A stretch of DNA of 59,671 nucleotides, from contig JAHLKU010000009.1 in the NCBI GenBank assembly GCA_020444505.1, positions 1 through 59,671 of the forward strand, in the 5' to 3' direction. Source of the DNA: Actinomycetota bacterium. Its GTDB lineage: Bacteria; Actinomycetota; Acidimicrobiia; Spongiisociales; UBA11373. Shown in pieces: positions 1-59,671 of the stretch (position 1 is the first letter of the stretch; each line of letters opens with the position of its first letter). The position numbers and the translations under genes were made by a program. The notes under the pieces are model-generated. The model saw only the letters and a program-made list of their open reading frames with translations. It ran no database searches and was not told the origin of the DNA.

Positions 1-800
1 AGGAACAGGCGGTAGCCCTCCAGGAGCGCCGTCGCCGTATCGCCTTCGGCGGTGAGGCCCCCGGCGGCGTCGGCCATGGCGGGGCGTCCGGCGACGGCGA
101 GGGCGTAGGCGAGGCCGGTGCCGGCGATGCGGGCGTCCGCGCTGCCCTCCGGGCCGCCCTCCGGCGGGCCGAGCCGTCCCTTGCCGTCCGCCACCACGAG
201 GTCCATCGGGGCGCGGCCCTCGATGTCGAGGCGGACCCTGGCCCCCTCGGGGAGGCCGGCGCCCTTGACGGCGCCCCATCCGGTCAGCCGGATCGCACGG
301 TCCTCCAGGATGCGGACCGCCGTCGGCTCGGTGCCGGGGTCGATGGGGAGGCCCAGCGCGGTGCGCAGGTCCATCAGGTGCACCAGCACGTCGGCCATGC
401 GGATCTCGGCGGCCTGGTGGGCCGGCACCATGCCGACCGGCGACGGCACCGGCTGCTCCCAGTCGTCCGGCCCGTAGGCGCCCACCTGGGCGAGCGTCGC
501 CTCGGCGGCGGTGACCACCTCGCCCAGCACGTCGCCCACCGGCAACGGCCGGCGGGCGGCCACCCCCTCTTCGGTGAAGGCATGGAACCCGCCGAAGGCG
601 GACGGGTCGAACGTCTCGGGCGTCGGCGGCTGCGGGTAGCCGTGGGCGATGCCCTCGACGTGCCCCAGGTGGGCGGCGACGTCGCGCACCGCCCATCCCT
701 CGCACGGGGTGGGCCGGTCCCAGTCGGCGCCGTCGAGGCCGCGGAGCAGGGCGACCGCCCCTCCCCACGCCTCCCGCAGGCCGGTGAGGAGGTCCCTCAT
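1..800 (-). CDS. TIGR03083-type maleylpyruvate isomerase / mycothiol transferase-like protein (3' end outside window)
   Basis: The frame is open from the ATG at 800 to the window edge, so the C-terminus is missing. I translated it by hand. The N-terminal stretch contains WDRPTPCEGWAVRDVAAHLGH (near residues 27-47), the hallmark of the DinB-like four-helix domain of the MDMPI/TIGR03083 family. The His in AAHLGH is a likely metal ligand. A second region with HQAAEIRMADVLVHLMDLR also fits. Family members are mycothiol-dependent isomerases or S-transferases acting on thiol conjugates in actinobacteria; the substrate cannot be told here. The start overlaps the stop of the upstream acetyltransferase gene (ATGA), so the two are probably co-transcribed and translationally coupled. 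Confidence 0.75.
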   Translation of the reverse strand, partial: MRDLLTGLREAWGGAVALLRGLDGADWDRPTPCEGWAVRDVAAHLGHVEGIAHGYPQPPTPETFDPSAFGGFHAFTEEGVAARRPLPVGDVLGEVVTAAEATLAQVGAYGPDDWEQPVPSPVGMVPAHQAAEIRMADVLVHLMDLRTALGLPIDPGTEPTAVRILEDRAIRLTGWGAVKGAGLPEGARVRLDIEGRAPMDLVVADGKGRLGPPEGGPEGSADARIAGTGLAYALAVAGRPAMADAAGGLTAEGDTATALLEGYRLF

Positions 801-1720
801 GCCGACGACCCCTCGGCGGGGATGCGCCAGGTGCACGCCGTCGTCCTGCCGGCGGGCCCGAGCGACCGGTACAGGAAGGTGCCCGGCGCCGGCTCCGGCG
901 CCGACCCGATGTAGGCGAAGCGGCCGCCCAGCGCCCGCTGGTTGTGCAGGCACCGGAGCACCACCGCCTTGGCGAGGCCGCGGCCCTGGAAGTCGGGGTG
1001 GGTGGCCACCGGGTCGATGCCGCAGACGCCGTTGCCGGCGTCGGCGGTGCCCCGGCAGTACCCGGCCACCCGCCCGCCGGGGGCCACCGCCACCACGCTC
1101 AACTCGGGGCGGAACATGGGGTTGGCCTCCAGGTGGCGCAACTGGGGGACCAGGTCCCGTTCCACGCCGAATGCGGCACGCAGGCAGTCCGAGACGCCGC
1201 GGTACACGGCGTCGCCGGTGTCGGCCAGGGTGAGGACCTCGAAGCCGTCGGGGACCGGCGGCACCTCGGGGAGGCCGGCGAGGTCGTACTCCCACTCGTG
1301 GCCCGTGGCCGGTTCCTCCACCAGGCCCGCCTCCCGGCACACCTCGCGCAGCCACGCCGCCCGGTCGGAGAACTCCAGGGCCAGGCCCAGCCCGCGCCGC
1401 TCGTGATCGGCCCGCACCGACGCCAGCGCCGCCGCCACCGCCGCCGGGTCCTCGGCGCCGGTGACCAGGCACACGTCGTCCTCGCCGTACTCGGCCACCG
1501 CCACCAGGCGGAGCCGGCCGTCCTCCCTGAAGAGCCGGCAGTTGCGCCCGAACCACCCCGGATCGTCGGAGAACACCACGGCGTTGCGGCCCCAGCGCCA
1601 GTCGACGAAGCGGCCGGTGTCCCATCCCCAGGTCTTCTGGGAGAACGGGTTGGCGGCCCCGAAGAAGGCGACGGCCTCGTCCAGCGTCTCGTCGGTGAGC
1701 GGTTCGGAGTGCAGGTCCAC
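797..1720 (-). CDS. GNAT-family N-acetyltransferase
   Basis: About 307 residues. The acetyl-CoA-binding motif A is clear near the C-terminus (GIDPVATHPDFQGRGLAKAV), followed by the usual beta-bulge region. The first half is less conserved and may be a degenerate second GNAT fold; substrate unknown. I prefer the GTG start at 1720 to an upstream ATG at 1780. A TACGAT box lies 7 bases before the GTG (1728-1733), and the longer version would run to within 8 bases of the divergent gene and add a low-complexity leader. It ends in an ATGA overlap with the MDMPI-like gene. Confidence 0.75.
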   Translation of the reverse strand: MDLHSEPLTDETLDEAVAFFGAANPFSQKTWGWDTGRFVDWRWGRNAVVFSDDPGWFGRNCRLFREDGRLRLVAVAEYGEDDVCLVTGAEDPAAVAAALASVRADHERRGLGLALEFSDRAAWLREVCREAGLVEEPATGHEWEYDLAGLPEVPPVPDGFEVLTLADTGDAVYRGVSDCLRAAFGVERDLVPQLRHLEANPMFRPELSVVAVAPGGRVAGYCRGTADAGNGVCGIDPVATHPDFQGRGLAKAVVLRCLHNQRALGGRFAYIGSAPEPAPGTFLYRSLGPAGRTTACTWRIPAEGSSA

Positions 1721-1727
1721 GGCGGGG

Positions 1728-1733
1728 ATCGTA
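1728..1733 (-). promoter_or_regulatory. Putative leaderless -10 box (TACGAT) for the GNAT gene
   Basis: TACGAT on the minus strand ends 7 bases before the GTG at 1720. It matches the TANNNT pattern repeated before many operon heads in this window. It decides the start of the GNAT gene. Confidence 0.45.
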
Positions 1734-1774
1734 CCGGCGCGCCGCGGGTCCCGGGGGGCGTCGCCACCCGTCAC

Positions 1775-1780
1775 TACCAT
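1775..1780 (+). promoter_or_regulatory. Putative leaderless -10 box (TACCAT) for the nurA-herA-sbcDC operon
   Basis: TACCAT lies 8 bases before the ATG at 1789 with no Shine-Dalgarno sequence in between, so transcription probably starts at or next to the start codon. Confidence 0.45.
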
Positions 1781-1788
1781 CGCTGGCC

Positions 1789-2730
1789 ATGGCCCGCCTG
1801 CACGTCGAAGCCTGGGCGCCCGAGTACGGCCCCGCCGTCGAACCGGTCGACGACCTGGCCCCCCAGGAGGGGACGGTCGAGATCGGCGTCGAGGGCCGGC
1901 CGTGGGAGCCGGTGGCCGGCAGCGACGACGGGGTGCCGCTGGTGGCGTTCGTGGACGGGGTGCGCCGCATCGACGCCCGCCTGGTGCTCGACGACCCCGG
2001 CAAGGGCCCCATCCCCGGCCTCTGCGGCTCCTACGCCGTCGGCGCCGTCGTGTGGGACCGGGAGCGCCGCCGCTCGGAGGTGGTGGGCGCCGAGGTGCAC
2101 CGCCTCGCGGTCCTCGCCGGGGGCCACAAGGCCGAGATCCCCCCGGCCGGGCCGGCGCTGTCGTGGTCCACGGCCGCGGTGCAGGACGGCGACCCCGGCT
2201 CGCTGCTCCGCCACTTCCAGGAGCGGATGCGTCACTCTGAAGGGGTGCTCGCCCGCGACCTGGGCGACGGGGGGCATTTCGTGGTGGCCGACGGCCCCTT
2301 CCACCAGCCGTCGCCGTCGGAGACCATCGGCTACGTGAAGACGCACCACGTGGACTACCTGGCCAACGGCCACGGCGAGATCATCGGACGGCTCCGCCCG
2401 GGCGAGCGGACGCCGCTGTTCACCATCAAGGGATGGGAGCGGTACTCGTGGTACCTGCGCCTCGCCGAGGTGCCGGGCGGCCACTCGTGGAGCGGCGTGG
2501 TCCGCTGCGAGGCGGCGGCGGCCAACCCGGTGGAGGACGTCGTGGTGCTGGCCGACCGCAGCGCCGCCATCCTCCCCACCGTGGCGTCGGAGAGCCACCT
2601 CGACCCCCGGGCACCCCAGAACCTGATCCCCATCGCCGCCCTGGAGCGCGACCTCCGGCACCGCCTCGGCGACGCCGGCCTGGTGCTGCGCCACCTGCGG
2701 GCGGCGGTCATGCGAATGGAGGCGGCGTGA
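1789..2730 (+). CDS. nurA: NurA-like DNA end-processing nuclease
   Basis: 313 residues. NurA is a Mn-dependent 5'-3' exo/endonuclease that works with the HerA translocase in DNA end resection. Two features fit. FVDGVRRID (Asp56) resembles the first catalytic Asp motif near the N-terminus of NurA. VVADGPF followed by YVKTHH (Asp168, Lys184) resembles the second acidic/Lys motif. The gene starts a tight four-gene operon with a HerA-like ATPase (GTGA overlap), SbcD/Mre11 and SbcC/Rad50, the order expected for an archaeal-type resection module. The assignment rests on these motifs and the context; overall similarity was not tested. Confidence 0.65.
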   Translation: MARLHVEAWAPEYGPAVEPVDDLAPQEGTVEIGVEGRPWEPVAGSDDGVPLVAFVDGVRRIDARLVLDDPGKGPIPGLCGSYAVGAVVWDRERRRSEVVGAEVHRLAVLAGGHKAEIPPAGPALSWSTAAVQDGDPGSLLRHFQERMRHSEGVLARDLGDGGHFVVADGPFHQPSPSETIGYVKTHHVDYLANGHGEIIGRLRPGERTPLFTIKGWERYSWYLRLAEVPGGHSWSGVVRCEAAAANPVEDVVVLADRSAAILPTVASESHLDPRAPQNLIPIAALERDLRHRLGDAGLVLRHLRAAVMRMEAA

Positions 2731-4433
2731 GCGTCGGGCACGTGATCGGCAGCCAGCACACATCCACCCGCGACTTCCGGGTGGTCCTCGGCGAGGCCGA
2801 GTACCTGCAACTCGACGACCTGGTGGTGGTGCGCACCGACGTGCCCGGCAGGGGCCACGTCGACACGTACGGCATCGTCACCGAGGTGGAGGCCCTCTAC
2901 GAGGGGGCGTCGTTCGAGTCGGACACGGTCCGCATCGCCGCGGAGGGCAGCATGCCCGGCGGCAAGGTCCGCTCGGCGCAGGTGTCGGTGACCCGGGTGG
3001 ACCCCGAGGTGTGGGTGGCGCCCGACCCCGGCGGCGAGGTGCAGCGGGCCACCGGCGACGCCCGCCGCAAGGCGCTGTACGCCGACGAGATGGAGCGCCC
3101 GCTGCCGGTGGGCCTGGGCCGCGACGGCGAGCCGGTGTTCGTGGACCTCGACTTCTTCGACGGCCGCAAGGGCGGGCACATGTCCATCAGCGGCATCAGC
3201 GGCGTCGCCACCAAGACCTCGTTCGCCCTGTTCTGGCTGCGGATGCTCACCGGCCGGCCCGACGTCACCGGCGACGCCGGGCACAACCTGCGGGTGCTGG
3301 TGTTCAACGTGAAGGGCGAGGACCTGCTGTGGCTCGACAAGCCCAACCGGTACTTCACCGCCGAGCACGCCGGGGCGTGGCGTGGCCTGGGCGTGGAGCC
3401 GGGGCCGTTCCCGTCGGTGTCGCTGTGGGCGCCGCCCCGGGCCAGGTCGGGCGACGTGGCGGTGCCCGACATCGGCGGCCGCCAGGACGTGGACGTGTTC
3501 GCCTGGACGCCGCGGGAATTCGTGGACGAGGGGCTGCTGCGGTTCCTGTTCACCGACGCCTCCGACCTCCGCACCCAGGTGTCGTTCGTCGCCGAGCGGG
3601 TGGAGGCACAGCTCCGCCGCTACGCCGTCGACGTGGCCGGACGGGCGGGGGCGATCGTGCTGCGCGACCCGGTGGAGGGCCACCGCCCCGGCGACCTGGT
3701 CACCCCCAACCCCGGCGAGCGGGTCGTCACCGACCTGGCGACGCTGGTGGACGCCGTGGAGGAGTTCATCGACCCGCCCGACGGCGAGCCGGACGTGAAG
3801 TGGACCGGCCGGGTGCAGGCCGGCACCGTCTCGGCGTTCATGCGCCGGGTGCACGCCGCGGTGGGGCGCCTCGGCCACCTGATCCGCGCCGGTGACTCGC
3901 GTCGCATCGACCGCAGCCGGGCCGAGGTGACCGTGGTGGGCATCCAGTCGCTGCACGACCTGGGCCAGCGCTTCGTGGTCGGCGCCCTGCTCGCCGAGGC
4001 GTTCCGGGAGAAGGAGCGCAGCGGCCAGCGGCTGCCGTTGTCGGTGGTGGTGCTGGACGAGTTGAACAAGTACGCCCCCCGGGAGGGGCAGAGCCCCATC
4101 AAGGACATGCTCATCGACATCGCCCAGCGGGGACGGTCGCTCGGGGTGCTGCTGGTGGGCGCTCAGCAGACCGCCTCGCGCGTGGCGCCCGAGGTGCTCG
4201 AGAACGCCGCCCTGCGGGTGGCCGGGCGCCTCGACGCCGCCGAGGCCGAGCGGTCCGAGTACGGCTGGATGCTGCCGTCCACCAGGGCCAGGGCACGGCT
4301 GCTGAAGCCGGGCACGATGGTGGTGTCCCAGCCGTCCATCCCGGTGCCGCTGGTGGTGGACTTCCCGTTCCCGCCGTGGGCCACCCGGAAGGAGGAGGTC
4401 GCCGAGGGCGGCGACCCCTTCGACGGCCTGTAG
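2727..4433 (+). CDS. herA: HerA-like hexameric DNA-translocating ATPase
   Basis: About 568 residues from a GTG overlapping the nurA stop. There is an N-terminal beta-rich HAS-barrel-like region (about 1-100), then a P-loop ATPase core. The Walker A is unusual: GISGVATKTS (residues 156-165) has TKT where GKT is expected and one extra residue. Walker B is VVVLDELNKYAP (about 440-452). RGRSLGVLLVGAQQTASRV follows as the sensor/arginine-finger region typical of HerA/FtsK relatives. HerA rings pump DNA and load NurA for end resection. SbcD starts immediately after the stop, implying one transcript. Confidence 0.75.
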   Translation: MSVGHVIGSQHTSTRDFRVVLGEAEYLQLDDLVVVRTDVPGRGHVDTYGIVTEVEALYEGASFESDTVRIAAEGSMPGGKVRSAQVSVTRVDPEVWVAPDPGGEVQRATGDARRKALYADEMERPLPVGLGRDGEPVFVDLDFFDGRKGGHMSISGISGVATKTSFALFWLRMLTGRPDVTGDAGHNLRVLVFNVKGEDLLWLDKPNRYFTAEHAGAWRGLGVEPGPFPSVSLWAPPRARSGDVAVPDIGGRQDVDVFAWTPREFVDEGLLRFLFTDASDLRTQVSFVAERVEAQLRRYAVDVAGRAGAIVLRDPVEGHRPGDLVTPNPGERVVTDLATLVDAVEEFIDPPDGEPDVKWTGRVQAGTVSAFMRRVHAAVGRLGHLIRAGDSRRIDRSRAEVTVVGIQSLHDLGQRFVVGALLAEAFREKERSGQRLPLSVVVLDELNKYAPREGQSPIKDMLIDIAQRGRSLGVLLVGAQQTASRVAPEVLENAALRVAGRLDAAEAERSEYGWMLPSTRARARLLKPGTMVVSQPSIPVPLVVDFPFPPWATRKEEVAEGGDPFDGL

Positions 4434-5600
4434 ATGAGGATCCTCCACACCAGCGACTGGCACGTCGGCAAGCGGCTGGGCCGCCACGACCGCATGGACG
4501 AGCATCGCGAGGCGATGGCCGAGGTGGCCCGCATCGCCGGCGACGAGGCCGCCGACCTGGTGGTGCATTCCGGCGACCTGTTCGACCGCCCGGTCCCGCC
4601 GGTGGACGCGCTGCGGGACGGCCTCGACGGCCTGGTGCGCCTCGCCGACGGCGGGAAGCGCCCCGTGGTGGTGGTGGCCGGCAACCACGACTCGCCCGAG
4701 CTGTTCGAGGCGCTCGCCCCGTTCCTCGAGGGGTTCAACGTCCACCTGGTGGGCAGGATCAAGCGGCCCGACGACGGAGGCGTCCTCAGCCTGGAGGCGG
4801 GCGGCGCCACGGCACACGTCGCCTGCTTCCCGTTCCTGCGGGCGGCGCGAGCGGTGGACTTCATGGAGCGCGCCGACAAGTGGTACGGCTCCTACGCCGA
4901 CCGGGTGCGGCGCCTGTGCGAGGTGTACGCCGACGACGTGGCGGGCCGTCGGGGTGACGGCGGGGGCATCGGCCTGCTGGTGGCGCACTTCATGGTCGGC
5001 GGCATCCGGGTGCGGACCGGGGCGCCGCGCGGCGAGCGCGAACTGCACATGGGCGAGGCGTACACCGCCACCAGCCAGGCCGTCCCCACCTCGCTCGACT
5101 ACGTGGCGATGGGCCACATCCACGCCCCGCAGCCGGTGCCGGGCGCCCCGGTGCCCGCCGAGTACGCCGGGTCGCTGCTGCAACTGGACTTCGGCGAGGC
5201 CGGCGAGGAGAAGCGGGTGGTGCTGGTGGAGGCCGGCGACGGTCCGGCGGCGGTGCGCAGCATCCCGCTGCAGGCCGGCAGGCCGCTGGTGCGCGCCTCG
5301 GGCACGTGGGCCGACCTCGACGCCCGCGACGACCTCGACGATGTGTGGCTCGACCTGGCGGTGGAGACCGGGGGGCCCGAGCCCGGCCTGGCCGACACCG
5401 CAAGGGAGCGGTTCCCCCACCTGGTGAAGGTGACGGCCCGCTACGAGCGGCCCGACGCCGGCGACGACCGGCCCGAAGGCCTCCCGCTCGCCGACCTCTA
5501 CGCCGCCTACGCGCTGGCCACCCACGGCGAGGAGCCCGCGGACGATGTGATGGCGGCGTTCGCCGAGGTGGAGGAGGAGGCGCTGGGTGCGGCCCCGTGA
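4434..5600 (+). CDS. sbcD: Exonuclease subunit SbcD (Mre11 family)
   Basis: 388 residues. All Mre11/SbcD phosphoesterase motifs are visible: TSDWHVGKRL (Asp8, His10), HSGDLFDR, GNHDSPE, a His in VAHFMVGG and MGHIHAP. These bind the two metal ions. SbcD with SbcC forms an ATP-dependent double-strand exonuclease and hairpin endonuclease that opens blocked ends. The ATG follows the herA stop with no gap, and the 3' end overlaps sbcC by 14 bases, as usual for co-translated SbcDC. Confidence 0.95.
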   Translation: MRILHTSDWHVGKRLGRHDRMDEHREAMAEVARIAGDEAADLVVHSGDLFDRPVPPVDALRDGLDGLVRLADGGKRPVVVVAGNHDSPELFEALAPFLEGFNVHLVGRIKRPDDGGVLSLEAGGATAHVACFPFLRAARAVDFMERADKWYGSYADRVRRLCEVYADDVAGRRGDGGGIGLLVAHFMVGGIRVRTGAPRGERELHMGEAYTATSQAVPTSLDYVAMGHIHAPQPVPGAPVPAEYAGSLLQLDFGEAGEEKRVVLVEAGDGPAAVRSIPLQAGRPLVRASGTWADLDARDDLDDVWLDLAVETGGPEPGLADTARERFPHLVKVTARYERPDAGDDRPEGLPLADLYAAYALATHGEEPADDVMAAFAEVEEEALGAAP

Positions 5601-8115
5601 GCTGACCCTCGACGGCTTCCGCTCCTATGCCGGGGCGGCCACCTTCTCCTGGGAGGGCCGGAGCCTGGTGGGCATCGTGGGGCCGATCGGCAGCGGCAAG
5701 TCGTCGATCCTCGACGGCATCTGCTTCGCGTTGTACGGCCGCACCCCGCGGCTGGGCACCGAGACGAAGGGGCTCATCAACCAGCGGCGGGACGAGGGCA
5801 AGGTGGCGCTCACCTTCTCGGTGGACGGCGGGGTGTGGCGGGTGGTGCGGGCGCTGCGGCGCCGCGGCCAGGCCGCCCACGCCCTCTACCGGGTGGGCGA
5901 CGACGGGTCGGAGGCCGAGGTCACCGACAAGGCGAGGGAGGTGACCGAGCGGGTCACCGAACTGCTCGGCCTCGACTACGACGGGTTCCGCCGCTCGGTG
6001 CTGCTGGCCCAGGGGCAGTTCGCCGAGTTCCTGGAGGCCACGCCCGGCGAGCGCAACAGCGTGCTGAAGGGCGTGTTCGGCTTCGAGCGGCTCGATGCGA
6101 TGCGCGACGCCGCCCGTCGCCGCCGGGACGAGGCCGCCGCCGGCCTCACCGCCCTGGAGCGCCTGCGGGAGCGTGCCGACCAGGACCGCAAGGGCCTGGA
6201 CGCCGCCACGCTCGAGCAGCAGGAGACCGCCGGGGCGCTGGCGCGCCTCGAGGCGGCCCGGCCGCCCGCGGAGGAGGCGGCGGCCGCTGTGGCGGCCCTC
6301 GACGCCGAGGCCGGTGCGCTCGGCGCCGAGCGGCAGCAGATGATGGACCTGGCCGGGCGGATCCCCGACCGGGAGGAGACCGAGGCGCTGCTGGCGGCCC
6401 GGGAGGAGGCGATGAGGCGCATCGCCGGGGCGGAGGAGGCGGCGGCCGCCGCCGCCGGGCAGGAGAAGGCGGCGTCGGAGGCGCTCGACGGCGTGGTCGC
6501 GGCGACCGGGGGCCGGCAGTCCCTCGCCGACGCCGCCGCCCACCTGGCCCGCCTCGACGCCCAGCGCGAGGCGTCCGCCGCGGCCGAGCAGGCGGCGTCC
6601 CGCGCCGCCACCGCCGCCGAGCAGGCCGCCGCTGCGGCCGTTGCCGCGTCGGAGGCGGTGGAGGAGGCCGGCGCCGGGGTGCAGCGGGCGGCTGCGGCGC
6701 TGGCCGAGAGGACGGCGGCCCGGGAGGCCGCCGAGGCTGCGCTCCACGAGGCCACGCACCGCGACCTGGCAGCGGGGCTCCGCAAGGGCATCACCGCCGG
6801 CGACCGCTGCCCCGTCTGCGAGCAGGAGGTCGCCGAGGTGCCGGCCGCTGCCGACAGCGGCCTCGACGAGGCACAGGCCGCACTGCGGCAGGCGGCGTCC
6901 GCCGAGCAGGAGGCGGCCGCGGCGGAGCGGGCCGCCGCGCAGCGCCTGGCCGCCGCCGAGGCGTCGGCGGCGGCGTCGGGCGGGGCGGCGGAGAAGGCGG
7001 CCGCCGAGGCGTCTGCCGCCGCCGCAGCGGTGGAGGCGTCGCACACCGCCGTGGCGGAGACCGCGGCGGTGCTGGCCGCCGCACTGGGAGAGCCGTCCGG
7101 CGACCCGGCCGCCGTGGTGGGGGAGCGGAGAACGGCGTTGGAGCGGGCCGAGGAGGCGCTCGAGGCCGCCAGGAAGGCGTCGGCGGAGGCGGCGGCGGCG
7201 GTGGAGGCGGCGCGCACCGGGTCGAAGGAGTCTGCGGCCGGGGTGAGCCGGCTGCTCGCCCGCCTCGCCGACCTGGCGGGGCGCCTCCGGGTGGAGGTGT
7301 CGCTGGAGCCGGAGCCGCCGGTGCTGCGGGAGGCGCTCGGCACGCTCCGCGAGGCGTGGGTGGACCGGATGGCCGCCGTGGACGCTCGCCTCGCCGAGAT
7401 CGGGGGGGCCCGGGCGGAGCGGGCCGCCGCGCGAGAGGCGGCGTTGAAGGAGGCGGGCCTGGGGCCCGACGACGACCTGGCGGCGGCCATCGCCGCGGCG
7501 CGGGAGCAGAAGGCGGCCGTGGACGGCAGGGTGGACGACCTCGGCAAGCGCCTGGAGGACCTGGCGCGCCTGGAACAGGAGCACGCCGACCTGGAGGCCC
7601 GCCGCGCCCGGTACCAGCGCCTGGTGGACGACCTGGCCCCGGCGAAGTTCCCGGCGTTCGTCCTCGACGACCGGCGCCGGGCGCTGGCGGCGCTGGGCAG
7701 CGAGCGCTTCGAGTACCTGAGCGCAGGGCGCTACCGGTTCACCGACGACGGCGAATTCGGCATCGTTGACCTGGCGGCCGCAGACACCACTCGCTCGGCC
7801 GCCTCGCTGTCGGGCGGCGAGACGTTCCTGGCGTCGCTCGCCCTCGCCCTCGCGCTGGCCGAGATCGTGGCCCGCGAGGGCGGCCGCCTGGATGCGTTCT
7901 TCCTGGACGAGGGGTTCGGCAGCCTCGACGACGAGCACGTCGCGCTGGCCATGGACGGCATCGAGCGCCTCGTCACCGAGGGGCCCGACCGCCTGATCGT
8001 CATCGTCAGCCACGTCCCCGGCCTGCGCGACCGCATGGAGGACCTCGTCGTGCTCGCCAAGGACGAGGTGACCGGCGACACCACGGTGCGGGCGGGGGCC
8101 GCCCGGCCGGGGTAG
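5587..8115 (+). CDS. sbcC: Exonuclease subunit SbcC (Rad50 family)
   Basis: 842 residues from a GTG. The N-terminal ABC half has Walker A GPIGSGKSS and a Q-loop region (LLAQGQFAEFL). Long Ala/Glu/Arg-rich coiled coils flank a zinc hook CPVC (about 407-410). The C-terminal half carries the signature LSGGETFLASLALALALAE and Walker B FFLDEGFGSLDD. It is shorter than typical SbcC (about 1,000 residues), so the coiled-coil arms are short. It holds DNA ends and drives the SbcD nuclease. The coiled coils are so alanine-rich that all reading frames stay open, which creates long shadow ORFs. Confidence 0.95.
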   Translation: MRPRELTLDGFRSYAGAATFSWEGRSLVGIVGPIGSGKSSILDGICFALYGRTPRLGTETKGLINQRRDEGKVALTFSVDGGVWRVVRALRRRGQAAHALYRVGDDGSEAEVTDKAREVTERVTELLGLDYDGFRRSVLLAQGQFAEFLEATPGERNSVLKGVFGFERLDAMRDAARRRRDEAAAGLTALERLRERADQDRKGLDAATLEQQETAGALARLEAARPPAEEAAAAVAALDAEAGALGAERQQMMDLAGRIPDREETEALLAAREEAMRRIAGAEEAAAAAAGQEKAASEALDGVVAATGGRQSLADAAAHLARLDAQREASAAAEQAASRAATAAEQAAAAAVAASEAVEEAGAGVQRAAAALAERTAAREAAEAALHEATHRDLAAGLRKGITAGDRCPVCEQEVAEVPAAADSGLDEAQAALRQAASAEQEAAAAERAAAQRLAAAEASAAASGGAAEKAAAEASAAAAAVEASHTAVAETAAVLAAALGEPSGDPAAVVGERRTALERAEEALEAARKASAEAAAAVEAARTGSKESAAGVSRLLARLADLAGRLRVEVSLEPEPPVLREALGTLREAWVDRMAAVDARLAEIGGARAERAAAREAALKEAGLGPDDDLAAAIAAAREQKAAVDGRVDDLGKRLEDLARLEQEHADLEARRARYQRLVDDLAPAKFPAFVLDDRRRALAALGSERFEYLSAGRYRFTDDGEFGIVDLAAADTTRSAASLSGGETFLASLALALALAEIVAREGGRLDAFFLDEGFGSLDDEHVALAMDGIERLVTEGPDRLIVIVSHVPGLRDRMEDLVVLAKDEVTGDTTVRAGAARPG

Positions 8116-8134
8116 GTGGGCCGGGGCCCACGGC

Positions 8135-8140
8135 TACCAT
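8135..8140 (+). promoter_or_regulatory. Putative leaderless -10 box (TACCAT) for ychF
   Basis: TACCAT ends 6 bases before the GTG at 8147 with no ribosome binding site, the same arrangement as at 1775 and 25031. Confidence 0.5.
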
Positions 8141-8146
8141 CGCCCC

Positions 8147-9220
8147 GTGGCAGGCGTCGCCATCCTCGGCCTCCCCAACGTGGGCAAGACCACGCTCTTC
8201 AACGCGCTCACCGGCCTCGGCGCTGCGACCGCCCCGCACCCGTTCTCGACGGCGGAGCCCAACCTGGGCGTCGCCCGGGTCCCCGACGCCGGCCTCGACC
8301 GCGCCGCCGAGGTGGAGGGCTCCCGCAAGATCGTCCACGCCCAGATCGAGTTGCTGGACCTGCCGACGGTGGCGGGGGAGGGGCACTCGGGCCTCGCTCC
8401 CCGCTTCCTGGCCCGGTTGCGCGAGGAGGAGGCGCTGGCCGTGGTGCTGCGGGCGTTCGAGGACCCCTCGGTGCCGTCCGACGAGTCGGGCACCGACCCG
8501 GTGGAGCAGGCCGAGACGCTGTTGCTGGAGTTGACCGTCGCCGACGCCGAGGTGTTCGCCCGCCGCAGCGAGCGGGCGGCGAAGGAGGCGAGCGCAGACG
8601 CCGGGAAGAAGCGGTTCGCCGCCGCCGTCGCCAAGGCGTCCGGCGTGCTGGAGGAGGGGACCCCGCTGCGCGCCGTGTCGTGGACCGACGAGGAGCGCAG
8701 CGCCTTCCGCGACCTCGCGCCGCTGACCCTGAAGCCGGCGGTGTGGGTGGTGAACGCGGGCGAGGACGGCGACGGCGCCGGGGCGGCGGAGCGGGTGGCG
8801 GAGACCGTCCCCGCCGGCGACACGGTCGTCACGCTGTCGGCCCGCCTCGAGGAAGAGGCGGCCGAACTGGACCCCGCCGACCGGGCCGAGTTGTACGAGG
8901 GGCTCGGGCTGGGGGAGGGGGCGCTGGCCACCATGGTGCGGGCCACCTACGACGCCCTGGGGCTGCTGTCGTTCTACACGCTGGGCCCCAAGGAGGCGCA
9001 CGCCTGGACGGTGCGGCAGGGTGCGACCGCCCGGGAGGCTGCGGGCAAGATCCACAGCGACCTGGAGCGGGGCTTCATCCGGGCCGAGATCGCGACCCTC
9101 GACGAGGTGATCGCCTCCGGCGGATGGGATGCCTGCAAGGCGGCCGGGTGCGTGCGCGTCGAGGGCAAGGACTACGTCGTCGCCGAGCGCGACGTCGTGC
9201 TGGTCCGCTTCTCGGTGTAG
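8147..9220 (+). CDS. ychF: YchF/Obg-like P-loop ATPase
   Basis: 357 residues. The G1 P-loop GLPNVGKTTLFNAL at the N-terminus and HPFSTAEPNLGVARVPD are YchF-specific. The TGS domain is C-terminal (LLSFYTLGPKEAHAWTVRQG, and IHSDLERGFIRAEI). YchF binds ribosomes and, unlike its GTPase relatives, prefers ATP. The G3 region is divergent: LLDLPTVAGEGHSGLAPRFL stands where the family usually has DIAGLVkGAsxGxGLGNxFL, so the hydrolysis-related loop is altered. Monocistronic, with a leaderless-type GTG start. Confidence 0.9.
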   Translation: MAGVAILGLPNVGKTTLFNALTGLGAATAPHPFSTAEPNLGVARVPDAGLDRAAEVEGSRKIVHAQIELLDLPTVAGEGHSGLAPRFLARLREEEALAVVLRAFEDPSVPSDESGTDPVEQAETLLLELTVADAEVFARRSERAAKEASADAGKKRFAAAVAKASGVLEEGTPLRAVSWTDEERSAFRDLAPLTLKPAVWVVNAGEDGDGAGAAERVAETVPAGDTVVTLSARLEEEAAELDPADRAELYEGLGLGEGALATMVRATYDALGLLSFYTLGPKEAHAWTVRQGATAREAAGKIHSDLERGFIRAEIATLDEVIASGGWDACKAAGCVRVEGKDYVVAERDVVLVRFSV

Positions 9221-9230
9221 CGCCCCGCCA

Positions 9231-9236
9231 TAATGT
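9231..9236 (+). promoter_or_regulatory. Putative -10 box (TAATGT) for the trkA-like/antiporter operon
   Basis: TAATGT lies 28 bases before the ATG at 9265. A Shine-Dalgarno GGAGGA (9254-9259) follows, so this is a conventional short leader rather than a leaderless start. Confidence 0.4.
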
Positions 9237-9264
9237 CGCCGGTCCCCCCACCCGGAGGAACTCC

Positions 9265-10707
9265 ATGAAGGCGATCGTCGTCGGTGCAGGCGGCACCACC
9301 CGCGAACTGCTCCGCCGTCTCGGCGAACTGTGGGAGATCTGCGTCATCGACGTGGACCGCACCCGGCTCGACGAGGTGGCCGGCGTGCGCGCCGTGGAGG
9401 TGGTCGAGGGCGACGGGTCGAGCCGGGTGACGCTGGAGAGGGCCGGCCTCGCCGAGGCGGACGCCGTGGTGGCGGCCACCAACGACGACGACGTGAACCT
9501 GGAGGTGTGCCGCCTCGCCCGCACGACGGGGCTCATCCGCCTGGTGGCGGTGGCCGCCCGGCCGGAGCGGGCGCCCGACTACCGGGAGGCCGACGTCCCG
9601 GTGATCTCGCCGCACAGCCTCACGGCCCGCCGACTGGAGCTGAGCCTGGAGCCGCGACGCGTGGCGTCGACGGCGTTCGCCAGGGGCAGGGCCGAGGCGA
9701 TCGAGTTCCGGATCGCAGAGGACAGCCCGGTGCGGGGGATCGCCCTGCGCGACCTGCACGCCGAGTCGTGGCTGGTGGCCGCGATCCTGCGGGAGAACCG
9801 CCTCATCGTCCCGCACGGCAACACGGTGCTGCGCACCGACGACCAGGTGACGGTGGTGGGGGCGGCCGCCGACTTCCCGCTCATCGTCCGCACGTTCACC
9901 GCCGGGGCCGCCCGCTTCCCGCTCGACCACGGCAAGCGGGTGGCGGTGGTGCTCGACGCCAGAGCCGACCTCGAGGGCCCGGTGGCGGAGGCCATCAACC
10001 TGACCCGCAACACGCAGGCCTCCTCGTTGCTGGTGGTGCATCGCCGCACCGACACGATCACCGACGAGACCCACGCCCGCGACGTGGCCGCCATGCTCGA
10101 CGAGGCCGAGGAACGCGCCGCCGGCGTGGAGATCAACCGCAGGCCCGTGGAGGGGCCGCCGCTGCGGGCGCTGGCATCGCTGACCGCCGAGGAGAGCGTC
10201 GGCGTGGTGGTGCTGGCCGCCCCCGCCTCCGGGTGGCTGGGCCGGTGGCGCGCCGTCCGGGCGCTGCGCTCGTCGGCCGAGCTGGGGTTGCCGGTGCTGT
10301 GGTCCCGGGGCACCCATCCCTACCAGCAGGTGGTCACCCCCGCCCGCGACACCCGCGCCGCGGCGGCCGCCGCCCGGGCGGCCATCGACGTGGCCGCCTA
10401 CGGCAAGGGCGAGGTGACCGGCGCGGCGGTGGTGGCGCCGATGTTCCTCACCGGCGCAGACGGGCGGGACGACGCCCTGCGGTCGCTGACCCGCCTCCGG
10501 GAGGAGGCGGCCGTCCAGGGGGTGCCGGTGCACCGCAAGCTGCGCCACGGCAATCCGGTGCGGGTGCTGCTGGAGGAGTCCGAGGGGGCCAACCTGCTGG
10601 TGCTGGCCCGTTCGCCCCGTCCCGCCACCCTGCTGCGGCCCGGCACCGTCGGCCACCTGCTGGCCAGGGTGCCGGTGTCGGTGCTCGTCGTCCCCAGCGG
10701 GTCGTGA
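9265..10707 (+). CDS. TrkA/RCK-domain protein with C-terminal universal-stress-like region
   Basis: 480 residues. The N-terminus is a Rossmann TrkA-N domain (KAIVVGAGGTTRELLRRL, then CVIDVD and the acidic switch). An RCK_C-like domain follows (EFRIAEDSPVRGIALRDL). The last 250 residues look like tandem nucleotide-binding universal-stress folds ending in VPVSVLVVPSGS. RCK proteins gate potassium or cation transporters in response to NAD(H), ATP or c-di-AMP. The adjoining downstream antiporter gene overlaps the stop (TGATG), so this is most likely its regulatory subunit. A GGAGGA ribosome binding site sets the ATG. Confidence 0.75.
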   Translation: MKAIVVGAGGTTRELLRRLGELWEICVIDVDRTRLDEVAGVRAVEVVEGDGSSRVTLERAGLAEADAVVAATNDDDVNLEVCRLARTTGLIRLVAVAARPERAPDYREADVPVISPHSLTARRLELSLEPRRVASTAFARGRAEAIEFRIAEDSPVRGIALRDLHAESWLVAAILRENRLIVPHGNTVLRTDDQVTVVGAAADFPLIVRTFTAGAARFPLDHGKRVAVVLDARADLEGPVAEAINLTRNTQASSLLVVHRRTDTITDETHARDVAAMLDEAEERAAGVEINRRPVEGPPLRALASLTAEESVGVVVLAAPASGWLGRWRAVRALRSSAELGLPVLWSRGTHPYQQVVTPARDTRAAAAAARAAIDVAAYGKGEVTGAAVVAPMFLTGADGRDDALRSLTRLREEAAVQGVPVHRKLRHGNPVRVLLEESEGANLLVLARSPRPATLLRPGTVGHLLARVPVSVLVVPSGS

Positions 10708-11942
10708 TGCCGCTCGCCGCCGCGCTGGCCGAATCCGGGGCCTCCCAGCACGGCATCGCCACCCCGGTCTCGCTGATCCTGATCGCCACGGCGGCCTTCG
10801 CCATCCCGCTGGTGGCCAACCGGGTGCGGCTGCCTGCGATCGTCCTCGAGATCCTGTTCGGGGTGCTGGTGGGCCCGGTGCTGGGCGTGATCGAGCCCGG
10901 AGAGGACCTGCTGGGCTTCCTGGCCGAGTTCGGCCTGTTCCTGCTGATGTTCCTGGCCGGGTTCGAGATCGACTTCGCCCGCATCGAGCGGCAGGGCCGC
11001 GCCCAGCTGGTGGGTGGGGTGGCGCTGTTCGTGCTGTACGCCGGGGCGGCGTTCGCCGCCACCCCGCTGCTCGGCGTCGCCGGGCTCGACGAGCGGTTGT
11101 TCCTGTCGTTCCTGCTCTCGGCGGCCGCCCTCGGCCTCGTGATCCCGGCGCTGCGGGCCACCGGGCGGTCCGATTCGCGGCTCGGCCAGGTGGTGATCAT
11201 CACGGCGGTGTTCGCCGAGGTGCTGAGCCTGGTGGGGATCGTCGTGGTGGGCGTCCTGGTGGAGTCGGGGCCCGGGTGGGAGCTGCTGGCGATCCCGGCG
11301 CTGATCGCGGCGATGGCCCTGGTGCTGGTGGTGCTGCGGCGGGCTGCGTGGTGGTACCCGGAGCGGTTCGCCCGCCTGTTCCGGCCCGACGACCCGCAGG
11401 AGATGGGCACCCGGGCCAGCATCGCCCTGCTGTTCGTGTCGGTGGGGCTCTCGGCGCTGCTGGGCGTGGAGGCGATCCTGGGGGCGTTCCTGGCGGGGGC
11501 GCTGTTCACGTTCGTGTTCCGGGACCGGGGCGTCCTGGAGGAGCAGTTGAGCGGCTTCGGCTACGGCTTCTTCATCCCGGTGTTCTTCATCAACGTCGGC
11601 ATCGAGTTCCCGCTGTCGGAGGTCGCCTCCGCCGACGTCTTCGGCCATGCCCTGGCGCTGATCGGCGTGGCGTTCGCGGTGAAGACGATCCCCTCCCTGG
11701 TGCTGGGCGCCGCCGGGTTCAGCCTCCGCGAGGCGCTGGGGGCCGGCGTGCTGCTGGCCGGGCAGCTGAGCGTGATCATCGCCCTCGCCGATTACGGGCT
11801 CGCTCTGGGCCTGCTGTCGCCGGGGCTGCGGGCCGGTGCGATCATGCTCGTGGCGGTCTCCGCGGTGGTGTCGCCGGTCGCCTTCCGGTGGCTGGTGCCC
11901 CCGTCGCAGCGGCCGGCCGCCGAATCGGAGGAGGCACCGTGA
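10707..11942 (+). CDS. CPA2-type cation:proton antiporter (Kef/NapA-like)
   Basis: About 411 residues with roughly 11-12 hydrophobic helices. [21 protein letters not shown] and [12 protein letters not shown] are typical of the Na_H_Exchanger (CPA2) family. Later helices contain [14 protein letters not shown], another family hallmark. There is no C-terminal RCK domain, in keeping with a separate RCK partner encoded just upstream. It probably exchanges potassium or sodium for protons at the inner membrane; the ion cannot be read from the sequence. The ATG overlaps the preceding stop. Confidence 0.85.
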
Positions 11943-12121
11943 CCGCGCCCCGGCCCGTCCACGACCCGCTGCCGCTGCCGGTCACGGCGGCGGACCGGCG
12001 GAGGCGGGCCGACCGGGTGGCCGAGATCGGCCGTCGGGTGGCTGCGGGGCGCTACCGGGTGCCGGCCGAGGAGGTGGCGGAGGCGATCGTGGCCTTCCAC
12101 CGCCGGGAGGAGCGCCGATGA
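11939..12121 (+). CDS. Small FlgM-like protein
   Basis: 60 residues from a GTG overlapping the antiporter stop; the 3' end overlaps the dtd ATG (ATGA). The C-terminal half, [28 protein letters not shown], strongly resembles the helical sigma-28-binding end of the anti-sigma factor FlgM, with its spaced A-x-G-x-Y-x-V pattern. The N-terminal 25 residues are proline-rich. No flagellar gene is in the window, so the partner may be another sigma factor. It could also be an unrelated short helical protein. Confidence 0.6.
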
Positions 12122-12573
12122 GGGCCGTGCTGCAGCGGGTGTCCCGGGCGTCGGTGTCGGTGGACGGCGCCGTGGTCGGCGCCATCGGCACCGGGTTCGT
12201 GGTGCTGCTCGGGGTGGCCGGCGGCGACTCGGCGGCCGACGTCGAAGCCCTGGTCGCCAAGGTCGCCGGGCTGCGGGTGTTTCCCGACGACGACGGGAAG
12301 ATGAACCGCTCGCTCGTCGAGGCAGACGGCGCGGTGCTGCTGATCAGCCAGTTCACCCTGCTGGCCGACGTCCGCAAGGGGCGCCGCCCGTCCTTCACCG
12401 GCGCCGCCGACCCCGCGGACGCCGCCCGCCTGGTCGACGAGGCAGCCGCCGGGTTCGAGGCGGCCGGCATCGAGGTGGAGACCGGGAGGTTCGGGGCCCA
12501 CATGGACGTGGACCTGTGCAACGACGGCCCGGTGACGATCGTCGTGGACACCGCCGGAGGGCGGGTGGTCTGA
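12118..12573 (+). CDS. dtd: D-aminoacyl-tRNA deacylase
   Basis: 151 residues, full length for the family. The signature [17 protein letters not shown] supplies the catalytic Thr region, and the C-terminal NDGPVTI contains the Gly-Pro dipeptide that excludes L-aminoacyl-tRNA. Dtd removes D-amino acids and glycine mischarged on tRNA. It is the last gene of its operon, and its TGA abuts the opposing stop of the helicase-nuclease gene with no base between. Confidence 0.95.
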
Positions 12574-15500
12574 TCAGCCCCGCTCGCCGGCTCCCTGCAG
12601 CCAGGCGGTGCCCCGGTCGCAGAACCGCAGGAAGTCGCACGATCGACACCGGTCGCCCGGCCTGGCATCCCGTTCGCCCGCTGCGGCCCCGGTCATGAGG
12701 GCGTCGATGCGGCTGCGGGCCTCGTCGAGCCAGGAGTCGTCGACGTCCTCCCCGACCTCCTCCAATCCGCCGCCGAGGTAGGCGAACGACACCCGCACCC
12801 GCTCGGGCGTCCCCGCAGCGAACCCGGCGTCGGCCACGGCGACGGCGTAGGCCTGCAGCTGCACGCGGCGGGAGGGGTCGTCCGTACGGCGCCCGCTCTT
12901 GAAGTCGACGACCTCCCACGTGCCGGGCTCGGGCTCGTAGACGGCGTCGATGCGCCCGGCCAGCACCCCGCCGTCCGTCTGCAACTCGAAGGGCGCCTCC
13001 ACCATGATCGGGCGCCGCTCGGCGAACCGGCTGCCGAGGAACACCTCGAACGGCCCGGGCCCCCCGGGACCGGCGTCGGCGCCGCCGGTCGCGGTGTCGC
13101 CGGCGGCGTCGAGGTCGTAGAAGGCCTCGTCGGCCTCGTCGAAGGGGACGGCTCCCCGATGGTGCAGTTCGATGCGGCGGTGGACCTCCACGCCGCGCCG
13201 CAGCGCGGGCGATGGGCGGCGGGGGAGCCGGTCCACCTCGCTCCAGTGGAAACGGCGCGGGCACGCGGCGAACGTCACCAGACCGGTGACCGAGGTGCGG
13301 AACGGGGCGGGGCCCGACGGCGCACCCCCGGGCTCGGGCAGGCCGTCGAGCGTCAGCGCCAACTGCCCGGCGGCCTCCTCCACCGCGTCACCCGCCCCGG
13401 CGGCGGCGGCCGCTTCGGCGACCGATCCCGGGTCCTCGACGGCGGTGCGCAGCGCCTCGCGCCAGCCCCCGGGGAACAGCGGATCGGGGCCGTCCGCGTC
13501 GACGGCCTCGAACCGGAGCGTGGCCGGCGGGCTGCCGGGGTCCTCGACGGCGGACACGATCTCGGCTCCCTCCGTCTCCGCCGCCAGTTCGTACAGCCGG
13601 CTCGGGCCCTTGGCCGTCTTCTCGGTGTACCAGGCCGCCCCGGTGGCGACCAGGGTGTGGGCGGCCCGGGTGACCGCCACGTAGGCGGTGCGCCACTCCT
13701 GGTCGTCGTGGAGGCCGCGCACGACCTCCCGGCGCTCCCCGGCGTCGGCGGGGAGCGCCGGCAGGTAGCCGGCGTCGAGCCGCACCTCGTGGGGCAGGTA
13801 CCAGGCCCTCGCCACCGGGTCGGCGTAGGTGTGGGCCCGGGAGGGGAACGTCCCCGAGCACAGCGCCGGCAGGAACACCACCGGCCACTCCAGTCCCTTG
13901 GCGCGGTGGACGGTCAGCATGGCGACGGCGTCCTCGCCGCTCACCCGGGCGGTGTCCAGTTCGTCGGCGGCGCCCTCCTCGCCGAGCAGGTCGAGGTAGT
14001 CCAGGAACGCCGCCAGCGACGGCCGGCCCTCCAGCGGGCTCCACTCCTCGGCCAGGTCGAGGAACCGGTACAGGTTGAGCCGGGCCGAGAGCCGGGCGGC
14101 GTCGTCGAGGGCCTCCACCTCGGGCCACGCCCCGGTGCGGTCGAGCACCAGTCGGCACAACTCGACCAGGCTGACGCCCTGGGCCTCGGTGAGCAGCGAG
14201 CGGTGGGTGGCCCGGAACGACCGCAGCCGCCCGGCGGTGCGGTCGTCGAGGCCCTCGCACTCCTCCAGGGAATCGACGGCCTCGAGCAGCGCCCACCCGA
14301 TGCCGCCGAGGTCGTCCCCGGCGTCGTCGTGGTGGCCGCGCACCCAGGCGGCGAGCGGGGCCAGGTCGCCCATGCCGAGCCGGTAGGCGGCGCCGAGCAG
14401 CACCCGCATGAGGGCGGGGGCGTCGTCGGGACGGCCCAGCAGGCGCAGCCACGCATGCAGGTCGGCCACCTCGGGCACCTCGAGCAGGCCGCCGAGGGCG
14501 GCCACCTCCACCGGCACCCCCTGCCGCTCGAGGGCGTCGCGCACCAGGCCGATCTGGCGGTGCTTGCGGAACAGGATGCCGATGTCCCGCCAGGCGGTGC
14601 CGTCCTCGTGGAGGCGGCGGACCTCGGCGGCGACCCAGCGGGCCTCGTCCACGGCGGTGCGGAACCACCCGGCGCGGACCGTGCCGTCGGCGGCGTCCGG
14701 CAGCGGGACGAGGTCGCCGAGGTCGCCGGCCCGCCCGATCTCCCCGCGCACCCGGTTGGCGAGATCGATGACCCGTCGGGTCGAGCGGCGGTTGAGGGTG
14801 AGGCGCTCGGTGTGGGCGGGAGCCCCGCCGGCGGCGGGGAAGTGCTCGGGGAAGTCGGCGAAGTTCTGCAGCGAGGCGCCGCGCCACTCGTAGATGGTCT
14901 GGTCGGCGTCGCCGACCGCGGTGACCGGGAAGCCGCCCCCGAACAGGGCGCGCAGCATCTCGCGCTGGGCGGGATTGGTGTCCTGGTACTCGTCGAGCAG
15001 GACCACCCGGTACCGGTCGCGGATGCGTCCGGCGATCTCGGGGTGCGACGTGACCAGGCGGTGGGCGGCGGCGATGAGGTCGGCGTAGTCCACCACCCCG
15101 AGCTCCCGCTTCCGCGCCGCATAGGCGGCCAGGGCATCCGCCATCTCGGTGCGGGCGGCGGCGACCTCCGGGTCCTCACCGACGCCCCGCACCGCGTCCG
15201 GCCCCAGCAGGTGGTCGCCCAGCTGCCCGGCGAGCGTCGCCAGCTCGTCCACCCGGCGGCCGGGGGCGGTGAGGTCGAGCGCGGTGTGGGCGCCGGCGGC
15301 CAGGGCGTCGCGCAGCAGCTGCCGGGTGTAGCCGGGGGTGACCACCGCCGCCGAGCGGTCCACCCCGACGAGGGCGCCGAACTCCCGCAGCACGCCGTAG
15401 GCGAACCCGTGGTAGGTGGAGACCTCGACCTCCCGGCCCTCCGCCGACAGCTCGGGGAGGAACGACCGGAGCCGGGCCGACAGCTCCTCGGCCGCCTTGT

Positions 15501-15675
15501 TGGTGAAGGTGATGCCCAGCGCCTGCTCGGGCTCCACCCGTCCGGAGGCGACCAGATGGCGGAGCCGGAGCGCCATGGTGGTGGTCTTGCCGGTGCCGGC
15601 CCCTGCGGTGACCCGCAGCGGGAGCAGCGGGTAGTCGATGATCACCTTCTGCTCGGGGGTGGGGACGATGGTCAT
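12574..15675 (-). CDS. UvrD-family helicase with C-terminal iron-sulfur PD-(D/E)XK nuclease (AdnB-like)
   Basis: 1033 residues. The superfamily 1A helicase has Walker A TAGAGTGKTTT near residue 30, motif II VLLDEYQDTNPAQ, and AVGDADQTIYEWRGA. Motif V/VI follow later (TVHRAKGLEWPVVFLP, AYVAVTRA). The C-terminal nuclease has CPRRFHWSEVDRLPRR, EVVDFKSGRR (catalytic Asp and Lys) and CRSCDFLRFC. The lone Cys of CPRR plus these three make a 4Fe-4S site as in AddB/AdnAB. It overlaps the upstream partner by 4 bases (ATGA). Together they likely form a heterodimeric, AdnAB-like, double-strand-break resection motor. Confidence 0.88.
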   Translation of the reverse strand: MTIVPTPEQKVIIDYPLLPLRVTAGAGTGKTTTMALRLRHLVASGRVEPEQALGITFTNKAAEELSARLRSFLPELSAEGREVEVSTYHGFAYGVLREFGALVGVDRSAAVVTPGYTRQLLRDALAAGAHTALDLTAPGRRVDELATLAGQLGDHLLGPDAVRGVGEDPEVAAARTEMADALAAYAARKRELGVVDYADLIAAAHRLVTSHPEIAGRIRDRYRVVLLDEYQDTNPAQREMLRALFGGGFPVTAVGDADQTIYEWRGASLQNFADFPEHFPAAGGAPAHTERLTLNRRSTRRVIDLANRVRGEIGRAGDLGDLVPLPDAADGTVRAGWFRTAVDEARWVAAEVRRLHEDGTAWRDIGILFRKHRQIGLVRDALERQGVPVEVAALGGLLEVPEVADLHAWLRLLGRPDDAPALMRVLLGAAYRLGMGDLAPLAAWVRGHHDDAGDDLGGIGWALLEAVDSLEECEGLDDRTAGRLRSFRATHRSLLTEAQGVSLVELCRLVLDRTGAWPEVEALDDAARLSARLNLYRFLDLAEEWSPLEGRPSLAAFLDYLDLLGEEGAADELDTARVSGEDAVAMLTVHRAKGLEWPVVFLPALCSGTFPSRAHTYADPVARAWYLPHEVRLDAGYLPALPADAGERREVVRGLHDDQEWRTAYVAVTRAAHTLVATGAAWYTEKTAKGPSRLYELAAETEGAEIVSAVEDPGSPPATLRFEAVDADGPDPLFPGGWREALRTAVEDPGSVAEAAAAAGAGDAVEEAAGQLALTLDGLPEPGGAPSGPAPFRTSVTGLVTFAACPRRFHWSEVDRLPRRPSPALRRGVEVHRRIELHHRGAVPFDEADEAFYDLDAAGDTATGGADAGPGGPGPFEVFLGSRFAERRPIMVEAPFELQTDGGVLAGRIDAVYEPEPGTWEVVDFKSGRRTDDPSRRVQLQAYAVAVADAGFAAGTPERVRVSFAYLGGGLEEVGEDVDDSWLDEARSRIDALMTGAAAGERDARPGDRCRSCDFLRFCDRGTAWLQGAGERG

Positions 15676-18641
15676 CCGAGATACGCCTCCCGGCCTTCCG
15701 GCCACTCGGGGCAGACGGTGCGGACCGGGCACCGCTCGCACTGCTGCCCGGTGACCGGGGCCCAGTCCTCGGCGGCGATGCCGTCGGCGGCCTGCCGCAT
15801 GAGGCCCTCCACCTCGCCGAGGAGGCCCGGGTCCAGGTCGCGGGTGATCACCGAGGCCGCCTTCTTGGACGGGTACCAGTACTGCGCCTCGGCCACGTCG
15901 CCGAGGGCGGCGAGGGCGGCGTCCTCCCGGGCGGCGAGCACGTAGAAGCCCAGCTGCACCGAGCGGGCGGCGTCGGCGACTGCAGGGACCGTCGCCGAGG
16001 TCTTGTAGTCCACGATGCGGACGGTGCCGCCGGATTCCTCCACCCGGTCGATCCTGCCCCTCCAGACCACGCCGCCCACCTCCAGGGTCACCGGGTGCTC
16101 GACGGCCGCCACGCTCCCGGTGCTCGGCCACTTGTCGTACAGGTGCTCGAGCACCCGCTCGGCGCGGCGCCGCCACGCCGATGCCCACGGCTCGCCGCCG
16201 AAGGCGCCGGCGTCGAACCGGCGGTCGAGGGCGTCGAGGGCTTCGCCCACGGTGGCGTGCGGGTCGCCCCGGTCGAGGGCGGCCCGCTCCACCTCCTCGA
16301 GCACGCCGTGGACCAGCGTGCCGAAGTCCAGGTACACCGAACCGCCCTCGTCCACCCGCAGCCACCGCCGGAAGGCGTACAGGCGCGGGCAGGTGAGATA
16401 GGACTCGGCCTGGCTGGGGGAGAGGGGCGTCCCCGGCGGGACCAGCCCGGTGTCGGGGCCGCGTCGGGCCACCCCGGCGAACTCCGACGCCTCGCGGCGG
16501 CGCCACGGCCCCGGGCCGGTGAGGGCCCCGAGGGCCGCCAGACGGCGGGGCCCCGGCTCGCCGGGGTCGCGGACGATGCGGCGCAGCCAGGCCTCGGCCT
16601 CCATCGGCGTGGAGGGCGGGCCGGCGGGGCCGGGCGGCCCGGGTGGCGACGCGCCGGGGCCGGCGATCAACGAGAGGAAGCGGCTCGGCATGCCGCGGCC
16701 GTCCTCGTAGCCGGCGGTGGTGCAGGTCCACACCACCCGGGTGGTGGCCCGGCACATGGCGGTGTAGGCGAGCCGCATCTCCTCTTGCAGCCGGAATCGG
16801 GTGTAGGCGGCGGGGTCCTCCGGCTGCGAGCCGGACAGGTGGCGGGACCCGAGCAGCGACTCGCGGGCGCGCAGGTCGGGGAACGAGCCCTCCCGGGCGT
16901 CGGCGATGAAGACGACGTCCCACCCCCGGCCCTTGGCCTGGTGGAGGGTGGTGAGCGACAGCCGCGCCTCGCCGCCCGTGCGGTACTCCAGCAGCGGCGT
17001 CGCCTCGAAGTCCTCCGACTCGCTCCACCGCAGGTAGTCGGCCAGCGTGGCCGACGGGTCGCGCTCGCCGAGGCGGCCGAGCACCTGGGCCAGCGACGAC
17101 CACGCCGCCCGGTCGCCGGAGCGCTTCGGATCGAGCGCCGCCGCGGCGAATTGGGGAAGGGTGGACCAGAGGTGCCAGAACCCCTCGGCGGCGGGTGCCT
17201 CCGCCGCCCAGGTGGGGTCGTCGAGCACGCCGGCGAGCGGCCCCCCGCCGGGCACCGCCCTCCGGATCACGGCCGGCCAGGCGTCGCCGCTGCGCGCCTG
17301 GTCGCGCTGGGCGTCGCGCATCGCCGACAGGGGGAGGCCGACGAGCGGGCCGAGCAGGATGCGCGCCACCGCCTCGACGGCGCCGCCGCTGCCGGTGGCG
17401 ACCCGGATGCAGTCGAGCACCAGGCGCACCGCGGGGTGGTCGGCGAGGCGGGTGTCGGGCGGGTCGTGGGGGATGGCGCGCCGTTCCAGCGCCCGCGACA
17501 GTTCGGGGAGGACGTGGCGCTTGCTCCGGACCAGCACCGCCATCCGGCCGTAGGGGATGCGGTCACGCAGGTGCATCCGCTGCGCCTCGGCGGCGATCCA
17601 CTCCGCCTCGTGGGTCGACTGGTCGAAGGCGTACACCTCCACCGAGCCGCGGCCCGGCGCCGGCTCGACCGGTCCCGCGGCGCCGGGGAGGTCGCCGCCC
17701 GCCGTCACCCTGACGGCGGCGTCGAGGATCTCCGACGGCACCCGGAAGGAGGTGGTGAGGACGATGCGGCGCGCCGGCGTCCCGTCGGGGCCGGGGAACT
17801 GCTCGGGGAAGGCGGCGACGTTGGTGACCTCCGCCCCCCGGAACGAGTAGATCGACTGGTAGGGGTCGCCGGCCGCGGTGAGGTTGCGGTGGCCGCGGGT
17901 GAGGCGCTCCAGCAGGGTGGCCTGGGCGACGGTGGTGTCCTGGTACTCGTCCACCAGCACGTAGGGATGCTGGGCGGCGACGGCGTCGCGCACGGTGGGG
18001 TCGCCCAGCAGCCCCACCGCCTCGGCCTGCAGGCTGCCGTAGTCGATGCGTGCCCGGCGCCGGAGCTCGGCCTGGTAGCGCTCCAGGAAGGCGGGCAGGG
18101 CGCGCCACTGCGGGCGGTCGGCAGCCTTCGCCGCGAGCGCCGCCGGGTCGATGAGGTGCTCCCGGCAGCGGAGGACGAAGTCGGCCACCTCGTCGGCGAA
18201 CCCGGCCGTCCCCAGCAGCCCCCGGTAGAGGACGGGCCACGCGCCGGGGTCCTCGGAGCCGAGCAGGTCGGCCACGACCGCCACCTGTTCGGGGCCGGTC
18301 AGCAGGGCGGGCACCGCACCCGGGCCCGACCCGTCGATGCCGTGGGCCTCGAGCAGGCGGAAGGCGAGGGAGTGGAAGGTGGACGCCGGCACCGTGGTGA
18401 TGGACCGTCCCAGGCCCGCCCCGATCCGGGTGCGGAGGTCGGCGGCACCGCGCCGCGAGAAGCTCAGCACCAGGATCTGCTCGGGGTGGACGCCCCCGTC
18501 GATGAGGTGCAGCGCCCGGCGCACCAGGAACTCGGTCTTGCCGGCACCCGGGCCCGCGACCACCAACTGCGGCCCGTCGGTGGCGGCGATCGCGTCGTCC
18601 CAGCCGTCGGGGCCGATACGGATCTCCGGGGTGGTCGCCAT
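15672..18641 (-). CDS. UvrD-family helicase with C-terminal iron-sulfur PD-(D/E)XK nuclease (AdnA-like)
   Basis: 989 residues. Walker A is VAGPGAGKTEFLV, motif II VLVDEYQDTTVAQ, then AAGDPYQSIYSFRGAEV, LTTLHQAKGRGWDVVFI and LAYTAMCRATTRVVW. The C-terminal nuclease reads LTCPRLYAF, RIVDYKTSA and CERCPVRTVC, again four cysteines for a 4Fe-4S cluster. Both motor and nuclease motifs look intact, as in the sister gene. In mycobacterial AdnAB one motor is the main engine; which dominates here cannot be told. It is the first gene of a two-gene operon with a leaderless-type ATG. Confidence 0.88.
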   Translation of the reverse strand: MATTPEIRIGPDGWDDAIAATDGPQLVVAGPGAGKTEFLVRRALHLIDGGVHPEQILVLSFSRRGAADLRTRIGAGLGRSITTVPASTFHSLAFRLLEAHGIDGSGPGAVPALLTGPEQVAVVADLLGSEDPGAWPVLYRGLLGTAGFADEVADFVLRCREHLIDPAALAAKAADRPQWRALPAFLERYQAELRRRARIDYGSLQAEAVGLLGDPTVRDAVAAQHPYVLVDEYQDTTVAQATLLERLTRGHRNLTAAGDPYQSIYSFRGAEVTNVAAFPEQFPGPDGTPARRIVLTTSFRVPSEILDAAVRVTAGGDLPGAAGPVEPAPGRGSVEVYAFDQSTHEAEWIAAEAQRMHLRDRIPYGRMAVLVRSKRHVLPELSRALERRAIPHDPPDTRLADHPAVRLVLDCIRVATGSGGAVEAVARILLGPLVGLPLSAMRDAQRDQARSGDAWPAVIRRAVPGGGPLAGVLDDPTWAAEAPAAEGFWHLWSTLPQFAAAALDPKRSGDRAAWSSLAQVLGRLGERDPSATLADYLRWSESEDFEATPLLEYRTGGEARLSLTTLHQAKGRGWDVVFIADAREGSFPDLRARESLLGSRHLSGSQPEDPAAYTRFRLQEEMRLAYTAMCRATTRVVWTCTTAGYEDGRGMPSRFLSLIAGPGASPPGPPGPAGPPSTPMEAEAWLRRIVRDPGEPGPRRLAALGALTGPGPWRRREASEFAGVARRGPDTGLVPPGTPLSPSQAESYLTCPRLYAFRRWLRVDEGGSVYLDFGTLVHGVLEEVERAALDRGDPHATVGEALDALDRRFDAGAFGGEPWASAWRRRAERVLEHLYDKWPSTGSVAAVEHPVTLEVGGVVWRGRIDRVEESGGTVRIVDYKTSATVPAVADAARSVQLGFYVLAAREDAALAALGDVAEAQYWYPSKKAASVITRDLDPGLLGEVEGLMRQAADGIAAEDWAPVTGQQCERCPVRTVCPEWPEGREAYLG

Positions 18642-18647
18642 GCGGCG

Positions 18648-18653
18648 AGGCTA
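18648..18653 (-). promoter_or_regulatory. Putative leaderless -10 box (TAGCCT) for the adnA/B-like operon
   Basis: TAGCCT on the minus strand ends 6 bases before the ATG at 18641, with no ribosome binding site between. Confidence 0.45.
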
Positions 18654-18720
18654 TCGCAGCGGTGTGACGCGCCGCCGGGGGAGGCTCGGTAGCCTGGCGC
18701 CGCGCAGCGGGAGAGGGAGC

Positions 18721-20000
<1,280 letters not shown>

Positions 20001-20004
<4 letters not shown>

Positions 20005-20771
20005 GCGCCGCCGCCCGCCTCGTCGGCGAAGGCGGGGCACTGGTCGCGGAATGAGCACCAGTCGCACAGCCGCCCGGGACGGGGCGGGAAGTGGTCCTCG
20101 GCGATCGCCCTGTCGATGGCCGACCACAGCGCCCGGAGCTGGCGGTCCATGGCGTCGAGCTGACCGTCGTTGACCGGGATCTCGTACACCGTCGGGCCGT
20201 TGAGGTACACCAGCCGGACGGCATCCGGCGTGCGGCCGACGCGGCGCCGGATGAGCAGGGCGTAGATCTTCAGGGCGAAGAACGCCGGGAGGGCGTAGCG
20301 CTCCGGCGGGGCCTTGCCGGTCTTGTAGTCGGTGATGACCAGCCGCCCGTCCACCTCCTCCATGCGGTCGAGGATGCCCCGGATGGTGATGCCGTCGAGG
20401 TCCTCGAGCATGTCGAGTTCGCGGTCGAGCGGGTCGAAGGACGACGGGTCCTCGACGGTGAAGTAGTTGGCCAGCAACTCCAGGCTCTCGACTCCCCAGG
20501 CGCGCTCCTCCTCGACCGACTCGAACAGGTCGGCGTACTCCTCGGTGCGCAGCTCCGCCCAGGCCTCACGGAACAGGTCGTAGAGGGCCTCGGGGGTCCG
20601 CTCGGGCGCGGGGCGGTCGAACAGCCGCTGCAGGGCGAGGTGGGCCGTGGTGCCCCGTGCCTGGTAGATCGACGGCGGCTCCGGCAGCCGGTCGATGGCG
20701 CGGAACTTGAACAGCTGCGGGCAGGTCTTGAAGTCGCCTGCCCTGCTGGGGGAGAGGGTCTCGAGTGCCAT
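20001..20771 (-). CDS. RecB-family PD-(D/E)XK nuclease with iron-sulfur cysteines
   Basis: 256 residues, a stand-alone nuclease domain resembling the C-terminus of AddB/AdnAB or Cas4. LSPSRAGDFKTCPQLFKF gives the first Cys. GILDRMEEVDGRLVITDYKTG gives the catalytic Asp-(x)n-Asp-x-Lys. CDWCSFRDQCP gives the last three Cys of a 4Fe-4S site. No cas genes are nearby, so a general repair exonuclease is more likely than Cas4. The ATG at 20771 is preceded by TACAGT. The downstream end is convergent with glutamate dehydrogenase. Confidence 0.85.
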
Positions 20772-20779
20772 CGACGAGG

Positions 20780-20785
20780 ACTGTA
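20780..20785 (-). promoter_or_regulatory. Putative leaderless -10 box (TACAGT) for the RecB-like nuclease
   Basis: TACAGT on the minus strand lies 8 bases before the ATG at 20771. It diverges from the promoter of structured RNA A. Confidence 0.45.
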
Positions 20786-20840
20786 CCGGGGCGGGGTGAC
20801 AGGCCACCGGACCGGCACCCCGCTGCCGCCCGGGACGGCC

Positions 20841-20868
20841 CGCGAAAACCCCTGGTGAGCCGCGAAAA
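20841..20868 (+). promoter_or_regulatory. Paired CGCGAAAA direct repeats upstream of structured RNA A
   Basis: CGCGAAAA occurs at 20841-20848 and 20861-20868, exactly 20 bases apart (two helical turns). The second copy starts 25 bases before the -35 hexamer at 20886. The same repeat pair, with the same 20 and 25 base spacings, precedes structured RNA B. This looks like a binding site for an activator or a specialised upstream element. Confidence 0.65.
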
Positions 20869-20885
20869 CGATCCAGCGCCTCCGC

Positions 20886-20914
20886 TTGACGGTGGCCCCC
20901 CGCCGCCGTACCTT
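20886..20914 (+). promoter_or_regulatory. Sigma70-type promoter of structured RNA A
   Basis: TTGACG (20886-20891), 17-base spacer, TACCTT (20909-20914). The predicted transcript start is near 20921. The -10 box is identical to that of RNA B, and no start codon in a credible ORF follows. Confidence 0.65.
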
Positions 20915-20920
20915 GCCTCC

Positions 20921-21194
20921 ACTTCCTCCTCGGGACCGAAAGGAAACGGGGAGGCGGATTGCTCCTCGGGACCGAGAGGAACCGAGGAGACGGCCTCGGA
21001 GGAGGCTCCCGCAAGGGAGACGCCCGAGAGGGCCTTCGGGCTCACTCGGGCGACCTCCGGGGCCACGGCCCAGACGCCGGGTTTCGGCCCGGCAGACGGG
21101 TTCCCTCCGGGGACGCTTCGCAAGGAGCGGCCGACGGAGGTCGAGGCCCCGAGGTGGCAGCGGTTTCGGCCGAGGCTTCCTCGGGGCTCTCGCG
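20921..21194 (+). ncRNA. Candidate structured non-coding RNA A (unassigned family)
   Basis: The 429-base gap between 20771 and 21201 holds no credible ORF but a chain of strong hairpins capped by GNRA or UUCG loops. 20925-20954 and 20962-20989 are tandem repeats of one design: 7-8 bp outer stem, G-A/A-A internal loop, CC-GNRA-GG tip. They differ by compensatory changes (U-G versus U-A; GAAA versus GAGA). Next are a GCAA hairpin at 21007-21018, an 8-bp stem with C(UUCG)G tip at 21021-21052, a GCCGGGU hairpin with UUCG loop at 21076-21093, and a GCAA hairpin at 21114-21129. GACCTCCG (21052-21059) pairs with CGGAGGTC (21135-21142), closing a multibranch loop. The final 9-bp stem is 21146-21154/21179-21187. 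Ends are approximate. Confidence 0.6.
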
Positions 21195-21200
21195 TGCGGG

Positions 21201-21572
21201 CTACCCGGTCACCCTGAGGACGATGGCGGGGACGGCGCCCAGCCAGATCGCGCCGAACAGGGCGACCATCGGCCACTCCCGCCGCTCCACGTAGTACCCG
21301 GGGGACTGGGTGATCGACGAGAGCAGCAAGCCCAGGCCGAGGCACGAGGCGGCCAGCGACCAGCGCCCATCGGGGGATGCGAGCGTGGCCGCCGCCCCGG
21401 AGAGCAGCGCCGCCGCCGTCAGGATCTCCGCGGCGACGTGGAACCAGATGTCGCGCCGTCCCTCGGCGATCTCCGGCACGCCGCCGGTGGCGATCGCCAC
21501 CACCCAGAACGCCGGCATCGCCACGCCCACCGCGATCGAGAACCCCACTGCGTACCAGAGCCCGGCCGTCAT
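21201..21572 (-). CDS. Small integral membrane protein of unknown function
   Basis: 123 residues. Hydrophobic segments at roughly 5-30, 45-65, 70-90 and 102-120 suggest four membrane helices. No known motif is recognised. The ATG at 21572 is preceded by a strong Shine-Dalgarno stretch (GGGAGGAGGG). The gene lies on the opposite strand between the two structured RNA loci, and its stop meets the 3' end of RNA A. A link between the protein and the RNAs is possible but rests only on position. Confidence 0.7.
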   Translation of the reverse strand: MTAGLWYAVGFSIAVGVAMPAFWVVAIATGGVPEIAEGRRDIWFHVAAEILTAAALLSGAAATLASPDGRWSLAASCLGLGLLLSSITQSPGYYVERREWPMVALFGAIWLGAVPAIVLRVTG

Positions 21573-21639
21573 CGCCCTCCTCCCGTAGGGGTTCCAGCGT
21601 GGACCCCGGGAGCGCCGTCCGGGAGGGCCGTTGGTCACT

Positions 21640-21667
21640 CGCGAAAAGATCCCCTGGGGCGCGAAAA
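21640..21667 (+). promoter_or_regulatory. Paired CGCGAAAA direct repeats upstream of structured RNA B
   Basis: CGCGAAAA at 21640-21647 and 21660-21667, again 20 bases apart. The second copy again starts 25 bases before the -35 hexamer. CCCCTGG lies between the repeats at both loci, so the arrangement is duplicated rather than accidental. Confidence 0.65.
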
Positions 21668-21684
21668 CCAACCACGCTCCCGGG

Positions 21685-21714
21685 TTGACACGGGGCTCGC
21701 GCCGCCCCTACCTT
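21685..21714 (+). promoter_or_regulatory. Sigma70-type promoter of structured RNA B
   Basis: TTGACA (21685-21690), 18-base spacer, TACCTT (21709-21714). Predicted start near 21721. This is the closest match to a consensus -35/-10 pair in the window. Confidence 0.65.
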
Positions 21715-21720
21715 GAGTTC

Positions 21721-21928
21721 ACCGTCGAGGTGGGAGACCACCGAGGCGGAGGCTCCGGCCTCCTCGCAAGGGGAACGGCGGAACCGGGCCCTCGGGCACG
21801 GAGACGTCGGGGCGGGAACCGACCGGAACGGGCTTCGGCCCGGGCCGGGAGCGGAGCAGCCGAAAGGGTGCTTCGCCGAGGAGGCCCCGAGAGGGTTGAG
21901 GCTTCGGCCGAGGCTCACTCGGGGCTTC
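21721..21928 (+). ncRNA. Candidate structured non-coding RNA B, paralogue of RNA A
   Basis: It fills most of the 392-base gap between 21572 and 21965. Hairpins: GGTGG-GAGA-CCACC (21729-21742), GGAGGC-UCCG-GCCUCC (21748-21763), a C(UUCG)G hairpin at 21829-21842 with an outer CCGG/CCGG stem (21823-21826/21845-21848), a GAAA-capped stem at 21856-21871, and a terminal stem 21884-21891/21918-21925 enclosing GGC-UUCG-GCC. The terminal element matches that of RNA A: 21903-21926 and 21165-21188 differ at only 2 of 24 bases, and the C-G before the UUCG loop here is U-G in RNA A. Not recognised as RNase P RNA, tmRNA, SRP RNA or 6S RNA. Confidence 0.6.
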
Positions 21929-21951
21929 CCGCGTCCCGGGGTGCAGGCACG

Positions 21952-21957
21952 TAGGAT
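21952..21957 (+). promoter_or_regulatory. Putative leaderless -10 box (TAGGAT) for the PH-domain gene
   Basis: TAGGAT ends 7 bases before ATG 21965. The gene therefore seems to have its own promoter and need not be the coding part of an RNA B transcript. Confidence 0.45.
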
Positions 21958-21964
21958 GCTCGGC

Positions 21965-22594
21965 ATGGCATACCCAGAGCGCTTGCTGTCAGAAGGCGAA
22001 GAGATCATCCGCCAGTTTCGCCCCCACTGGAGGATGTTGGCCTTGCCGGCCGGCTGGACGGTGCTCTTCATCGCCGTCGTGGTGGTCACGTGGGTGTACA
22101 TGCCGGACTCGCCGGACTGGCTGTCCTGGGTGTCCTGGATCGTGACGGCCGCCGCCGGCGTCGCCTGGATCCGCCTGGCGCTCTACCCGTTCGTGGCGTG
22201 GTGGTTCACCTGGTACGTGCTCACCAACGAGCGGCTCATCACCCGCAGCGGCATCTTCGCCCGCAAGGGCCTCGAGATCCCGCTGGAGCGCATCAACGAC
22301 GTCCAGTTCAACCAGAACATCCTGGAGCGCGTCCTCCGCTCCGGCGACCTCCTGGTGGAGTCCGCCGGGGAGATGGGCCAGAGCCGGTTCAGCGACATCC
22401 CCACCCCCGAGCAGTTCCAGAGCCTCCTCTATGCCGTCAGGGAGGAGCGGTCGAAGGCGCTGGCCGGCTTCACCACGGAGACGGCAGGCGGCGGTGCGGT
22501 GGGCGACCTGGAACGGCTCGCCAAGCTGTTCAAGGACGGGCTGATCACCGAGGACGAGTACCAGGCGCAGAAGCGCAAGCTGCTCGACCAGTAG
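21965..22594 (+). CDS. Membrane protein with bacterial PH domain and SHOCT motif
   Basis: 209 residues. Two membrane helices (about 27-47 and 55-80) are followed by a bPH2-type domain: TWYVLTNERLITRSGIFARKGLEIPLERINDV is typical, split here by no gaps. The C-terminus LERLAKLFKDGLITEDEYQAQKRKLL is a SHOCT motif, a short oligomerisation helix pair. Such proteins sit in the cytoplasmic membrane; the function is unknown. The start follows from the TAGGAT box and the N-terminal similarity to bPH2 proteins (a second ATG, after M-L-G). Confidence 0.8.
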   Translation: MAYPERLLSEGEEIIRQFRPHWRMLALPAGWTVLFIAVVVVTWVYMPDSPDWLSWVSWIVTAAAGVAWIRLALYPFVAWWFTWYVLTNERLITRSGIFARKGLEIPLERINDVQFNQNILERVLRSGDLLVESAGEMGQSRFSDIPTPEQFQSLLYAVREERSKALAGFTTETAGGGAVGDLERLAKLFKDGLITEDEYQAQKRKLLDQ

Positions 22595-22597
22595 CGC

Positions 22598-23770
22598 TCA
22601 GCGCACCACGCCGTCCTGCACGACCATCCGCGGCCGCTCCAGCGCCGCCAGGTCGGTGAGCGGGTCGCCGTCCACCAGCAGGAGGTCGGCGAACGACCCC
22701 TCCCGGATCACGCCCCTCCCGGGGACCCGCAGCGTGTCGGCCACCAGCGACGTCGCCGCGGCGATGGCGCCCGCGTTGCCCATGCCGAGGCCGGCGAGCA
22801 GCCGCATCTCCCTGGCCAGGAGACCGGGCGGGTTGAACGGCGTGCCGGAGTCGGTGCCGGCCAGCACCCTGGCGCCCTCGGCGATGGCGATCCGGATGCC
22901 CGCGGCGGCGGCGGCCGCCACCTCCTCCGCCCGGGAGCGGAGGTCTGCAGGCAGGGCGCCCGTCTGCTCGATCATCACGTCGATGCCGGTGAGCGTCGGC
23001 ACCAGGGCCACCCCCTGACCGGCGGCGCGGCGGGCCTGCTCGGCGGTGATCCCGGTGGCGTGCTCGATGGTGTCGATGCCGGCGTCGAGCGACATCTCGA
23101 TGCCGACCGGCCCGTGGACGTGGGCCGCCACCAGCACGCCGAGGCGGTGCGCCTCGTCGGTGGCCGCCGCCAGTTCGTCGGCCGACATCACCACGTCGTA
23201 GCCGTGGCTCCCGGTGCCGAGGACGCCGCCGGTGGGGAACAGCTTGATCACCGCCGCCCCCCGGGCCACCTCCCCGGCCACGGCGGCGCGCACCGCGTCT
23301 GGCCCGTCGGCCTCCACGCCGATCATCCAGCCGTGCCCGCCGGTGGGGGTGATGCCCCGCCCGGCGGCGATGATCCGGGCGCCGACCAGGTCGCCGCGCG
23401 CCTGGGCGGCGGCGATCTCGACGGCCACCCCGTCGCGGGAACCCTGGTCGCGCGCGGTGGTGATGCCGGCGGCGAGCAGCCGGGCGGCGTTGACGGCGGA
23501 CCGCTCCCGCACCTCCTCCATCGGCTCGTCGGCGACCCCGTCGATCCCCTCGATGGTGGCGTCGAAGCACAGGTGGACGTGGGCGTCGATCAGCCCCGGC
23601 AGCAGGGAAGCGCCGCCGGCGGCGACGGTCTCGGCTCCGGCGGTGTCGGCGCCGCCGTCCGGGCCCACCCAGGTGATGCGGTCCCCCTCCCACACGACCG
23701 TGTGGCCGGGCAGGGGCGGGGCGGTGGTGCCGTCGAACAGCGTGGCTCCGGTGATGGCGTGGCGGGACAC
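22598..23770 (-). CDS. Amidohydrolase family protein (imidazolonepropionase/prolidase-like)
   Basis: 390 residues. The metal motif LPGLIDAHVHLCFDA follows an N-terminal beta-sandwich (ITGATLFDGTTAPPLPGHTVV). Later metal-site regions include GHGWMIG, VAAHVHG, DTIEHATGI and LAGTDSGTPFN. The C-terminal LRVPGRGVIREGSFADLLLVDGDPL closes the composite sandwich. It likely hydrolyses a cyclic amide or amide bond; substrate unknown. The GTG at 23770 has an AGGAG ribosome binding site. The gene is divergent from 23831 across a 13-bp inverted repeat. Confidence 0.88.
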   Translation of the reverse strand: MSRHAITGATLFDGTTAPPLPGHTVVWEGDRITWVGPDGGADTAGAETVAAGGASLLPGLIDAHVHLCFDATIEGIDGVADEPMEEVRERSAVNAARLLAAGITTARDQGSRDGVAVEIAAAQARGDLVGARIIAAGRGITPTGGHGWMIGVEADGPDAVRAAVAGEVARGAAVIKLFPTGGVLGTGSHGYDVVMSADELAAATDEAHRLGVLVAAHVHGPVGIEMSLDAGIDTIEHATGITAEQARRAAGQGVALVPTLTGIDVMIEQTGALPADLRSRAEEVAAAAAAGIRIAIAEGARVLAGTDSGTPFNPPGLLAREMRLLAGLGMGNAGAIAAATSLVADTLRVPGRGVIREGSFADLLLVDGDPLTDLAALERPRMVVQDGVVR

Positions 23771-23793
23771 GGGCGCTCCTCGTGAGGTGACCT

Positions 23794-23826
23794 GCCGACG
23801 GTAGCGGCCGCATCGCTACCGTCGGC
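23794..23826. repeat. Perfect 13-bp inverted repeat in a divergent promoter region
   Basis: GCCGACGGTAGCG (23794-23806) and its exact reverse complement (23814-23826) are separated by 7 bases. Each arm contains the TACCGT -10 box of one of the two divergent genes. It could be an operator covering both promoters, or chance mirror symmetry of similar promoters. Confidence 0.6.
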
Positions 23827-23830
23827 GGTG

Positions 23831-24187
23831 ATGAGGACGCTGCATGCGCACTGGGCGTGGGTGGCGGTGGCCGTCTCCGGCGCCGTCGGCCTGTGGGGGC
23901 TCGGCGCCGCCGCGCTGCGGCGCCGCCCCGGACGGGCGTTCGACGCCGGGGTGTGGGCGGCGGTGGGGTCGCTGCTGGTGCAGGCCGCGCTCGGCTTCGC
24001 CGTGTACGGCGAGGGGCTCCGTCCCGGCGACCGGCACCTGTTCTACGGGTTCCTCGTGCTGTTCACGCTGGCAGGCGCCTACATCTTCCGGGCGCGCATC
24101 GCCCGGAGGCCTGCGCCGGCGTGGGGCGTGCTGCTGTTGTTCTCGATGGGCCTGGCGATCCGGGCATGGGCGACCGTGGCCGGTTGA
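23831..24187 (+). CDS. Small membrane protein of unknown function
   Basis: 118 residues with about four hydrophobic helices (9-28, 42-60, 72-90, 97-115). Positively charged RRRPGR and RARIARRP lie between helices. No family is recognised. The start is ATG 23831 (GTG 23828 is directly before it). TACCGT at 23817-23822, 8 bases upstream, fits a leaderless start. The downstream fabI-like gene has its own ribosome binding site. Confidence 0.65.
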   Translation: MRTLHAHWAWVAVAVSGAVGLWGLGAAALRRRPGRAFDAGVWAAVGSLLVQAALGFAVYGEGLRPGDRHLFYGFLVLFTLAGAYIFRARIARRPAPAWGVLLLFSMGLAIRAWATVAG

Positions 24188-24231
24188 CGCCCTGCGGCCT
24201 ACGATGGCCGCCGCTCCGAGGGAGGGATCTC

Positions 24232-25014
24232 GTGTTGCTGCAAGGGAAGCGCCTCGTCATCACCGGCGTGCTCACCGACGACTCGATCGCGTTCCACACC
24301 GCCCGGGTCGCCCAGGAGCAGGGCGCCAGGGTGGTGCTGACCGGGTTCGGCCGCGCCAGGCGCCTCACCGAGCGGTCGGCGAAGCGCCTGCCCGAACCGC
24401 CCGACGTCTACGAACTGGACATCACCAGCGCCGACGACATGGCGGCGCTGGTGGCTGCGCTCGACGAGCGGTGGGGCGGCGTGGACGGGGCGCTGCATGC
24501 CATCGCCTACGCCCCCGAGGACGCCCTCGGCGGGCGCTTCCTGGAGACCCCCGCCGAGAGCGCGGGGACCGCCTTCCTCACCTCGGCGTTCTCCTACAAG
24601 ACTCTCGCGGTCGGCCTGCTGCCGCTGTTCCGCAAGGCCGGGGGAGGGGCGCTGGTGACGCTCGACTTCGACAACAGCCAGGCCTGGCCGGCCTACGACT
24701 GGATGGGCGTGGCGAAGTCGGCCCTGCAGTCGGTGACCCGCTACCTGGCCCGGGACCTGGGCGCCGACGGCATCCGGGTGAACGCCGTGTCGGCCGGGCC
24801 GCTCGGCACGGTGGCGGCCAAGTCGATCCCCGGGTTCTCGGTGTTCCAGGACGTCTGGGGCGGCCGGGCCCCGCTGGGGTGGGACGTCGCCGACCCGGAG
24901 CCGGTGGCGAAGATGGCCGCGGTGCTGCTGAGCGACTGGGCGACGAGCACCACCGGCGAGATCGTCCACGTGGACGGCGGGTTCCACGCCATCGCCGCCG
25001 CTCCCACCGAGTAG
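24232..25014 (+). CDS. fabI: Enoyl-[acyl-carrier-protein] reductase (FabI/InhA-like)
   Basis: 260 residues, short-chain dehydrogenase fold. GKRLVITGVLTDDSIAFHTAR is the FabI-type nucleotide-binding start (the Gly-rich motif with an S-I-A continuation rather than the classical TGxxxGxG). The catalytic pair is Tyr-x6-Lys in YDWMGVAKSAL, followed by GIRVNAVSAGPLGTVAAKSIPGF. It catalyses the last step of fatty acid elongation (FAS-II). The sequence resembles InhA more than E. coli FabI in length and start. The GTG is preceded by GAGGGAGGG. Confidence 0.88.
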   Translation: MLLQGKRLVITGVLTDDSIAFHTARVAQEQGARVVLTGFGRARRLTERSAKRLPEPPDVYELDITSADDMAALVAALDERWGGVDGALHAIAYAPEDALGGRFLETPAESAGTAFLTSAFSYKTLAVGLLPLFRKAGGGALVTLDFDNSQAWPAYDWMGVAKSALQSVTRYLARDLGADGIRVNAVSAGPLGTVAAKSIPGFSVFQDVWGGRAPLGWDVADPEPVAKMAAVLLSDWATSTTGEIVHVDGGFHAIAAAPTE

Positions 25015-25030
25015 CCGCCGGGCGAACCGG

Positions 25031-25036
25031 TAATCT
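25031..25036 (+). promoter_or_regulatory. Putative leaderless -10 box (TAATCT) for ddl
   Basis: TAATCT ends 6 bases before ATG 25043 with no ribosome binding site. Confidence 0.5.
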
Positions 25037-25042
25037 CCGCCC

Positions 25043-26053
25043 ATGGCCAGGGTCGCGGTGTTCTTCGGCGGGCGCTCGGAGGAGCACGAGGTGTCGTGCG
25101 TCTCCGCCGTCGCCGTGATCGAGGCGCTCGCCCACAAGGGCCACGACGTGCTCGCGGTGGGCATCGGCCGTGACGGCGGCTGGCACCTGGTGGACCCGGC
25201 CTCCCGCCCCCTCGCCGCCGAGGGCCCCGCCGTGGTGCTGGAGGTGCCGGACGGGGCCCTCCGCTCCGGAGACACCCGGCTCGCCTTCGACGTGGCGTTC
25301 CCGGTGCTCCACGGCCCGTACGGCGAGGACGGCACCGTGCAGGGCATGTTCGAGATGGCGGGCGTCCCCTACGTCGGCAGCGGCGTGGTCGGCTCGGCCG
25401 TGGCGATGGACAAGGACGTCGCCAAGCGGCTGTTCGCCGAAGCCGGCATCCCGACCAGCCCGTTCCTCACCATCCGCGCCGGCGGCTTCGCCGACGACCC
25501 GGCCGGCGTGATCGCCCGGGTCGCCGCAGTCCTGGGCTACCCGGTGTTCGTGAAGCCGGCCGAACTGGGCTCGTCGGTGGGCATCAGCCGGGCCGTGGAC
25601 GACGAGTCGCTGAAGGACGCCGTCCAGGAGGCGCTCCGCCACGGCGACAAGGCCGTCGCCGAGCAGGAGGTGCGGGGCCGGGAGATCGAGGTGGCCGTCC
25701 TCGAGGGCCCCAGGGCGTCGGTGCCGGGCGAGATCGTGGTGTCGGGCTGGTACACGTACGAGGCCAAGTACCGCGACGACGCCACCACGCTGCTCGTGCC
25801 GGCGCCGCTGAGTGAGGCCGCCGCCGCCGAGGTGCGCGAACTGGCGAAGCGGGCGTTCACGGTGCTCGAGTGCCGGGGGCTGGCCCGGGTGGACTTCTTC
25901 TACGAGGAGGAGGGCCGGGGCTTCGTGATCAACGAGATCAACACGATGCCCGGGTTCACCCCGAAGTCGATGTTCCCGATGATGTGGGACGCGACCGGGC
26001 TGCCGTACCCGGACCTCTGCGACGAGTTGGTGGGCCTGGCGCTGGAGCGCTAG
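25043..26053 (+). CDS. ddl: D-alanine--D-alanine ligase
   Basis: 336 residues. VAVFFGGRSEEHEVSCVSA is the Ddl N-terminal signature. FPVLHGPYGEDGTVQG, the ATP-grasp core (GYPVFVKPAELGSSVGISRA) and the metal-binding end (ARVDFFYEEEGRGFVINEINTMPGFT) follow. It joins two D-Ala residues for peptidoglycan precursors, so the cell has a conventional wall. Monocistronic, with an apparently leaderless ATG. Confidence 0.95.
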   Translation: MARVAVFFGGRSEEHEVSCVSAVAVIEALAHKGHDVLAVGIGRDGGWHLVDPASRPLAAEGPAVVLEVPDGALRSGDTRLAFDVAFPVLHGPYGEDGTVQGMFEMAGVPYVGSGVVGSAVAMDKDVAKRLFAEAGIPTSPFLTIRAGGFADDPAGVIARVAAVLGYPVFVKPAELGSSVGISRAVDDESLKDAVQEALRHGDKAVAEQEVRGREIEVAVLEGPRASVPGEIVVSGWYTYEAKYRDDATTLLVPAPLSEAAAAEVRELAKRAFTVLECRGLARVDFFYEEEGRGFVINEINTMPGFTPKSMFPMMWDATGLPYPDLCDELVGLALER

Positions 26054-26095
26054 GGCGCGCGCCGAGAGGGCGGCGCCGCCGCTCCCGCCGGCTGC

Positions 26096-26329
26096 CTACA
26101 GCTTGACGACCGGGCAGGTCAGCGTGCGGGTGATCCCCGCGACGGCCTGGATCCGAGCGACGACCAGCTTGCCGAGCGAATCGACGTCGTCCGCCGACGC
26201 ATGGACGATCGCGTCGTACGGGCCGGTCACGGCTGCGGACACCTCGACGCCGGGGATCTTGCTGACCTCGCCGGCGACCTGGGCGGCCTTGCCGACCTCG
26301 GTCTGGATGAGCACGTAGGCCTCGACCAC
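26096..26329 (-). CDS. Stand-alone Lrp/AsnC ligand-binding (RAM) domain protein
   Basis: 77 residues: only the C-terminal alpha/beta sensing domain of Lrp/AsnC, with no helix-turn-helix. AYVLIQTEVGKAAQVAGEVSK, VTGPYDAIVHA and a closing TLTCPVVKL are typical. Such proteins form ring oligomers that bind amino acids and may modulate partner regulators. The GTG at 26329 is preceded by AAGGAG. TAGAGT on the minus strand at 26364-26369 could be the -10 box. Confidence 0.8.
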   Translation of the reverse strand: MVEAYVLIQTEVGKAAQVAGEVSKIPGVEVSAAVTGPYDAIVHASADDVDSLGKLVVARIQAVAGITRTLTCPVVKL

Positions 26330-26439
26330 CTGACACTCCTTCGTGGGCTGCGTGTTGGGGGGAACTCTACCGTCCGGGGCGCGCGGCGTGGCACCGGCCG
26401 GTTTGGCCCGGGGGCGCCGCCCGCCGATACTTCCCGCCC

Positions 26440-27636
26440 ATGCCCATCGTCCTGCTCGCCGCCGCCGCCGGGGCCCTGCTCTCGGCCGTCAATGCGTCGC
26501 TGAGGCGACCCCGCCGGTTCGGCCCGCTGTGGCTGCCGGCGATGGTCACCGGCGAGACGGCACCGTGGGGGATCGCGCTGCGTCTGGGCATCGGCGCCGC
26601 CTTCGCCGCCGCCGGTTGGGCGGGGGGATGGGCAGGCCGCACCGGGCTGGCGCTGCTGGGCATCTCGGCGGCGCTGCTGGCGGTGAACCACGCCGCGGCG
26701 CTGCGGGCCAGGGCGCTGATGGCGGCCGCCGCCTCGGAGGCGCTCGGTGAGCCGGTGACGCTGCCGCCGACGCCGTGGTGGCGGCTGCTGCGCCCCTACC
26801 CGTCGCCGCCCCGCCGGGTGCGCGTGGAACGCGACGTCTCCTACGGCCCGGAGCGGGCGCACCGCATGGACGTCTACCGCCCGGCGTCGCCCGCCGGACC
26901 GGGGCCGGTGCTGGTGCAGGTGCACGGCGGCGGTTGGACGCACGGGCGGCGGGACCAGCAGGCGCGCCCGCTGCTGCACCGGATGGCGGCCGCCGGGTGG
27001 GTGGTGTGCAGCATCTCGTACCGGCTCACGCCGCCGGCGGTGTGGCCGGAGCACCTGGTCGACGTGAAGCGGGCCATCGCCTACGTGCGCGAGCACGCCG
27101 CCGGGCTGGGCGCCGACGCCTCGTTCGTGGCGGTGACGGGCGGCTCGGCGGGGGGGCAGCTGGCAGCGATGGCGGCGCTGACCGCAGGCAATGCCGGCTA
27201 CCAGCCGGGCTTCGAGGAGGCCGACACCGCGGTGCAGGCGTGCGTGCCGGTGTACGGGGTGCACGACATGCTGCGGCGGGACGGCATCACGCCCAAGTGG
27301 CCGTACCTGGCCACCCACGTGCTCCGGTCCGATCCCGTCGAGGACCCGGAGCGGTGGGCGTCGGCGTCGCCGATCCGCTCGGCCCGGGCCGAGCGCCCGC
27401 CGTTCCTGATCGTCCACGGCGCTGCCGACACGCTCGTAGGGCCCGGCGAGTCCGAACGGCTGGCCGATGCGCTGCGTGCGGCGGGAGGGCCTCCGGTCGG
27501 CCTCGCCGTGCTGCCGGGCGCCACGCACGGCTTCGACGTGATGCACTCCTTGCGCGCCGAGCGCACGGTGGACGGGGTGCAGGCGTTCCTGGAAGGGTGG
27601 TGGCGGCGCCACCGCGCCGCCGGCGACGGCCCCTAG
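26440..27636 (+). CDS. Alpha/beta hydrolase (HSL/esterase-like) with N-terminal membrane segments
   Basis: 398 residues. The first 110 contain two or three hydrophobic segments, an anchor. The hydrolase domain has the oxyanion motif HGGGWTHGRRD, the nucleophile elbow VTGGSAGGQLA, an acid in the VHGAADTLVGP region and the catalytic His in GATHGFDV. These mark the hormone-sensitive-lipase/BD-FAE type esterases. It probably hydrolyses small lipid or carboxyl esters at the membrane; substrate unknown. The 3' end overlaps the convergent cold-shock-like gene by 4 bases. Confidence 0.82.
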   Translation: MPIVLLAAAAGALLSAVNASLRRPRRFGPLWLPAMVTGETAPWGIALRLGIGAAFAAAGWAGGWAGRTGLALLGISAALLAVNHAAALRARALMAAAASEALGEPVTLPPTPWWRLLRPYPSPPRRVRVERDVSYGPERAHRMDVYRPASPAGPGPVLVQVHGGGWTHGRRDQQARPLLHRMAAAGWVVCSISYRLTPPAVWPEHLVDVKRAIAYVREHAAGLGADASFVAVTGGSAGGQLAAMAALTAGNAGYQPGFEEADTAVQACVPVYGVHDMLRRDGITPKWPYLATHVLRSDPVEDPERWASASPIRSARAERPPFLIVHGAADTLVGPGESERLADALRAAGGPPVGLAVLPGATHGFDVMHSLRAERTVDGVQAFLEGWWRRHRAAGDGP

Positions 27637-27845
27637 GAGCCGTCGGAGCCGAGGCGGACCGAGGTGGCGACGGTGCGCCCGCCGTCGTCCCGGGTGTCGA
27701 ACACGATGCGCTGCCCCTGGCGGAGGGTGCGGAAGATGCTGCCCCGGAGCGAGCCCGGGGCGAGGGCGACCTCGGTGGTGCCGTCGTCGAGCAGGATCAC
27801 GCCGAGGCCTGTCTCCGGGTCGTAGACCTTGACGACGCCCTGCAC
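27633..27845 (-). CDS. Cold-shock-domain-like small protein
   Basis: About 70 residues from a GTG at 27845, 4 bases after the rpmB stop, so it is co-transcribed with rpmB. GVVKVYDPETGLGVIL resembles the first strands of CspA (RNP1 region), and FRTLRQGQRIVFDT resembles the CspA strand with GxxV-F. The aromatic residues normally used for stacking on RNA are mostly replaced (Tyr and Leu in place of the Trp-Phe and Phe positions). It may be a degenerate cold-shock or other small OB-fold protein. A longer upstream start would overlap rpmB and is rejected. Confidence 0.65.
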   Translation of the reverse strand: MQGVVKVYDPETGLGVILLDDGTTEVALAPGSLRGSIFRTLRQGQRIVFDTRDDGGRTVATSVRLGSDGS

Positions 27846-27849
27846 CGGG

Positions 27850-28038
27850 CTAGACCTTCTCGATCTTGCCGGCCTTGATGCACGAGGTGCAGACCCGCAT
27901 CCGTTTCGAGTTGCTGCCGTCCCTGACGCGGACGCGCTGGATGTTGGGCAGCCAGCGTCGGCTGCTCCGGCGGTGCGAATGGCTGACCTGCTTGCCGACC
28001 CATGGCCCCTTGCCACAGACCTCGCAGCGATAGGACAT
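27850..28038 (-). CDS. rpmB: 50S ribosomal protein L28, zinc-binding form
   Basis: 62 residues. [25 protein letters not shown] is the classic L28 start; later residues include [13 protein letters not shown]. Four cysteines in two pairs make this the zinc-containing (C+) version. The ATG at 28038 is set by an AGGAGGTC ribosome binding site, and a TATCCT box precedes it on the minus strand. It is followed by the cold-shock-like gene and is divergent from the DAK2 gene. Confidence 0.95.
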
Positions 28039-28105
28039 GGAGACCTCCTGACGAGCGGCCGGAAGGATAGCAGCGGGCGGAGGGCACACCATCCGGCGGC
28101 GCCCG

Positions 28106-28111
28106 TATACT
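28106..28111 (+). promoter_or_regulatory. Putative leaderless -10 box (TATACT) for the fakA-like operon
   Basis: TATACT ends 9 bases before GTG 28121; no ribosome binding site is present. Confidence 0.5.
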
Positions 28112-28120
28112 CCCCGAACC

Positions 28121-29860
28121 GTGAGCACCAAGGTGTCCGAGATGCGTGCCGCGATGGTCCGGGGGGCGCTGCGGCGCTACCTGGGCCTGCTGCGCGAACA
28201 GCAGGAAGCCCTCAATCGCCTCAACGTCTACCCGGTGCCCGACGGCGACACCGGCTCCAACATGGTCGCGACCATGGAGTCGGTGGACGACCACCTCGGG
28301 CACTCCCGCAAGATGGACGAGGTGGCCGAGGCCGTCGCCCGCGGCTCGCTGATGGGCGCCCAGGGCAACAGCGGCATCATCCTGTCCCAGATCCTGCGGG
28401 CGATGGCCTCCACGCTGGAGGGACGGGAGGCGCTCGATGCCGCCGGGCTGCGCGAGGCGCTGTCGGGGGCGTCGGCGGCCGCCTACCAGGCGGTCGGCCG
28501 TCCCGTGGAGGGCACCATCCTCACCGTGCTGCGGGAGACCGCCGAGGCGATCGCCGCCGACGACGGCGACGACCTGGCCGTCGTCCTCGGCGCCGCCTAC
28601 CGGGCCGCCGAGGCGTCGCTGCGGAGGACGCCCGACCTGCTGCCGGTGCTGGCGGAGGCCGGCGTGGTGGACGCCGGCGGTGCGGGGTTGCTGCTGCTGT
28701 TCGCCGCCCTGGCGGAGGAAGTGGGCGGTGCGCGGCCGGCCCTCCCCTCCGACCTGCTCTCGGCCGCCGCCGACCTGGGCGACCACCACGTCCACGACCC
28801 CGGCGACGCCGAGCACGGTGTGGGGGATCTCCGCTACGAGGTGATGTTCCTGCTCGACGGGGAGGACGGCGCAGGCGACCGCCTCAAGGAGGCGTGGGCG
28901 GAGATCGGTGACTCCATCGTGGTGGTCGGCGGGGACGGCGACTGGAACTGCCACATCCACACCGACCACATCGGAGCGGCCATCGAGGCCGGCATCGCCG
29001 AGGGTCGACCGCACCGCATCAGGGTCACCGACCTGCTGGAGCAGGCCGCCGCCGAGGAGATCCACGGGCCGAGCGGACCCGTGTTCGAGCCCCTCCCCGA
29101 GGCCCGCAAGGCCAGGGTCGGCGTGGTGGCGGTGGCCGCCGGGGACGGCGTCGTCGAGATGTTCCGCCAGTACGGGGTGCAGGCGGTGGTCGTCGGGGGC
29201 CAGACCATGAACCCGTCGGTCGGCGATCTGCTGGCCGCCGTCGAGGCGGCCCACGCCAAGACGATCATCGTGCTGCCGGACAACAAGAACGTCATCCCCG
29301 CCGCCGAGCAGTTGGACGCGCTCACCAAGAAGACCATCCACGTGGTGCCGACCCGCTCCGTCGTCCAGGGGCTGGCATCGTTGATCGGCTACGAGCCGAA
29401 CGGCGACGCGGAGGAGATGGCCGCCGCCATGGCGGACGCCGCCGCCCAGTTGAGCACCGGCGAGATGACCACTGCGGTGCGCGACGCCCGCACCCCGGTG
29501 GGTGGCATCCGCCGGGGTGACTGGCTGGGCGTGGTGGACGGCAAGGTGCGGGTGATCACCCGGTCGAAGCAGGCGGGGCGGCTGCAGGCCTGGCTGGAGC
29601 GCAGGCTGCTCGGGAGCGAGCGCGCCGCGGCCCGTGCCGGGCGGCGGGCGGCCGCCTCCGAGCGCGCCGCACTGGTCGCCCTGCTCGAGCAGGTGGTGGA
29701 CCCGGACCACGAGGTCGTCACCCTGCTCGCCGGGGAGGGCTCGGAGCCCGCCGCCACCGCCGCCGCCGCGGCCTGGCTGGCCGCCGAGCGGCCGGGCGCC
29801 GAGCTGCAACTGGCCGACGGGGGACAGCCGCTGTACCCCTACCTGATCGGCTCGGAGTGA
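28121..29860 (+). CDS. fakA: DAK2-domain fatty acid kinase catalytic subunit (FakA/YloV-like)
   Basis: 579 residues. The N-terminal DhaL-like kinase domain has [14 protein letters not shown] (metal/ATP site) and [18 protein letters not shown]. The middle contains [12 protein letters not shown], and the C-terminal half (from about residue 320) is the DAK1_2/DegV-like domain with GGQTMNPS and LPDNKNV. FakA phosphorylates fatty acids bound to a FakB partner; no fakB is in the window. The gene sits immediately before recG (GTGA overlap), a linkage common in Gram-positive bacteria. Confidence 0.9.
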
Positions 29861-31935
29861 CCGCCGGGCGCAGCCTCGCCTACCTCGCCGGGGTGGAGAT
29901 CGAGCGGGTGCAGGGGCTCTCCGGCAAGCGGGGCGCCGATCTCCGCAAGGCCGGCATCCGCAGCGTCGCCGACCTGCTGCTGCACGTGCCGCGGCGGTAC
30001 ATCGACCGCTCGCTGCAGGCGCCGCTGGCCGAACTGCCGGTCGGCGAGGAGGTCACCGCCATCGGGACGGTGAAGAAGGTGTCCACCCGCCGTCCCCGGG
30101 CCAAGCTGACGATCGTGGAAGCGACCGTCTTCGACGGGTCGTCGTACCTGTTCGCCGTGTGGTTCAACCAGGGGTTCCGGGCCCGCCAGCTCACGGAGGG
30201 TGCCGAGGTGGCGCTGTCCGGCAAGATCGAGCGCTTCCGGGGCAGGCTGCAGATGAAGTCCCCCGACGCCGACGTGCTCGACCGGCCTGCGGAGTCGCTC
30301 ATCACCGGGCGGGTGGTGCCGGTGCACCCCAGCGCGGGCGGCGTGGGCCCCGGCTGGTTGCGCCGCGCCGTCCACAACGGGCTGAAGCGCTCCCGGCCCA
30401 TCGCCGACCCGCTGCCGCCCGACCTGGTGGAGCGGCTCGGCCTGGTGGGCAGGGACACCGCGATCGCCGACATCCACTTCCCCGACACGATGGCCGACAC
30501 CGGGCCGGCCCGGGAGCGGCTGGTGTTCGACGAGTTGTTCCGCCTCGAGGTGGCGCTGGCCATCCGCAAGCACCTGCAGGTGGAGGAGGAGGACGGGATC
30601 GAACACGCCGTCGGCGCCGGGCTGGTCGAGTCGTTCGTGGGCTCGCTGCCGTATTCGCTGACCGGGGCCCAGGAGCGGGTGATCGCCGAGATCCAGGCCG
30701 ACATGGCCTCGCCCCACCCCATGCACCGCCTGCTGCAGGGCGAGGTCGGATCCGGCAAGACGGTGGTGGCCATGGCGGCGCTGCTCACGGGTGTCCAGGG
30801 CGGCTACCAGGGGGCGGTGATGGCCCCCACCGAGGTGCTCGCAGAGCAGCACCACCTGGGGCTCGCCCCGCTCGCCGAACTGGTGGGCGTGCGGATGGCC
30901 CTGCTGACCGGCTCGTCGCAGGACCGGGAGGCGGTGATCGAGGCGGTGGCCGCCGGGACCATCGACGTCGTGGTCGGCACCCATGCCCTCATCCAGGAGG
31001 GGGTGTCCTTCGACCGGCTCGGCATCGCGGTGGTGGACGAGCAGCACCGCTTCGGGGTGCACCAGCGGGTGTCGCTGCGCGACAAGGCCGACGGCCCCCA
31101 GCCCGACCTGCTCATCATGACGGCGACGCCGATCCCGCGCACCCTGTCGATGACCCTGTACGGCGACCTCGACGTGTCGGTGCTCGACGAGATGCCGGCC
31201 GGCCGCCGGGCCATCCGCACGATCGCGGCGTCGCCGGGGGAACTCGGCCCGGTCTGGGACCTGGTCCGGTCGGAGGCGGCGGCGGGGCGCCAGGCGTTCG
31301 TGGTGTGCCCCCTGGTCGAGGACAGCGACAAACTGCAGGCCGCCTCGGCCACCGCCGAGCACGAGCGGCTGCAGGCGGTGTTCCCCGACCTGCGGGTGGG
31401 CCTGCTCCACGGCCAGATGCGCTCCGCCGACAAGGAGGAGGTGATGGGCCGGATGCGGGCCGGCGAGATCGACGTGCTGGTGGCGACCACCGTCATCGAG
31501 GTGGGCATCGACATCGCCAACGCCACCGTGATGGTGATCGAGGACGCCGACCGCTTCGGCCTGAGCCAGTTGCACCAGTTGCGGGGCCGGGTGGGCCGCG
31601 GCGAGCACGCCTCGACGTGCGTCCTGGTGGCCGACCCCACCACGCAGGAGGGTGAGCAGCGGCTGGCGGCGATGCTGGCCACCACCGACGGGTTCCGCCT
31701 CGCCGAGGAGGACCTGCGCATCCGGGGCCAGGGCACGGTGTTCGGTGCCCGGCAAGCCGGGATGCCCGACCTCAAACTGGCCGACATCCTGGAGGACATC
31801 GACACGCTGGTGACGGCCCGCCGCGAGGCCTTTGCGCTCGTTGCCGGCGACCCCGGCCTGGACCGGCACCGCCCCGTCGCCGAGGAGTTGCGGGCGCTGC
31901 TGGGCGACGAGGTGGAATGGCTGCTGATCTCATGA
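29857..31935 (+). CDS. recG: ATP-dependent DNA helicase RecG
   Basis: 692 residues. An N-terminal OB-fold wedge domain (about 60-160) recognises branched DNA. The helicase follows with Walker A GEVGSGKTVVAM (about 295), the DEQH box VVDEQHRFGVHQR, MTATPIPRTL, and motifs V/VI (ATTVIEVGIDIANATVMVIEDADRFGLSQLHQLRGRVGRG, interrupted nowhere). RecG regresses stalled replication forks. It overlaps the fakA-like stop and is 10 bases ahead of rsmD. Confidence 0.95.
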   Translation: MTAGRSLAYLAGVEIERVQGLSGKRGADLRKAGIRSVADLLLHVPRRYIDRSLQAPLAELPVGEEVTAIGTVKKVSTRRPRAKLTIVEATVFDGSSYLFAVWFNQGFRARQLTEGAEVALSGKIERFRGRLQMKSPDADVLDRPAESLITGRVVPVHPSAGGVGPGWLRRAVHNGLKRSRPIADPLPPDLVERLGLVGRDTAIADIHFPDTMADTGPARERLVFDELFRLEVALAIRKHLQVEEEDGIEHAVGAGLVESFVGSLPYSLTGAQERVIAEIQADMASPHPMHRLLQGEVGSGKTVVAMAALLTGVQGGYQGAVMAPTEVLAEQHHLGLAPLAELVGVRMALLTGSSQDREAVIEAVAAGTIDVVVGTHALIQEGVSFDRLGIAVVDEQHRFGVHQRVSLRDKADGPQPDLLIMTATPIPRTLSMTLYGDLDVSVLDEMPAGRRAIRTIAASPGELGPVWDLVRSEAAAGRQAFVVCPLVEDSDKLQAASATAEHERLQAVFPDLRVGLLHGQMRSADKEEVMGRMRAGEIDVLVATTVIEVGIDIANATVMVIEDADRFGLSQLHQLRGRVGRGEHASTCVLVADPTTQEGEQRLAAMLATTDGFRLAEEDLRIRGQGTVFGARQAGMPDLKLADILEDIDTLVTARREAFALVAGDPGLDRHRPVAEELRALLGDEVEWLLIS

Positions 31936-31945
31936 CGGTGCGGCG

Positions 31946-32485
31946 ATGCGGGTGATCGCGGGGGCGGCCAAGGGCCGCAAGCTGCGGGCCCCGGGGGAGG
32001 GGACCCGGCCCATGATGGACCGCGTCCGCGAGGCGCTGTTCTCGTCGCTCGGCCCCGTCGTGGAGGGTGCGGACGTGCTCGACCTGTTCGCCGGGTCGGG
32101 CAGCATCGGCATCGAGGCGCTGAGCAGGGGGGCAGCACGCGTGGTGTTCGTGGAGCGGGCGCGGGGGGCGGTCCGCGTGCTCCGGGCCAACCTCGGGGAC
32201 GTCGGCCTGGGCGGCGAGGTGGTGCCGGCGGACGCCGCCGCCTACCTCGCATCGACGCCGGACACCTTCGACCTGGTGTTCGTTGACCCCCCGTATGCGC
32301 TCCCGCTACCGTCGGTGGAGGAGATCCTCGGCCTGGTCGCGGCCCGGCTGAGGCCGGGAGGTGTGGTCGTGGTGCACCGCAGGGCCGGGACGGGGACGCC
32401 CCGGGCGGCGGGTCTCGCCCCTGCCGCCGTGCGGACGTACGGCGACACGGAGATCACCCGATTCGAGACCGAGGAGGACCGGTGA
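31946..32485 (+). CDS. rsmD: 16S rRNA (guanine(966)-N(2))-methyltransferase RsmD
   Basis: 179 residues. MRVIAGAAKGRKL and RPMMDRVREALFSSL are the RsmD start. LDLFAGSGSIGIEALSRGA is the SAM-binding loop and VFVDPPYALP the catalytic DPPY motif. It methylates G966 of 16S rRNA in the assembling 30S subunit. It overlaps coaD (GTGA), the normal rsmD-coaD pairing. Confidence 0.93.
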   Translation: MRVIAGAAKGRKLRAPGEGTRPMMDRVREALFSSLGPVVEGADVLDLFAGSGSIGIEALSRGAARVVFVERARGAVRVLRANLGDVGLGGEVVPADAAAYLASTPDTFDLVFVDPPYALPLPSVEEILGLVAARLRPGGVVVVHRRAGTGTPRAAGLAPAAVRTYGDTEITRFETEEDR

Positions 32486-32961
32486 CCACAGCCCTCGTGC
32501 CCGGGAGCTTCGACCCGCCGACCAACGGCCACGTCGACGTGATCGTCCGGTGCGCCAACCTCTTCGACCGGGTGGTCGTGGGGGTGGTCGGCAACCCCTC
32601 GAAGAGCCCCATGTTCACCTCGGAGGAGCGCATCGAGATGCTGCGCTCCTCCTGTGCCGAGTGGCCGCACCTGGAGTACGTGGCCTTCGACGGGCTGCTG
32701 GTGGACTGCGCCCGAGACGTGGGGGCGCAGGTGATCGTGAAGGGCCTCCGGGCCATGACCGACTTCGACTACGAGTTGCAGCTGGCCCAGATGAACCGGC
32801 ATCTGTCGGGGATCGTGACCATGTTCGTGGCCACCGCGCCCGCCCTCGGGTACCTGTCGTCCTCGCTCGTGAAGGAGGTCGCCGGGCTGGGCGGCGACGT
32901 CACCAAGCTGGTGCCGCCGGCGGTGGCCGCGGCGCTGAAGGAGCGGATCGCCGATGACTGA
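32482..32961 (+). CDS. coaD: Phosphopantetheine adenylyltransferase
   Basis: 159 residues. ALVPGSFDPPTNGHVDVI contains the nucleotidyltransferase HxGH-type site (here NGHVD). VKGLRAMTDFDYELQLAQMN and YLSSSLVKEVA follow. It makes dephospho-CoA from phosphopantetheine and ATP in the fourth step of CoA synthesis. It starts in the rsmD stop and overlaps the next gene by 8 bases. Confidence 0.95.
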   Translation: MTTALVPGSFDPPTNGHVDVIVRCANLFDRVVVGVVGNPSKSPMFTSEERIEMLRSSCAEWPHLEYVAFDGLLVDCARDVGAQVIVKGLRAMTDFDYELQLAQMNRHLSGIVTMFVATAPALGYLSSSLVKEVAGLGGDVTKLVPPAVAAALKERIADD

Positions 32962-33484
32962 CGAGACCCCGCAGCAACCCGAGCCCGTGCAGGTCCCCCC
33001 GCGCCTGGGGGAGCTGCTGGAGCTGGTGGACGAGCTGATCCTGGCCGTGGAGGGGGCGCGCACCGTGCCCCTGTCCAACAACGTGATGCTGGATCGCGCC
33101 CGGCTCATCGACATGCTGTACCAGCTGCGCGACGAGCTGCCGGACGAGCTCCGGGCGGCACGGTGGATGGTCCGGGAGCGGGAGTCGTTCGTGGCCCGCA
33201 CCAACGAGACCGCCCGCGACATGCTGGAGCGGGCCCGGGCCCGCTCCGACGAGCTGGTCAGCGAGTCGTACATCGTGAAGGAGGCCGTGGAGGAGGCCAA
33301 CGCCCTGCTGCGGCGGGCGGAGGCCGAGGCGACCCGGGTCCGGCTGGAGGCGGAGGACTACTCCGAGAAGACCCTGGCCGAGACCGAGGGAGTGCTCTCC
33401 GACCTGCTCTCGCAGGTGCGGCGGTCCCGGGCCGAGCTGCACCAGGCGCGTCCCCGGGTGACGATGCCCGAGGAAGAGGACTGA
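32954..33484 (+). CDS. Coiled-coil protein, DivIVA/ATP-synthase-b-like
   Basis: 176 residues. PRLGELLELVDELILAVEGARTVPLSNNVMLDR, then a long charged helix (about 60-160) rich in Glu, Arg and Ala that should form a coiled coil. Proteins of this kind follow coaD in many actinobacteria and are described as DivIVA-like or as conserved ATPase-annotated proteins. A role in cell-pole or envelope organisation is inference. No membrane segment or enzymatic motif is visible. Confidence 0.7.
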   Translation: MTDETPQQPEPVQVPPRLGELLELVDELILAVEGARTVPLSNNVMLDRARLIDMLYQLRDELPDELRAARWMVRERESFVARTNETARDMLERARARSDELVSESYIVKEAVEEANALLRRAEAEATRVRLEAEDYSEKTLAETEGVLSDLLSQVRRSRAELHQARPRVTMPEEED

Positions 33485-33493
33485 GCACGGCGG

Positions 33494-33499
33494 TACGAT
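33494..33499 (+). promoter_or_regulatory. Putative leaderless -10 box (TACGAT) for the yceD-rpmF operon
   Basis: TACGAT ends 7 bases before GTG 33507, just after the stop of the coiled-coil gene. Confidence 0.5.
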
Positions 33500-33506
33500 T
33501 CCGGTC

Positions 33507-34010
33507 GTGTCCCATCCCACCTCCCCGTTCCAGTTCGTCGTCTCCGACCTGCGCCGCCGGCCGGGGGAGCGGCGCGTCGAGCGTCTGTCGGCCCCGGTCG
33601 ACTGGGGAGTCGAACTGAGCCGTCTCGACCCGTCGTCGCCGCTCGAGGCCGACCTGCTGCTGGAGGGAGCCTCCGGGGGCGTGTACGTGACCGGCACGGT
33701 GAGGGCGGTGGCGGTCCACACCTGCCACCGCTGCACCACCACCTGGCGGGAGCCGGTCGAGGTGGACCTGGCGGAGATGCTGGAGGACGGCGAGGACGCC
33801 GACTACCCCCTCGGGGGAGACGTCGCCGACCTCGAACCGGCGGTCCGGGACACGGTGGTGCTGGCCCTCCCGCTCGTCCCGACCTGCCGGGACGACTGCA
33901 TGGGACTTTGCGCAACGTGCGGGGCCGACTTGAATACGGGCGCTTGCCCGGGGCACGACGACGAGTCGTCGTCCCCGTTTGCAGGCCTCCGCGAATTGCT
34001 CGAACCGTAG
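33507..34010 (+). CDS. yceD: YceD family protein (DUF177)
   Basis: 167 residues. It has the family's central CHRCTTTWREPVEVDLAEML and a late Cys cluster (CRDDCMGLCATCGADLNTGAC). Together these give several potential zinc-binding cysteines. YceD precedes rpmF in most bacteria and has been linked to 23S rRNA accumulation. Here too it lies 11 bases ahead of rpmF. It ends in a purine-rich GGAGAGCG that serves as the rpmF ribosome binding site. Confidence 0.9.
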   Translation: MSHPTSPFQFVVSDLRRRPGERRVERLSAPVDWGVELSRLDPSSPLEADLLLEGASGGVYVTGTVRAVAVHTCHRCTTTWREPVEVDLAEMLEDGEDADYPLGGDVADLEPAVRDTVVLALPLVPTCRDDCMGLCATCGADLNTGACPGHDDESSSPFAGLRELLEP

Positions 34011-34021
34011 GAGAGCGCGTC

Positions 34022-34198
34022 ATGGCGGTCCCCAAGAAGAAGATGTCCCGATCTCGCACCCGGCGCCGCAAGGCGACCTGGAAGGTGGACGCGCCGAAGA
34101 CGGCGCGCTGCCCGCAGTGCGGCGCCGACAAGATGCCGCACCGGGTGTGCCCGGAGTGCGGCACGTACCGGGGCCGCGAGGTCGTCGCACAGGACTGA
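34022..34198 (+). CDS. rpmF: 50S ribosomal protein L32, zinc-binding form
   Basis: 58 residues. AVPKKKMSRSRTRRRKATWK is the standard L32 N-terminus. CPQCGADKMPHRVCPECG gives the two CxxC pairs of the zinc ribbon. It sits between yceD and plsX, as in most bacteria. Confidence 0.97.
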   Translation: MAVPKKKMSRSRTRRRKATWKVDAPKTARCPQCGADKMPHRVCPECGTYRGREVVAQD

Positions 34199-34208
34199 GG
34201 CCGATCCC

Positions 34209-35192
34209 ATGACGGCGCGCATCGCGCTGGACGCCATGGGAGGAGACCACGCACCGGCACAGACGGTGCTGGGTGCGCTCGACGCCGCCGCCTCGGGCGT
34301 CGAGGTCGTCCTGGTGGGCGACACCCCGGTCCTGGAGGGCGAGCTGGCCGCGGCCGGCGGCGCCCTGCCCATCGCCCACGCCCCCGAGGTGGTGGGGATG
34401 GGAGACGATCCCGCCTCGGCCATCCGTGAGAAGAAGGGCGCCTCGGTCACCGTCGCCGCCCGCCTCGTCGCCGGCGGCGATGCCGCCGGCATGGTGTCCG
34501 CGGGGTCCACCGGTGCGGCGCTCGCCGCCGCCGCCATCCTGATCGGCCGGTTGCCCGGCGTGTCCCGCCCCGCCATCGCCGCCGTGTTCCCCATGGGCAA
34601 CCCGACGGTGGTGCTCGACATCGGCGCCAACGTCGAGGTGCGGCCCCAGACCCTCGCCGAGTTCGGCGTGATGGGCTCGGTGCTCGCCGAGATCCACCTG
34701 GGGATCGAGCGCCCCAGGGTGGGCCTGCTCAACATCGGCGAGGAGGCCGGCAAGGGCCGGGCGTTGGAGAAGGAGGCCCACGCCCTGCTGGGAGAGATGC
34801 CGATCGACTTCGTCGGCAACGTCGAGGGCAGGGACCTGGGGTCGGATCGGGTGGATGTGATCGTCACCGACGGCTTCACCGGCAACGTGCTGCTGAAGAC
34901 CGCCGAGGGCACCGCCCGCACCGTGGCCCGGCTGGTGGTGGAGACGATGGCCTCCGACGCCGACCCGGCGTTCCAGGAAGCGGCCGGCACGGTGCTGCCC
35001 AGGCTGATGGGCGTGCGGGAGCGGTTCGACCCCGAGGCCCACGGCGGCGCCCACCTGGTGGGTGCCAGGGGCACGGTGGTGATCTGCCACGGCTCGTCGT
35101 CGCGGGTCGCCATCGCCAACGCCCTGCGCCTCGCCGCCGCAGGCGCCGAGCAGGGGCTGACGGCCAAGATCGAGGCCGGGCTCCGTGGATGA
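34209..35192 (+). CDS. plsX: Phosphate acyltransferase PlsX
   Basis: 327 residues. RIALDAMGGDHAP is the diagnostic start. The core includes GMVSAGSTGAALAAAA, LDIGANVEVRP, LLNIGEEAGKG and VTDGFTGNVLLKT. It converts acyl-ACP to acyl-phosphate for phospholipid synthesis. It is in an operon with rpmF upstream and rnc downstream; the rnc start overlaps its last 8 bases. Confidence 0.95.
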   Translation: MTARIALDAMGGDHAPAQTVLGALDAAASGVEVVLVGDTPVLEGELAAAGGALPIAHAPEVVGMGDDPASAIREKKGASVTVAARLVAGGDAAGMVSAGSTGAALAAAAILIGRLPGVSRPAIAAVFPMGNPTVVLDIGANVEVRPQTLAEFGVMGSVLAEIHLGIERPRVGLLNIGEEAGKGRALEKEAHALLGEMPIDFVGNVEGRDLGSDRVDVIVTDGFTGNVLLKTAEGTARTVARLVVETMASDADPAFQEAAGTVLPRLMGVRERFDPEAHGGAHLVGARGTVVICHGSSSRVAIANALRLAAAGAEQGLTAKIEAGLRG

Positions 35193-35865
35193 GCAGCGTG
35201 CCGCCGCGTTGCAGCGCGCCATCGGGCACACGTTCGCCGATCCGGGGCTGCTGCAGCAGGCGCTGACCCATCGCTCCCACACCTCCGAGGACGAGGGCGA
35301 TCCCTCCAACGAGCGCCTCGAGTTCCTCGGCGACGCCGTCCTCGACCTGGTGGTGGCCGAGGAGCTGTACCGCCGCTTCGACCTGCCGGAGGGGGCGATG
35401 GCCAAGGCGCGCGCCGGCGTGGTGGACGAGCCGTCGCTGGCCGAGCTGGCCGCCGAACTGGGCCTCGGGGAGTGCCTGCTGCTCGGCCGTGGCGAGGAGG
35501 CGTCGGGAGGGAGGCAGAAGCCGTCGATCCTCTCCGATGCGATGGAGGCCCTGCTGGGGGCGGTGTACCTGGACGGCGGGATGGAGCCGGCGCGGCGCCT
35601 CGTGCTGGAGCGGCTGGGGGGGCGCATCGGCTCCCGGGCGGCGTCCCCCGGCGTGCGCGACTACAAGACCCGTCTGCAGGAGGTCCTGGCGGCCGACGGC
35701 CGGGTCCCCGACTACGACGTGGCCGGCGAGGGCCCCGACCACCTGCGCCACTTCACGGCCGTCGTGTCGTGCGGGGGCGAGGTGCTCGGGACCGGCCGGG
35801 GCACCTCCAAGAAGCGGGCGCAGCAGGAGGCGGCGCGCGCCGCGCTGGCGGGCCTCGATGCCTGA
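35185..35865 (+). CDS. rnc: Ribonuclease III
   Basis: 226 residues. The RNase III signature NERLEFLGDAVLDLVVAEEL holds the catalytic acidic residues, with the second acidic pair in SILSDAMEALLGAVYLD. The C-terminal dsRBD spans about 155-225 (DYKTRLQEVLAADGRVPDY, GTSKKRAQQEAARAAL). It cuts double-stranded rRNA precursors and regulatory duplexes. The GTG start overlaps plsX. A dsRNA-processing enzyme is of note given the structured RNAs at 21 kb, though no link is shown. Confidence 0.95.
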   Translation: MDEQRAAALQRAIGHTFADPGLLQQALTHRSHTSEDEGDPSNERLEFLGDAVLDLVVAEELYRRFDLPEGAMAKARAGVVDEPSLAELAAELGLGECLLLGRGEEASGGRQKPSILSDAMEALLGAVYLDGGMEPARRLVLERLGGRIGSRAASPGVRDYKTRLQEVLAADGRVPDYDVAGEGPDHLRHFTAVVSCGGEVLGTGRGTSKKRAQQEAARAALAGLDA

Positions 35866-36688
35866 ACTGCCCGAGGTGGAGGCCACCCGCCGCCACGTGG
35901 CCCCCGCCGTCACCGGCAGGGTGATCGACGCCGTCGAGGTGCGGCGGCCCCGCATGGCCCGCCGCCACGCACGCCCCGGCGACTTCGCCGACCGGGTGAC
36001 GGGCCGGACGCTGGAGCGTCTCGACCGCCACGGCAAGTTCCTGCTCGGGCGCCTCTCCGGCGACGTGACCTGGGTGACCCATCTGGGCATGTCGGGCCGG
36101 GTGAGCCTCGCCGGCAAGGGAGACCCGGAGGCGCCCCACACCAACGTCGTCGTCCGCTTCGGCGGCGCCACCGAGTTCCGCCTGGTCGATCCCCGCACCT
36201 TCGGGTTCGTCGCCGCCCTGCTGCCCGACGAGGTGGCGGGCGACTCGATCTCGCTGCTGGGCCCCGACGCCCTCGACGCCCTGCCGCGCACCCCGGCGCT
36301 GGCGGCCCGCCTCGCCGGTCGCACGGCGCCGATCAAGGCGCTGCTGCTGGATCAGCGCTTCCTGGCCGGCCTCGGCAACATCTACGCCGACGAGGTGCTG
36401 CACCGCGCCGGCATCCTCCCGTCGCGGCCCGGCGGCTCCCTGGACGGCGGCGAGGTGGCGGCTCTGCGGCGGTCCATCCGTCCCGTGCTCGACGCCGGGC
36501 TGCGCCACGGCGGCACCAGCCTCGACGACCTGGCCTACCTCCTGCCCGACGGCCGGGCCGGCGACTACCTGTCCCGCCTCCGGGTGTACGGGAGGGAGGA
36601 CCGTCCCTGCCGGCGGTGCGGCACGCCCGTACGCCGGGCCGTGCTGCGGCAGCGCAGCACCTTCTGGTGCCCGGAGTGCCAGACGTGA
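35858..36688 (+). CDS. mutM: Formamidopyrimidine-DNA glycosylase
   Basis: 276 residues. The N-terminal PELPEVEATRRHV contains the catalytic Pro and Glu after Met removal. HLGMSGRVSL and LLDQRFLAGLGNIYADEVLHRAGI are family motifs. The C-terminal zinc finger is CRRCGTPVRRAVLRQRSTFWCPECQ. It removes 8-oxoguanine and nicks abasic sites. It overlaps rnc by 8 bases and the next gene by 4. Confidence 0.95.
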   Translation: MPELPEVEATRRHVAPAVTGRVIDAVEVRRPRMARRHARPGDFADRVTGRTLERLDRHGKFLLGRLSGDVTWVTHLGMSGRVSLAGKGDPEAPHTNVVVRFGGATEFRLVDPRTFGFVAALLPDEVAGDSISLLGPDALDALPRTPALAARLAGRTAPIKALLLDQRFLAGLGNIYADEVLHRAGILPSRPGGSLDGGEVAALRRSIRPVLDAGLRHGGTSLDDLAYLLPDGRAGDYLSRLRVYGREDRPCRRCGTPVRRAVLRQRSTFWCPECQT

Positions 36689-37404
36689 GGAGGCTCGCCC
36701 CCCTCCTGGCCGCTGCGGTGCTGGCAGCGTCCTGCGGCGGCGGTGCGGCGGCGCCGTCCCCGACCGCGGGCACGCCCACCGATGCCGACCTCGCAGCCGA
36801 GTACGCCCGCTCGGCCCGGCGGGCGGTGGACACGACCCGCTTCGCAAGGGTCACCGACGACGAGGTGGCGGCCATGGTCCTGACGGTGTGCGGCGACCTG
36901 GCGGCGTCGTCCGACCCCGACGGCGTGGTGCTCTCCGCCGTCGCGTCCATCGACGCCCCCGCCGGTGACCCGTCCGACGACGAGATCATGGCCGTGGTGC
37001 TGGCGGAGGGGGCGGTGGCGGTGTGCCCCGACGAGGTGGACGCCGCCACCATGCGGGCGTGGGAAGCCGCCGCGCCGGAGGACCGTTTCCTGGCGGCGGT
37101 GGAGATGGTGGCGCCGGTGCTGGAGCCCGCTCCCACCGGCGACGGACTGCTGGCCGCCGGACGGCACATCTGTGAGGGGTTGGACGCCGGCGACCCCATC
37201 GACGACGTGGTCGTGCGCATCTTCGACGACCTGTTCGGCGTCACCGGATTGACGTTCGAGGAGATCGCGGCCGGCGAGGTGGGCGAGCGCGAGGGCTTGC
37301 TGGCCGGCGGGGTGCTGGGGTCGGCGGCGACGTTCCTCTGCCCCGGCCACCGCGAGACCGTGACCGCCTACCTCGAGGCGCTGGCCGAGGAGCAGGGCGA
37401 GTGA
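36685..37404 (+). CDS. Putative lipoprotein of unknown function
   Basis: 239 residues from a GTG overlapping the mutM stop. The N-terminal signal peptide VRRLAPLLAAAVLAASCGGG has a lipobox (LAASC), so it should be lipid-anchored outside the membrane. The rest is acidic and mostly helical, with two similar Asp/Glu-rich blocks (DDEVAAMVLTVCGDL and DDEIMAVVLAEGAVAVC) that suggest an internal duplication. No family recognised. Confidence 0.7.
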   Translation: MRRLAPLLAAAVLAASCGGGAAAPSPTAGTPTDADLAAEYARSARRAVDTTRFARVTDDEVAAMVLTVCGDLAASSDPDGVVLSAVASIDAPAGDPSDDEIMAVVLAEGAVAVCPDEVDAATMRAWEAAAPEDRFLAAVEMVAPVLEPAPTGDGLLAAGRHICEGLDAGDPIDDVVVRIFDDLFGVTGLTFEEIAAGEVGEREGLLAGGVLGSAATFLCPGHRETVTAYLEALAEEQGE

Positions 37405-37670
37405 TCGCCGTCCACTTCGTGGTGCGGGGCCGCGTGCAGGGGGTGGCCTACCGCTGGTCGGCGCGCCAGGCGGCGGAGCGCCTCGGTGTGGCCGGGTGGG
37501 TGCGCAACCGGCCCGACGGGTGCGTCGAGGGCTGGGCGGAGGGCCCGCAGGGGCCGATCGAGGGGTTCACCGAGTGGCTGCAGGAGGGACCGCGGGCCGC
37601 CAGGGTGGACGCCGTGGAGCTCGATCCGGGCGTCCCGGGGGGCCTCGAGGGCTTCGAGATCCGGGGCTGA
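37401..37670 (+). CDS. acyP: Acylphosphatase
   Basis: 89 residues. VVRGRVQGVAYRWSARQAAERLGVAGWVRNRPDG carries the catalytic Arg (VQGVAYR) and Asn (VRN) of the family, though VAYR replaces the more usual VGFR/VFFR. It hydrolyses acyl phosphates such as carbamoyl phosphate. It overlaps the lipoprotein stop (GTGA) and ends the rnc-mutM run before smc. Confidence 0.9.
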   Translation: MIAVHFVVRGRVQGVAYRWSARQAAERLGVAGWVRNRPDGCVEGWAEGPQGPIEGFTEWLQEGPRAARVDAVELDPGVPGGLEGFEIRG

Positions 37671-37714
37671 CGCGGGCCCGCGCCGGGAGAATCCCAGGCG
37701 TGTCATTCGGGTGA

Positions 37715-37720
37715 TAGGGT
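37715..37720 (+). promoter_or_regulatory. Putative leaderless -10 box (TAGGGT) for smc
   Basis: TAGGGT ends 10 bases before GTG 37731. It overlaps the alternative GTG at 37719, which argues for the downstream start. Confidence 0.45.
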
Positions 37721-37730
37721 GTGCACACCG

Positions 37731-40700
37731 GTGCATCTGAAGACGCTTTCGCTCGTCGGCTTCAAGTCGTTTGCCGACCGGACCAGGCTCGTGTTCGAGC
37801 CCGGGGTGACCGTCGTGGTCGGCCCCAATGGGTCGGGCAAATCGAACCTGGTGGACGCCGTCGCGTGGGTGATGGGCACCCAGGCCACCAAGGTGCTGCG
37901 CAGCGAGAAGATGGACGACGTCATCTTCGCCGGCACCGCCATTCGCCCGGCCCACGGCCGCGCCGAGGTGTCGCTCACCTTCGACAACGAGAGCGGCCAT
38001 CTGCCGATCGACCTCGCCGAGGTCACCGTCACCCGCCGCCTGCACCGGGACGGCACCTCCGAGTACGAGATCAACGGCACCCCGTGCCGCCTGCTCGACA
38101 TCCAGGAACTGCTCTCCGACGGCGGCATCGGCCGCCATCAGCACGTCATCATCGGCCAGGGCAGGGTGGGGGCGGTGCTCAACGCCACCCCCGAGGAGCA
38201 CCGGGCCGTCATCGAGGAGGCCGCCGGCGTGACCAAGCACCGGGCCCGCCGCGACCGGGCTCTGCGGCGCCTGGAGGCCACGGACGCCGACGTGCAGCGC
38301 CTCCACGACCTGCTGGCCGAGCAGCGGCGCTTGATGCGCCCCCTGAAGCGCCAGGCCAACGCCGCCGAGCGGTACGACGCCGTCAAGGGCGAGTGGCGGG
38401 CACTGCGGCTGTGGCTGGGCGGGGAGCGCCTCCGCACCGCCGACGCCCGGCTGGGGGCCATCGCCGCCGAGGAGGCAGGCATCCGGGAGCGGGTGGGGGC
38501 GGCCGAGCGGCGCCTCGCCGAGATCGCCGCCGGGATGAGCGGCCTGCAGGCCGCCGCCGGCGATGCGGGACGGGCGCTCGAGCGCGACACCGGCGCCGCC
38601 GCCCGGCTGGAGACGGCCATCGAGCGGCTGCAACGGATCGCGATGGTGGCGGGGGAGCGGCGCCGGGCCATGCAGACCTCCCTGGAGCAAGCCGACGAGC
38701 GGCGCCACGACCTGGAGGCCGAGCACCACGACCTCGAGGCCCGCCTCGGGGCCGCCGCCGACGAGGAGGCCGCCCTCCGGCACCTGGCCGAGCGGCATGA
38801 GATCGCCCTGGCCGCCCTGGAGGACGAGGAGCGGTCGCTGGCCGGGCAGGGCGAGATGCCGGCCGAGGGCGTGGTCGCCGCCGTCCGCGGCGACCTGGCG
38901 GCGCTGGAGGCCGCCGAGCGCCGCGACCGGAAGGAGCGGGAGTCGCTCGAGCGCCGCCTCGAGGTGGTGGAGACCCGCCGCACCCAGGAAGAGGCCGAGG
39001 CGGAGCGTCTGCGCGAGGAGATCAGGGACGCCGACCGCGATGCCGCACCCGCCCAGGGGCGCTACGACCGCGCGGTCGCCGCCCGGTCGGGGGCACAGGA
39101 GGCGTTGGAGCAGGCGGAGGAGGCGGCGCGTCTCGCCGGGGTGGCGCTCGCCGCCGCCCGGGCCCGTCTCGAGGCGCTCGGCACCGGCGCCGCCGACCCG
39201 GCCGTGGCCGGGGCCGCAGGCGTGCTCGGGCCGCTGGTGAGCCGTCTCGACGTCCCCGAGGGCCTCACCGCCGCGGTGGACGCCGCACTGGGAGACTGGG
39301 GCGACGCCTGGGCCGTCGAGGGGCCCGCAGCCCTGGAGACCGCCGTCGCCGCCGCCGTCGGCTCCGCCGCATCCTTCGTGGTGCCGGCCGCATCCCCGCC
39401 CGCCGGCGCCGACGGGGCACGGCTGGTGGACCTGCTCGGGCCGGCCGCCGACCGCAAGCTGGCCGAGGCCGTCCTGGGCGACGTGCTGGTGGTGGACCAT
39501 TGGCACGAGGGCTGGCTGCTGGTGGAGGGGCGGCCCGGCGTGCGGGCCGTCACCCGCTCCGGCGACCTGGTGGACCGCATCGGGGTGCGCATCGGCGACC
39601 CCAGCCGGGGCCGTGCCGCACGCGAGGCGGCGGGAGCCGCCGTGGAACGGGCCGTCCGTGACGACGCCAGGGCCTCCAGCCGGCTCACCACGTGCCGCCG
39701 CGACTTCGGCCAGGCCCGTGAGGACGAGCGCACCGCCCTCGAAGCGCTCGAGGAGGTCGAGAACCGCATCTCCGGCGCCACCGAGGCGCTGCGCCTGATC
39801 GAGCGGAGCGAGGCAGAGGCCGCCGCCGAGGCAGGCCGGCTCGACGCCCGGCTCCGGGCGCTCGACGAGGCCCAGGCCGGGCGCACCGAGCGCATCGCCG
39901 CCCTCCGCACCCGTCTCGACGCCTTCGAGGGCGAGGAGGCGGCCCGCCAGGCGGCATGGGAGGCGCTGGGGCGCCGCCGCGAGGCCGTGGCGGCCCAGGT
40001 GGACGCCGCCCGCCGCCATCGTGAGGAGTCGGCGTCGGCGCTGGCAGCCGTCGAAGAGCGCTCCCGCCTGCTGCACCGCCGCCTCGAGGAGGTGGCCACC
40101 GTCCTCGGCGGCGACGGCGACGCCCCGGTGGATCCCGCGGAGATCGTCCGCCTCGCCGCAGTCGAGGACCGTGCCCGGGTAGCGCTCGCCTCGTCGCGTC
40201 GCCACCTGGGCGTGCTGCGCGAGCGGCAGCGGGCACTGCGCGAACAGGCCGGGCAGGCCGGCAGCCGCCTCGACGGCGCCTACGCCGAGCGGGAGCGGCT
40301 CGAGCCGGTGGTGGCAGAGGGGCGGGAGCAGCTGTCGGCACTGGCGGTCGAGGCCACCGAGATCCGCGTGCGGCGGGAGTCCGAGGCCGAGGGCCTGCGC
40401 CGCGAGGTGGACGCCGAGGAGGACGTCGCGCTCGGTGCCCCGCCGGCGGAGGTGCCGGAGGGGGCCGACGCCGCCGAGCACCTGGCGTCGCTCGACGCCC
40501 AGCTGCGCCGCCTCGGCCCGGTGAACCCGCTGGCGGCCGCCGAGTACCGCGAACTGGCCGAGCGGGCCGAGTTCCTCGAGGCCCAGTTGGCGGACCTGGA
40601 TGGCTCCCGCCGGGAGCTCACCAAGGTGATCGATGCGCTCGACGACGAGATCGGGCGGTTGTTCACGGCCGCCTTCGCGGAGATCGCCGCCCTCTACGAG

Positions 40701-41135
40701 GAGTCGTTCACCATGCTGTTCCCCGGCGGGCGGGGCAAGCTGGAGCTGACCGACCCCGACGACCCGCTGCAGACCGGCGTCACCGTGCACGCCCAGCCGA
40801 TGGGCAAGCGGGTCTCCAAGCTCAGCCTGCTCTCCGGCGGCGAGCGGTCGCTGGCCGCCCTCGCCTTCCTGTTCGCCGTGTTCCGGGCACGGCCCAGCCC
40901 CTTCTACCTGCTCGACGAGGTGGAGGCCGCCCTCGACGACGCCAACCTGCACCGGTTCATCAGGCTCGTCGGCACGCTCAGCGGCACCTCCCAGCTCGTC
41001 GTCATCACCCACCAGCAGCAGACCATGGAGGCCGCCGACCTGCTCTACGGCGTCACCATGGAGCCCGGGGAGACCTCCCGGGTGCTCGCCAAGCGCCTGG
41101 TGCGGACGCCGGCGGCCGCCGAGGGCGCTGCATGA
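37731..41135 (+). CDS. smc: Chromosome segregation protein SMC
   Basis: 1134 residues. The N-terminal VHLKTLSLVGFKSFADRT and Walker A GPNGSGKSN (31-38) are canonical. Coiled-coil arms flank a hinge (about 490-610). The C-terminal head has signature LLSGGERSLAALAFLFA (about 1030-1045) and Walker B FYLLDEVEAALDDAN (about 1057-1071). SMC with ScpAB organises and segregates the chromosome. I start at GTG 37731 because canonical SMC begins at this V-H-L-K; a GTG four codons earlier lies inside the likely -10 box. The ftsY ATG overlaps the stop. Confidence 0.96.
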   Translation: MHLKTLSLVGFKSFADRTRLVFEPGVTVVVGPNGSGKSNLVDAVAWVMGTQATKVLRSEKMDDVIFAGTAIRPAHGRAEVSLTFDNESGHLPIDLAEVTVTRRLHRDGTSEYEINGTPCRLLDIQELLSDGGIGRHQHVIIGQGRVGAVLNATPEEHRAVIEEAAGVTKHRARRDRALRRLEATDADVQRLHDLLAEQRRLMRPLKRQANAAERYDAVKGEWRALRLWLGGERLRTADARLGAIAAEEAGIRERVGAAERRLAEIAAGMSGLQAAAGDAGRALERDTGAAARLETAIERLQRIAMVAGERRRAMQTSLEQADERRHDLEAEHHDLEARLGAAADEEAALRHLAERHEIALAALEDEERSLAGQGEMPAEGVVAAVRGDLAALEAAERRDRKERESLERRLEVVETRRTQEEAEAERLREEIRDADRDAAPAQGRYDRAVAARSGAQEALEQAEEAARLAGVALAAARARLEALGTGAADPAVAGAAGVLGPLVSRLDVPEGLTAAVDAALGDWGDAWAVEGPAALETAVAAAVGSAASFVVPAASPPAGADGARLVDLLGPAADRKLAEAVLGDVLVVDHWHEGWLLVEGRPGVRAVTRSGDLVDRIGVRIGDPSRGRAAREAAGAAVERAVRDDARASSRLTTCRRDFGQAREDERTALEALEEVENRISGATEALRLIERSEAEAAAEAGRLDARLRALDEAQAGRTERIAALRTRLDAFEGEEAARQAAWEALGRRREAVAAQVDAARRHREESASALAAVEERSRLLHRRLEEVATVLGGDGDAPVDPAEIVRLAAVEDRARVALASSRRHLGVLRERQRALREQAGQAGSRLDGAYAERERLEPVVAEGREQLSALAVEATEIRVRRESEAEGLRREVDAEEDVALGAPPAEVPEGADAAEHLASLDAQLRRLGPVNPLAAAEYRELAERAEFLEAQLADLDGSRRELTKVIDALDDEIGRLFTAAFAEIAALYEESFTMLFPGGRGKLELTDPDDPLQTGVTVHAQPMGKRVSKLSLLSGGERSLAALAFLFAVFRARPSPFYLLDEVEAALDDANLHRFIRLVGTLSGTSQLVVITHQQQTMEAADLLYGVTMEPGETSRVLAKRLVRTPAAAEGAA

Positions 41136-42142
41136 TCCCCGCTCTGATCGCCGCCGGTGTGGTGCTGGCGGCGCTGGCGGGCTGGTGGCTGTGGGCCCGG
41201 TCCCGCCGCCGCTCCACCCCCGCCGCAGCGATCACCCGTGATACCCCGACGGTGGCCCCCGACGCGCTCACCGGGGGCCTCGCCGGGACCCGGGCGGCGC
41301 TCGGTGGGAGGCTGGCCGGGCTGTTCGGAGGGGGCCCCTCGGAGGCCGACTGGGAGGCCGTCGAGGAGGCGCTCCTCGCCGCCGACGCCGGCGTGGCCGC
41401 CACGGCCGCGATCGTGGCCCGCCTGCGGGAACGGCGCCCCGGGTCGGCGGCCGAACTGCGCGAGGCGCTCCACAGCGAGATCCTGGCCGTGTTCGAGGGG
41501 GCCGACCGGGGCCTGCGGCTCACCGGCGACCCGGTGGCCGTCGTGGTGGTGGTCGGCGTCAACGGCTCGGGCAAGACCACCACCATCGCCAAGCTGGGGG
41601 CGCTGCTGGAACGGGAGGGCAGGTCGGTGCTGCTGGGCGCCGGCGACACGTTCCGGGCCGCCGCCGCCGAGCAACTCGCCGCCTGGGCCGGCCGCCTCGG
41701 ACTCGACGTGGTGCGGGGGCAGGCCGGCGGCGATCCCGCCGCCGTTGCCTTCGACGCCTACGCCGCCGCCCGGGCCCGCGGCAAGGACGTGGTGATCGTG
41801 GACACGGCGGGCCGGCTGCACTCCAAGCACAACCTGATGGAGGAACTGGGCAAGGTGGTGCGGGTGCTGGAGCGGGAGGCCGGCCCGGTGGGCGAGGTCC
41901 TGCTGGTGCTGGACGGCACCTCGGGCCAGAACGCGATCGCCCAGGCCAGGGCGTTCACCGCGGCGGTGGGCGTCACCGGTGTGATCGTGACCAAACTGGA
42001 CGGCACGGCCCGCGGGGGCATCGCCCTCGCCGTTGAGCACGACCTGGGCATTCCCGTGAAGTACCTCGGGGTGGGCGAGGGGGCCGGCGACCTGCTGCCC
42101 TTCGACGCCCCGGCGTTCGCCGACGCGCTGGTGGGAGGTTGA
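41132..42142 (+). CDS. ftsY: Signal recognition particle receptor FtsY
   Basis: 336 residues. An N-terminal membrane helix (IPALIAAGVVLAALAGWWLW) replaces the long acidic A domain of E. coli. The NG domain has G1 GVNGSGKTTT, the GDTFRAAAAEQL motif, G3 DTAGRLHSKHNL, G4 TKLDGTARGG and the closing GVGEGAGDLLPFD. It docks Ffh-ribosome complexes at the membrane. smc-ftsY is a conserved pairing; cdd follows 1 base after the stop. Confidence 0.95.
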   Translation: MIPALIAAGVVLAALAGWWLWARSRRRSTPAAAITRDTPTVAPDALTGGLAGTRAALGGRLAGLFGGGPSEADWEAVEEALLAADAGVAATAAIVARLRERRPGSAAELREALHSEILAVFEGADRGLRLTGDPVAVVVVVGVNGSGKTTTIAKLGALLEREGRSVLLGAGDTFRAAAAEQLAAWAGRLGLDVVRGQAGGDPAAVAFDAYAAARARGKDVVIVDTAGRLHSKHNLMEELGKVVRVLEREAGPVGEVLLVLDGTSGQNAIAQARAFTAAVGVTGVIVTKLDGTARGGIALAVEHDLGIPVKYLGVGEGAGDLLPFDAPAFADALVGG

Positions 42143-42143
42143 C

Positions 42144-42530
42144 ATGGACGACCGCGAACTGATCGCAGCCGCTCGGGAGGTGGCCGTCAACGCCTACGCC
42201 CCGTACTCGGGCTTCCGGGTGGGGGCGGTGGTGGTGGACGCCGGCGGCGGGGTCCACCGCGGCGCCAACGTGGAGAACTCCGCCTATCCCTCCACGGTGT
42301 GCGCCGAGGCCGCCGCGATCGCCGCTGCGGCGTCGGAGGGGGCCAGAGCCATCGACACCGTCGCGGTGGCGTGCATCGACGCCGACGAGCCCGGCTACCC
42401 GTGCGGCAACTGCCGTCAGATGATGGTGGAGTTCGGTGTGCGGCGGGTGCTGGTCGGCACCCCCGACGGCGGCTACGTCGAGCACACCCTCGACGAGTTG
42501 ATCCCGCACGGGTTCAAGTTCGCCGACTGA
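42144..42530 (+). CDS. cdd: Cytidine deaminase
   Basis: 128 residues, the tetrameric small form. YAPYSGFRVGA is the substrate-binding start, TVCAEAAAIAAA the zinc Cys plus catalytic Glu (with CAE), and PCGNCRQMM the second zinc motif. It deaminates (deoxy)cytidine to uridine in salvage, complementing the phosphorylases and upp near 45-47.8 kb. Confidence 0.95.
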   Translation: MDDRELIAAAREVAVNAYAPYSGFRVGAVVVDAGGGVHRGANVENSAYPSTVCAEAAAIAAAASEGARAIDTVAVACIDADEPGYPCGNCRQMMVEFGVRRVLVGTPDGGYVEHTLDELIPHGFKFAD

Positions 42531-42538
42531 CCGCAGGC

Positions 42539-42546
42539 CGCGAAAA
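42539..42546 (+). promoter_or_regulatory. Single CGCGAAAA element upstream of a small membrane protein gene
   Basis: This is the same octamer found in pairs before the structured RNAs, within GCCGCGAAAAC-CGATC. That closely matches the second repeat of RNA A (GCCGCGAAAAC-GATC). Here it is single, 50 bases before ATG 42589. Confidence 0.4.
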
Positions 42547-42588
42547 CCGATCGTCAAGGCGGGGCCGCCGCCGTCCGATACCGCGGGC

Positions 42589-42861
42589 ATGACCACTGCA
42601 GACCACGCGGCCGGCCGGCCGCCCACCGACTGGAAGCTCACGACCGCCCACCGCGTCCTCACCAAGGTGGCGTGGGCCGCAGTGGTCGTCGCCCTGTACG
42701 GGGCCGCGGTGGCCGTGCTGGTGGGGATGGAGCAGGGCTGGTGGGCCGCCGTCGGCGGCGCCTCCTTCGCCCTCCTGGTGGGCGCCCTGCTGCCCGAACC
42801 GGTGCCCCGCGACCTGCTGGTCGGCGCCCGCAACCACATCGACACCGGCGCCCCGCGCTAG
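42589..42861 (+). CDS. Small membrane protein of unknown function
   Basis: 90 residues with two adjacent membrane helices (about 27-48 and 52-70), a hydrophilic N-terminus and a short C-terminal tail (PRDLLVGARNHIDTG). No family recognised. It is separate from cdd (58-base gap containing a CGCGAAAA element and a weak GATACC box) and ends before a strong hairpin terminator. Confidence 0.65.
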   Translation: MTTADHAAGRPPTDWKLTTAHRVLTKVAWAAVVVALYGAAVAVLVGMEQGWWAAVGGASFALLVGALLPEPVPRDLLVGARNHIDTGAPR

Positions 42862-42867
42862 ACGCGC

Positions 42868-42897
42868 CGGAGGGCGCACCCGCAGGCGCGCCCTCCG
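42868..42897. terminator. Hairpin between convergent genes
   Basis: CGGAGGGCGC (42868-42877) pairs perfectly with GCGCCCTCCG (42888-42897) across a 10-base loop. It lies just after the stop at 42861 and before the etfA stop at 42914, so it may serve both directions. No T-run is present, as is common in very GC-rich actinobacteria. Confidence 0.55.
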
Positions 42898-42913
42898 ATC
42901 CGATGCTGCCGGG

Positions 42914-43864
42914 TCAGCCCCTGGCTCGCAGCGTCTCGATGAGCGCCGGGACCACCTTGTGCACGTCACCGACCACGCCGAGGTCGGCGACCTCGAAGAT
43001 CGGCGCCTCCTCGTCCTTGTTGACGGCGATGATCGTGCCGGAGTCCTTCATGCCCACCAGGTGCTGCATGGCGCCGCTGACGCCCAGCGCCAGGTACACG
43101 TCCGGCTTGACGGTCTGGCCGGTCTGGCCCACCTGCAGCGAGTAGGCGGTCCACTCGGCGTCCACCACGGCGCGGGTGGCGCCGACGGCTGCGCCGAGCA
43201 GCGAGGCCAGGTCGGTGACCATGGACCACTTCTCGGCCGAGCCGATGCCGCGGCCGCCGGTGACGACGACGTTGGCGTCGGCCAGTTGCGGGCCTTCGGC
43301 GGCTTCCTCGTGACGGGCGGCGATCACGGCCGGGCCGGCCTCTCCCATCGGGACGCCCACGACCTCGGGGTCGCCTCCGTCGCCCGGCTCCGCCGGGAAG
43401 GCCTTGGGCCGCACGATCCCGAGCCACGGCTTGGGCCCGGTGAACGCGGCCTTCACGATCTGTGTGCCGCCCAGGATCTCGCTCACCACGGTGACGGCGT
43501 CGCCGTCCACCTCCAGGTCGACGGCGTTGGCCAGCACCGGCCGGTCGAGCGCGGCGCTGAGGCGCCCGGCCACGTCGCGGTCGGTGAAGCCCATGCCGAA
43601 CAGGATCAGGTCGGGCTCGTGCTCGGCGGCGAGCGCCGCGAGCGCCCCGGTGACCCCGGCCGCCGGCAGGGCGTCGCCCGGGTCGATGTGGAACACCCTG
43701 GTGGCGCCGTGCGCCCCGACGGCGGCGAACGCCTCCGGGGAGCCCGTGCCCACGTACACGGCCGCAAGGTCGCCGCCCAGCGAGCGGGCCTTGGTCAGCA
43801 TCTCGAGCGAGGTCGACGACGGGGCGCCTGCGACCTCTTCGGTGAACACCCATGTGGTCGCCAT
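42914..43864 (-). CDS. etfA: Electron transfer flavoprotein, alpha subunit
   Basis: 316 residues. The N-terminal domain begins MATTWVFTEE. The C-terminal FAD-binding domain contains GGRGIGSAEKWSM, AAVGATRAVVDAEW, VGQTGQTVKPDVYLALGVSG and AVNKDEEAPIFEVADLGVVGD. EtfAB passes electrons from acyl-CoA and other dehydrogenases to the quinone pool. It starts inside the etfB stop (TGATG), so the subunits are translated together. Confidence 0.95.
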   Translation of the reverse strand: MATTWVFTEEVAGAPSSTSLEMLTKARSLGGDLAAVYVGTGSPEAFAAVGAHGATRVFHIDPGDALPAAGVTGALAALAAEHEPDLILFGMGFTDRDVAGRLSAALDRPVLANAVDLEVDGDAVTVVSEILGGTQIVKAAFTGPKPWLGIVRPKAFPAEPGDGGDPEVVGVPMGEAGPAVIAARHEEAAEGPQLADANVVVTGGRGIGSAEKWSMVTDLASLLGAAVGATRAVVDAEWTAYSLQVGQTGQTVKPDVYLALGVSGAMQHLVGMKDSGTIIAVNKDEEAPIFEVADLGVVGDVHKVVPALIETLRARG

Positions 43865-44643
43865 CAGATCACCTTCGCCTTCTCGAGGAGTTCGACGATC
43901 GCTTGGAAGGCCTCGCCCTCGTCCACGATCTTGGTGCCGGCGGTCCGGCTGGGAGCGTCCTCCACGGAGGTGATCTCCTGGCCGCTCCCCGCCTCGCCGA
44001 TGGCGTCGGCGGCGATGCCGAGGTCGGCGGCGGTGGGCTGTTCCACGGGCTTGGACTTGGCGGCCATGATCCCCTTGAAGGTGGGGTACCTGGGCTCGAC
44101 GGCGCCGGAGGTGACCGCCACCACCGCAGGCAGCGGGCACTCGACGTCGTCGTAGCCGGTGGCCGAGATCCTCTCCACCTTCAGCGTGGTGCCGTCGAGT
44201 TCGACCTTGCGGGCGAACGACAGCGCAGGCAGCCCGAGCAGGGCTGCGATCTGCTGCGGCACGACGCCGGTGTAGCCGTCGGTGGACTCGGTGCCGGTGA
44301 TGACCAGGTCGACGCCGCCCTCCTGCTGGATGGCTGCGGCGAGGACCTTGGCGGTCACCAGGGCGCCGGAGCCCCGGAGCCCCTCGTCGTCGACGACGAT
44401 GGCCTTGTCGGCCCCCATCGCCAACGCTTGGCGCACGCCCTGCAGGTTGCCCGCCGGCCCCATGGAGACCAGCACGACCTCGGCGTCGTTGGCCTCGGCC
44501 AACTGGAGCGCCATCTCGACGCCGTACCGGTCGGTGTCGTCGAGGACCTGGTCGTTGGGGCGGACCACGAAGTGCGTCTCCGGGTCCAGGCTGTAGGGCG
44601 TCGCCGGGTCGGGAATCTGCTTGGCGCAGACCGCGATCTTCAT
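43864..44643 (-). CDS. etfB: Electron transfer flavoprotein, beta subunit
   Basis: 259 residues. MKIAVCAKQIPDPATPYSLD is the standard start. YGVEMALQLAEANDAEVVLVSMGP and GTESTDGYTGVVPQQIAALLG mark the AMP-binding fold. It is first in the etfBA operon, with a GGGAGGG ribosome binding site and a TAGCAT box upstream. Confidence 0.95.
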   Translation of the reverse strand: MKIAVCAKQIPDPATPYSLDPETHFVVRPNDQVLDDTDRYGVEMALQLAEANDAEVVLVSMGPAGNLQGVRQALAMGADKAIVVDDEGLRGSGALVTAKVLAAAIQQEGGVDLVITGTESTDGYTGVVPQQIAALLGLPALSFARKVELDGTTLKVERISATGYDDVECPLPAVVAVTSGAVEPRYPTFKGIMAAKSKPVEQPTAADLGIAADAIGEAGSGQEITSVEDAPSRTAGTKIVDEGEAFQAIVELLEKAKVI

Positions 44644-44675
44644 GACCCTCCCTTTCGGAATGTGCGACGCCGCCC

Positions 44676-44681
44676 ATGCTA
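44676..44681 (-). promoter_or_regulatory. Putative -10 box (TAGCAT) for etfBA
   Basis: TAGCAT on the minus strand lies 32 bases before the etfB ATG, leaving a short leader with a Shine-Dalgarno sequence. Confidence 0.35.
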
Positions 44682-44731
44682 GGTGGGGGCGCGCAGCCCC
44701 GGCAGGGGCCGTTCGTCCCTGGCGTCCCGGG

Positions 44732-45553
44732 CTAGTGGAGGGTGCGGAGCAGGCCGTCGACGAGGGCGGTGAACCGCTCTCTGGCGGCGTCGGCGGTCTC
44801 CTGGACCTCCTCGTGGCTGAGCGGCACCGGGGAGATGCCCGCCGCCAGGTTGGTGACCAGCGAGATCCCCAGCAGGCGGGCGCCCATGTGCCGGGCGGCG
44901 ATCGCCTCGGGCACCGTGGACATGCCCACCAGGTCGGCGCCCATGCGCCTGGCCATCTGCACCTCGGATGGGGTCTCGAACGTCGGGCCCAGGAACCAGG
45001 CGTACACGCCCTCCTTCAGGGTGACGCCGGCGTCGGCGGCCACCTGCCGGGCCAGGTCCCGCAGGTCCCGGGGGTAGGTGTCGCTCATGTCGGGGAACCG
45101 GGGCCCGAGCCGCTCGTCGTTGGTGCCGACCAGGGGGTTGCGGGCGGCCAGGTTCAGGTGGTCGCGGATCAGCACCAGGTCGCCGGGCTCCAGGCCGTCG
45201 CCGGCACCGCCGGCGGCGTTGGTGAGCACGACGGTGGAGCATCCCGAGGCGACGGCGGTCCGCACCCCGAACACGACGTCGGCCATGTCCCACCCCTCGT
45301 AGGTGTGGACCCGCCCCGAGTAGCACAGCACCGGCACCTCGCCTGGCTGCGCCGAGAACAGGCTGCCGCCGTGCCCCTGCACCTTGGGGAGCGGGAACCC
45401 GGGGATGTCGGCGTAGGGCACCTCGACGGCGCCCGGCAGGGTCGCGGCGTACCCGGCGAGGCCGGAGCCGAGGACGATGGCCACCCTGTGTTCGGGCCGG
45501 CCGGTCCGCTCGGCGATGACCGCCGCCGCCTGCTGGATCGCTTCGTAGCTCAT
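44732..45553 (-). CDS. punA: Purine nucleoside phosphorylase (trimeric type)
   Basis: 273 residues. VAIVLGSGLAGYAATL is the phosphate-binding start. CYSGRVHTYEGW, TNAAGGAGDGLEPGDLVLIRDHLN, FLGPTFETPSEV and GMSTVPEAIAARHMG are motifs of trimeric PNPs specific for guanine and hypoxanthine nucleosides. The ATG at 45553 is set by GGAGAGGTG and overlaps the preceding gene (ATGA). Last gene of the upp salvage operon. Confidence 0.93.
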   Translation of the reverse strand: MSYEAIQQAAAVIAERTGRPEHRVAIVLGSGLAGYAATLPGAVEVPYADIPGFPLPKVQGHGGSLFSAQPGEVPVLCYSGRVHTYEGWDMADVVFGVRTAVASGCSTVVLTNAAGGAGDGLEPGDLVLIRDHLNLAARNPLVGTNDERLGPRFPDMSDTYPRDLRDLARQVAADAGVTLKEGVYAWFLGPTFETPSEVQMARRMGADLVGMSTVPEAIAARHMGARLLGISLVTNLAAGISPVPLSHEEVQETADAARERFTALVDGLLRTLH

Positions 45554-46854
45554 CGCACCTCTCCGTAGACCAGCGGGGTGGGCTCCACGGCCTCGTCCCC
45601 GATCTCGAACGCCCGCTCCACCAGCGGCATCGCGTCGGCGAGGCGGCGCTCTCCCGCCCACCGGAGGATCGCCAGCGGGTCGCCCTGGGCGACGGTGTCG
45701 CCGACGGCCACCGGCACGACGATGCCGACGCCGCGGTCGATGCCGTCCTCCTTCTTCTCGCGGCCTGCGCCGAGGCGCAGGGCAGCCACCCCCAGGTCGA
45801 GGGCGTCGCAGCGGGCGAGCACGCCGCTGCGGGGGGCGGCGACCACCGTCTCGTTGCGGGCCCTGGCGAGTTGCGAGGTGTCCTCCAGGACCGAAGGGTC
45901 CCCGCCCTGGGCCACCACCACCTCCACGAGCTTCTCGAAGGCGGCGCCGCTCTCCACGGCCCTCTCCATCTGCGCCCTCGCCTCGGCCGGCCCGGGGGCG
46001 ACGCCGCCCATCACCAGCATCTGCTCGCCCAGGCGGAAGGTGAGTTCGGTGACGTCGGCCGGGCCCTCGCCCCGCAGCACGTCCACCGATTCGGCGATCT
46101 CGTTGGCGTTGCCGATCGTCCTTCCGAGCGGCTGGCTCATGTCGGTGAGCAGGGCGGTGACGGCGGTGCCCCGGACGGTGCCGATGGACACCATCGTCTC
46201 GGCGAGCGCCCTGGCGTCGTCGAGTTCCTTCATGAACGCCCCGCGCCCCACCTTGACGTCGAGCACCAGGGCGTCGAGGCCCTCGGCGAGCTTCTTCGAC
46301 ATGATCGAAGACGAGATCAGGGGGATCGACGGCACGGTGCCGGTGGCGTCCCGCAGCGCGTACAGGCGGCGGTCGGCCGGCACCAGCGTCTCCGACTGCC
46401 CGGCCAGCACCAGGCCGGTCTTCTCGAGGATCGCCCGGAACTCGGGCGGGTCGAGGGCGGTGCGGAACCCGGGAATCGACTCCAGCTTGTCGAGGGTGCC
46501 GCCGGTGTGGCCGAGCCCGCGGCCGCTCATCATCGGCACCGCCACCCCGCAGGCGGCCACGATCGGCGCCAGCGGGATGCTGATCTTGTCGCCGACGCCG
46601 CCGGTGCTGTGCTTGTCCACCTTGGGCGCGGCCACGTGGGAGAAGTCGAGCACGTCGCCGGAGTGGAGCATCGCATCCACCCAGGCGCTCAACTCCTCGG
46701 GGTCGAGTCCCTCCTTGAACACCGCCATCAGCATCGACGACATCTGGTAGTCGGGGATGTCGTCGGCGCTGTAGCGGCCGATCATCCAGACGATCTCGTC
46801 GGGGGTGAGGGCGCCGCCGTCGCGCTTGCGCTCGATCAACTCCACCACGTTCAT
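45550..46854 (-). CDS. Pyrimidine-nucleoside (thymidine) phosphorylase
   Basis: 434 residues. KHSTGGVGDKISIPLAP is the phosphate/nucleoside motif of the NP-II family. SGRGLGHTGGTLDKLESIPGF is the diagnostic loop, and SSSIMSKKLAEGLDALVLDVKVG follows. It splits thymidine, deoxyuridine or uridine to base plus sugar phosphate. Whether it is the thymidine-only DeoA or the broader Pdp type cannot be decided. The start overlaps the alkyltransferase-like stop by 4 bases. Confidence 0.92.
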   Translation of the reverse strand: MNVVELIERKRDGGALTPDEIVWMIGRYSADDIPDYQMSSMLMAVFKEGLDPEELSAWVDAMLHSGDVLDFSHVAAPKVDKHSTGGVGDKISIPLAPIVAACGVAVPMMSGRGLGHTGGTLDKLESIPGFRTALDPPEFRAILEKTGLVLAGQSETLVPADRRLYALRDATGTVPSIPLISSSIMSKKLAEGLDALVLDVKVGRGAFMKELDDARALAETMVSIGTVRGTAVTALLTDMSQPLGRTIGNANEIAESVDVLRGEGPADVTELTFRLGEQMLVMGGVAPGPAEARAQMERAVESGAAFEKLVEVVVAQGGDPSVLEDTSQLARARNETVVAAPRSGVLARCDALDLGVAALRLGAGREKKEDGIDRGVGIVVPVAVGDTVAQGDPLAILRWAGERRLADAMPLVERAFEIGDEAVEPTPLVYGEVR

Positions 46855-47150
46855 GGGGTACCTCCGCGTCGCGACATGGCGGCGACCCGGCCGGAGGGGG
46901 TCACCTCGACTCCTTCGGCGGCGAGCAGCCGCGCCTGGGCTGCCCGCCCGTACGGGCTCAGCCTGCCTCCTGCGGCGACGACGCGCCACCAGGGGACCGG
47001 CTCGGTGGTGCGGCGCAGCAGGTTGCCGACGGCCCTGGCGGCGCCGGGGAAGCCGGCCTCGGCGGCCACCTCGCCGTAGGTGATCACCTCGCCGGGCGAG
47101 AGGCGGCCCAGCACCGCCAGCACTGCGTCCTCGAAACCCTCCGCCGGCAT
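46851..47150 (-). CDS. Alkyltransferase-like protein (ATL, MGMT fold without the reactive Cys)
   Basis: 99 residues, only the DNA-binding half of O6-alkylguanine-DNA alkyltransferase. ITYGEVAAEAGFPGAARAVGNLLRR is the helix-turn-helix with Arg finger. The active-site motif PCHRV is replaced by PWWRVV, so it cannot accept an alkyl group. ATLs bind O6-alkylguanine and flag it for nucleotide excision repair. Here it is embedded in a nucleoside-salvage operon: its start overlaps the upp stop by 1 base and its stop overlaps the phosphorylase. Confidence 0.88.
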   Translation of the reverse strand: MPAEGFEDAVLAVLGRLSPGEVITYGEVAAEAGFPGAARAVGNLLRRTTEPVPWWRVVAAGGRLSPYGRAAQARLLAAEGVEVTPSGRVAAMSRRGGTP

Positions 47151-47767
47151 CACAGGGTCCCGAACAGGCGGTCCCCCATGTCGCCCAGGCCGGGCCGGAT
47201 GTACGAGGCGTCGTTGAGGTCGCGGTCCAGCGAGGCCGCCACCACCCGGACGTCGGGGTGCCGGTCGTACATGGCCTGCACCCCGGCGGGGGCGGCGACC
47301 ACGCAGAGGGCCGTGATCGACCCTGCGCCGTTCTCCTTTGCCTTCTCGACGGCCCAGGAGAGGGAGCCGCCGGTGGCCAGCATCGGCTCCAGGATCAGCA
47401 CGTGGGCGTCGCTGAGGTCGGCCGTCTTGAAGTAGTACTCGATGGGCTGGATGGTCTCTTCGTCCCGCTGCACCCCGGCGAAGCCCACCTTGACGTGGGG
47501 GATCATGTCGATGACGGCGTCGAGGAGGCCGAGGCCGGCCCGGAGCACGGCGATCGCCACCATGTCGGGCATGCGGTAGCCGGTGGTGGTCTCGAGGGGG
47601 GTGGTGACGGGGCGCTCGAGGAGGGGGACCTGCTTGGTCGCCTCCATCACCAGCGTGTAGGTGAGGCGCCGGGCGGCGGAGCGGAACTCCTCCGGCTGGG
47701 TGGCCTCGTCCCGCAGGACCGTCAGGTAGTGGGACGTGAGCGGGTGGTCGATCACCGTGAGATTCAT
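47150..47767 (-). CDS. upp: Uracil phosphoribosyltransferase
   Basis: 205 residues. VIDHPLTSHYLTVLRDEAT and LRAGLGLLDAVIDMIPHVKVGFAG are typical. The PRPP-binding loop is LILEPMLATGGS and the uracil-binding end is YIRPGLGDMGDRLFGT. It converts uracil and PRPP to UMP, using the uracil released by the phosphorylase of the same operon. First gene; the leader carries AGGAGG and a TACGCT box. Confidence 0.95.
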   Translation of the reverse strand: MNLTVIDHPLTSHYLTVLRDEATQPEEFRSAARRLTYTLVMEATKQVPLLERPVTTPLETTTGYRMPDMVAIAVLRAGLGLLDAVIDMIPHVKVGFAGVQRDEETIQPIEYYFKTADLSDAHVLILEPMLATGGSLSWAVEKAKENGAGSITALCVVAAPAGVQAMYDRHPDVRVVAASLDRDLNDASYIRPGLGDMGDRLFGTL

Positions 47768-47790
47768 CGCGCCTCCTAACGCCGCGCCAG

Positions 47791-47796
47791 AGCGTA
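47791..47796 (-). promoter_or_regulatory. Putative -10 box (TACGCT) for the upp salvage operon
   Basis: TACGCT on the minus strand lies 23 bases before the upp ATG, with AGGAGG in between. The divergent ffh gene carries the identical hexamer at 47840. Confidence 0.4.
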
Positions 47797-47839
47797 CCCG
47801 AGCGCGGGGCGGCCGGGGCGCCGGGGGCGGCGGCCCCGC

Positions 47840-47845
47840 TACGCT
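47840..47845 (+). promoter_or_regulatory. Putative leaderless -10 box (TACGCT) for ffh
   Basis: TACGCT ends 7 bases before ATG 47853; no ribosome binding site is present. Confidence 0.5.
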
Positions 47846-47852
47846 CCGCACG

Positions 47853-49193
47853 ATGTTCGACGCACTCACCGGCCGCCTCGGCGGCGTCTTCGACCGCCTG
47901 CGCGGCAAGGGCCGCCTGGGGGGCCAGGACGTGGACGCCGCCCTCCGCGAGGTGCGCATGGCGCTGCTGGAGGCCGACGTCAACGTGGGCGTCGCCAAGG
48001 CCATGCTCGCCAGGGTGCGGGAGCGGGCCCTGGGCGAGGAGGTGTCGAAGAGCCTCAGCCCCGGCCAGCAGGTGGTGAAGATCGTCCACGAGGAGCTGAT
48101 CGCCACGCTCGGCGGCGCCGCCGTGCCGCTGGCCTCCGCCTCGAGACCGCCGCTCACCGTGGTGATGGTGGGGCTGCAGGGCTCCGGCAAGACCACCACG
48201 GCCGCCAAGCTCGCGGCGCGGCTCAAGGGGCAGGGGAAGCGGCCGCTGCTGGTGGCCGCCGACCTGCAGCGCCCCGCCGCCGTCGATCAGTTGGAGACCC
48301 TCGGGGAGCGGATCGGGGTGCCGGTGCACGCCGACCGGGCGACGACGCCGCCCCGGCTGGTGAAAGCGGCGCTGAAGCGCGCCGGGTCGGAGGGCTTCGA
48401 CGCGGTCGTGGTGGACACCGCCGGCCGGCTGCAGATCGACGACGCCCTGATGAAGGAACTTGCCGACGTCCGCAAGGCGGCCGACCCCGACGAGGTGCTG
48501 CTGGTGCTGGATGCGATGACCGGCCAGGACGCCGTCAACGTCGCCTCCGGGTTCCTGGAGCGGACCGAGATCACCGGCCTGGTGTTCTCCAAGCTCGACG
48601 GCGACGCCAGGGGCGGGGCCGCCATCTCCGCCCGCGAGGTCACCGGCGCCCCGATCAAACTGGCAGGCGTCGGAGAGGCGATCGCCGACCTGGAGGTGTT
48701 CCACCCCGACCGGATGGCCTCCCGCATCCTCGGGATGGGCGACGTGATGACGCTGATCGAGAGGGCCGAGGAGGCCTTCGACGAGGAGACCGCCAGGGCC
48801 GCCGCCGAGAAGCTGATGACGGCCTCGTTCACCCTGGAGGACTTCCTCGACCAGTTCCAGCAGGTCCGCCGGATGGGGCCTCTTCCCGAATTGCTTGGTA
48901 TGCTCCCCGGCGCCGCATCTGCGTTCGGGGGCCTGGAGGTGTCCGAAGCCGATCTGGCCAGGGTCGAGGCCATCATCCGGTCGATGACCCCCGCCGAGCG
49001 GCGGAACCCCAAGATGATCGACGGCAGCCGCAAGCGCCGGATCGCCTCCGGGTCGGGGACTGCCCCCCAGGACGTGAACGGGTTGCTGCGGCAGTACGCC
49101 GAGGCACAGAAGATGATGAAGGCGTTTGCCGGAGGGCGGTCCCCGATCCCGGGGCTCTCGCTGCCCGGCATGACACGACGGAAGAAGAGGTGA
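47853..49193 (+). CDS. ffh: Signal recognition particle protein Ffh (SRP54)
   Basis: 446 residues. [20 protein letters not shown] is the N domain start. G1 is [10 protein letters not shown], then [17 protein letters not shown]3 [10 protein letters not shown] and G4 [12 protein letters not shown]. The methionine-rich M domain (about 300-446) ends in a basic tail (MTRRKKR). Ffh binds signal sequences and SRP RNA and docks on FtsY, encoded 5.7 kb away. A longer frame upstream lacks homology and is rejected. rpsP follows 4 bases after the stop. Confidence 0.96.
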
Positions 49194-49197
49194 GCCG

Positions 49198-49692
49198 ATG
49201 GCGGTGAAGATCCGCCTGACACGGACGGGCAAGAAGAAGCAGCCGTCCTACCGCGTCGTGGTGGCAGACTCGCGGTCTCCCCGCGACGGCCGCTACCTCG
49301 AGCAGATCGGGCGGTACCACCCGCTGTCCGACCCGTCCGAGATCGAGATCGACAACGAGCGGGCACGCTACTGGCTGTCGGTGGGCGCGCAGCCCTCCGA
49401 TGCCGTCCGCAAGCTGCTGGAGATCAGCGGTGCGCTCGACGCCCGGCCCGTCAAGGTCGTGCACGACCCCAAGGTGCACGTGGTGGGTGAGGAGGCCCAG
49501 ATCGAGGCAGCCGCCGACGACGAGGCCGTGGTGGCAGCCGCCGGGGTCGCCGTCGCCGCCGAAGCCGAGGTCGCTGCCGACGAGGCCGCCGAGGCCGCCG
49601 AGGAGGCCGCTGCGGACGAGGAGACCCCCGAGGCCGCAGAAGCCGACGGGGCCGCAGAGACCGCCGCAGACGAGGACGAGGAGCAGTCGTGA
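49198..49692 (+). CDS. rpsP: 30S ribosomal protein S16 with long acidic C-terminal extension
   Basis: 164 residues, about twice the usual length. The core (1-82) is canonical: [30 protein letters not shown] and [10 protein letters not shown]. From about residue 95 a tail of about 70 residues made almost only of Ala, Glu, Asp and Val follows. Acidic tails on S16 occur in actinobacteria; this one is long. The tail overlaps the khpA start (GTGA). Confidence 0.95.
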
Positions 49693-49937
49693 AGGGCGAG
49701 ATCGTCCACAAGGTCGTCGAGTACGTGAGCGGCGAGATCGTCTCCGACCGGGACGAGCTCAGCGTCACGATCGTCGAGGAAGGGCCCGACGAGGTGGTGG
49801 CCGAGGTGCGCACCGCCAAGGGCGACATGGGGCGCGTGATCGGCCGGCGCGGCCGGGTGGCCAAGGCCATCCGCACCGTGGCGCAGGCCGCCGCCGACGA
49901 AGAGGGCCTCGAAGCTGGCGTCGAGTTCGTCGACTAG
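49689..49937 (+). CDS. khpA: KH-domain RNA-binding protein KhpA
   Basis: 82 residues. [18 protein letters not shown] leads into a single KH domain whose GxxG-type loop is [19 protein letters not shown]. KhpA proteins bind many RNAs and often pair with KhpB/Jag in cell-wall regulation. Its position between rpsP and rimM is conserved. It is an RNA-binding candidate partner for structured RNAs in general, with no specific evidence here. Confidence 0.93.
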
Positions 49938-49941
49938 CAGG

Positions 49942-50418
49942 GTCCCCGCCGGGCGGATCGGCCGTCCCCACGGTCTCCACGGCGAGGTGACCATCCTCCC
50001 GCGCGACGAGCGCTGGTTCGCGCCCGGGGCGACCCTCTGGTCCGGGTCCACCGCCTTCGTGGTCGCCGAGTCACAGCCCTACCGGCAGCAGGGCCTCACG
50101 GTCCGTTTCGAGGGGATCGCCGACCGGGTGGCCGCCGAGGCGCTGCGGGGCACCGAGTTGGAGGTGGAGGCCGCCGACCGCCCCGAACTGGGCGAAGGGG
50201 AGTTCTGGCCGGAGGACCTGATCGGCCTCGAGGCCGAGGGCCCGTCGGGTGAGCCGCTCGGCGCCGTGGTGGCGGTCGTGTTCGGCCCGCAGGACCGCCT
50301 GGTCGTGGAGACCCCCGGCGGGCGCCGGGTGGAGGTCCCGTTCGTGAGCGCCCTGGTGGGCGACCCCGTGGACGGCCGCATCCGCATCGACCCGCCGGGC
50401 GGCATGTTCGACGAGTAG
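49942..50418 (+). CDS. rimM: Ribosome maturation factor RimM (start uncertain)
   Basis: The conserved RimM start GRIGRPHGLHGEVTI is encoded from 49951 on. The first in-frame standard start codon is GTG 49987, inside this motif, and the frame has a stop at 49837. Between them I see no ATG, GTG or TTG. I place the 5' end at the GTC codon 49942 (V-P-A-G-R-I), where one base change would give GTG; a CTG at 49915 preceded by AAGAGGG is the alternative. The C-terminal PRC-barrel part is normal (FWPEDLIGLEAEG, VPFVSALV). RimM assists 30S head assembly with S19. Confidence 0.85.
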   Translation, partial: VPAGRIGRPHGLHGEVTILPRDERWFAPGATLWSGSTAFVVAESQPYRQQGLTVRFEGIADRVAAEALRGTELEVEAADRPELGEGEFWPEDLIGLEAEGPSGEPLGAVVAVVFGPQDRLVVETPGGRRVEVPFVSALVGDPVDGRIRIDPPGGMFDE

Positions 50419-50479
50419 CGGCATCTCCGGGCCGGGATTCCCGTTTCAGTCCCCGGCCGGCGGGGCCGATCCCGTCCCA

Positions 50480-51241
50480 ATGGAACACGGCGCTCCGGCG
50501 CGCCTCGCGCCCCACCCGATGGAGCGGCTCCGGCCGACGGCGCGGCGCGCCTGGCGGGCACTCCGGCCGCTCGTCCGCAGCCGGCCCTGGAGCCTGCTGG
50601 TGGCGGGCCTGGTGGCCGCCGATGTCGCATGCATCGTGATCCAGGTGGCGGTGGACGCCACCGACTACGGGTTCCCGGGTGCCTTCCGGCTGTCGCTGGA
50701 GACCGAGGCGGGGCTCGCCCAGGCCTACGGGTACCTGCAGATGGGCGCGGCGGCCGCATTGCTGTTCGCCGCCTGGCGAAGGTCCCGCGGCCCGTCGGTC
50801 GCGTTCTGGGCGGCGGCGTTCGGCTACCTCGCCCTGGACGACGCCTTCACCATCCACGAGCGGGCCGGCAGGTTCCTCGTCGACGCGCTGTCGCTGAGCG
50901 AGGTGGGGCCGTTCCGTGCCCAGGACGTCGGCGAGGCACTCGTCTACCTGGTGGTGGTCGCCGGCGGCGCCGCCCTCTTCGCGTTCGCCGAGTGGCGAGA
51001 CCCGCACCCGCGGTTCACGGTGCTGACCCGGATGATGTTCCCGCTGGCGGTGACGTTCGCCTTCTTCGCCGTCGCCCTCGACCTGCCCGGCATGGTCCCG
51101 ATCGCCGTCGAGGACGGAGGCGAGTTGCTGGCCGTCACCGCCGTCCTGGTGGTCGCTGCGGCCTGGACCCTGCTGCCCGGAGAGTGGGCCGCCGGCATCG
51201 AGGAGCACGTGCCCCCGGGAGCCTCCGCGCACGGCGGGTGA
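50480..51241 (+). CDS. Multi-helix membrane protein of unknown function
   Basis: 253 residues with six or seven hydrophobic helices (about 38-58, 80-98, 105-118, 145-167, 180-200, 215-232). Conserved-looking polar residues lie in YLALDDAFTIHERAG, DVGEALVY and AVEDGGELLAV: Asp-Asp, His-Glu and further Glu at membrane faces. The pattern suggests a metal-binding or hydrolase membrane family, but I cannot name one. It occupies the place after rimM where trmD is usually found. Confidence 0.75.
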   Translation: MEHGAPARLAPHPMERLRPTARRAWRALRPLVRSRPWSLLVAGLVAADVACIVIQVAVDATDYGFPGAFRLSLETEAGLAQAYGYLQMGAAAALLFAAWRRSRGPSVAFWAAAFGYLALDDAFTIHERAGRFLVDALSLSEVGPFRAQDVGEALVYLVVVAGGAALFAFAEWRDPHPRFTVLTRMMFPLAVTFAFFAVALDLPGMVPIAVEDGGELLAVTAVLVVAAAWTLLPGEWAAGIEEHVPPGASAHGG

Positions 51242-51337
51242 GGCCGCGTCGGGCGGGCCGGGAGACCCCGCCACCCTTGCCGTGGTCGAGTGGGGCCCGG
51301 GACCGGCCGCGGTCGGGTACCGCGAGACGTGGCGGGA

Positions 51338-52738
51338 TCAGCGGCAGCCCAGGTTCTCCAGGAGCTCGAGTTCGCCGTTGACGAGGTCGAGGTCGCCGTC
51401 GCCGTCGAAGTCGAGGAAGTCGTAGTAGAGCCACCCGACGCCGAAGCGGTGTGGCTGCGGAGACCAGCGGCCGTCCGCGTGCACCCACACGAGCGGATCC
51501 GGGGCGGTGTGGTCCCACGGCCGAACGATCACGTCGAGAGCGCCGTCCTCGTCGAGGTCGAGCAGTTCGAGCGTATCGCTCCCCGGGGGGATCGGGCGCG
51601 GCACGAGGTAGTCCTCGGTCACGTCCGTGAAGACCCCGAGCCCATCGTTGTGCAGCACCTGCACATAGGCGCCAGGGGTCCCTCCACCCGAGTAGTAGCG
51701 CTCGATCAGCGCCAGCAGATCGAGGGCACCATCGCCATCGAGGTCGATCGGGTCGAGGTCGAGCACGCCGTCCGTCGGGGTGTCCTTGGGTGGCATGGCG
51801 TCGGCGAGGACGCTGAATCGACCGTTGCCATCGTTCAGCAGGACCAGTGAATCGGGGCCCAGCGGCAGATCGTCACCCGAGTCGCCGAGCACGAGGTCCA
51901 GGTCGTCGTCGCCGTCGACGTCGACCATCAGGGAATCGAGGTAGGCACCGTTGTTGCGCTCGGCGACGTCGGGAGGGATACGGCTTCGGCCTACCGTGAA
52001 GCCCCCCGTCCCATCGTTGATCCAGAACTCCGGCGGCTTGCCGTCGTCGGTCCCGCCCCACACGTTCCCGATGAAGAGATCGATGTCGGAGTCGCCATCG
52101 ATGTCGCCGGCTGCCGCGGAGTGGGTGAAGTCCAGTTGCTGGGGCAACCCGGACGTGGCGTCGCGCAACGTGCCATCGGACGTGCTGAGCACGAGCACGT
52201 TCTGATAGCCGGGGTGGGGCGGCGCGTCGTAGCCGTGATCGGCCACGAAGATGTCGCCGACGCCGTCCCCGTTGAAGTCGGCGAGCACGACGTCGGTCGG
52301 GTGTTGAACGGTGGGCACGCTCGTCTCGAACAGGTCGGTGGATGGCACGAGCCTTCCACCCTCGTTCAGGTAGATCTCGATCTCGAACTCCTGGAGCGTG
52401 GCGAACTCGGTGCGCGTGATGAGCAGGTCGTCGTCTCCGTCGCCGTCGAGATCCCCTGCCGTCACGAAGGGTTCGCCGCGGCCCCCTGTGGCGCCGATCG
52501 ATCGGGGGTCTCCGAAGCTCGGCAGGCACGATCGCGGGCCGGGCGCTGCAGGAGTGGTCGAGGTCGGCACGGACGCCGCGGAAGCCTGGGTGGTCCCGGG
52601 CGAACTCACCGGCGCAGGGGAGGTGGTGGCCTGCGACGGGGGAGCCGACCCCGTGGTAGCGGCGTCTCGGACCGGGCCGCCGCAGCCGGCGACCACCGCC
52701 GCCAGCGCGATCGCGATGACCGGGACGGGCATCCTCAT
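51338..52738 (-). CDS. FG-GAP/VCBS beta-propeller lipoprotein
   Basis: 466 residues. The signal peptide ends at a lipobox (VVAGCGG), and a Thr/Ser/Pro-rich linker spans about 20-70. Seven calcium-loop repeats of the D-x-D-x-D-G type follow: DLDGDGDDDLL, DFNGDGVGDIF, DIDGDSDIDLF, DVDGDDDLDLV, DLDGDGALDLL, DLDEDGALDVI and DFDGDGDLDLV. Seven repeats predict a seven-bladed propeller like integrin-alpha domains, exposed on the cell surface. Codons ending in T or A are more common here than in the neighbours, hinting at acquisition by transfer. TACGAT lies 6 bases before the ATG at 52738. Confidence 0.85.
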   Translation of the reverse strand: MRMPVPVIAIALAAVVAGCGGPVRDAATTGSAPPSQATTSPAPVSSPGTTQASAASVPTSTTPAAPGPRSCLPSFGDPRSIGATGGRGEPFVTAGDLDGDGDDDLLITRTEFATLQEFEIEIYLNEGGRLVPSTDLFETSVPTVQHPTDVVLADFNGDGVGDIFVADHGYDAPPHPGYQNVLVLSTSDGTLRDATSGLPQQLDFTHSAAAGDIDGDSDIDLFIGNVWGGTDDGKPPEFWINDGTGGFTVGRSRIPPDVAERNNGAYLDSLMVDVDGDDDLDLVLGDSGDDLPLGPDSLVLLNDGNGRFSVLADAMPPKDTPTDGVLDLDPIDLDGDGALDLLALIERYYSGGGTPGAYVQVLHNDGLGVFTDVTEDYLVPRPIPPGSDTLELLDLDEDGALDVIVRPWDHTAPDPLVWVHADGRWSPQPHRFGVGWLYYDFLDFDGDGDLDLVNGELELLENLGCR

Positions 52739-52744
52739 CGGTCG

Positions 52745-52750
52745 ATCGTA
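52745..52750 (-). promoter_or_regulatory. Putative leaderless -10 box (TACGAT) for the propeller lipoprotein
   Basis: TACGAT on the minus strand ends 6 bases before ATG 52738. Confidence 0.45.
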
Positions 52751-52867
52751 CCGTTCGCACCGGGCCCCACCCGGGCCCCAGCGCACCCGGCGAGTGCCGC
52801 CGGCGCCCATCGAAGGCATGCGGATCGCGATCGCCGCCCCGGGCTGGCGCTCCTGCACCTCACGCGA

Positions 52868-52895
52868 GAAGGCCCCCCGTCGCCGGGGGGCCTTC
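52868..52895 (-). terminator. Strong hairpin terminator of the gap operon
   Basis: GAAGGCCCCCCG (52868-52879) pairs perfectly with CGGGGGGCCTTC (52884-52895) around a 4-base loop, 20 bases past the gap stop at 52915. It is the most stable simple hairpin in the window. No U-run follows. Confidence 0.7.
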
Positions 52896-52914
52896 GTCAC
52901 GCGTGCGGGCCGTC

Positions 52915-53924
<1,010 letters not shown>

Positions 53925-53928
<4 letters not shown>

Positions 53929-54941
53929 GCCGACACCTCCTTGAACTCGGCCAGTTTCTCCATCAGCTCGACGGCCCGGGCGGCGTAGCCCCAGCCGTTG
54001 TCGAACCAGATGACGGCCTTCAGCAGCGTGCCGTCCATGACGACGGTGGCCAGGCCGTCGAAGATCGCCGAGTGAGGGTTGCCGATGACGTCGGTGGAGA
54101 CGATCGGGTCCTCGGTGTACTCGAGGATCCGGCTCTCGGCGGCGGCCTTTGCGATGGCGGCGTTCACCTCGTCGCGGGTGGCCGGCTTCTCCAGGAAGGC
54201 GACCAGGTCCACGTTGGAGCCGTCGGCGACCGGCACGTTGAGTGCCATCCCGACCAGCTTGCCGCTCACCGCCGGCAGCACCCGCTCGATGATCTCCGGC
54301 GAGTTGGTCGGCGCCGGGATGATGTTCTCGGCGGCGGCGCGGCTCAGGCGGAGGCTGTCGCCGGGCACGTCGGCCAGGCGCTGCTCGTTGGTGAGCGCGT
54401 GCACGGTGGTGTACAGGGCGTGCTGGATGCCGAACTCGTCGTCGAGGATCTTCAGCACGGGCGCCAGGGCGTTCGACGTGTTCGAGCCCAGCGAGATGAT
54501 CCGGTCCCCGGAGTCGAGTACCTCGTCGTTGACCCCCATCACCAGGGTCTCGATGGCCGACGGGTCGTCGGGCACCGTGGCGAGGATCACGTGATCGGCG
54601 CCGTTGGTGAGGTGGTCGGTGCATTCGGCCACGGTCCGGTGCTTGCGGGTGGCCTGCACCACGACGTCCACGCCGTAGGCCGACCAGTCCACGTCCTTGG
54701 GATCCTTGGCCTGCAGCATGGGGATCTTCCGCCCGTCGACGGCGAGGGCGCCGTCCACGAGCGACACCTTCTTCGGGAAGCGGCCGAAGATGGTGTCGTA
54801 CCTGAGCAGATACACGAGGGCTTCGGGGTCGGCGATGTCGACGATCGCGGCCACCTCGATGGAAGGGTGGTCTTCCAGCTGGCGGAACACGTTGCGTCCG
54901 ATCCGGCCGAACCCCATCAGCCCCACGCGGTACTTGTCCAT
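53925..54941 (-). CDS. GAPDH paralogue lacking the catalytic residues
   Basis: 338 residues, collinear with the adjacent gap gene from end to end. The fold motifs remain (VGLMGFGRIGRNVFR, VMGVNDE, WFDNGWGYAARAVEL). The active site is rebuilt: SLGSNTSNALAP stands where gap has SNASCTTNCLAP, putting Asn at the catalytic Cys (residue 154) and Ala at the second Cys. The His (HALTNEQRL) is kept. Phosphate sites also differ (APTNSPEII for TTTGAAKAV; GMALNVPVADG for GIAMRVPVPDG, losing the Arg), and ESTGVF reads QATRKH. It cannot be a normal GAPDH. A regulatory, scaffold or altered-substrate role is possible. It is first in the operon, with an AGGAG ribosome binding site. Confidence 0.85.
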
Positions 54942-55008
54942 GAGGGCTCCTGTGGGTTGAACGCCCGCAGGGTACCGCGTTCCCGAAGGGTTTCCGTCGC
55001 CTCCGTAG

Positions 55009-55014
55009 TACGGT
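55009..55014 (+). promoter_or_regulatory. Putative leaderless -10 box (TACGGT) for cofGH
   Basis: TACGGT ends 8 bases before ATG 55023, with no ribosome binding site. Confidence 0.45.
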
Positions 55015-55022
55015 TCCCGGCC

Positions 55023-56144
55023 ATGCCGTTTCCCTCCCCGGACCCGGAGCACGCCGCCGCCCTGCTGCGTGGCAGAGGCGACGTGGACGGCCTGCTCGCC
55101 GAGGCGCGGCGGCTGCGGGACGAGGGCAAGGGGCGCACCGTCACCTACTCCCGCAAGGTGTTCGTGCCGCTCACCACGCTGTGCCGGGACCGCTGCACCT
55201 ACTGCACCTTCGCCAAGCCGCCGGGCGCCGGCGGCGCCTACCTGGAGCCCGGGGACGTGCTGGCCATCGCCGCCGCGGGGGAGGCCGCCGGGTGCACCGA
55301 GGCCCTGTTCACCCTGGGCGACCGCCCGGAGGACCGCTGGCCGGCGGCGAGGGAGTTCCTCGAAGCGAAAGGCCTCGCCTCCACCATGGACTACGTGGCG
55401 GAGACGACGGCGATGGTGGCGGAGGAGACGTCGCTCTTCCCCCACGCCAACCCGGGTGTCATGACCGGGGCCGACCTCGCCCGGCTGCGCCCCTCCAACC
55501 TCTCGATGGGCCTGATGCTGGAGAACGTGTCGCCGCGGCTGACCGAGCCGGGGATGCCCCACCACGGGTCGCCCGACAAGGAGCCGGAGGTGCGCCTGGC
55601 GACCATCGCCGCCGCCGCCGAGCACCGGGTGCCGTTCACCACCGGGGTGCTGATCGGCATCGGGGAGACGCCGGAGGAGGTCGCCGACAGCCTGTTCGCG
55701 ATCGCGGCGATGCCGGCGGTGCAAGAGGTGATCGTCCAGAACTTCCGGGCCAAGGCCGACACCCGCATGCGGCGCGAGCCCGAGCCGACCGTCCAGTACA
55801 CGGCACGGGTGGCGGCGGCGGCGCGCTGGATCCTCGGGCCGGATGCGAACGTGCAGGTGCCGCCCAACCTGACCGAGCGATACGAGGCCTACCTGGATGC
55901 CGGCATCAACGACTGGGGCGGGGTGTCGCCGCTCACCATCGACTGGGTGAACCCCGAGGCGCCGTGGCCGCACCTGGAGGAACTCGAAGCCCGCACCGCC
56001 GCGGCCGGGTTCACGCTGGCTCCCCGCCTGCCGGCGTACCCCGAGTACCTGACCCCCGAGTGGGTGGACGAGGGGCTGCTGCCCAAGGCACGCGCCGCCG
56101 TGGACGCCCGCGGGCACGCCGTCGCCCCCAGGGAGGCGGCGTGA
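55023..56144 (+). CDS. cofG: FO synthase subunit 1, radical SAM CofG
   Basis: 373 residues. TYSRKVFVPLTTLCRDRCTYCTF contains the radical SAM CxxxCxxC (Cys54, 58, 61). Motifs typical of CofG follow: GCTEALFTLGDRPE, GLMLENVSPRL, GVLIGIGETPEE, VQNFRAKADT and NDWGGVSPLT. With CofH it builds the deazaflavin FO from tyrosine and a pyrimidine for coenzyme F420. Most actinobacteria fuse both halves as FbiC; here they are separate genes overlapping by 4 bases (GTGA). Confidence 0.95.
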   Translation: MPFPSPDPEHAAALLRGRGDVDGLLAEARRLRDEGKGRTVTYSRKVFVPLTTLCRDRCTYCTFAKPPGAGGAYLEPGDVLAIAAAGEAAGCTEALFTLGDRPEDRWPAAREFLEAKGLASTMDYVAETTAMVAEETSLFPHANPGVMTGADLARLRPSNLSMGLMLENVSPRLTEPGMPHHGSPDKEPEVRLATIAAAAEHRVPFTTGVLIGIGETPEEVADSLFAIAAMPAVQEVIVQNFRAKADTRMRREPEPTVQYTARVAAAARWILGPDANVQVPPNLTERYEAYLDAGINDWGGVSPLTIDWVNPEAPWPHLEELEARTAAAGFTLAPRLPAYPEYLTPEWVDEGLLPKARAAVDARGHAVAPREAA

Positions 56145-57997
56145 TCACGTTCTGCCGCCTCCGGCCCGTGGAGCGGCCCACCGCGGCCTGGGCGGCCGCC
56201 CGCCGCCGCCAGGGCGCTGCGGTGGCCGAGGTCGGGGACGGCGGCGCCGAGGAGGTCGCCGTCTGCCTGGAGGAGGGCCTGCTGCCGGTGGCTCCCGCCG
56301 CGGCAGGGATGGATGCCGCCGCCTGGGTGGCGTCGCCCGCCGAGGCGCTGGCGCTGTCGGGGAGCGGCACCGACGGGCGGCGGATCACCGTGCGCCACGA
56401 GGGCCCCGCCGAGGAGGTGCTCGACGCCCTCGCCCGCAGCGGCGCCGCCTACCTCCGCACCCGCCGCAGCACCGTGGCCGATGCCGCCGCGCTGGCGGCG
56501 ATGCCGGGGGTGGCGGCGGCCGTGTCGGTGTTCGTCGACGACGTGGACGAGGCGGTCGCGGCGGTGGAGGCAGGCGCCCGGGACCTGCTGCTGCGCGATT
56601 GGGACACCGAGCGCCTGGGCCGCCTGCGCGACGCCCTGGACGAGGCCCCGGTGGAGCGGACCGCCGTGCCGCCGGGCATGGCGGTGGACGACGCCCGGGC
56701 CGTGTTCGACGAGGCCACGTTCACGGCGTGGCTGCACCAGGTGGACGCCTCGGGTGCGGTGCGGCCGCGCACCGAATGGGCGCCTGGCAAGGACCTTGCG
56801 GCTCCCCGGCCTCCGTCGCGCCTCTCGGCCCAGTGGGCCGACCCGGTGTGGGCGGCAGGGGCCACCGTGCACCGCCTCCCCGACGACCTGGCCGGCATCC
56901 TGGAGAGGTCGGTGGAGGGCATCGCCCCGCAGCGTGACGAGGTCCGGCGCCTGTTCGAGGCGAGGGGCACCGAGGTGGAGGCGGTCGCCGAGGTGGCCGA
57001 CGCCCTGCGGGAGCGGGCCAACGGCGACGTGGTCACCTACGTGACGAACCGCAACATCAACTACACCAACCAGTGCACGTTCCGCTGCGGGTTCTGTGCG
57101 TTCTCCAAGGGCCCGCGGTCGCTGAACCTGCGGGGAGAGCCGTACCTGCTCGAGATCCACGAGGTGGCCTTCCGTGCCCGCGAGGCAGCGGAGCGGGGCG
57201 CCACCGAGGTGTGCCTGCAGGGCGGCATCCACCCCGGCTTCACCGGCGACTTCTACGTCGAGGTGGTGGAGGCCGTCAAAGAGGCCGCCCCCGGCATCCA
57301 CGTGCACGGGTTCACCCCGCTCGAGGTGTGGCAGGGGGCCGCCACCACCGGGGTCCCGGTACCGGAGTTCCTGCGGCGCCTGGCCGCAGCGGGACTGGAC
57401 ACCCTGCCGGGCACGGCCGCCGAGATCCTCGACGACCGGGTGCGGCGCCACCTCTGCCCGGACAAGATCACCACCTCGGAGTGGGCGTACGTGATGACCG
57501 AGGCGCACGGGATGGGGCTGCGGTCCACGGCGACGGTGATGTTCGGCCACATCGACGGGCCCGAGAACTGGGCGGAGCACCTGGAGGTGATCCGCCGGGT
57601 CCAGCGCCGCACCGGCGGGTTCACGGAGTTCGTCCCCCTGCCCTTCGTGCACATGGGCGCTCCGATCTACCTGCGGGGGAGGGCCCGGCCCGGGCCCACC
57701 TGGGACGAGGTGGTGCTGATGCACGCCGTCCCGCGCCTCGCCCTGGACGGCCTCATCCCCAACATCCAGGCGTCGTGGGTGAAACTGGGCCTGGAGGGGG
57801 CTTCGGCCCTGCTCGACGCCGGGGTGAACGACTTCGGCGGCACGCTCATGGACGAGAACATCTCCAGGGCCGCCGGCGCCTCTCACGGGCAGATGGCGGG
57901 GCCAGCGGCCATCGAGGCCGCCGTCGCTGCGGCGGGGAAGACCCCCCGCCGCCGCACCACCCTGTACGGCGAGCCGGCGGCTAGCCGGGAGGCGTGA
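56141..57997 (+). CDS. cofH: FO synthase subunit 2 (CofH) with an extra N-terminal domain
   Basis: 618 residues, some 240 longer than typical CofH. The C-terminal 380 residues are clear CofH: NGDVVTYVTNRNINYTNQC, radical SAM CTFRCGFC (Cys312, 316, 319), EVCLQGGIHPGF, LPGTAAEILDD, FVPLPFVHMGAPIY, and NDFGGTLMDENISRAAGASHG near the end. Residues about 185-245 resemble the FbiC linker. The first 185 residues (start ITFCRLRPVERPT) are of no family I recognise. They read as alternating strands and helices, with DVDEAVAAVEAGARDLLLRD suggesting an alpha/beta fold. The frame and codon use are continuous, so the fusion looks real. Confidence 0.9.
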   Translation: MITFCRLRPVERPTAAWAAARRRQGAAVAEVGDGGAEEVAVCLEEGLLPVAPAAAGMDAAAWVASPAEALALSGSGTDGRRITVRHEGPAEEVLDALARSGAAYLRTRRSTVADAAALAAMPGVAAAVSVFVDDVDEAVAAVEAGARDLLLRDWDTERLGRLRDALDEAPVERTAVPPGMAVDDARAVFDEATFTAWLHQVDASGAVRPRTEWAPGKDLAAPRPPSRLSAQWADPVWAAGATVHRLPDDLAGILERSVEGIAPQRDEVRRLFEARGTEVEAVAEVADALRERANGDVVTYVTNRNINYTNQCTFRCGFCAFSKGPRSLNLRGEPYLLEIHEVAFRAREAAERGATEVCLQGGIHPGFTGDFYVEVVEAVKEAAPGIHVHGFTPLEVWQGAATTGVPVPEFLRRLAAAGLDTLPGTAAEILDDRVRRHLCPDKITTSEWAYVMTEAHGMGLRSTATVMFGHIDGPENWAEHLEVIRRVQRRTGGFTEFVPLPFVHMGAPIYLRGRARPGPTWDEVVLMHAVPRLALDGLIPNIQASWVKLGLEGASALLDAGVNDFGGTLMDENISRAAGASHGQMAGPAAIEAAVAAAGKTPRRRTTLYGEPAASREA

Positions 57998-59333
57998 CCG
58001 CCGCCGCCTCGCCGATCGCGGCGAGGTGCTGCGACACGACCACGCGGGCGGTGCCGGAGGGGTACCCGGTGCCGATCACCTGGGCGAGCGAAGAGGCATC
58101 GCCCTCCACCCGCAGGTCCAGCCCGACCAGCCATCCTCCTTGGGCGGCCACCCAGAACGTGAACACGGCGACCTCTGCCGACCCGGCCGGCACCCCGAAG
58201 GCGGCCTCCAGGTCGCCGGCGTCGCCGCGGTAGCCGAGCGCAGCCAGTCCGCCGACCTCGTGCCTCGCCGGGGTGCCGTCCATGGCCCCGGAGAGCCCGG
58301 CGGCGCCCGGGTCGGCGGGCCACGCGGGGCAGAAGGCGATCAGCGCCCGGTCCACGGCGCCTGCTGCGCTGACGGCGGCGGTGCCGTCGGCCCAGAGCCG
58401 TCCGCCTGCGAGCACGAGGTCCCGGCCGGCCGACAGCCCCGGCAGGTCGGCCTCGACGGTGCAGGCGACGTCGGCACCGGACACCGTCCCGGACGAGGAG
58501 ACCGACCAGCGCTCGCCGCCGATCTCGACGGTGCGCTCGAACGCGAACTCGTAGGAGGACGGCGCGGGGCCGGCGCCGTCGGCGGGGGCGTCGGTGGCGG
58601 TGAGGGTGGAGAGGATCGAAGCCTCTACCTCCTCGGCGAGGTACTGGGCGCGCACCCTGCCGTCGGCCGCGCCCGGCTGGGTGACGGACGCGAGCACGGC
58701 GAGGCGGCCGACCCGGAACAGGGCCACCGTCTCGGTGGCCTCGCCGCCGCCGATCTCCACCAGGAGGCCGACGGCGTCCTGTCCGACGTCGAGCGGGTAG
58801 TCGTCCACGGCCGTCGCCTCGACGACGGCGTGCGTGCCTCCCACTCCCTTGACGATGTCCCCGGCGGCGTCGCCGACCCACCCCGCGGCGCCGTCGCCGG
58901 TGGCGAACAGGCCGATGACGACGTGGGAGGTGGAGCCGGACGAGGGGTAGGCGGCGGCGGCGCCGGTGACGCGTCCGTACTGGGCGATGTCGGCTGCCTC
59001 GTCGGCACGGTCCAGCGTGGCGGCCACGATCAGGTCCTCGTTGGCCAGCAGCGCCCCGTCGCCGCCGGGCGGCAGCATCGCCAGGAGGTCGGAGGTGGCG
59101 ATGGGCCGGGCGGTGATGTCGGGGAGCGCCTCCCCGGCGGTGGCGTCGCCGGCGGTCGCGTCGGGCTCCGGGGTGGCGGCGGCGGCGGGCGCCGCGGCCG
59201 CGTTCGGGGACGGCCCGGCGGTGGGGGAGACCCCGGGGATGCCTGCGCCGGCGGGGGCCGTGCAGGCGGCGAGCAGCACGGCGGCCAGGGCCAGCGCCGA
59301 CGCGCCGGCCTGCACGGAGCGGGTCGGTTCCAT
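57981..59333 (-). CDS. Secreted lipoprotein of unknown function
   Basis: 450 residues. A signal peptide with lipobox LLAACT (about 15-25) is followed by a Pro/Ala-rich linker to about residue 75. Two similar halves may follow (beta-rich, around 80-260 and 280-450). The second recalls LppX/LprG-type or LolA-like lipid-carrier beta sheets (SSGTVSGADVACTVEADLPG), but this is weak. The 3' end overlaps the convergent cofH by 17 bases. The ATG at 59333 is the first with a signal peptide; the longer upstream frame is arginine-rich shadow sequence. Confidence 0.7.
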   Translation of the reverse strand: MEPTRSVQAGASALALAAVLLAACTAPAGAGIPGVSPTAGPSPNAAAAPAAAATPEPDATAGDATAGEALPDITARPIATSDLLAMLPPGGDGALLANEDLIVAATLDRADEAADIAQYGRVTGAAAAYPSSGSTSHVVIGLFATGDGAAGWVGDAAGDIVKGVGGTHAVVEATAVDDYPLDVGQDAVGLLVEIGGGEATETVALFRVGRLAVLASVTQPGAADGRVRAQYLAEEVEASILSTLTATDAPADGAGPAPSSYEFAFERTVEIGGERWSVSSSGTVSGADVACTVEADLPGLSAGRDLVLAGGRLWADGTAAVSAAGAVDRALIAFCPAWPADPGAAGLSGAMDGTPARHEVGGLAALGYRGDAGDLEAAFGVPAGSAEVAVFTFWVAAQGGWLVGLDLRVEGDASSLAQVIGTGYPSGTARVVVSQHLAAIGEAAAVTPPG

Positions 59334-59344
59334 GGGACTGCTTC

Positions 59345-59360
59345 GCCCCCCCGAGGGGGC
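59345..59360 (-). terminator. Short GC hairpin after the SH3-like gene
   Basis: GCCCC (59345-59349) can pair with GGGGC (59356-59360) in the 47-base gap between two minus-strand genes. It is weak, and could be only a transcript-stabilising stem. Confidence 0.3.
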
Positions 59361-59380
59361 GGCTTGAGGGGAACGGGCGC

Positions 59381-59671
59381 TCAGCCGTGGCGGTGGATCG
59401 AGGTGGCTGCCACCCAACCCTCGACGCCCTCGCCTGCCGCGACCTGGACCCAGGCGCCCACCTGGCGCTTCGCCAGGTACCAGGTGCCGGGGTGGAGGGC
59501 GCCGATGGTGCGGGTGTGATCGCTCAGGTCGAGCACGTCGGTGGGGGCGAGCACGTAGCACCACGCGGGCCCGTCGATGAGCAATCGGGGTGCCGCCTCC
59601 CGGGCCGCCGGCTGCGGAGCGGGGCGGAGTTCGGGTTCGGGCTCGGGCAGCGGTTCGGGCTCGGGTTCGGG
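59381..59671 (-). CDS. Protein with Pro-Glu repeat linker and SH3-like domain (5' end outside window)
   Basis: The frame is open from the stop at 59381 to the window edge, so the N-terminus is missing. Read by hand, it begins with a Pro-Glu repeat (PEPEPLPEPEPEL) and an RPAPQPAAREAAPR linker. A small SH3-like domain follows: WCYVLAPTDVLDLSDHTRTI, GTWYLAKRQVGAWVQVAAG and GVEGWVAATSI. Such domains bind cell wall or proteins. A start at the TTG at 59584 would miss the linker and is not used. Confidence 0.65.
   Translation of the reverse strand, partial: PEPEPEPLPEPEPELRPAPQPAAREAAPRLLIDGPAWCYVLAPTDVLDLSDHTRTIGALHPGTWYLAKRQVGAWVQVAAGEGVEGWVAATSIHRHG

Follow-up and report, generated by a model that had tools for sequence, protein, structure and literature searches.

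The window, i.e. the whole stretch of 59,671 nucleotides of DNA that was analysed, contains two gaps between genes in which tetraloop-capped hairpins follow one and the same promoter layout. The question raised by this locus is whether the two gaps encode RNAs of a common family and, if so, what such RNAs might do in the cell. As judged from sequence comparison, the loci appear to encode two members (RNA-A and RNA-B; Table 1) of an undescribed family of structured noncoding RNAs that almost all members of a single bacterial order possess. The proposal of a functional RNA family, made in a first-pass annotation of the window, is supported by a conserved promoter, by covariation, by indels of a non-coding kind and by the lack of any Rfam match. 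New beyond that annotation are the presence of the operator at dnaA and nrdJ, and the RecB-like nuclease gene as neighbour.

Table 1. Positions of the features at the two RNA loci in the window
Feature	Position	Strand	Basis
RecB-like PD-(D/E)XK nuclease gene, conserved neighbour of the RNA locus order-wide	20001-20771	-	PF12705, E=3e-37
RNA-A direct-repeat operator, CGCGAAAA-N12-CGCGAAAA (repeats 20841-20848 and 20861-20868)	20841-20868	+	genome pattern search, order-wide comparison, logo of 84 sites
RNA-A promoter, TTGACG (20886-20891) - 17 nt - TACCTT (20909-20914)	20886-20914	+	coordinates verified
RNA-A (class A), ~270 nt, start and end inferred	20921-21191	+	fold z -6.3, alignment, covariation
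Class-A core, predicted three-way junction with GCAA and UUCG loops	20989-21069	+	model R1, 88 bits; 97% of cells paired
3' module of RNA-A, diverged penultimate hairpin and terminator hairpin	21124-21192	+	model R2, 40.1 bits (RNA-A excluded from training set)
RNA-B direct-repeat operator (repeats 21640-21647 and 21660-21667)	21640-21667	+	genome pattern search, order-wide comparison
RNA-B promoter, TTGACA (21685-21690) - 18 nt - TACCTT (21709-21714)	21685-21714	+	coordinates verified
RNA-B, ~210 nt, start and end inferred	21721-21931	+	fold z -4.5
3' module of RNA-B, CGGAGY..RCUUCG hairpin and terminator hairpin	21848-21931	+	model R2, 80.4 bits (RNA-B included in training set)
bPH2-SHOCT protein gene, frequent downstream neighbour	21965-22594	+	profile match

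Promoter and operator

The duplicated promoter layout described in the first-pass annotation was found at both loci, with two CGCGAAAA repeats separated by 12 bases, TTGAC starting exactly 25 bases downstream of the second repeat start, a spacer of 17 or 18 bases, and a TACCTT box. In the 2.54-Mb source genome the exact repeat pair occurs at two sites, both in this region, for an expectation from base composition alone of 0.00013; the reversed control gave no site, and shuffles of the window yielded a mean of 0.13 repeat pairs even with three mismatches allowed. When 84 distinct sites were profiled base by base, the CGCGAAA(A) boxes proved invariant, at an exact spacing of 20 bp and each followed by a weaker CnAnCnA tail. 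The promoter consensus over these sites is TTG(A/C)C - 17/18 nt - TANNTT, of which the -35 and -10 positions are partly by construction, since the sites had been pre-selected for a TTG-like -35 and a -10. A simple scan of the region for sigma-70 promoters and T-run terminators gave no match, its consensus being so strict that it accommodates neither these -10 boxes nor the CUCUCGCG and CUUCCCGCG tails.

The promoter was also searched for in relatives: 33 of 59 genomes within one order carry the exact repeat pair (reversed control, none), and 54 of the 59 keep it at no more than one mismatch (reversed control, one match). With a stricter exact pattern that includes the -35 TTG, 28 of 71 genomes of the order were positive versus none of 176 others of the class. 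The operator was found in a single order of the Acidimicrobiia, UBA5794/"Ca. Spongiisociales"; UBA5794 is placed by NCBI in Candidatus Spongiisociales, and it is among the 63 stretches, mostly of Acidimicrobiia, of a GTDB-named collection. In one family (f7; L193, L194, L195, L197, L011), unlike in the others, each genome has the repeat pair at several places, borne by a noncoding repeat, CGCGAAAA..CTCCGCACCGGGCCCTCCCCCGCCACCACC, that is dispersed through it. Among the literature matches listed, none dealt with a bacterial CGCGAAAA operator or with small RNAs of this order.

Layout of the locus

Paired promoters and RNAs, a few hundred to ~2000 bases apart, are common across the order. The first promoter adjoins the RecB-like nuclease gene in almost every member, usually in divergent orientation; the nuclease is 60-90% identical over families, and past its gene lie genes for a glutamate dehydrogenase and a UvrD-type helicase-nuclease. 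Between the two RNAs of the window, a 123-aa membrane-like ORF without Pfam match is predicted (21201-21572, minus strand); it has no match in the locus of a congener, where the RNAs stand 340 bp apart. Downstream, a TAGGAT box is positioned 7 nt 5' of the ATG of the bPH2-SHOCT gene, which suggests a leaderless promoter of its own (predicted).

RNA structure and conservation

The folding energies of both loci lie well below those of dinucleotide shuffles (z = -5.8 and -4.5; trimmed RNA-A, -6.3); the ends of the predicted RNAs were placed by means of the -10 box on one side and the terminator hairpin on the other. Across the order, the RNAs measure ~100-650 nt from promoter to terminator, and 63 of 64 have a fold z below -2. 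The GNRA and UUCG loops noted in the inner bodies recur in the whole set: 358 of 516 predicted hairpin loops (69%) in the 64 RNAs are GNRA or UNCG (209 and 149, respectively), as against 15.5 (4%) in shuffles (14.2 and 1.3), where both counts come from minimum-energy folds, which reward such loops, and shuffles were folded identically. On these predicted folds, no other bulk property of the RNA set stands out as much as the loop chemistry. When the bodies were searched for one short word that a protein might bind, tetraloop words alone emerged. A third RNA class is represented by family RNAs of ~95-150 nt (L048, L073, L078, L096, L103, L109, L111, L121), which share a hairpin with a nearly invariant GGGGGCCCGCUUUCCC.

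Class A, to which RNA-A belongs, is alignable across two families; RNA-A has its 5' hairpin duplicated relative to the RNA of the congener. Covariation among relatives is present in the class-A core and in the 3' module. In the core, 97% of the cells pair, none of 500 shuffles equalled the observed covariation score or had as many double changes, and the closing helix shows a compensated change from GGCCUCG/CGRGGCC to GGCUUCG/CGAAGCC. A covariance model of the core (R1) matched 13 of 138 genomes, from two families plus one other genome, and the core was rejected as an order-wide signature; between most families the bodies have thus diverged past recognition.

The 3' module consists of a CGGAGY..RCUUCG hairpin followed directly by a terminator hairpin, CCCCGAGAGGG..CUUCGG..CUCCCUCGGGGUUU. 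The terminal elements of the two loci (21165-21188 and 21903-21926) are identical at 22 of 24 bases, as had been noted, and these 24-mers are just the end of the longer conserved module. Here, pairing stands at 97%, and eight pairs are changed on both sides (shuffle mean 3.8; none of 500 as high). Within the order, the corresponding model (R2) matched 82 of 95 genomes, and 46 of these have at least two copies; elsewhere in the class 5 of 201 genomes had matches, all of them weak. The E-values of both models, R1 and R2, are approximate and include training sequences. Incompleteness of metagenome-assembled genomes accounts for some, not all, of the 13 genomes of the order without R2 match. The description of the two loci as paralogous holds for the promoter and the 3' module, which are common to both; the RNA bodies are without detectable homology.

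The first-pass view that the gaps lack credible ORFs needs a correction, in that long overlapping ORFs are present; such ORFs are usual anywhere in DNA of such high GC. The class-A alignments contain many indels of 1 or 2 nt, and hence these ORFs are not conserved genes; the indels, mostly of 1-2 nt, are unlike those of proteins and speak against coding.

The loci had not been recognised as RNase P RNA, tmRNA, SRP RNA or 6S RNA, and a search of the region with 4227 Rfam models (E<=5) confirmed this, with no match on the plus strand; mir-9242 and RsmW were dismissed as chance matches on the minus strand, far below cut-off. ARAGORN predicted no tmRNA or tRNA in the region, and Rfam 15 gave no match at gathering score in 20 loci of relatives (108 kb). 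The 6S model RF00013 had no match in the region (E<=5) nor in 26 genomes, and was found in five control species. The two loci add a predicted RNA family without entry in Rfam 15 that is kept by nearly all sampled members of a widespread uncultured order, and its retention order-wide, while the bodies diverge past alignment, indicates that its job is probably important.

Other genes with the operator

In the source genome a third site, with one mismatch, is located between rpmH and dnaA and points to dnaA (G000, contig C17, 18595-18622). Six families, with 20 genomes in all, have a site in this interval; rpmH is ~90-270 bp away, the dnaA match follows after 330-430 bp, and near-consensus DnaA boxes adjoin the sites (L125, at 1501-1528, which is that of the source genome; L155, L161, L166, L169, L170, L173-L178, L181, L182, L184-L186, L191, L192, L207). 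The operator is also found upstream of nrdJ, ~290 bp before the start (L062, L108, L113, L115, L117, L118, L187, L189); nrdJ was confirmed as a class-II, B12-dependent ribonucleotide reductase, and has a second promoter, downstream of the operator, with what we take to be NrdR boxes. The spacing to the -35 is identical at the nrdJ and the RNA sites, whereas the dnaA sites have no fixed -35 spacing; the factor may hence repress at dnaA, or act on the origin instead.

Further sites comprise an inverted operator between rplI and dnaB (L171, ~1501-1746; this dnaB has an apparent intein-like domain, PF14890, below cut-off), an operator directly beside htpX in opposite orientation in one family (L008 and L201, near 1501), and one before a PadR regulator gene that is followed by an inositol-phosphate synthase-like gene (PadR-ino1; L022, 917-1528), with the palindrome ATATCG-N3-CGATAT at the -10. 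The htpX, PadR-ino1 and dnaB sites, and those at a small membrane protein, were seen once or in few genomes and are not counted in the core regulon.

Since the operator is common to the RNAs, dnaA and nrdJ, the RNAs appear to be part of a regulon concerned with DNA replication and the supply of dNTPs. The extended reading, an order-specific regulon in which one factor on phased CGCGAAAA boxes would control dnaA, nrdJ and the paired RNAs, with the RNAs feeding back on replication or recombination, is tentative, and we rate its chances as somewhat below even. If true, it would represent a G1/S-like set of genes in bacteria, one that includes RNAs. Cell-cycle regulators are apparently not known from Acidimicrobiia, and the shared operator provides a concrete handle on replication control in this class, linked to two RNAs.

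Proposed function and alternatives

Our best explanation, to which as a whole we give about even chances, is that of paired RNAs driven by an activator, sequestering a protein, and tied to replication. The sequence itself shows, for each RNA, a separate promoter that carries two CGCGAAAA sites in helical phase, a rapidly evolving body made up of tetraloop-capped hairpins, and the conserved 3' module with its terminator-like end. A putative activator, in which we have moderate confidence, would bind both boxes on the same face of the DNA, at about -60 and -80 (class-I position). It would turn on both RNAs together with nrdJ and would also act at dnaA, so that RNA output would track the replication or growth state. 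By way of their hairpins and 3' module, the RNAs might then sequester some protein, not CsrA, and thereby tune replication, recombination or transcription capacity. Sequestration itself is the most tentative step: it is preferred over base pairing given that nearly all of each body is paired, that the number of hairpins varies from family to family and that only the 3' module is shared, and it is favoured by the resemblance in design to GacA-RsmY/Z. As the bodies are unalignable between most families, the case for a common mechanism is built on promoter, 3' module and loop chemistry. A sponge for CsrA (PF02599) was rejected, since CsrA is absent from the source genome (G000) and from 36 of 40 genomes of the order searched, and the target would be another protein; the four genomes with CsrA are G021, G014, G037 and G022 (L251-L254).

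Base pairing in trans with mRNAs, e.g. of replication or recombination genes, would agree with co-regulation through the operator shared with dnaA and nrdJ and with a terminator-like 3' end, but we regard it as unlikely, given bodies almost wholly paired under stable tetraloop caps and alignments that show no order-wide single-stranded seed. A role as lineage-specific replacement of 6S or Ms1 RNA, in which structured, highly abundant RNAs would bind RNA polymerase and adjust transcription to the growth phase, is doubtful, and yet has a better claim than base pairing. It would suit RNAs that are large, under promoter control and present twice in a genome, as well as the failure to detect 6S in these genomes, though detectable 6S is missing from many actinobacteria. 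Ms1 has been reported in 14 actinobacterial orders, with Acidimicrobiia not listed (PMC9130861). The predicted folds, however, show hairpins strung in series and a three-way junction rather than a long hairpin with central bubble, and the neighbour is a RecB-like nuclease, whereas Ms1 has a HAD hydrolase.

Two further readings deny an independent RNA function. If the hairpin arrays and repeats were DNA-level sites for replication or recombination, with transcription incidental, then the operator beside the DnaA boxes at dnaA and the RecB/UvrD-type repair genes nearby would be in place; the strict promoter geometry, the terminator-like end and the RNA-typical GNRA/UUCG loops nevertheless indicate RNA, and in G004, the sole single-contig genome with both sites, the RNA locus is ~725 kb from dnaA, and this reading is very improbable. 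Least probable of all is a cis-acting leader or attenuator of bPH2. The gene does follow RNA-B in several families, but a strong terminator-like hairpin stands in between and most RNA copies have no bPH2 after them; with the apparent promoter of bPH2 itself (TAGGAT-7-ATG), RNA-B is probably not its leader.

Comparison with known systems

Protein sequestration by the paired RNAs, the reading preferred here, has its closest counterpart in RsmY/RsmZ (CsrB/C-type), of which there are at least two per genome, hairpin-rich and poorly conserved, with a dedicated activator site and a terminator. The present RNAs resemble the GacA-controlled RsmY/RsmZ in being multiple and hairpin-rich, with a dedicated upstream site and a terminator end; they differ in the operator, in the absence of CsrA from most genomes, and, from CsrB/RsmZ, in lacking a repeated GGA-loop signature, the enriched words being GCAA, UUCG and GAAA loops. 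With Ms1/6S they share an intergenic position, a length of a few hundred nt, structure with weak sequence conservation, and detection by synteny, but not the long bubble hairpin, the synteny (RecB-like nuclease, not HAD hydrolase) or an Rfam 6S match. Like the large, functionally uncharacterised bacterial RNAs of the OLE, GOLLD, ROOL and HEARO type they are highly structured and were found through comparative genomics; in contrast to these, they are chromosomal pairs with a dedicated operator, vary several-fold in length within one order, and have no Rfam match.

In yeast, SBF acts through its SCB site on G1/S genes, ribonucleotide reductase among them, as E2F does on its targets. No KilA-N-type protein is present in 31 genomes, so that an SBF/KilA-N factor was dismissed as the protein acting at the SCB-like box, and for that reason the likeness is almost certainly convergence. 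As a word, the 8-mer CGCGAAAA does belong to the SCB type (consensus CRCGAAA; PMC1779545), yet here, unlike in the SCB/E2F systems, the sites stand in tandem and in phase at a bacterial promoter.
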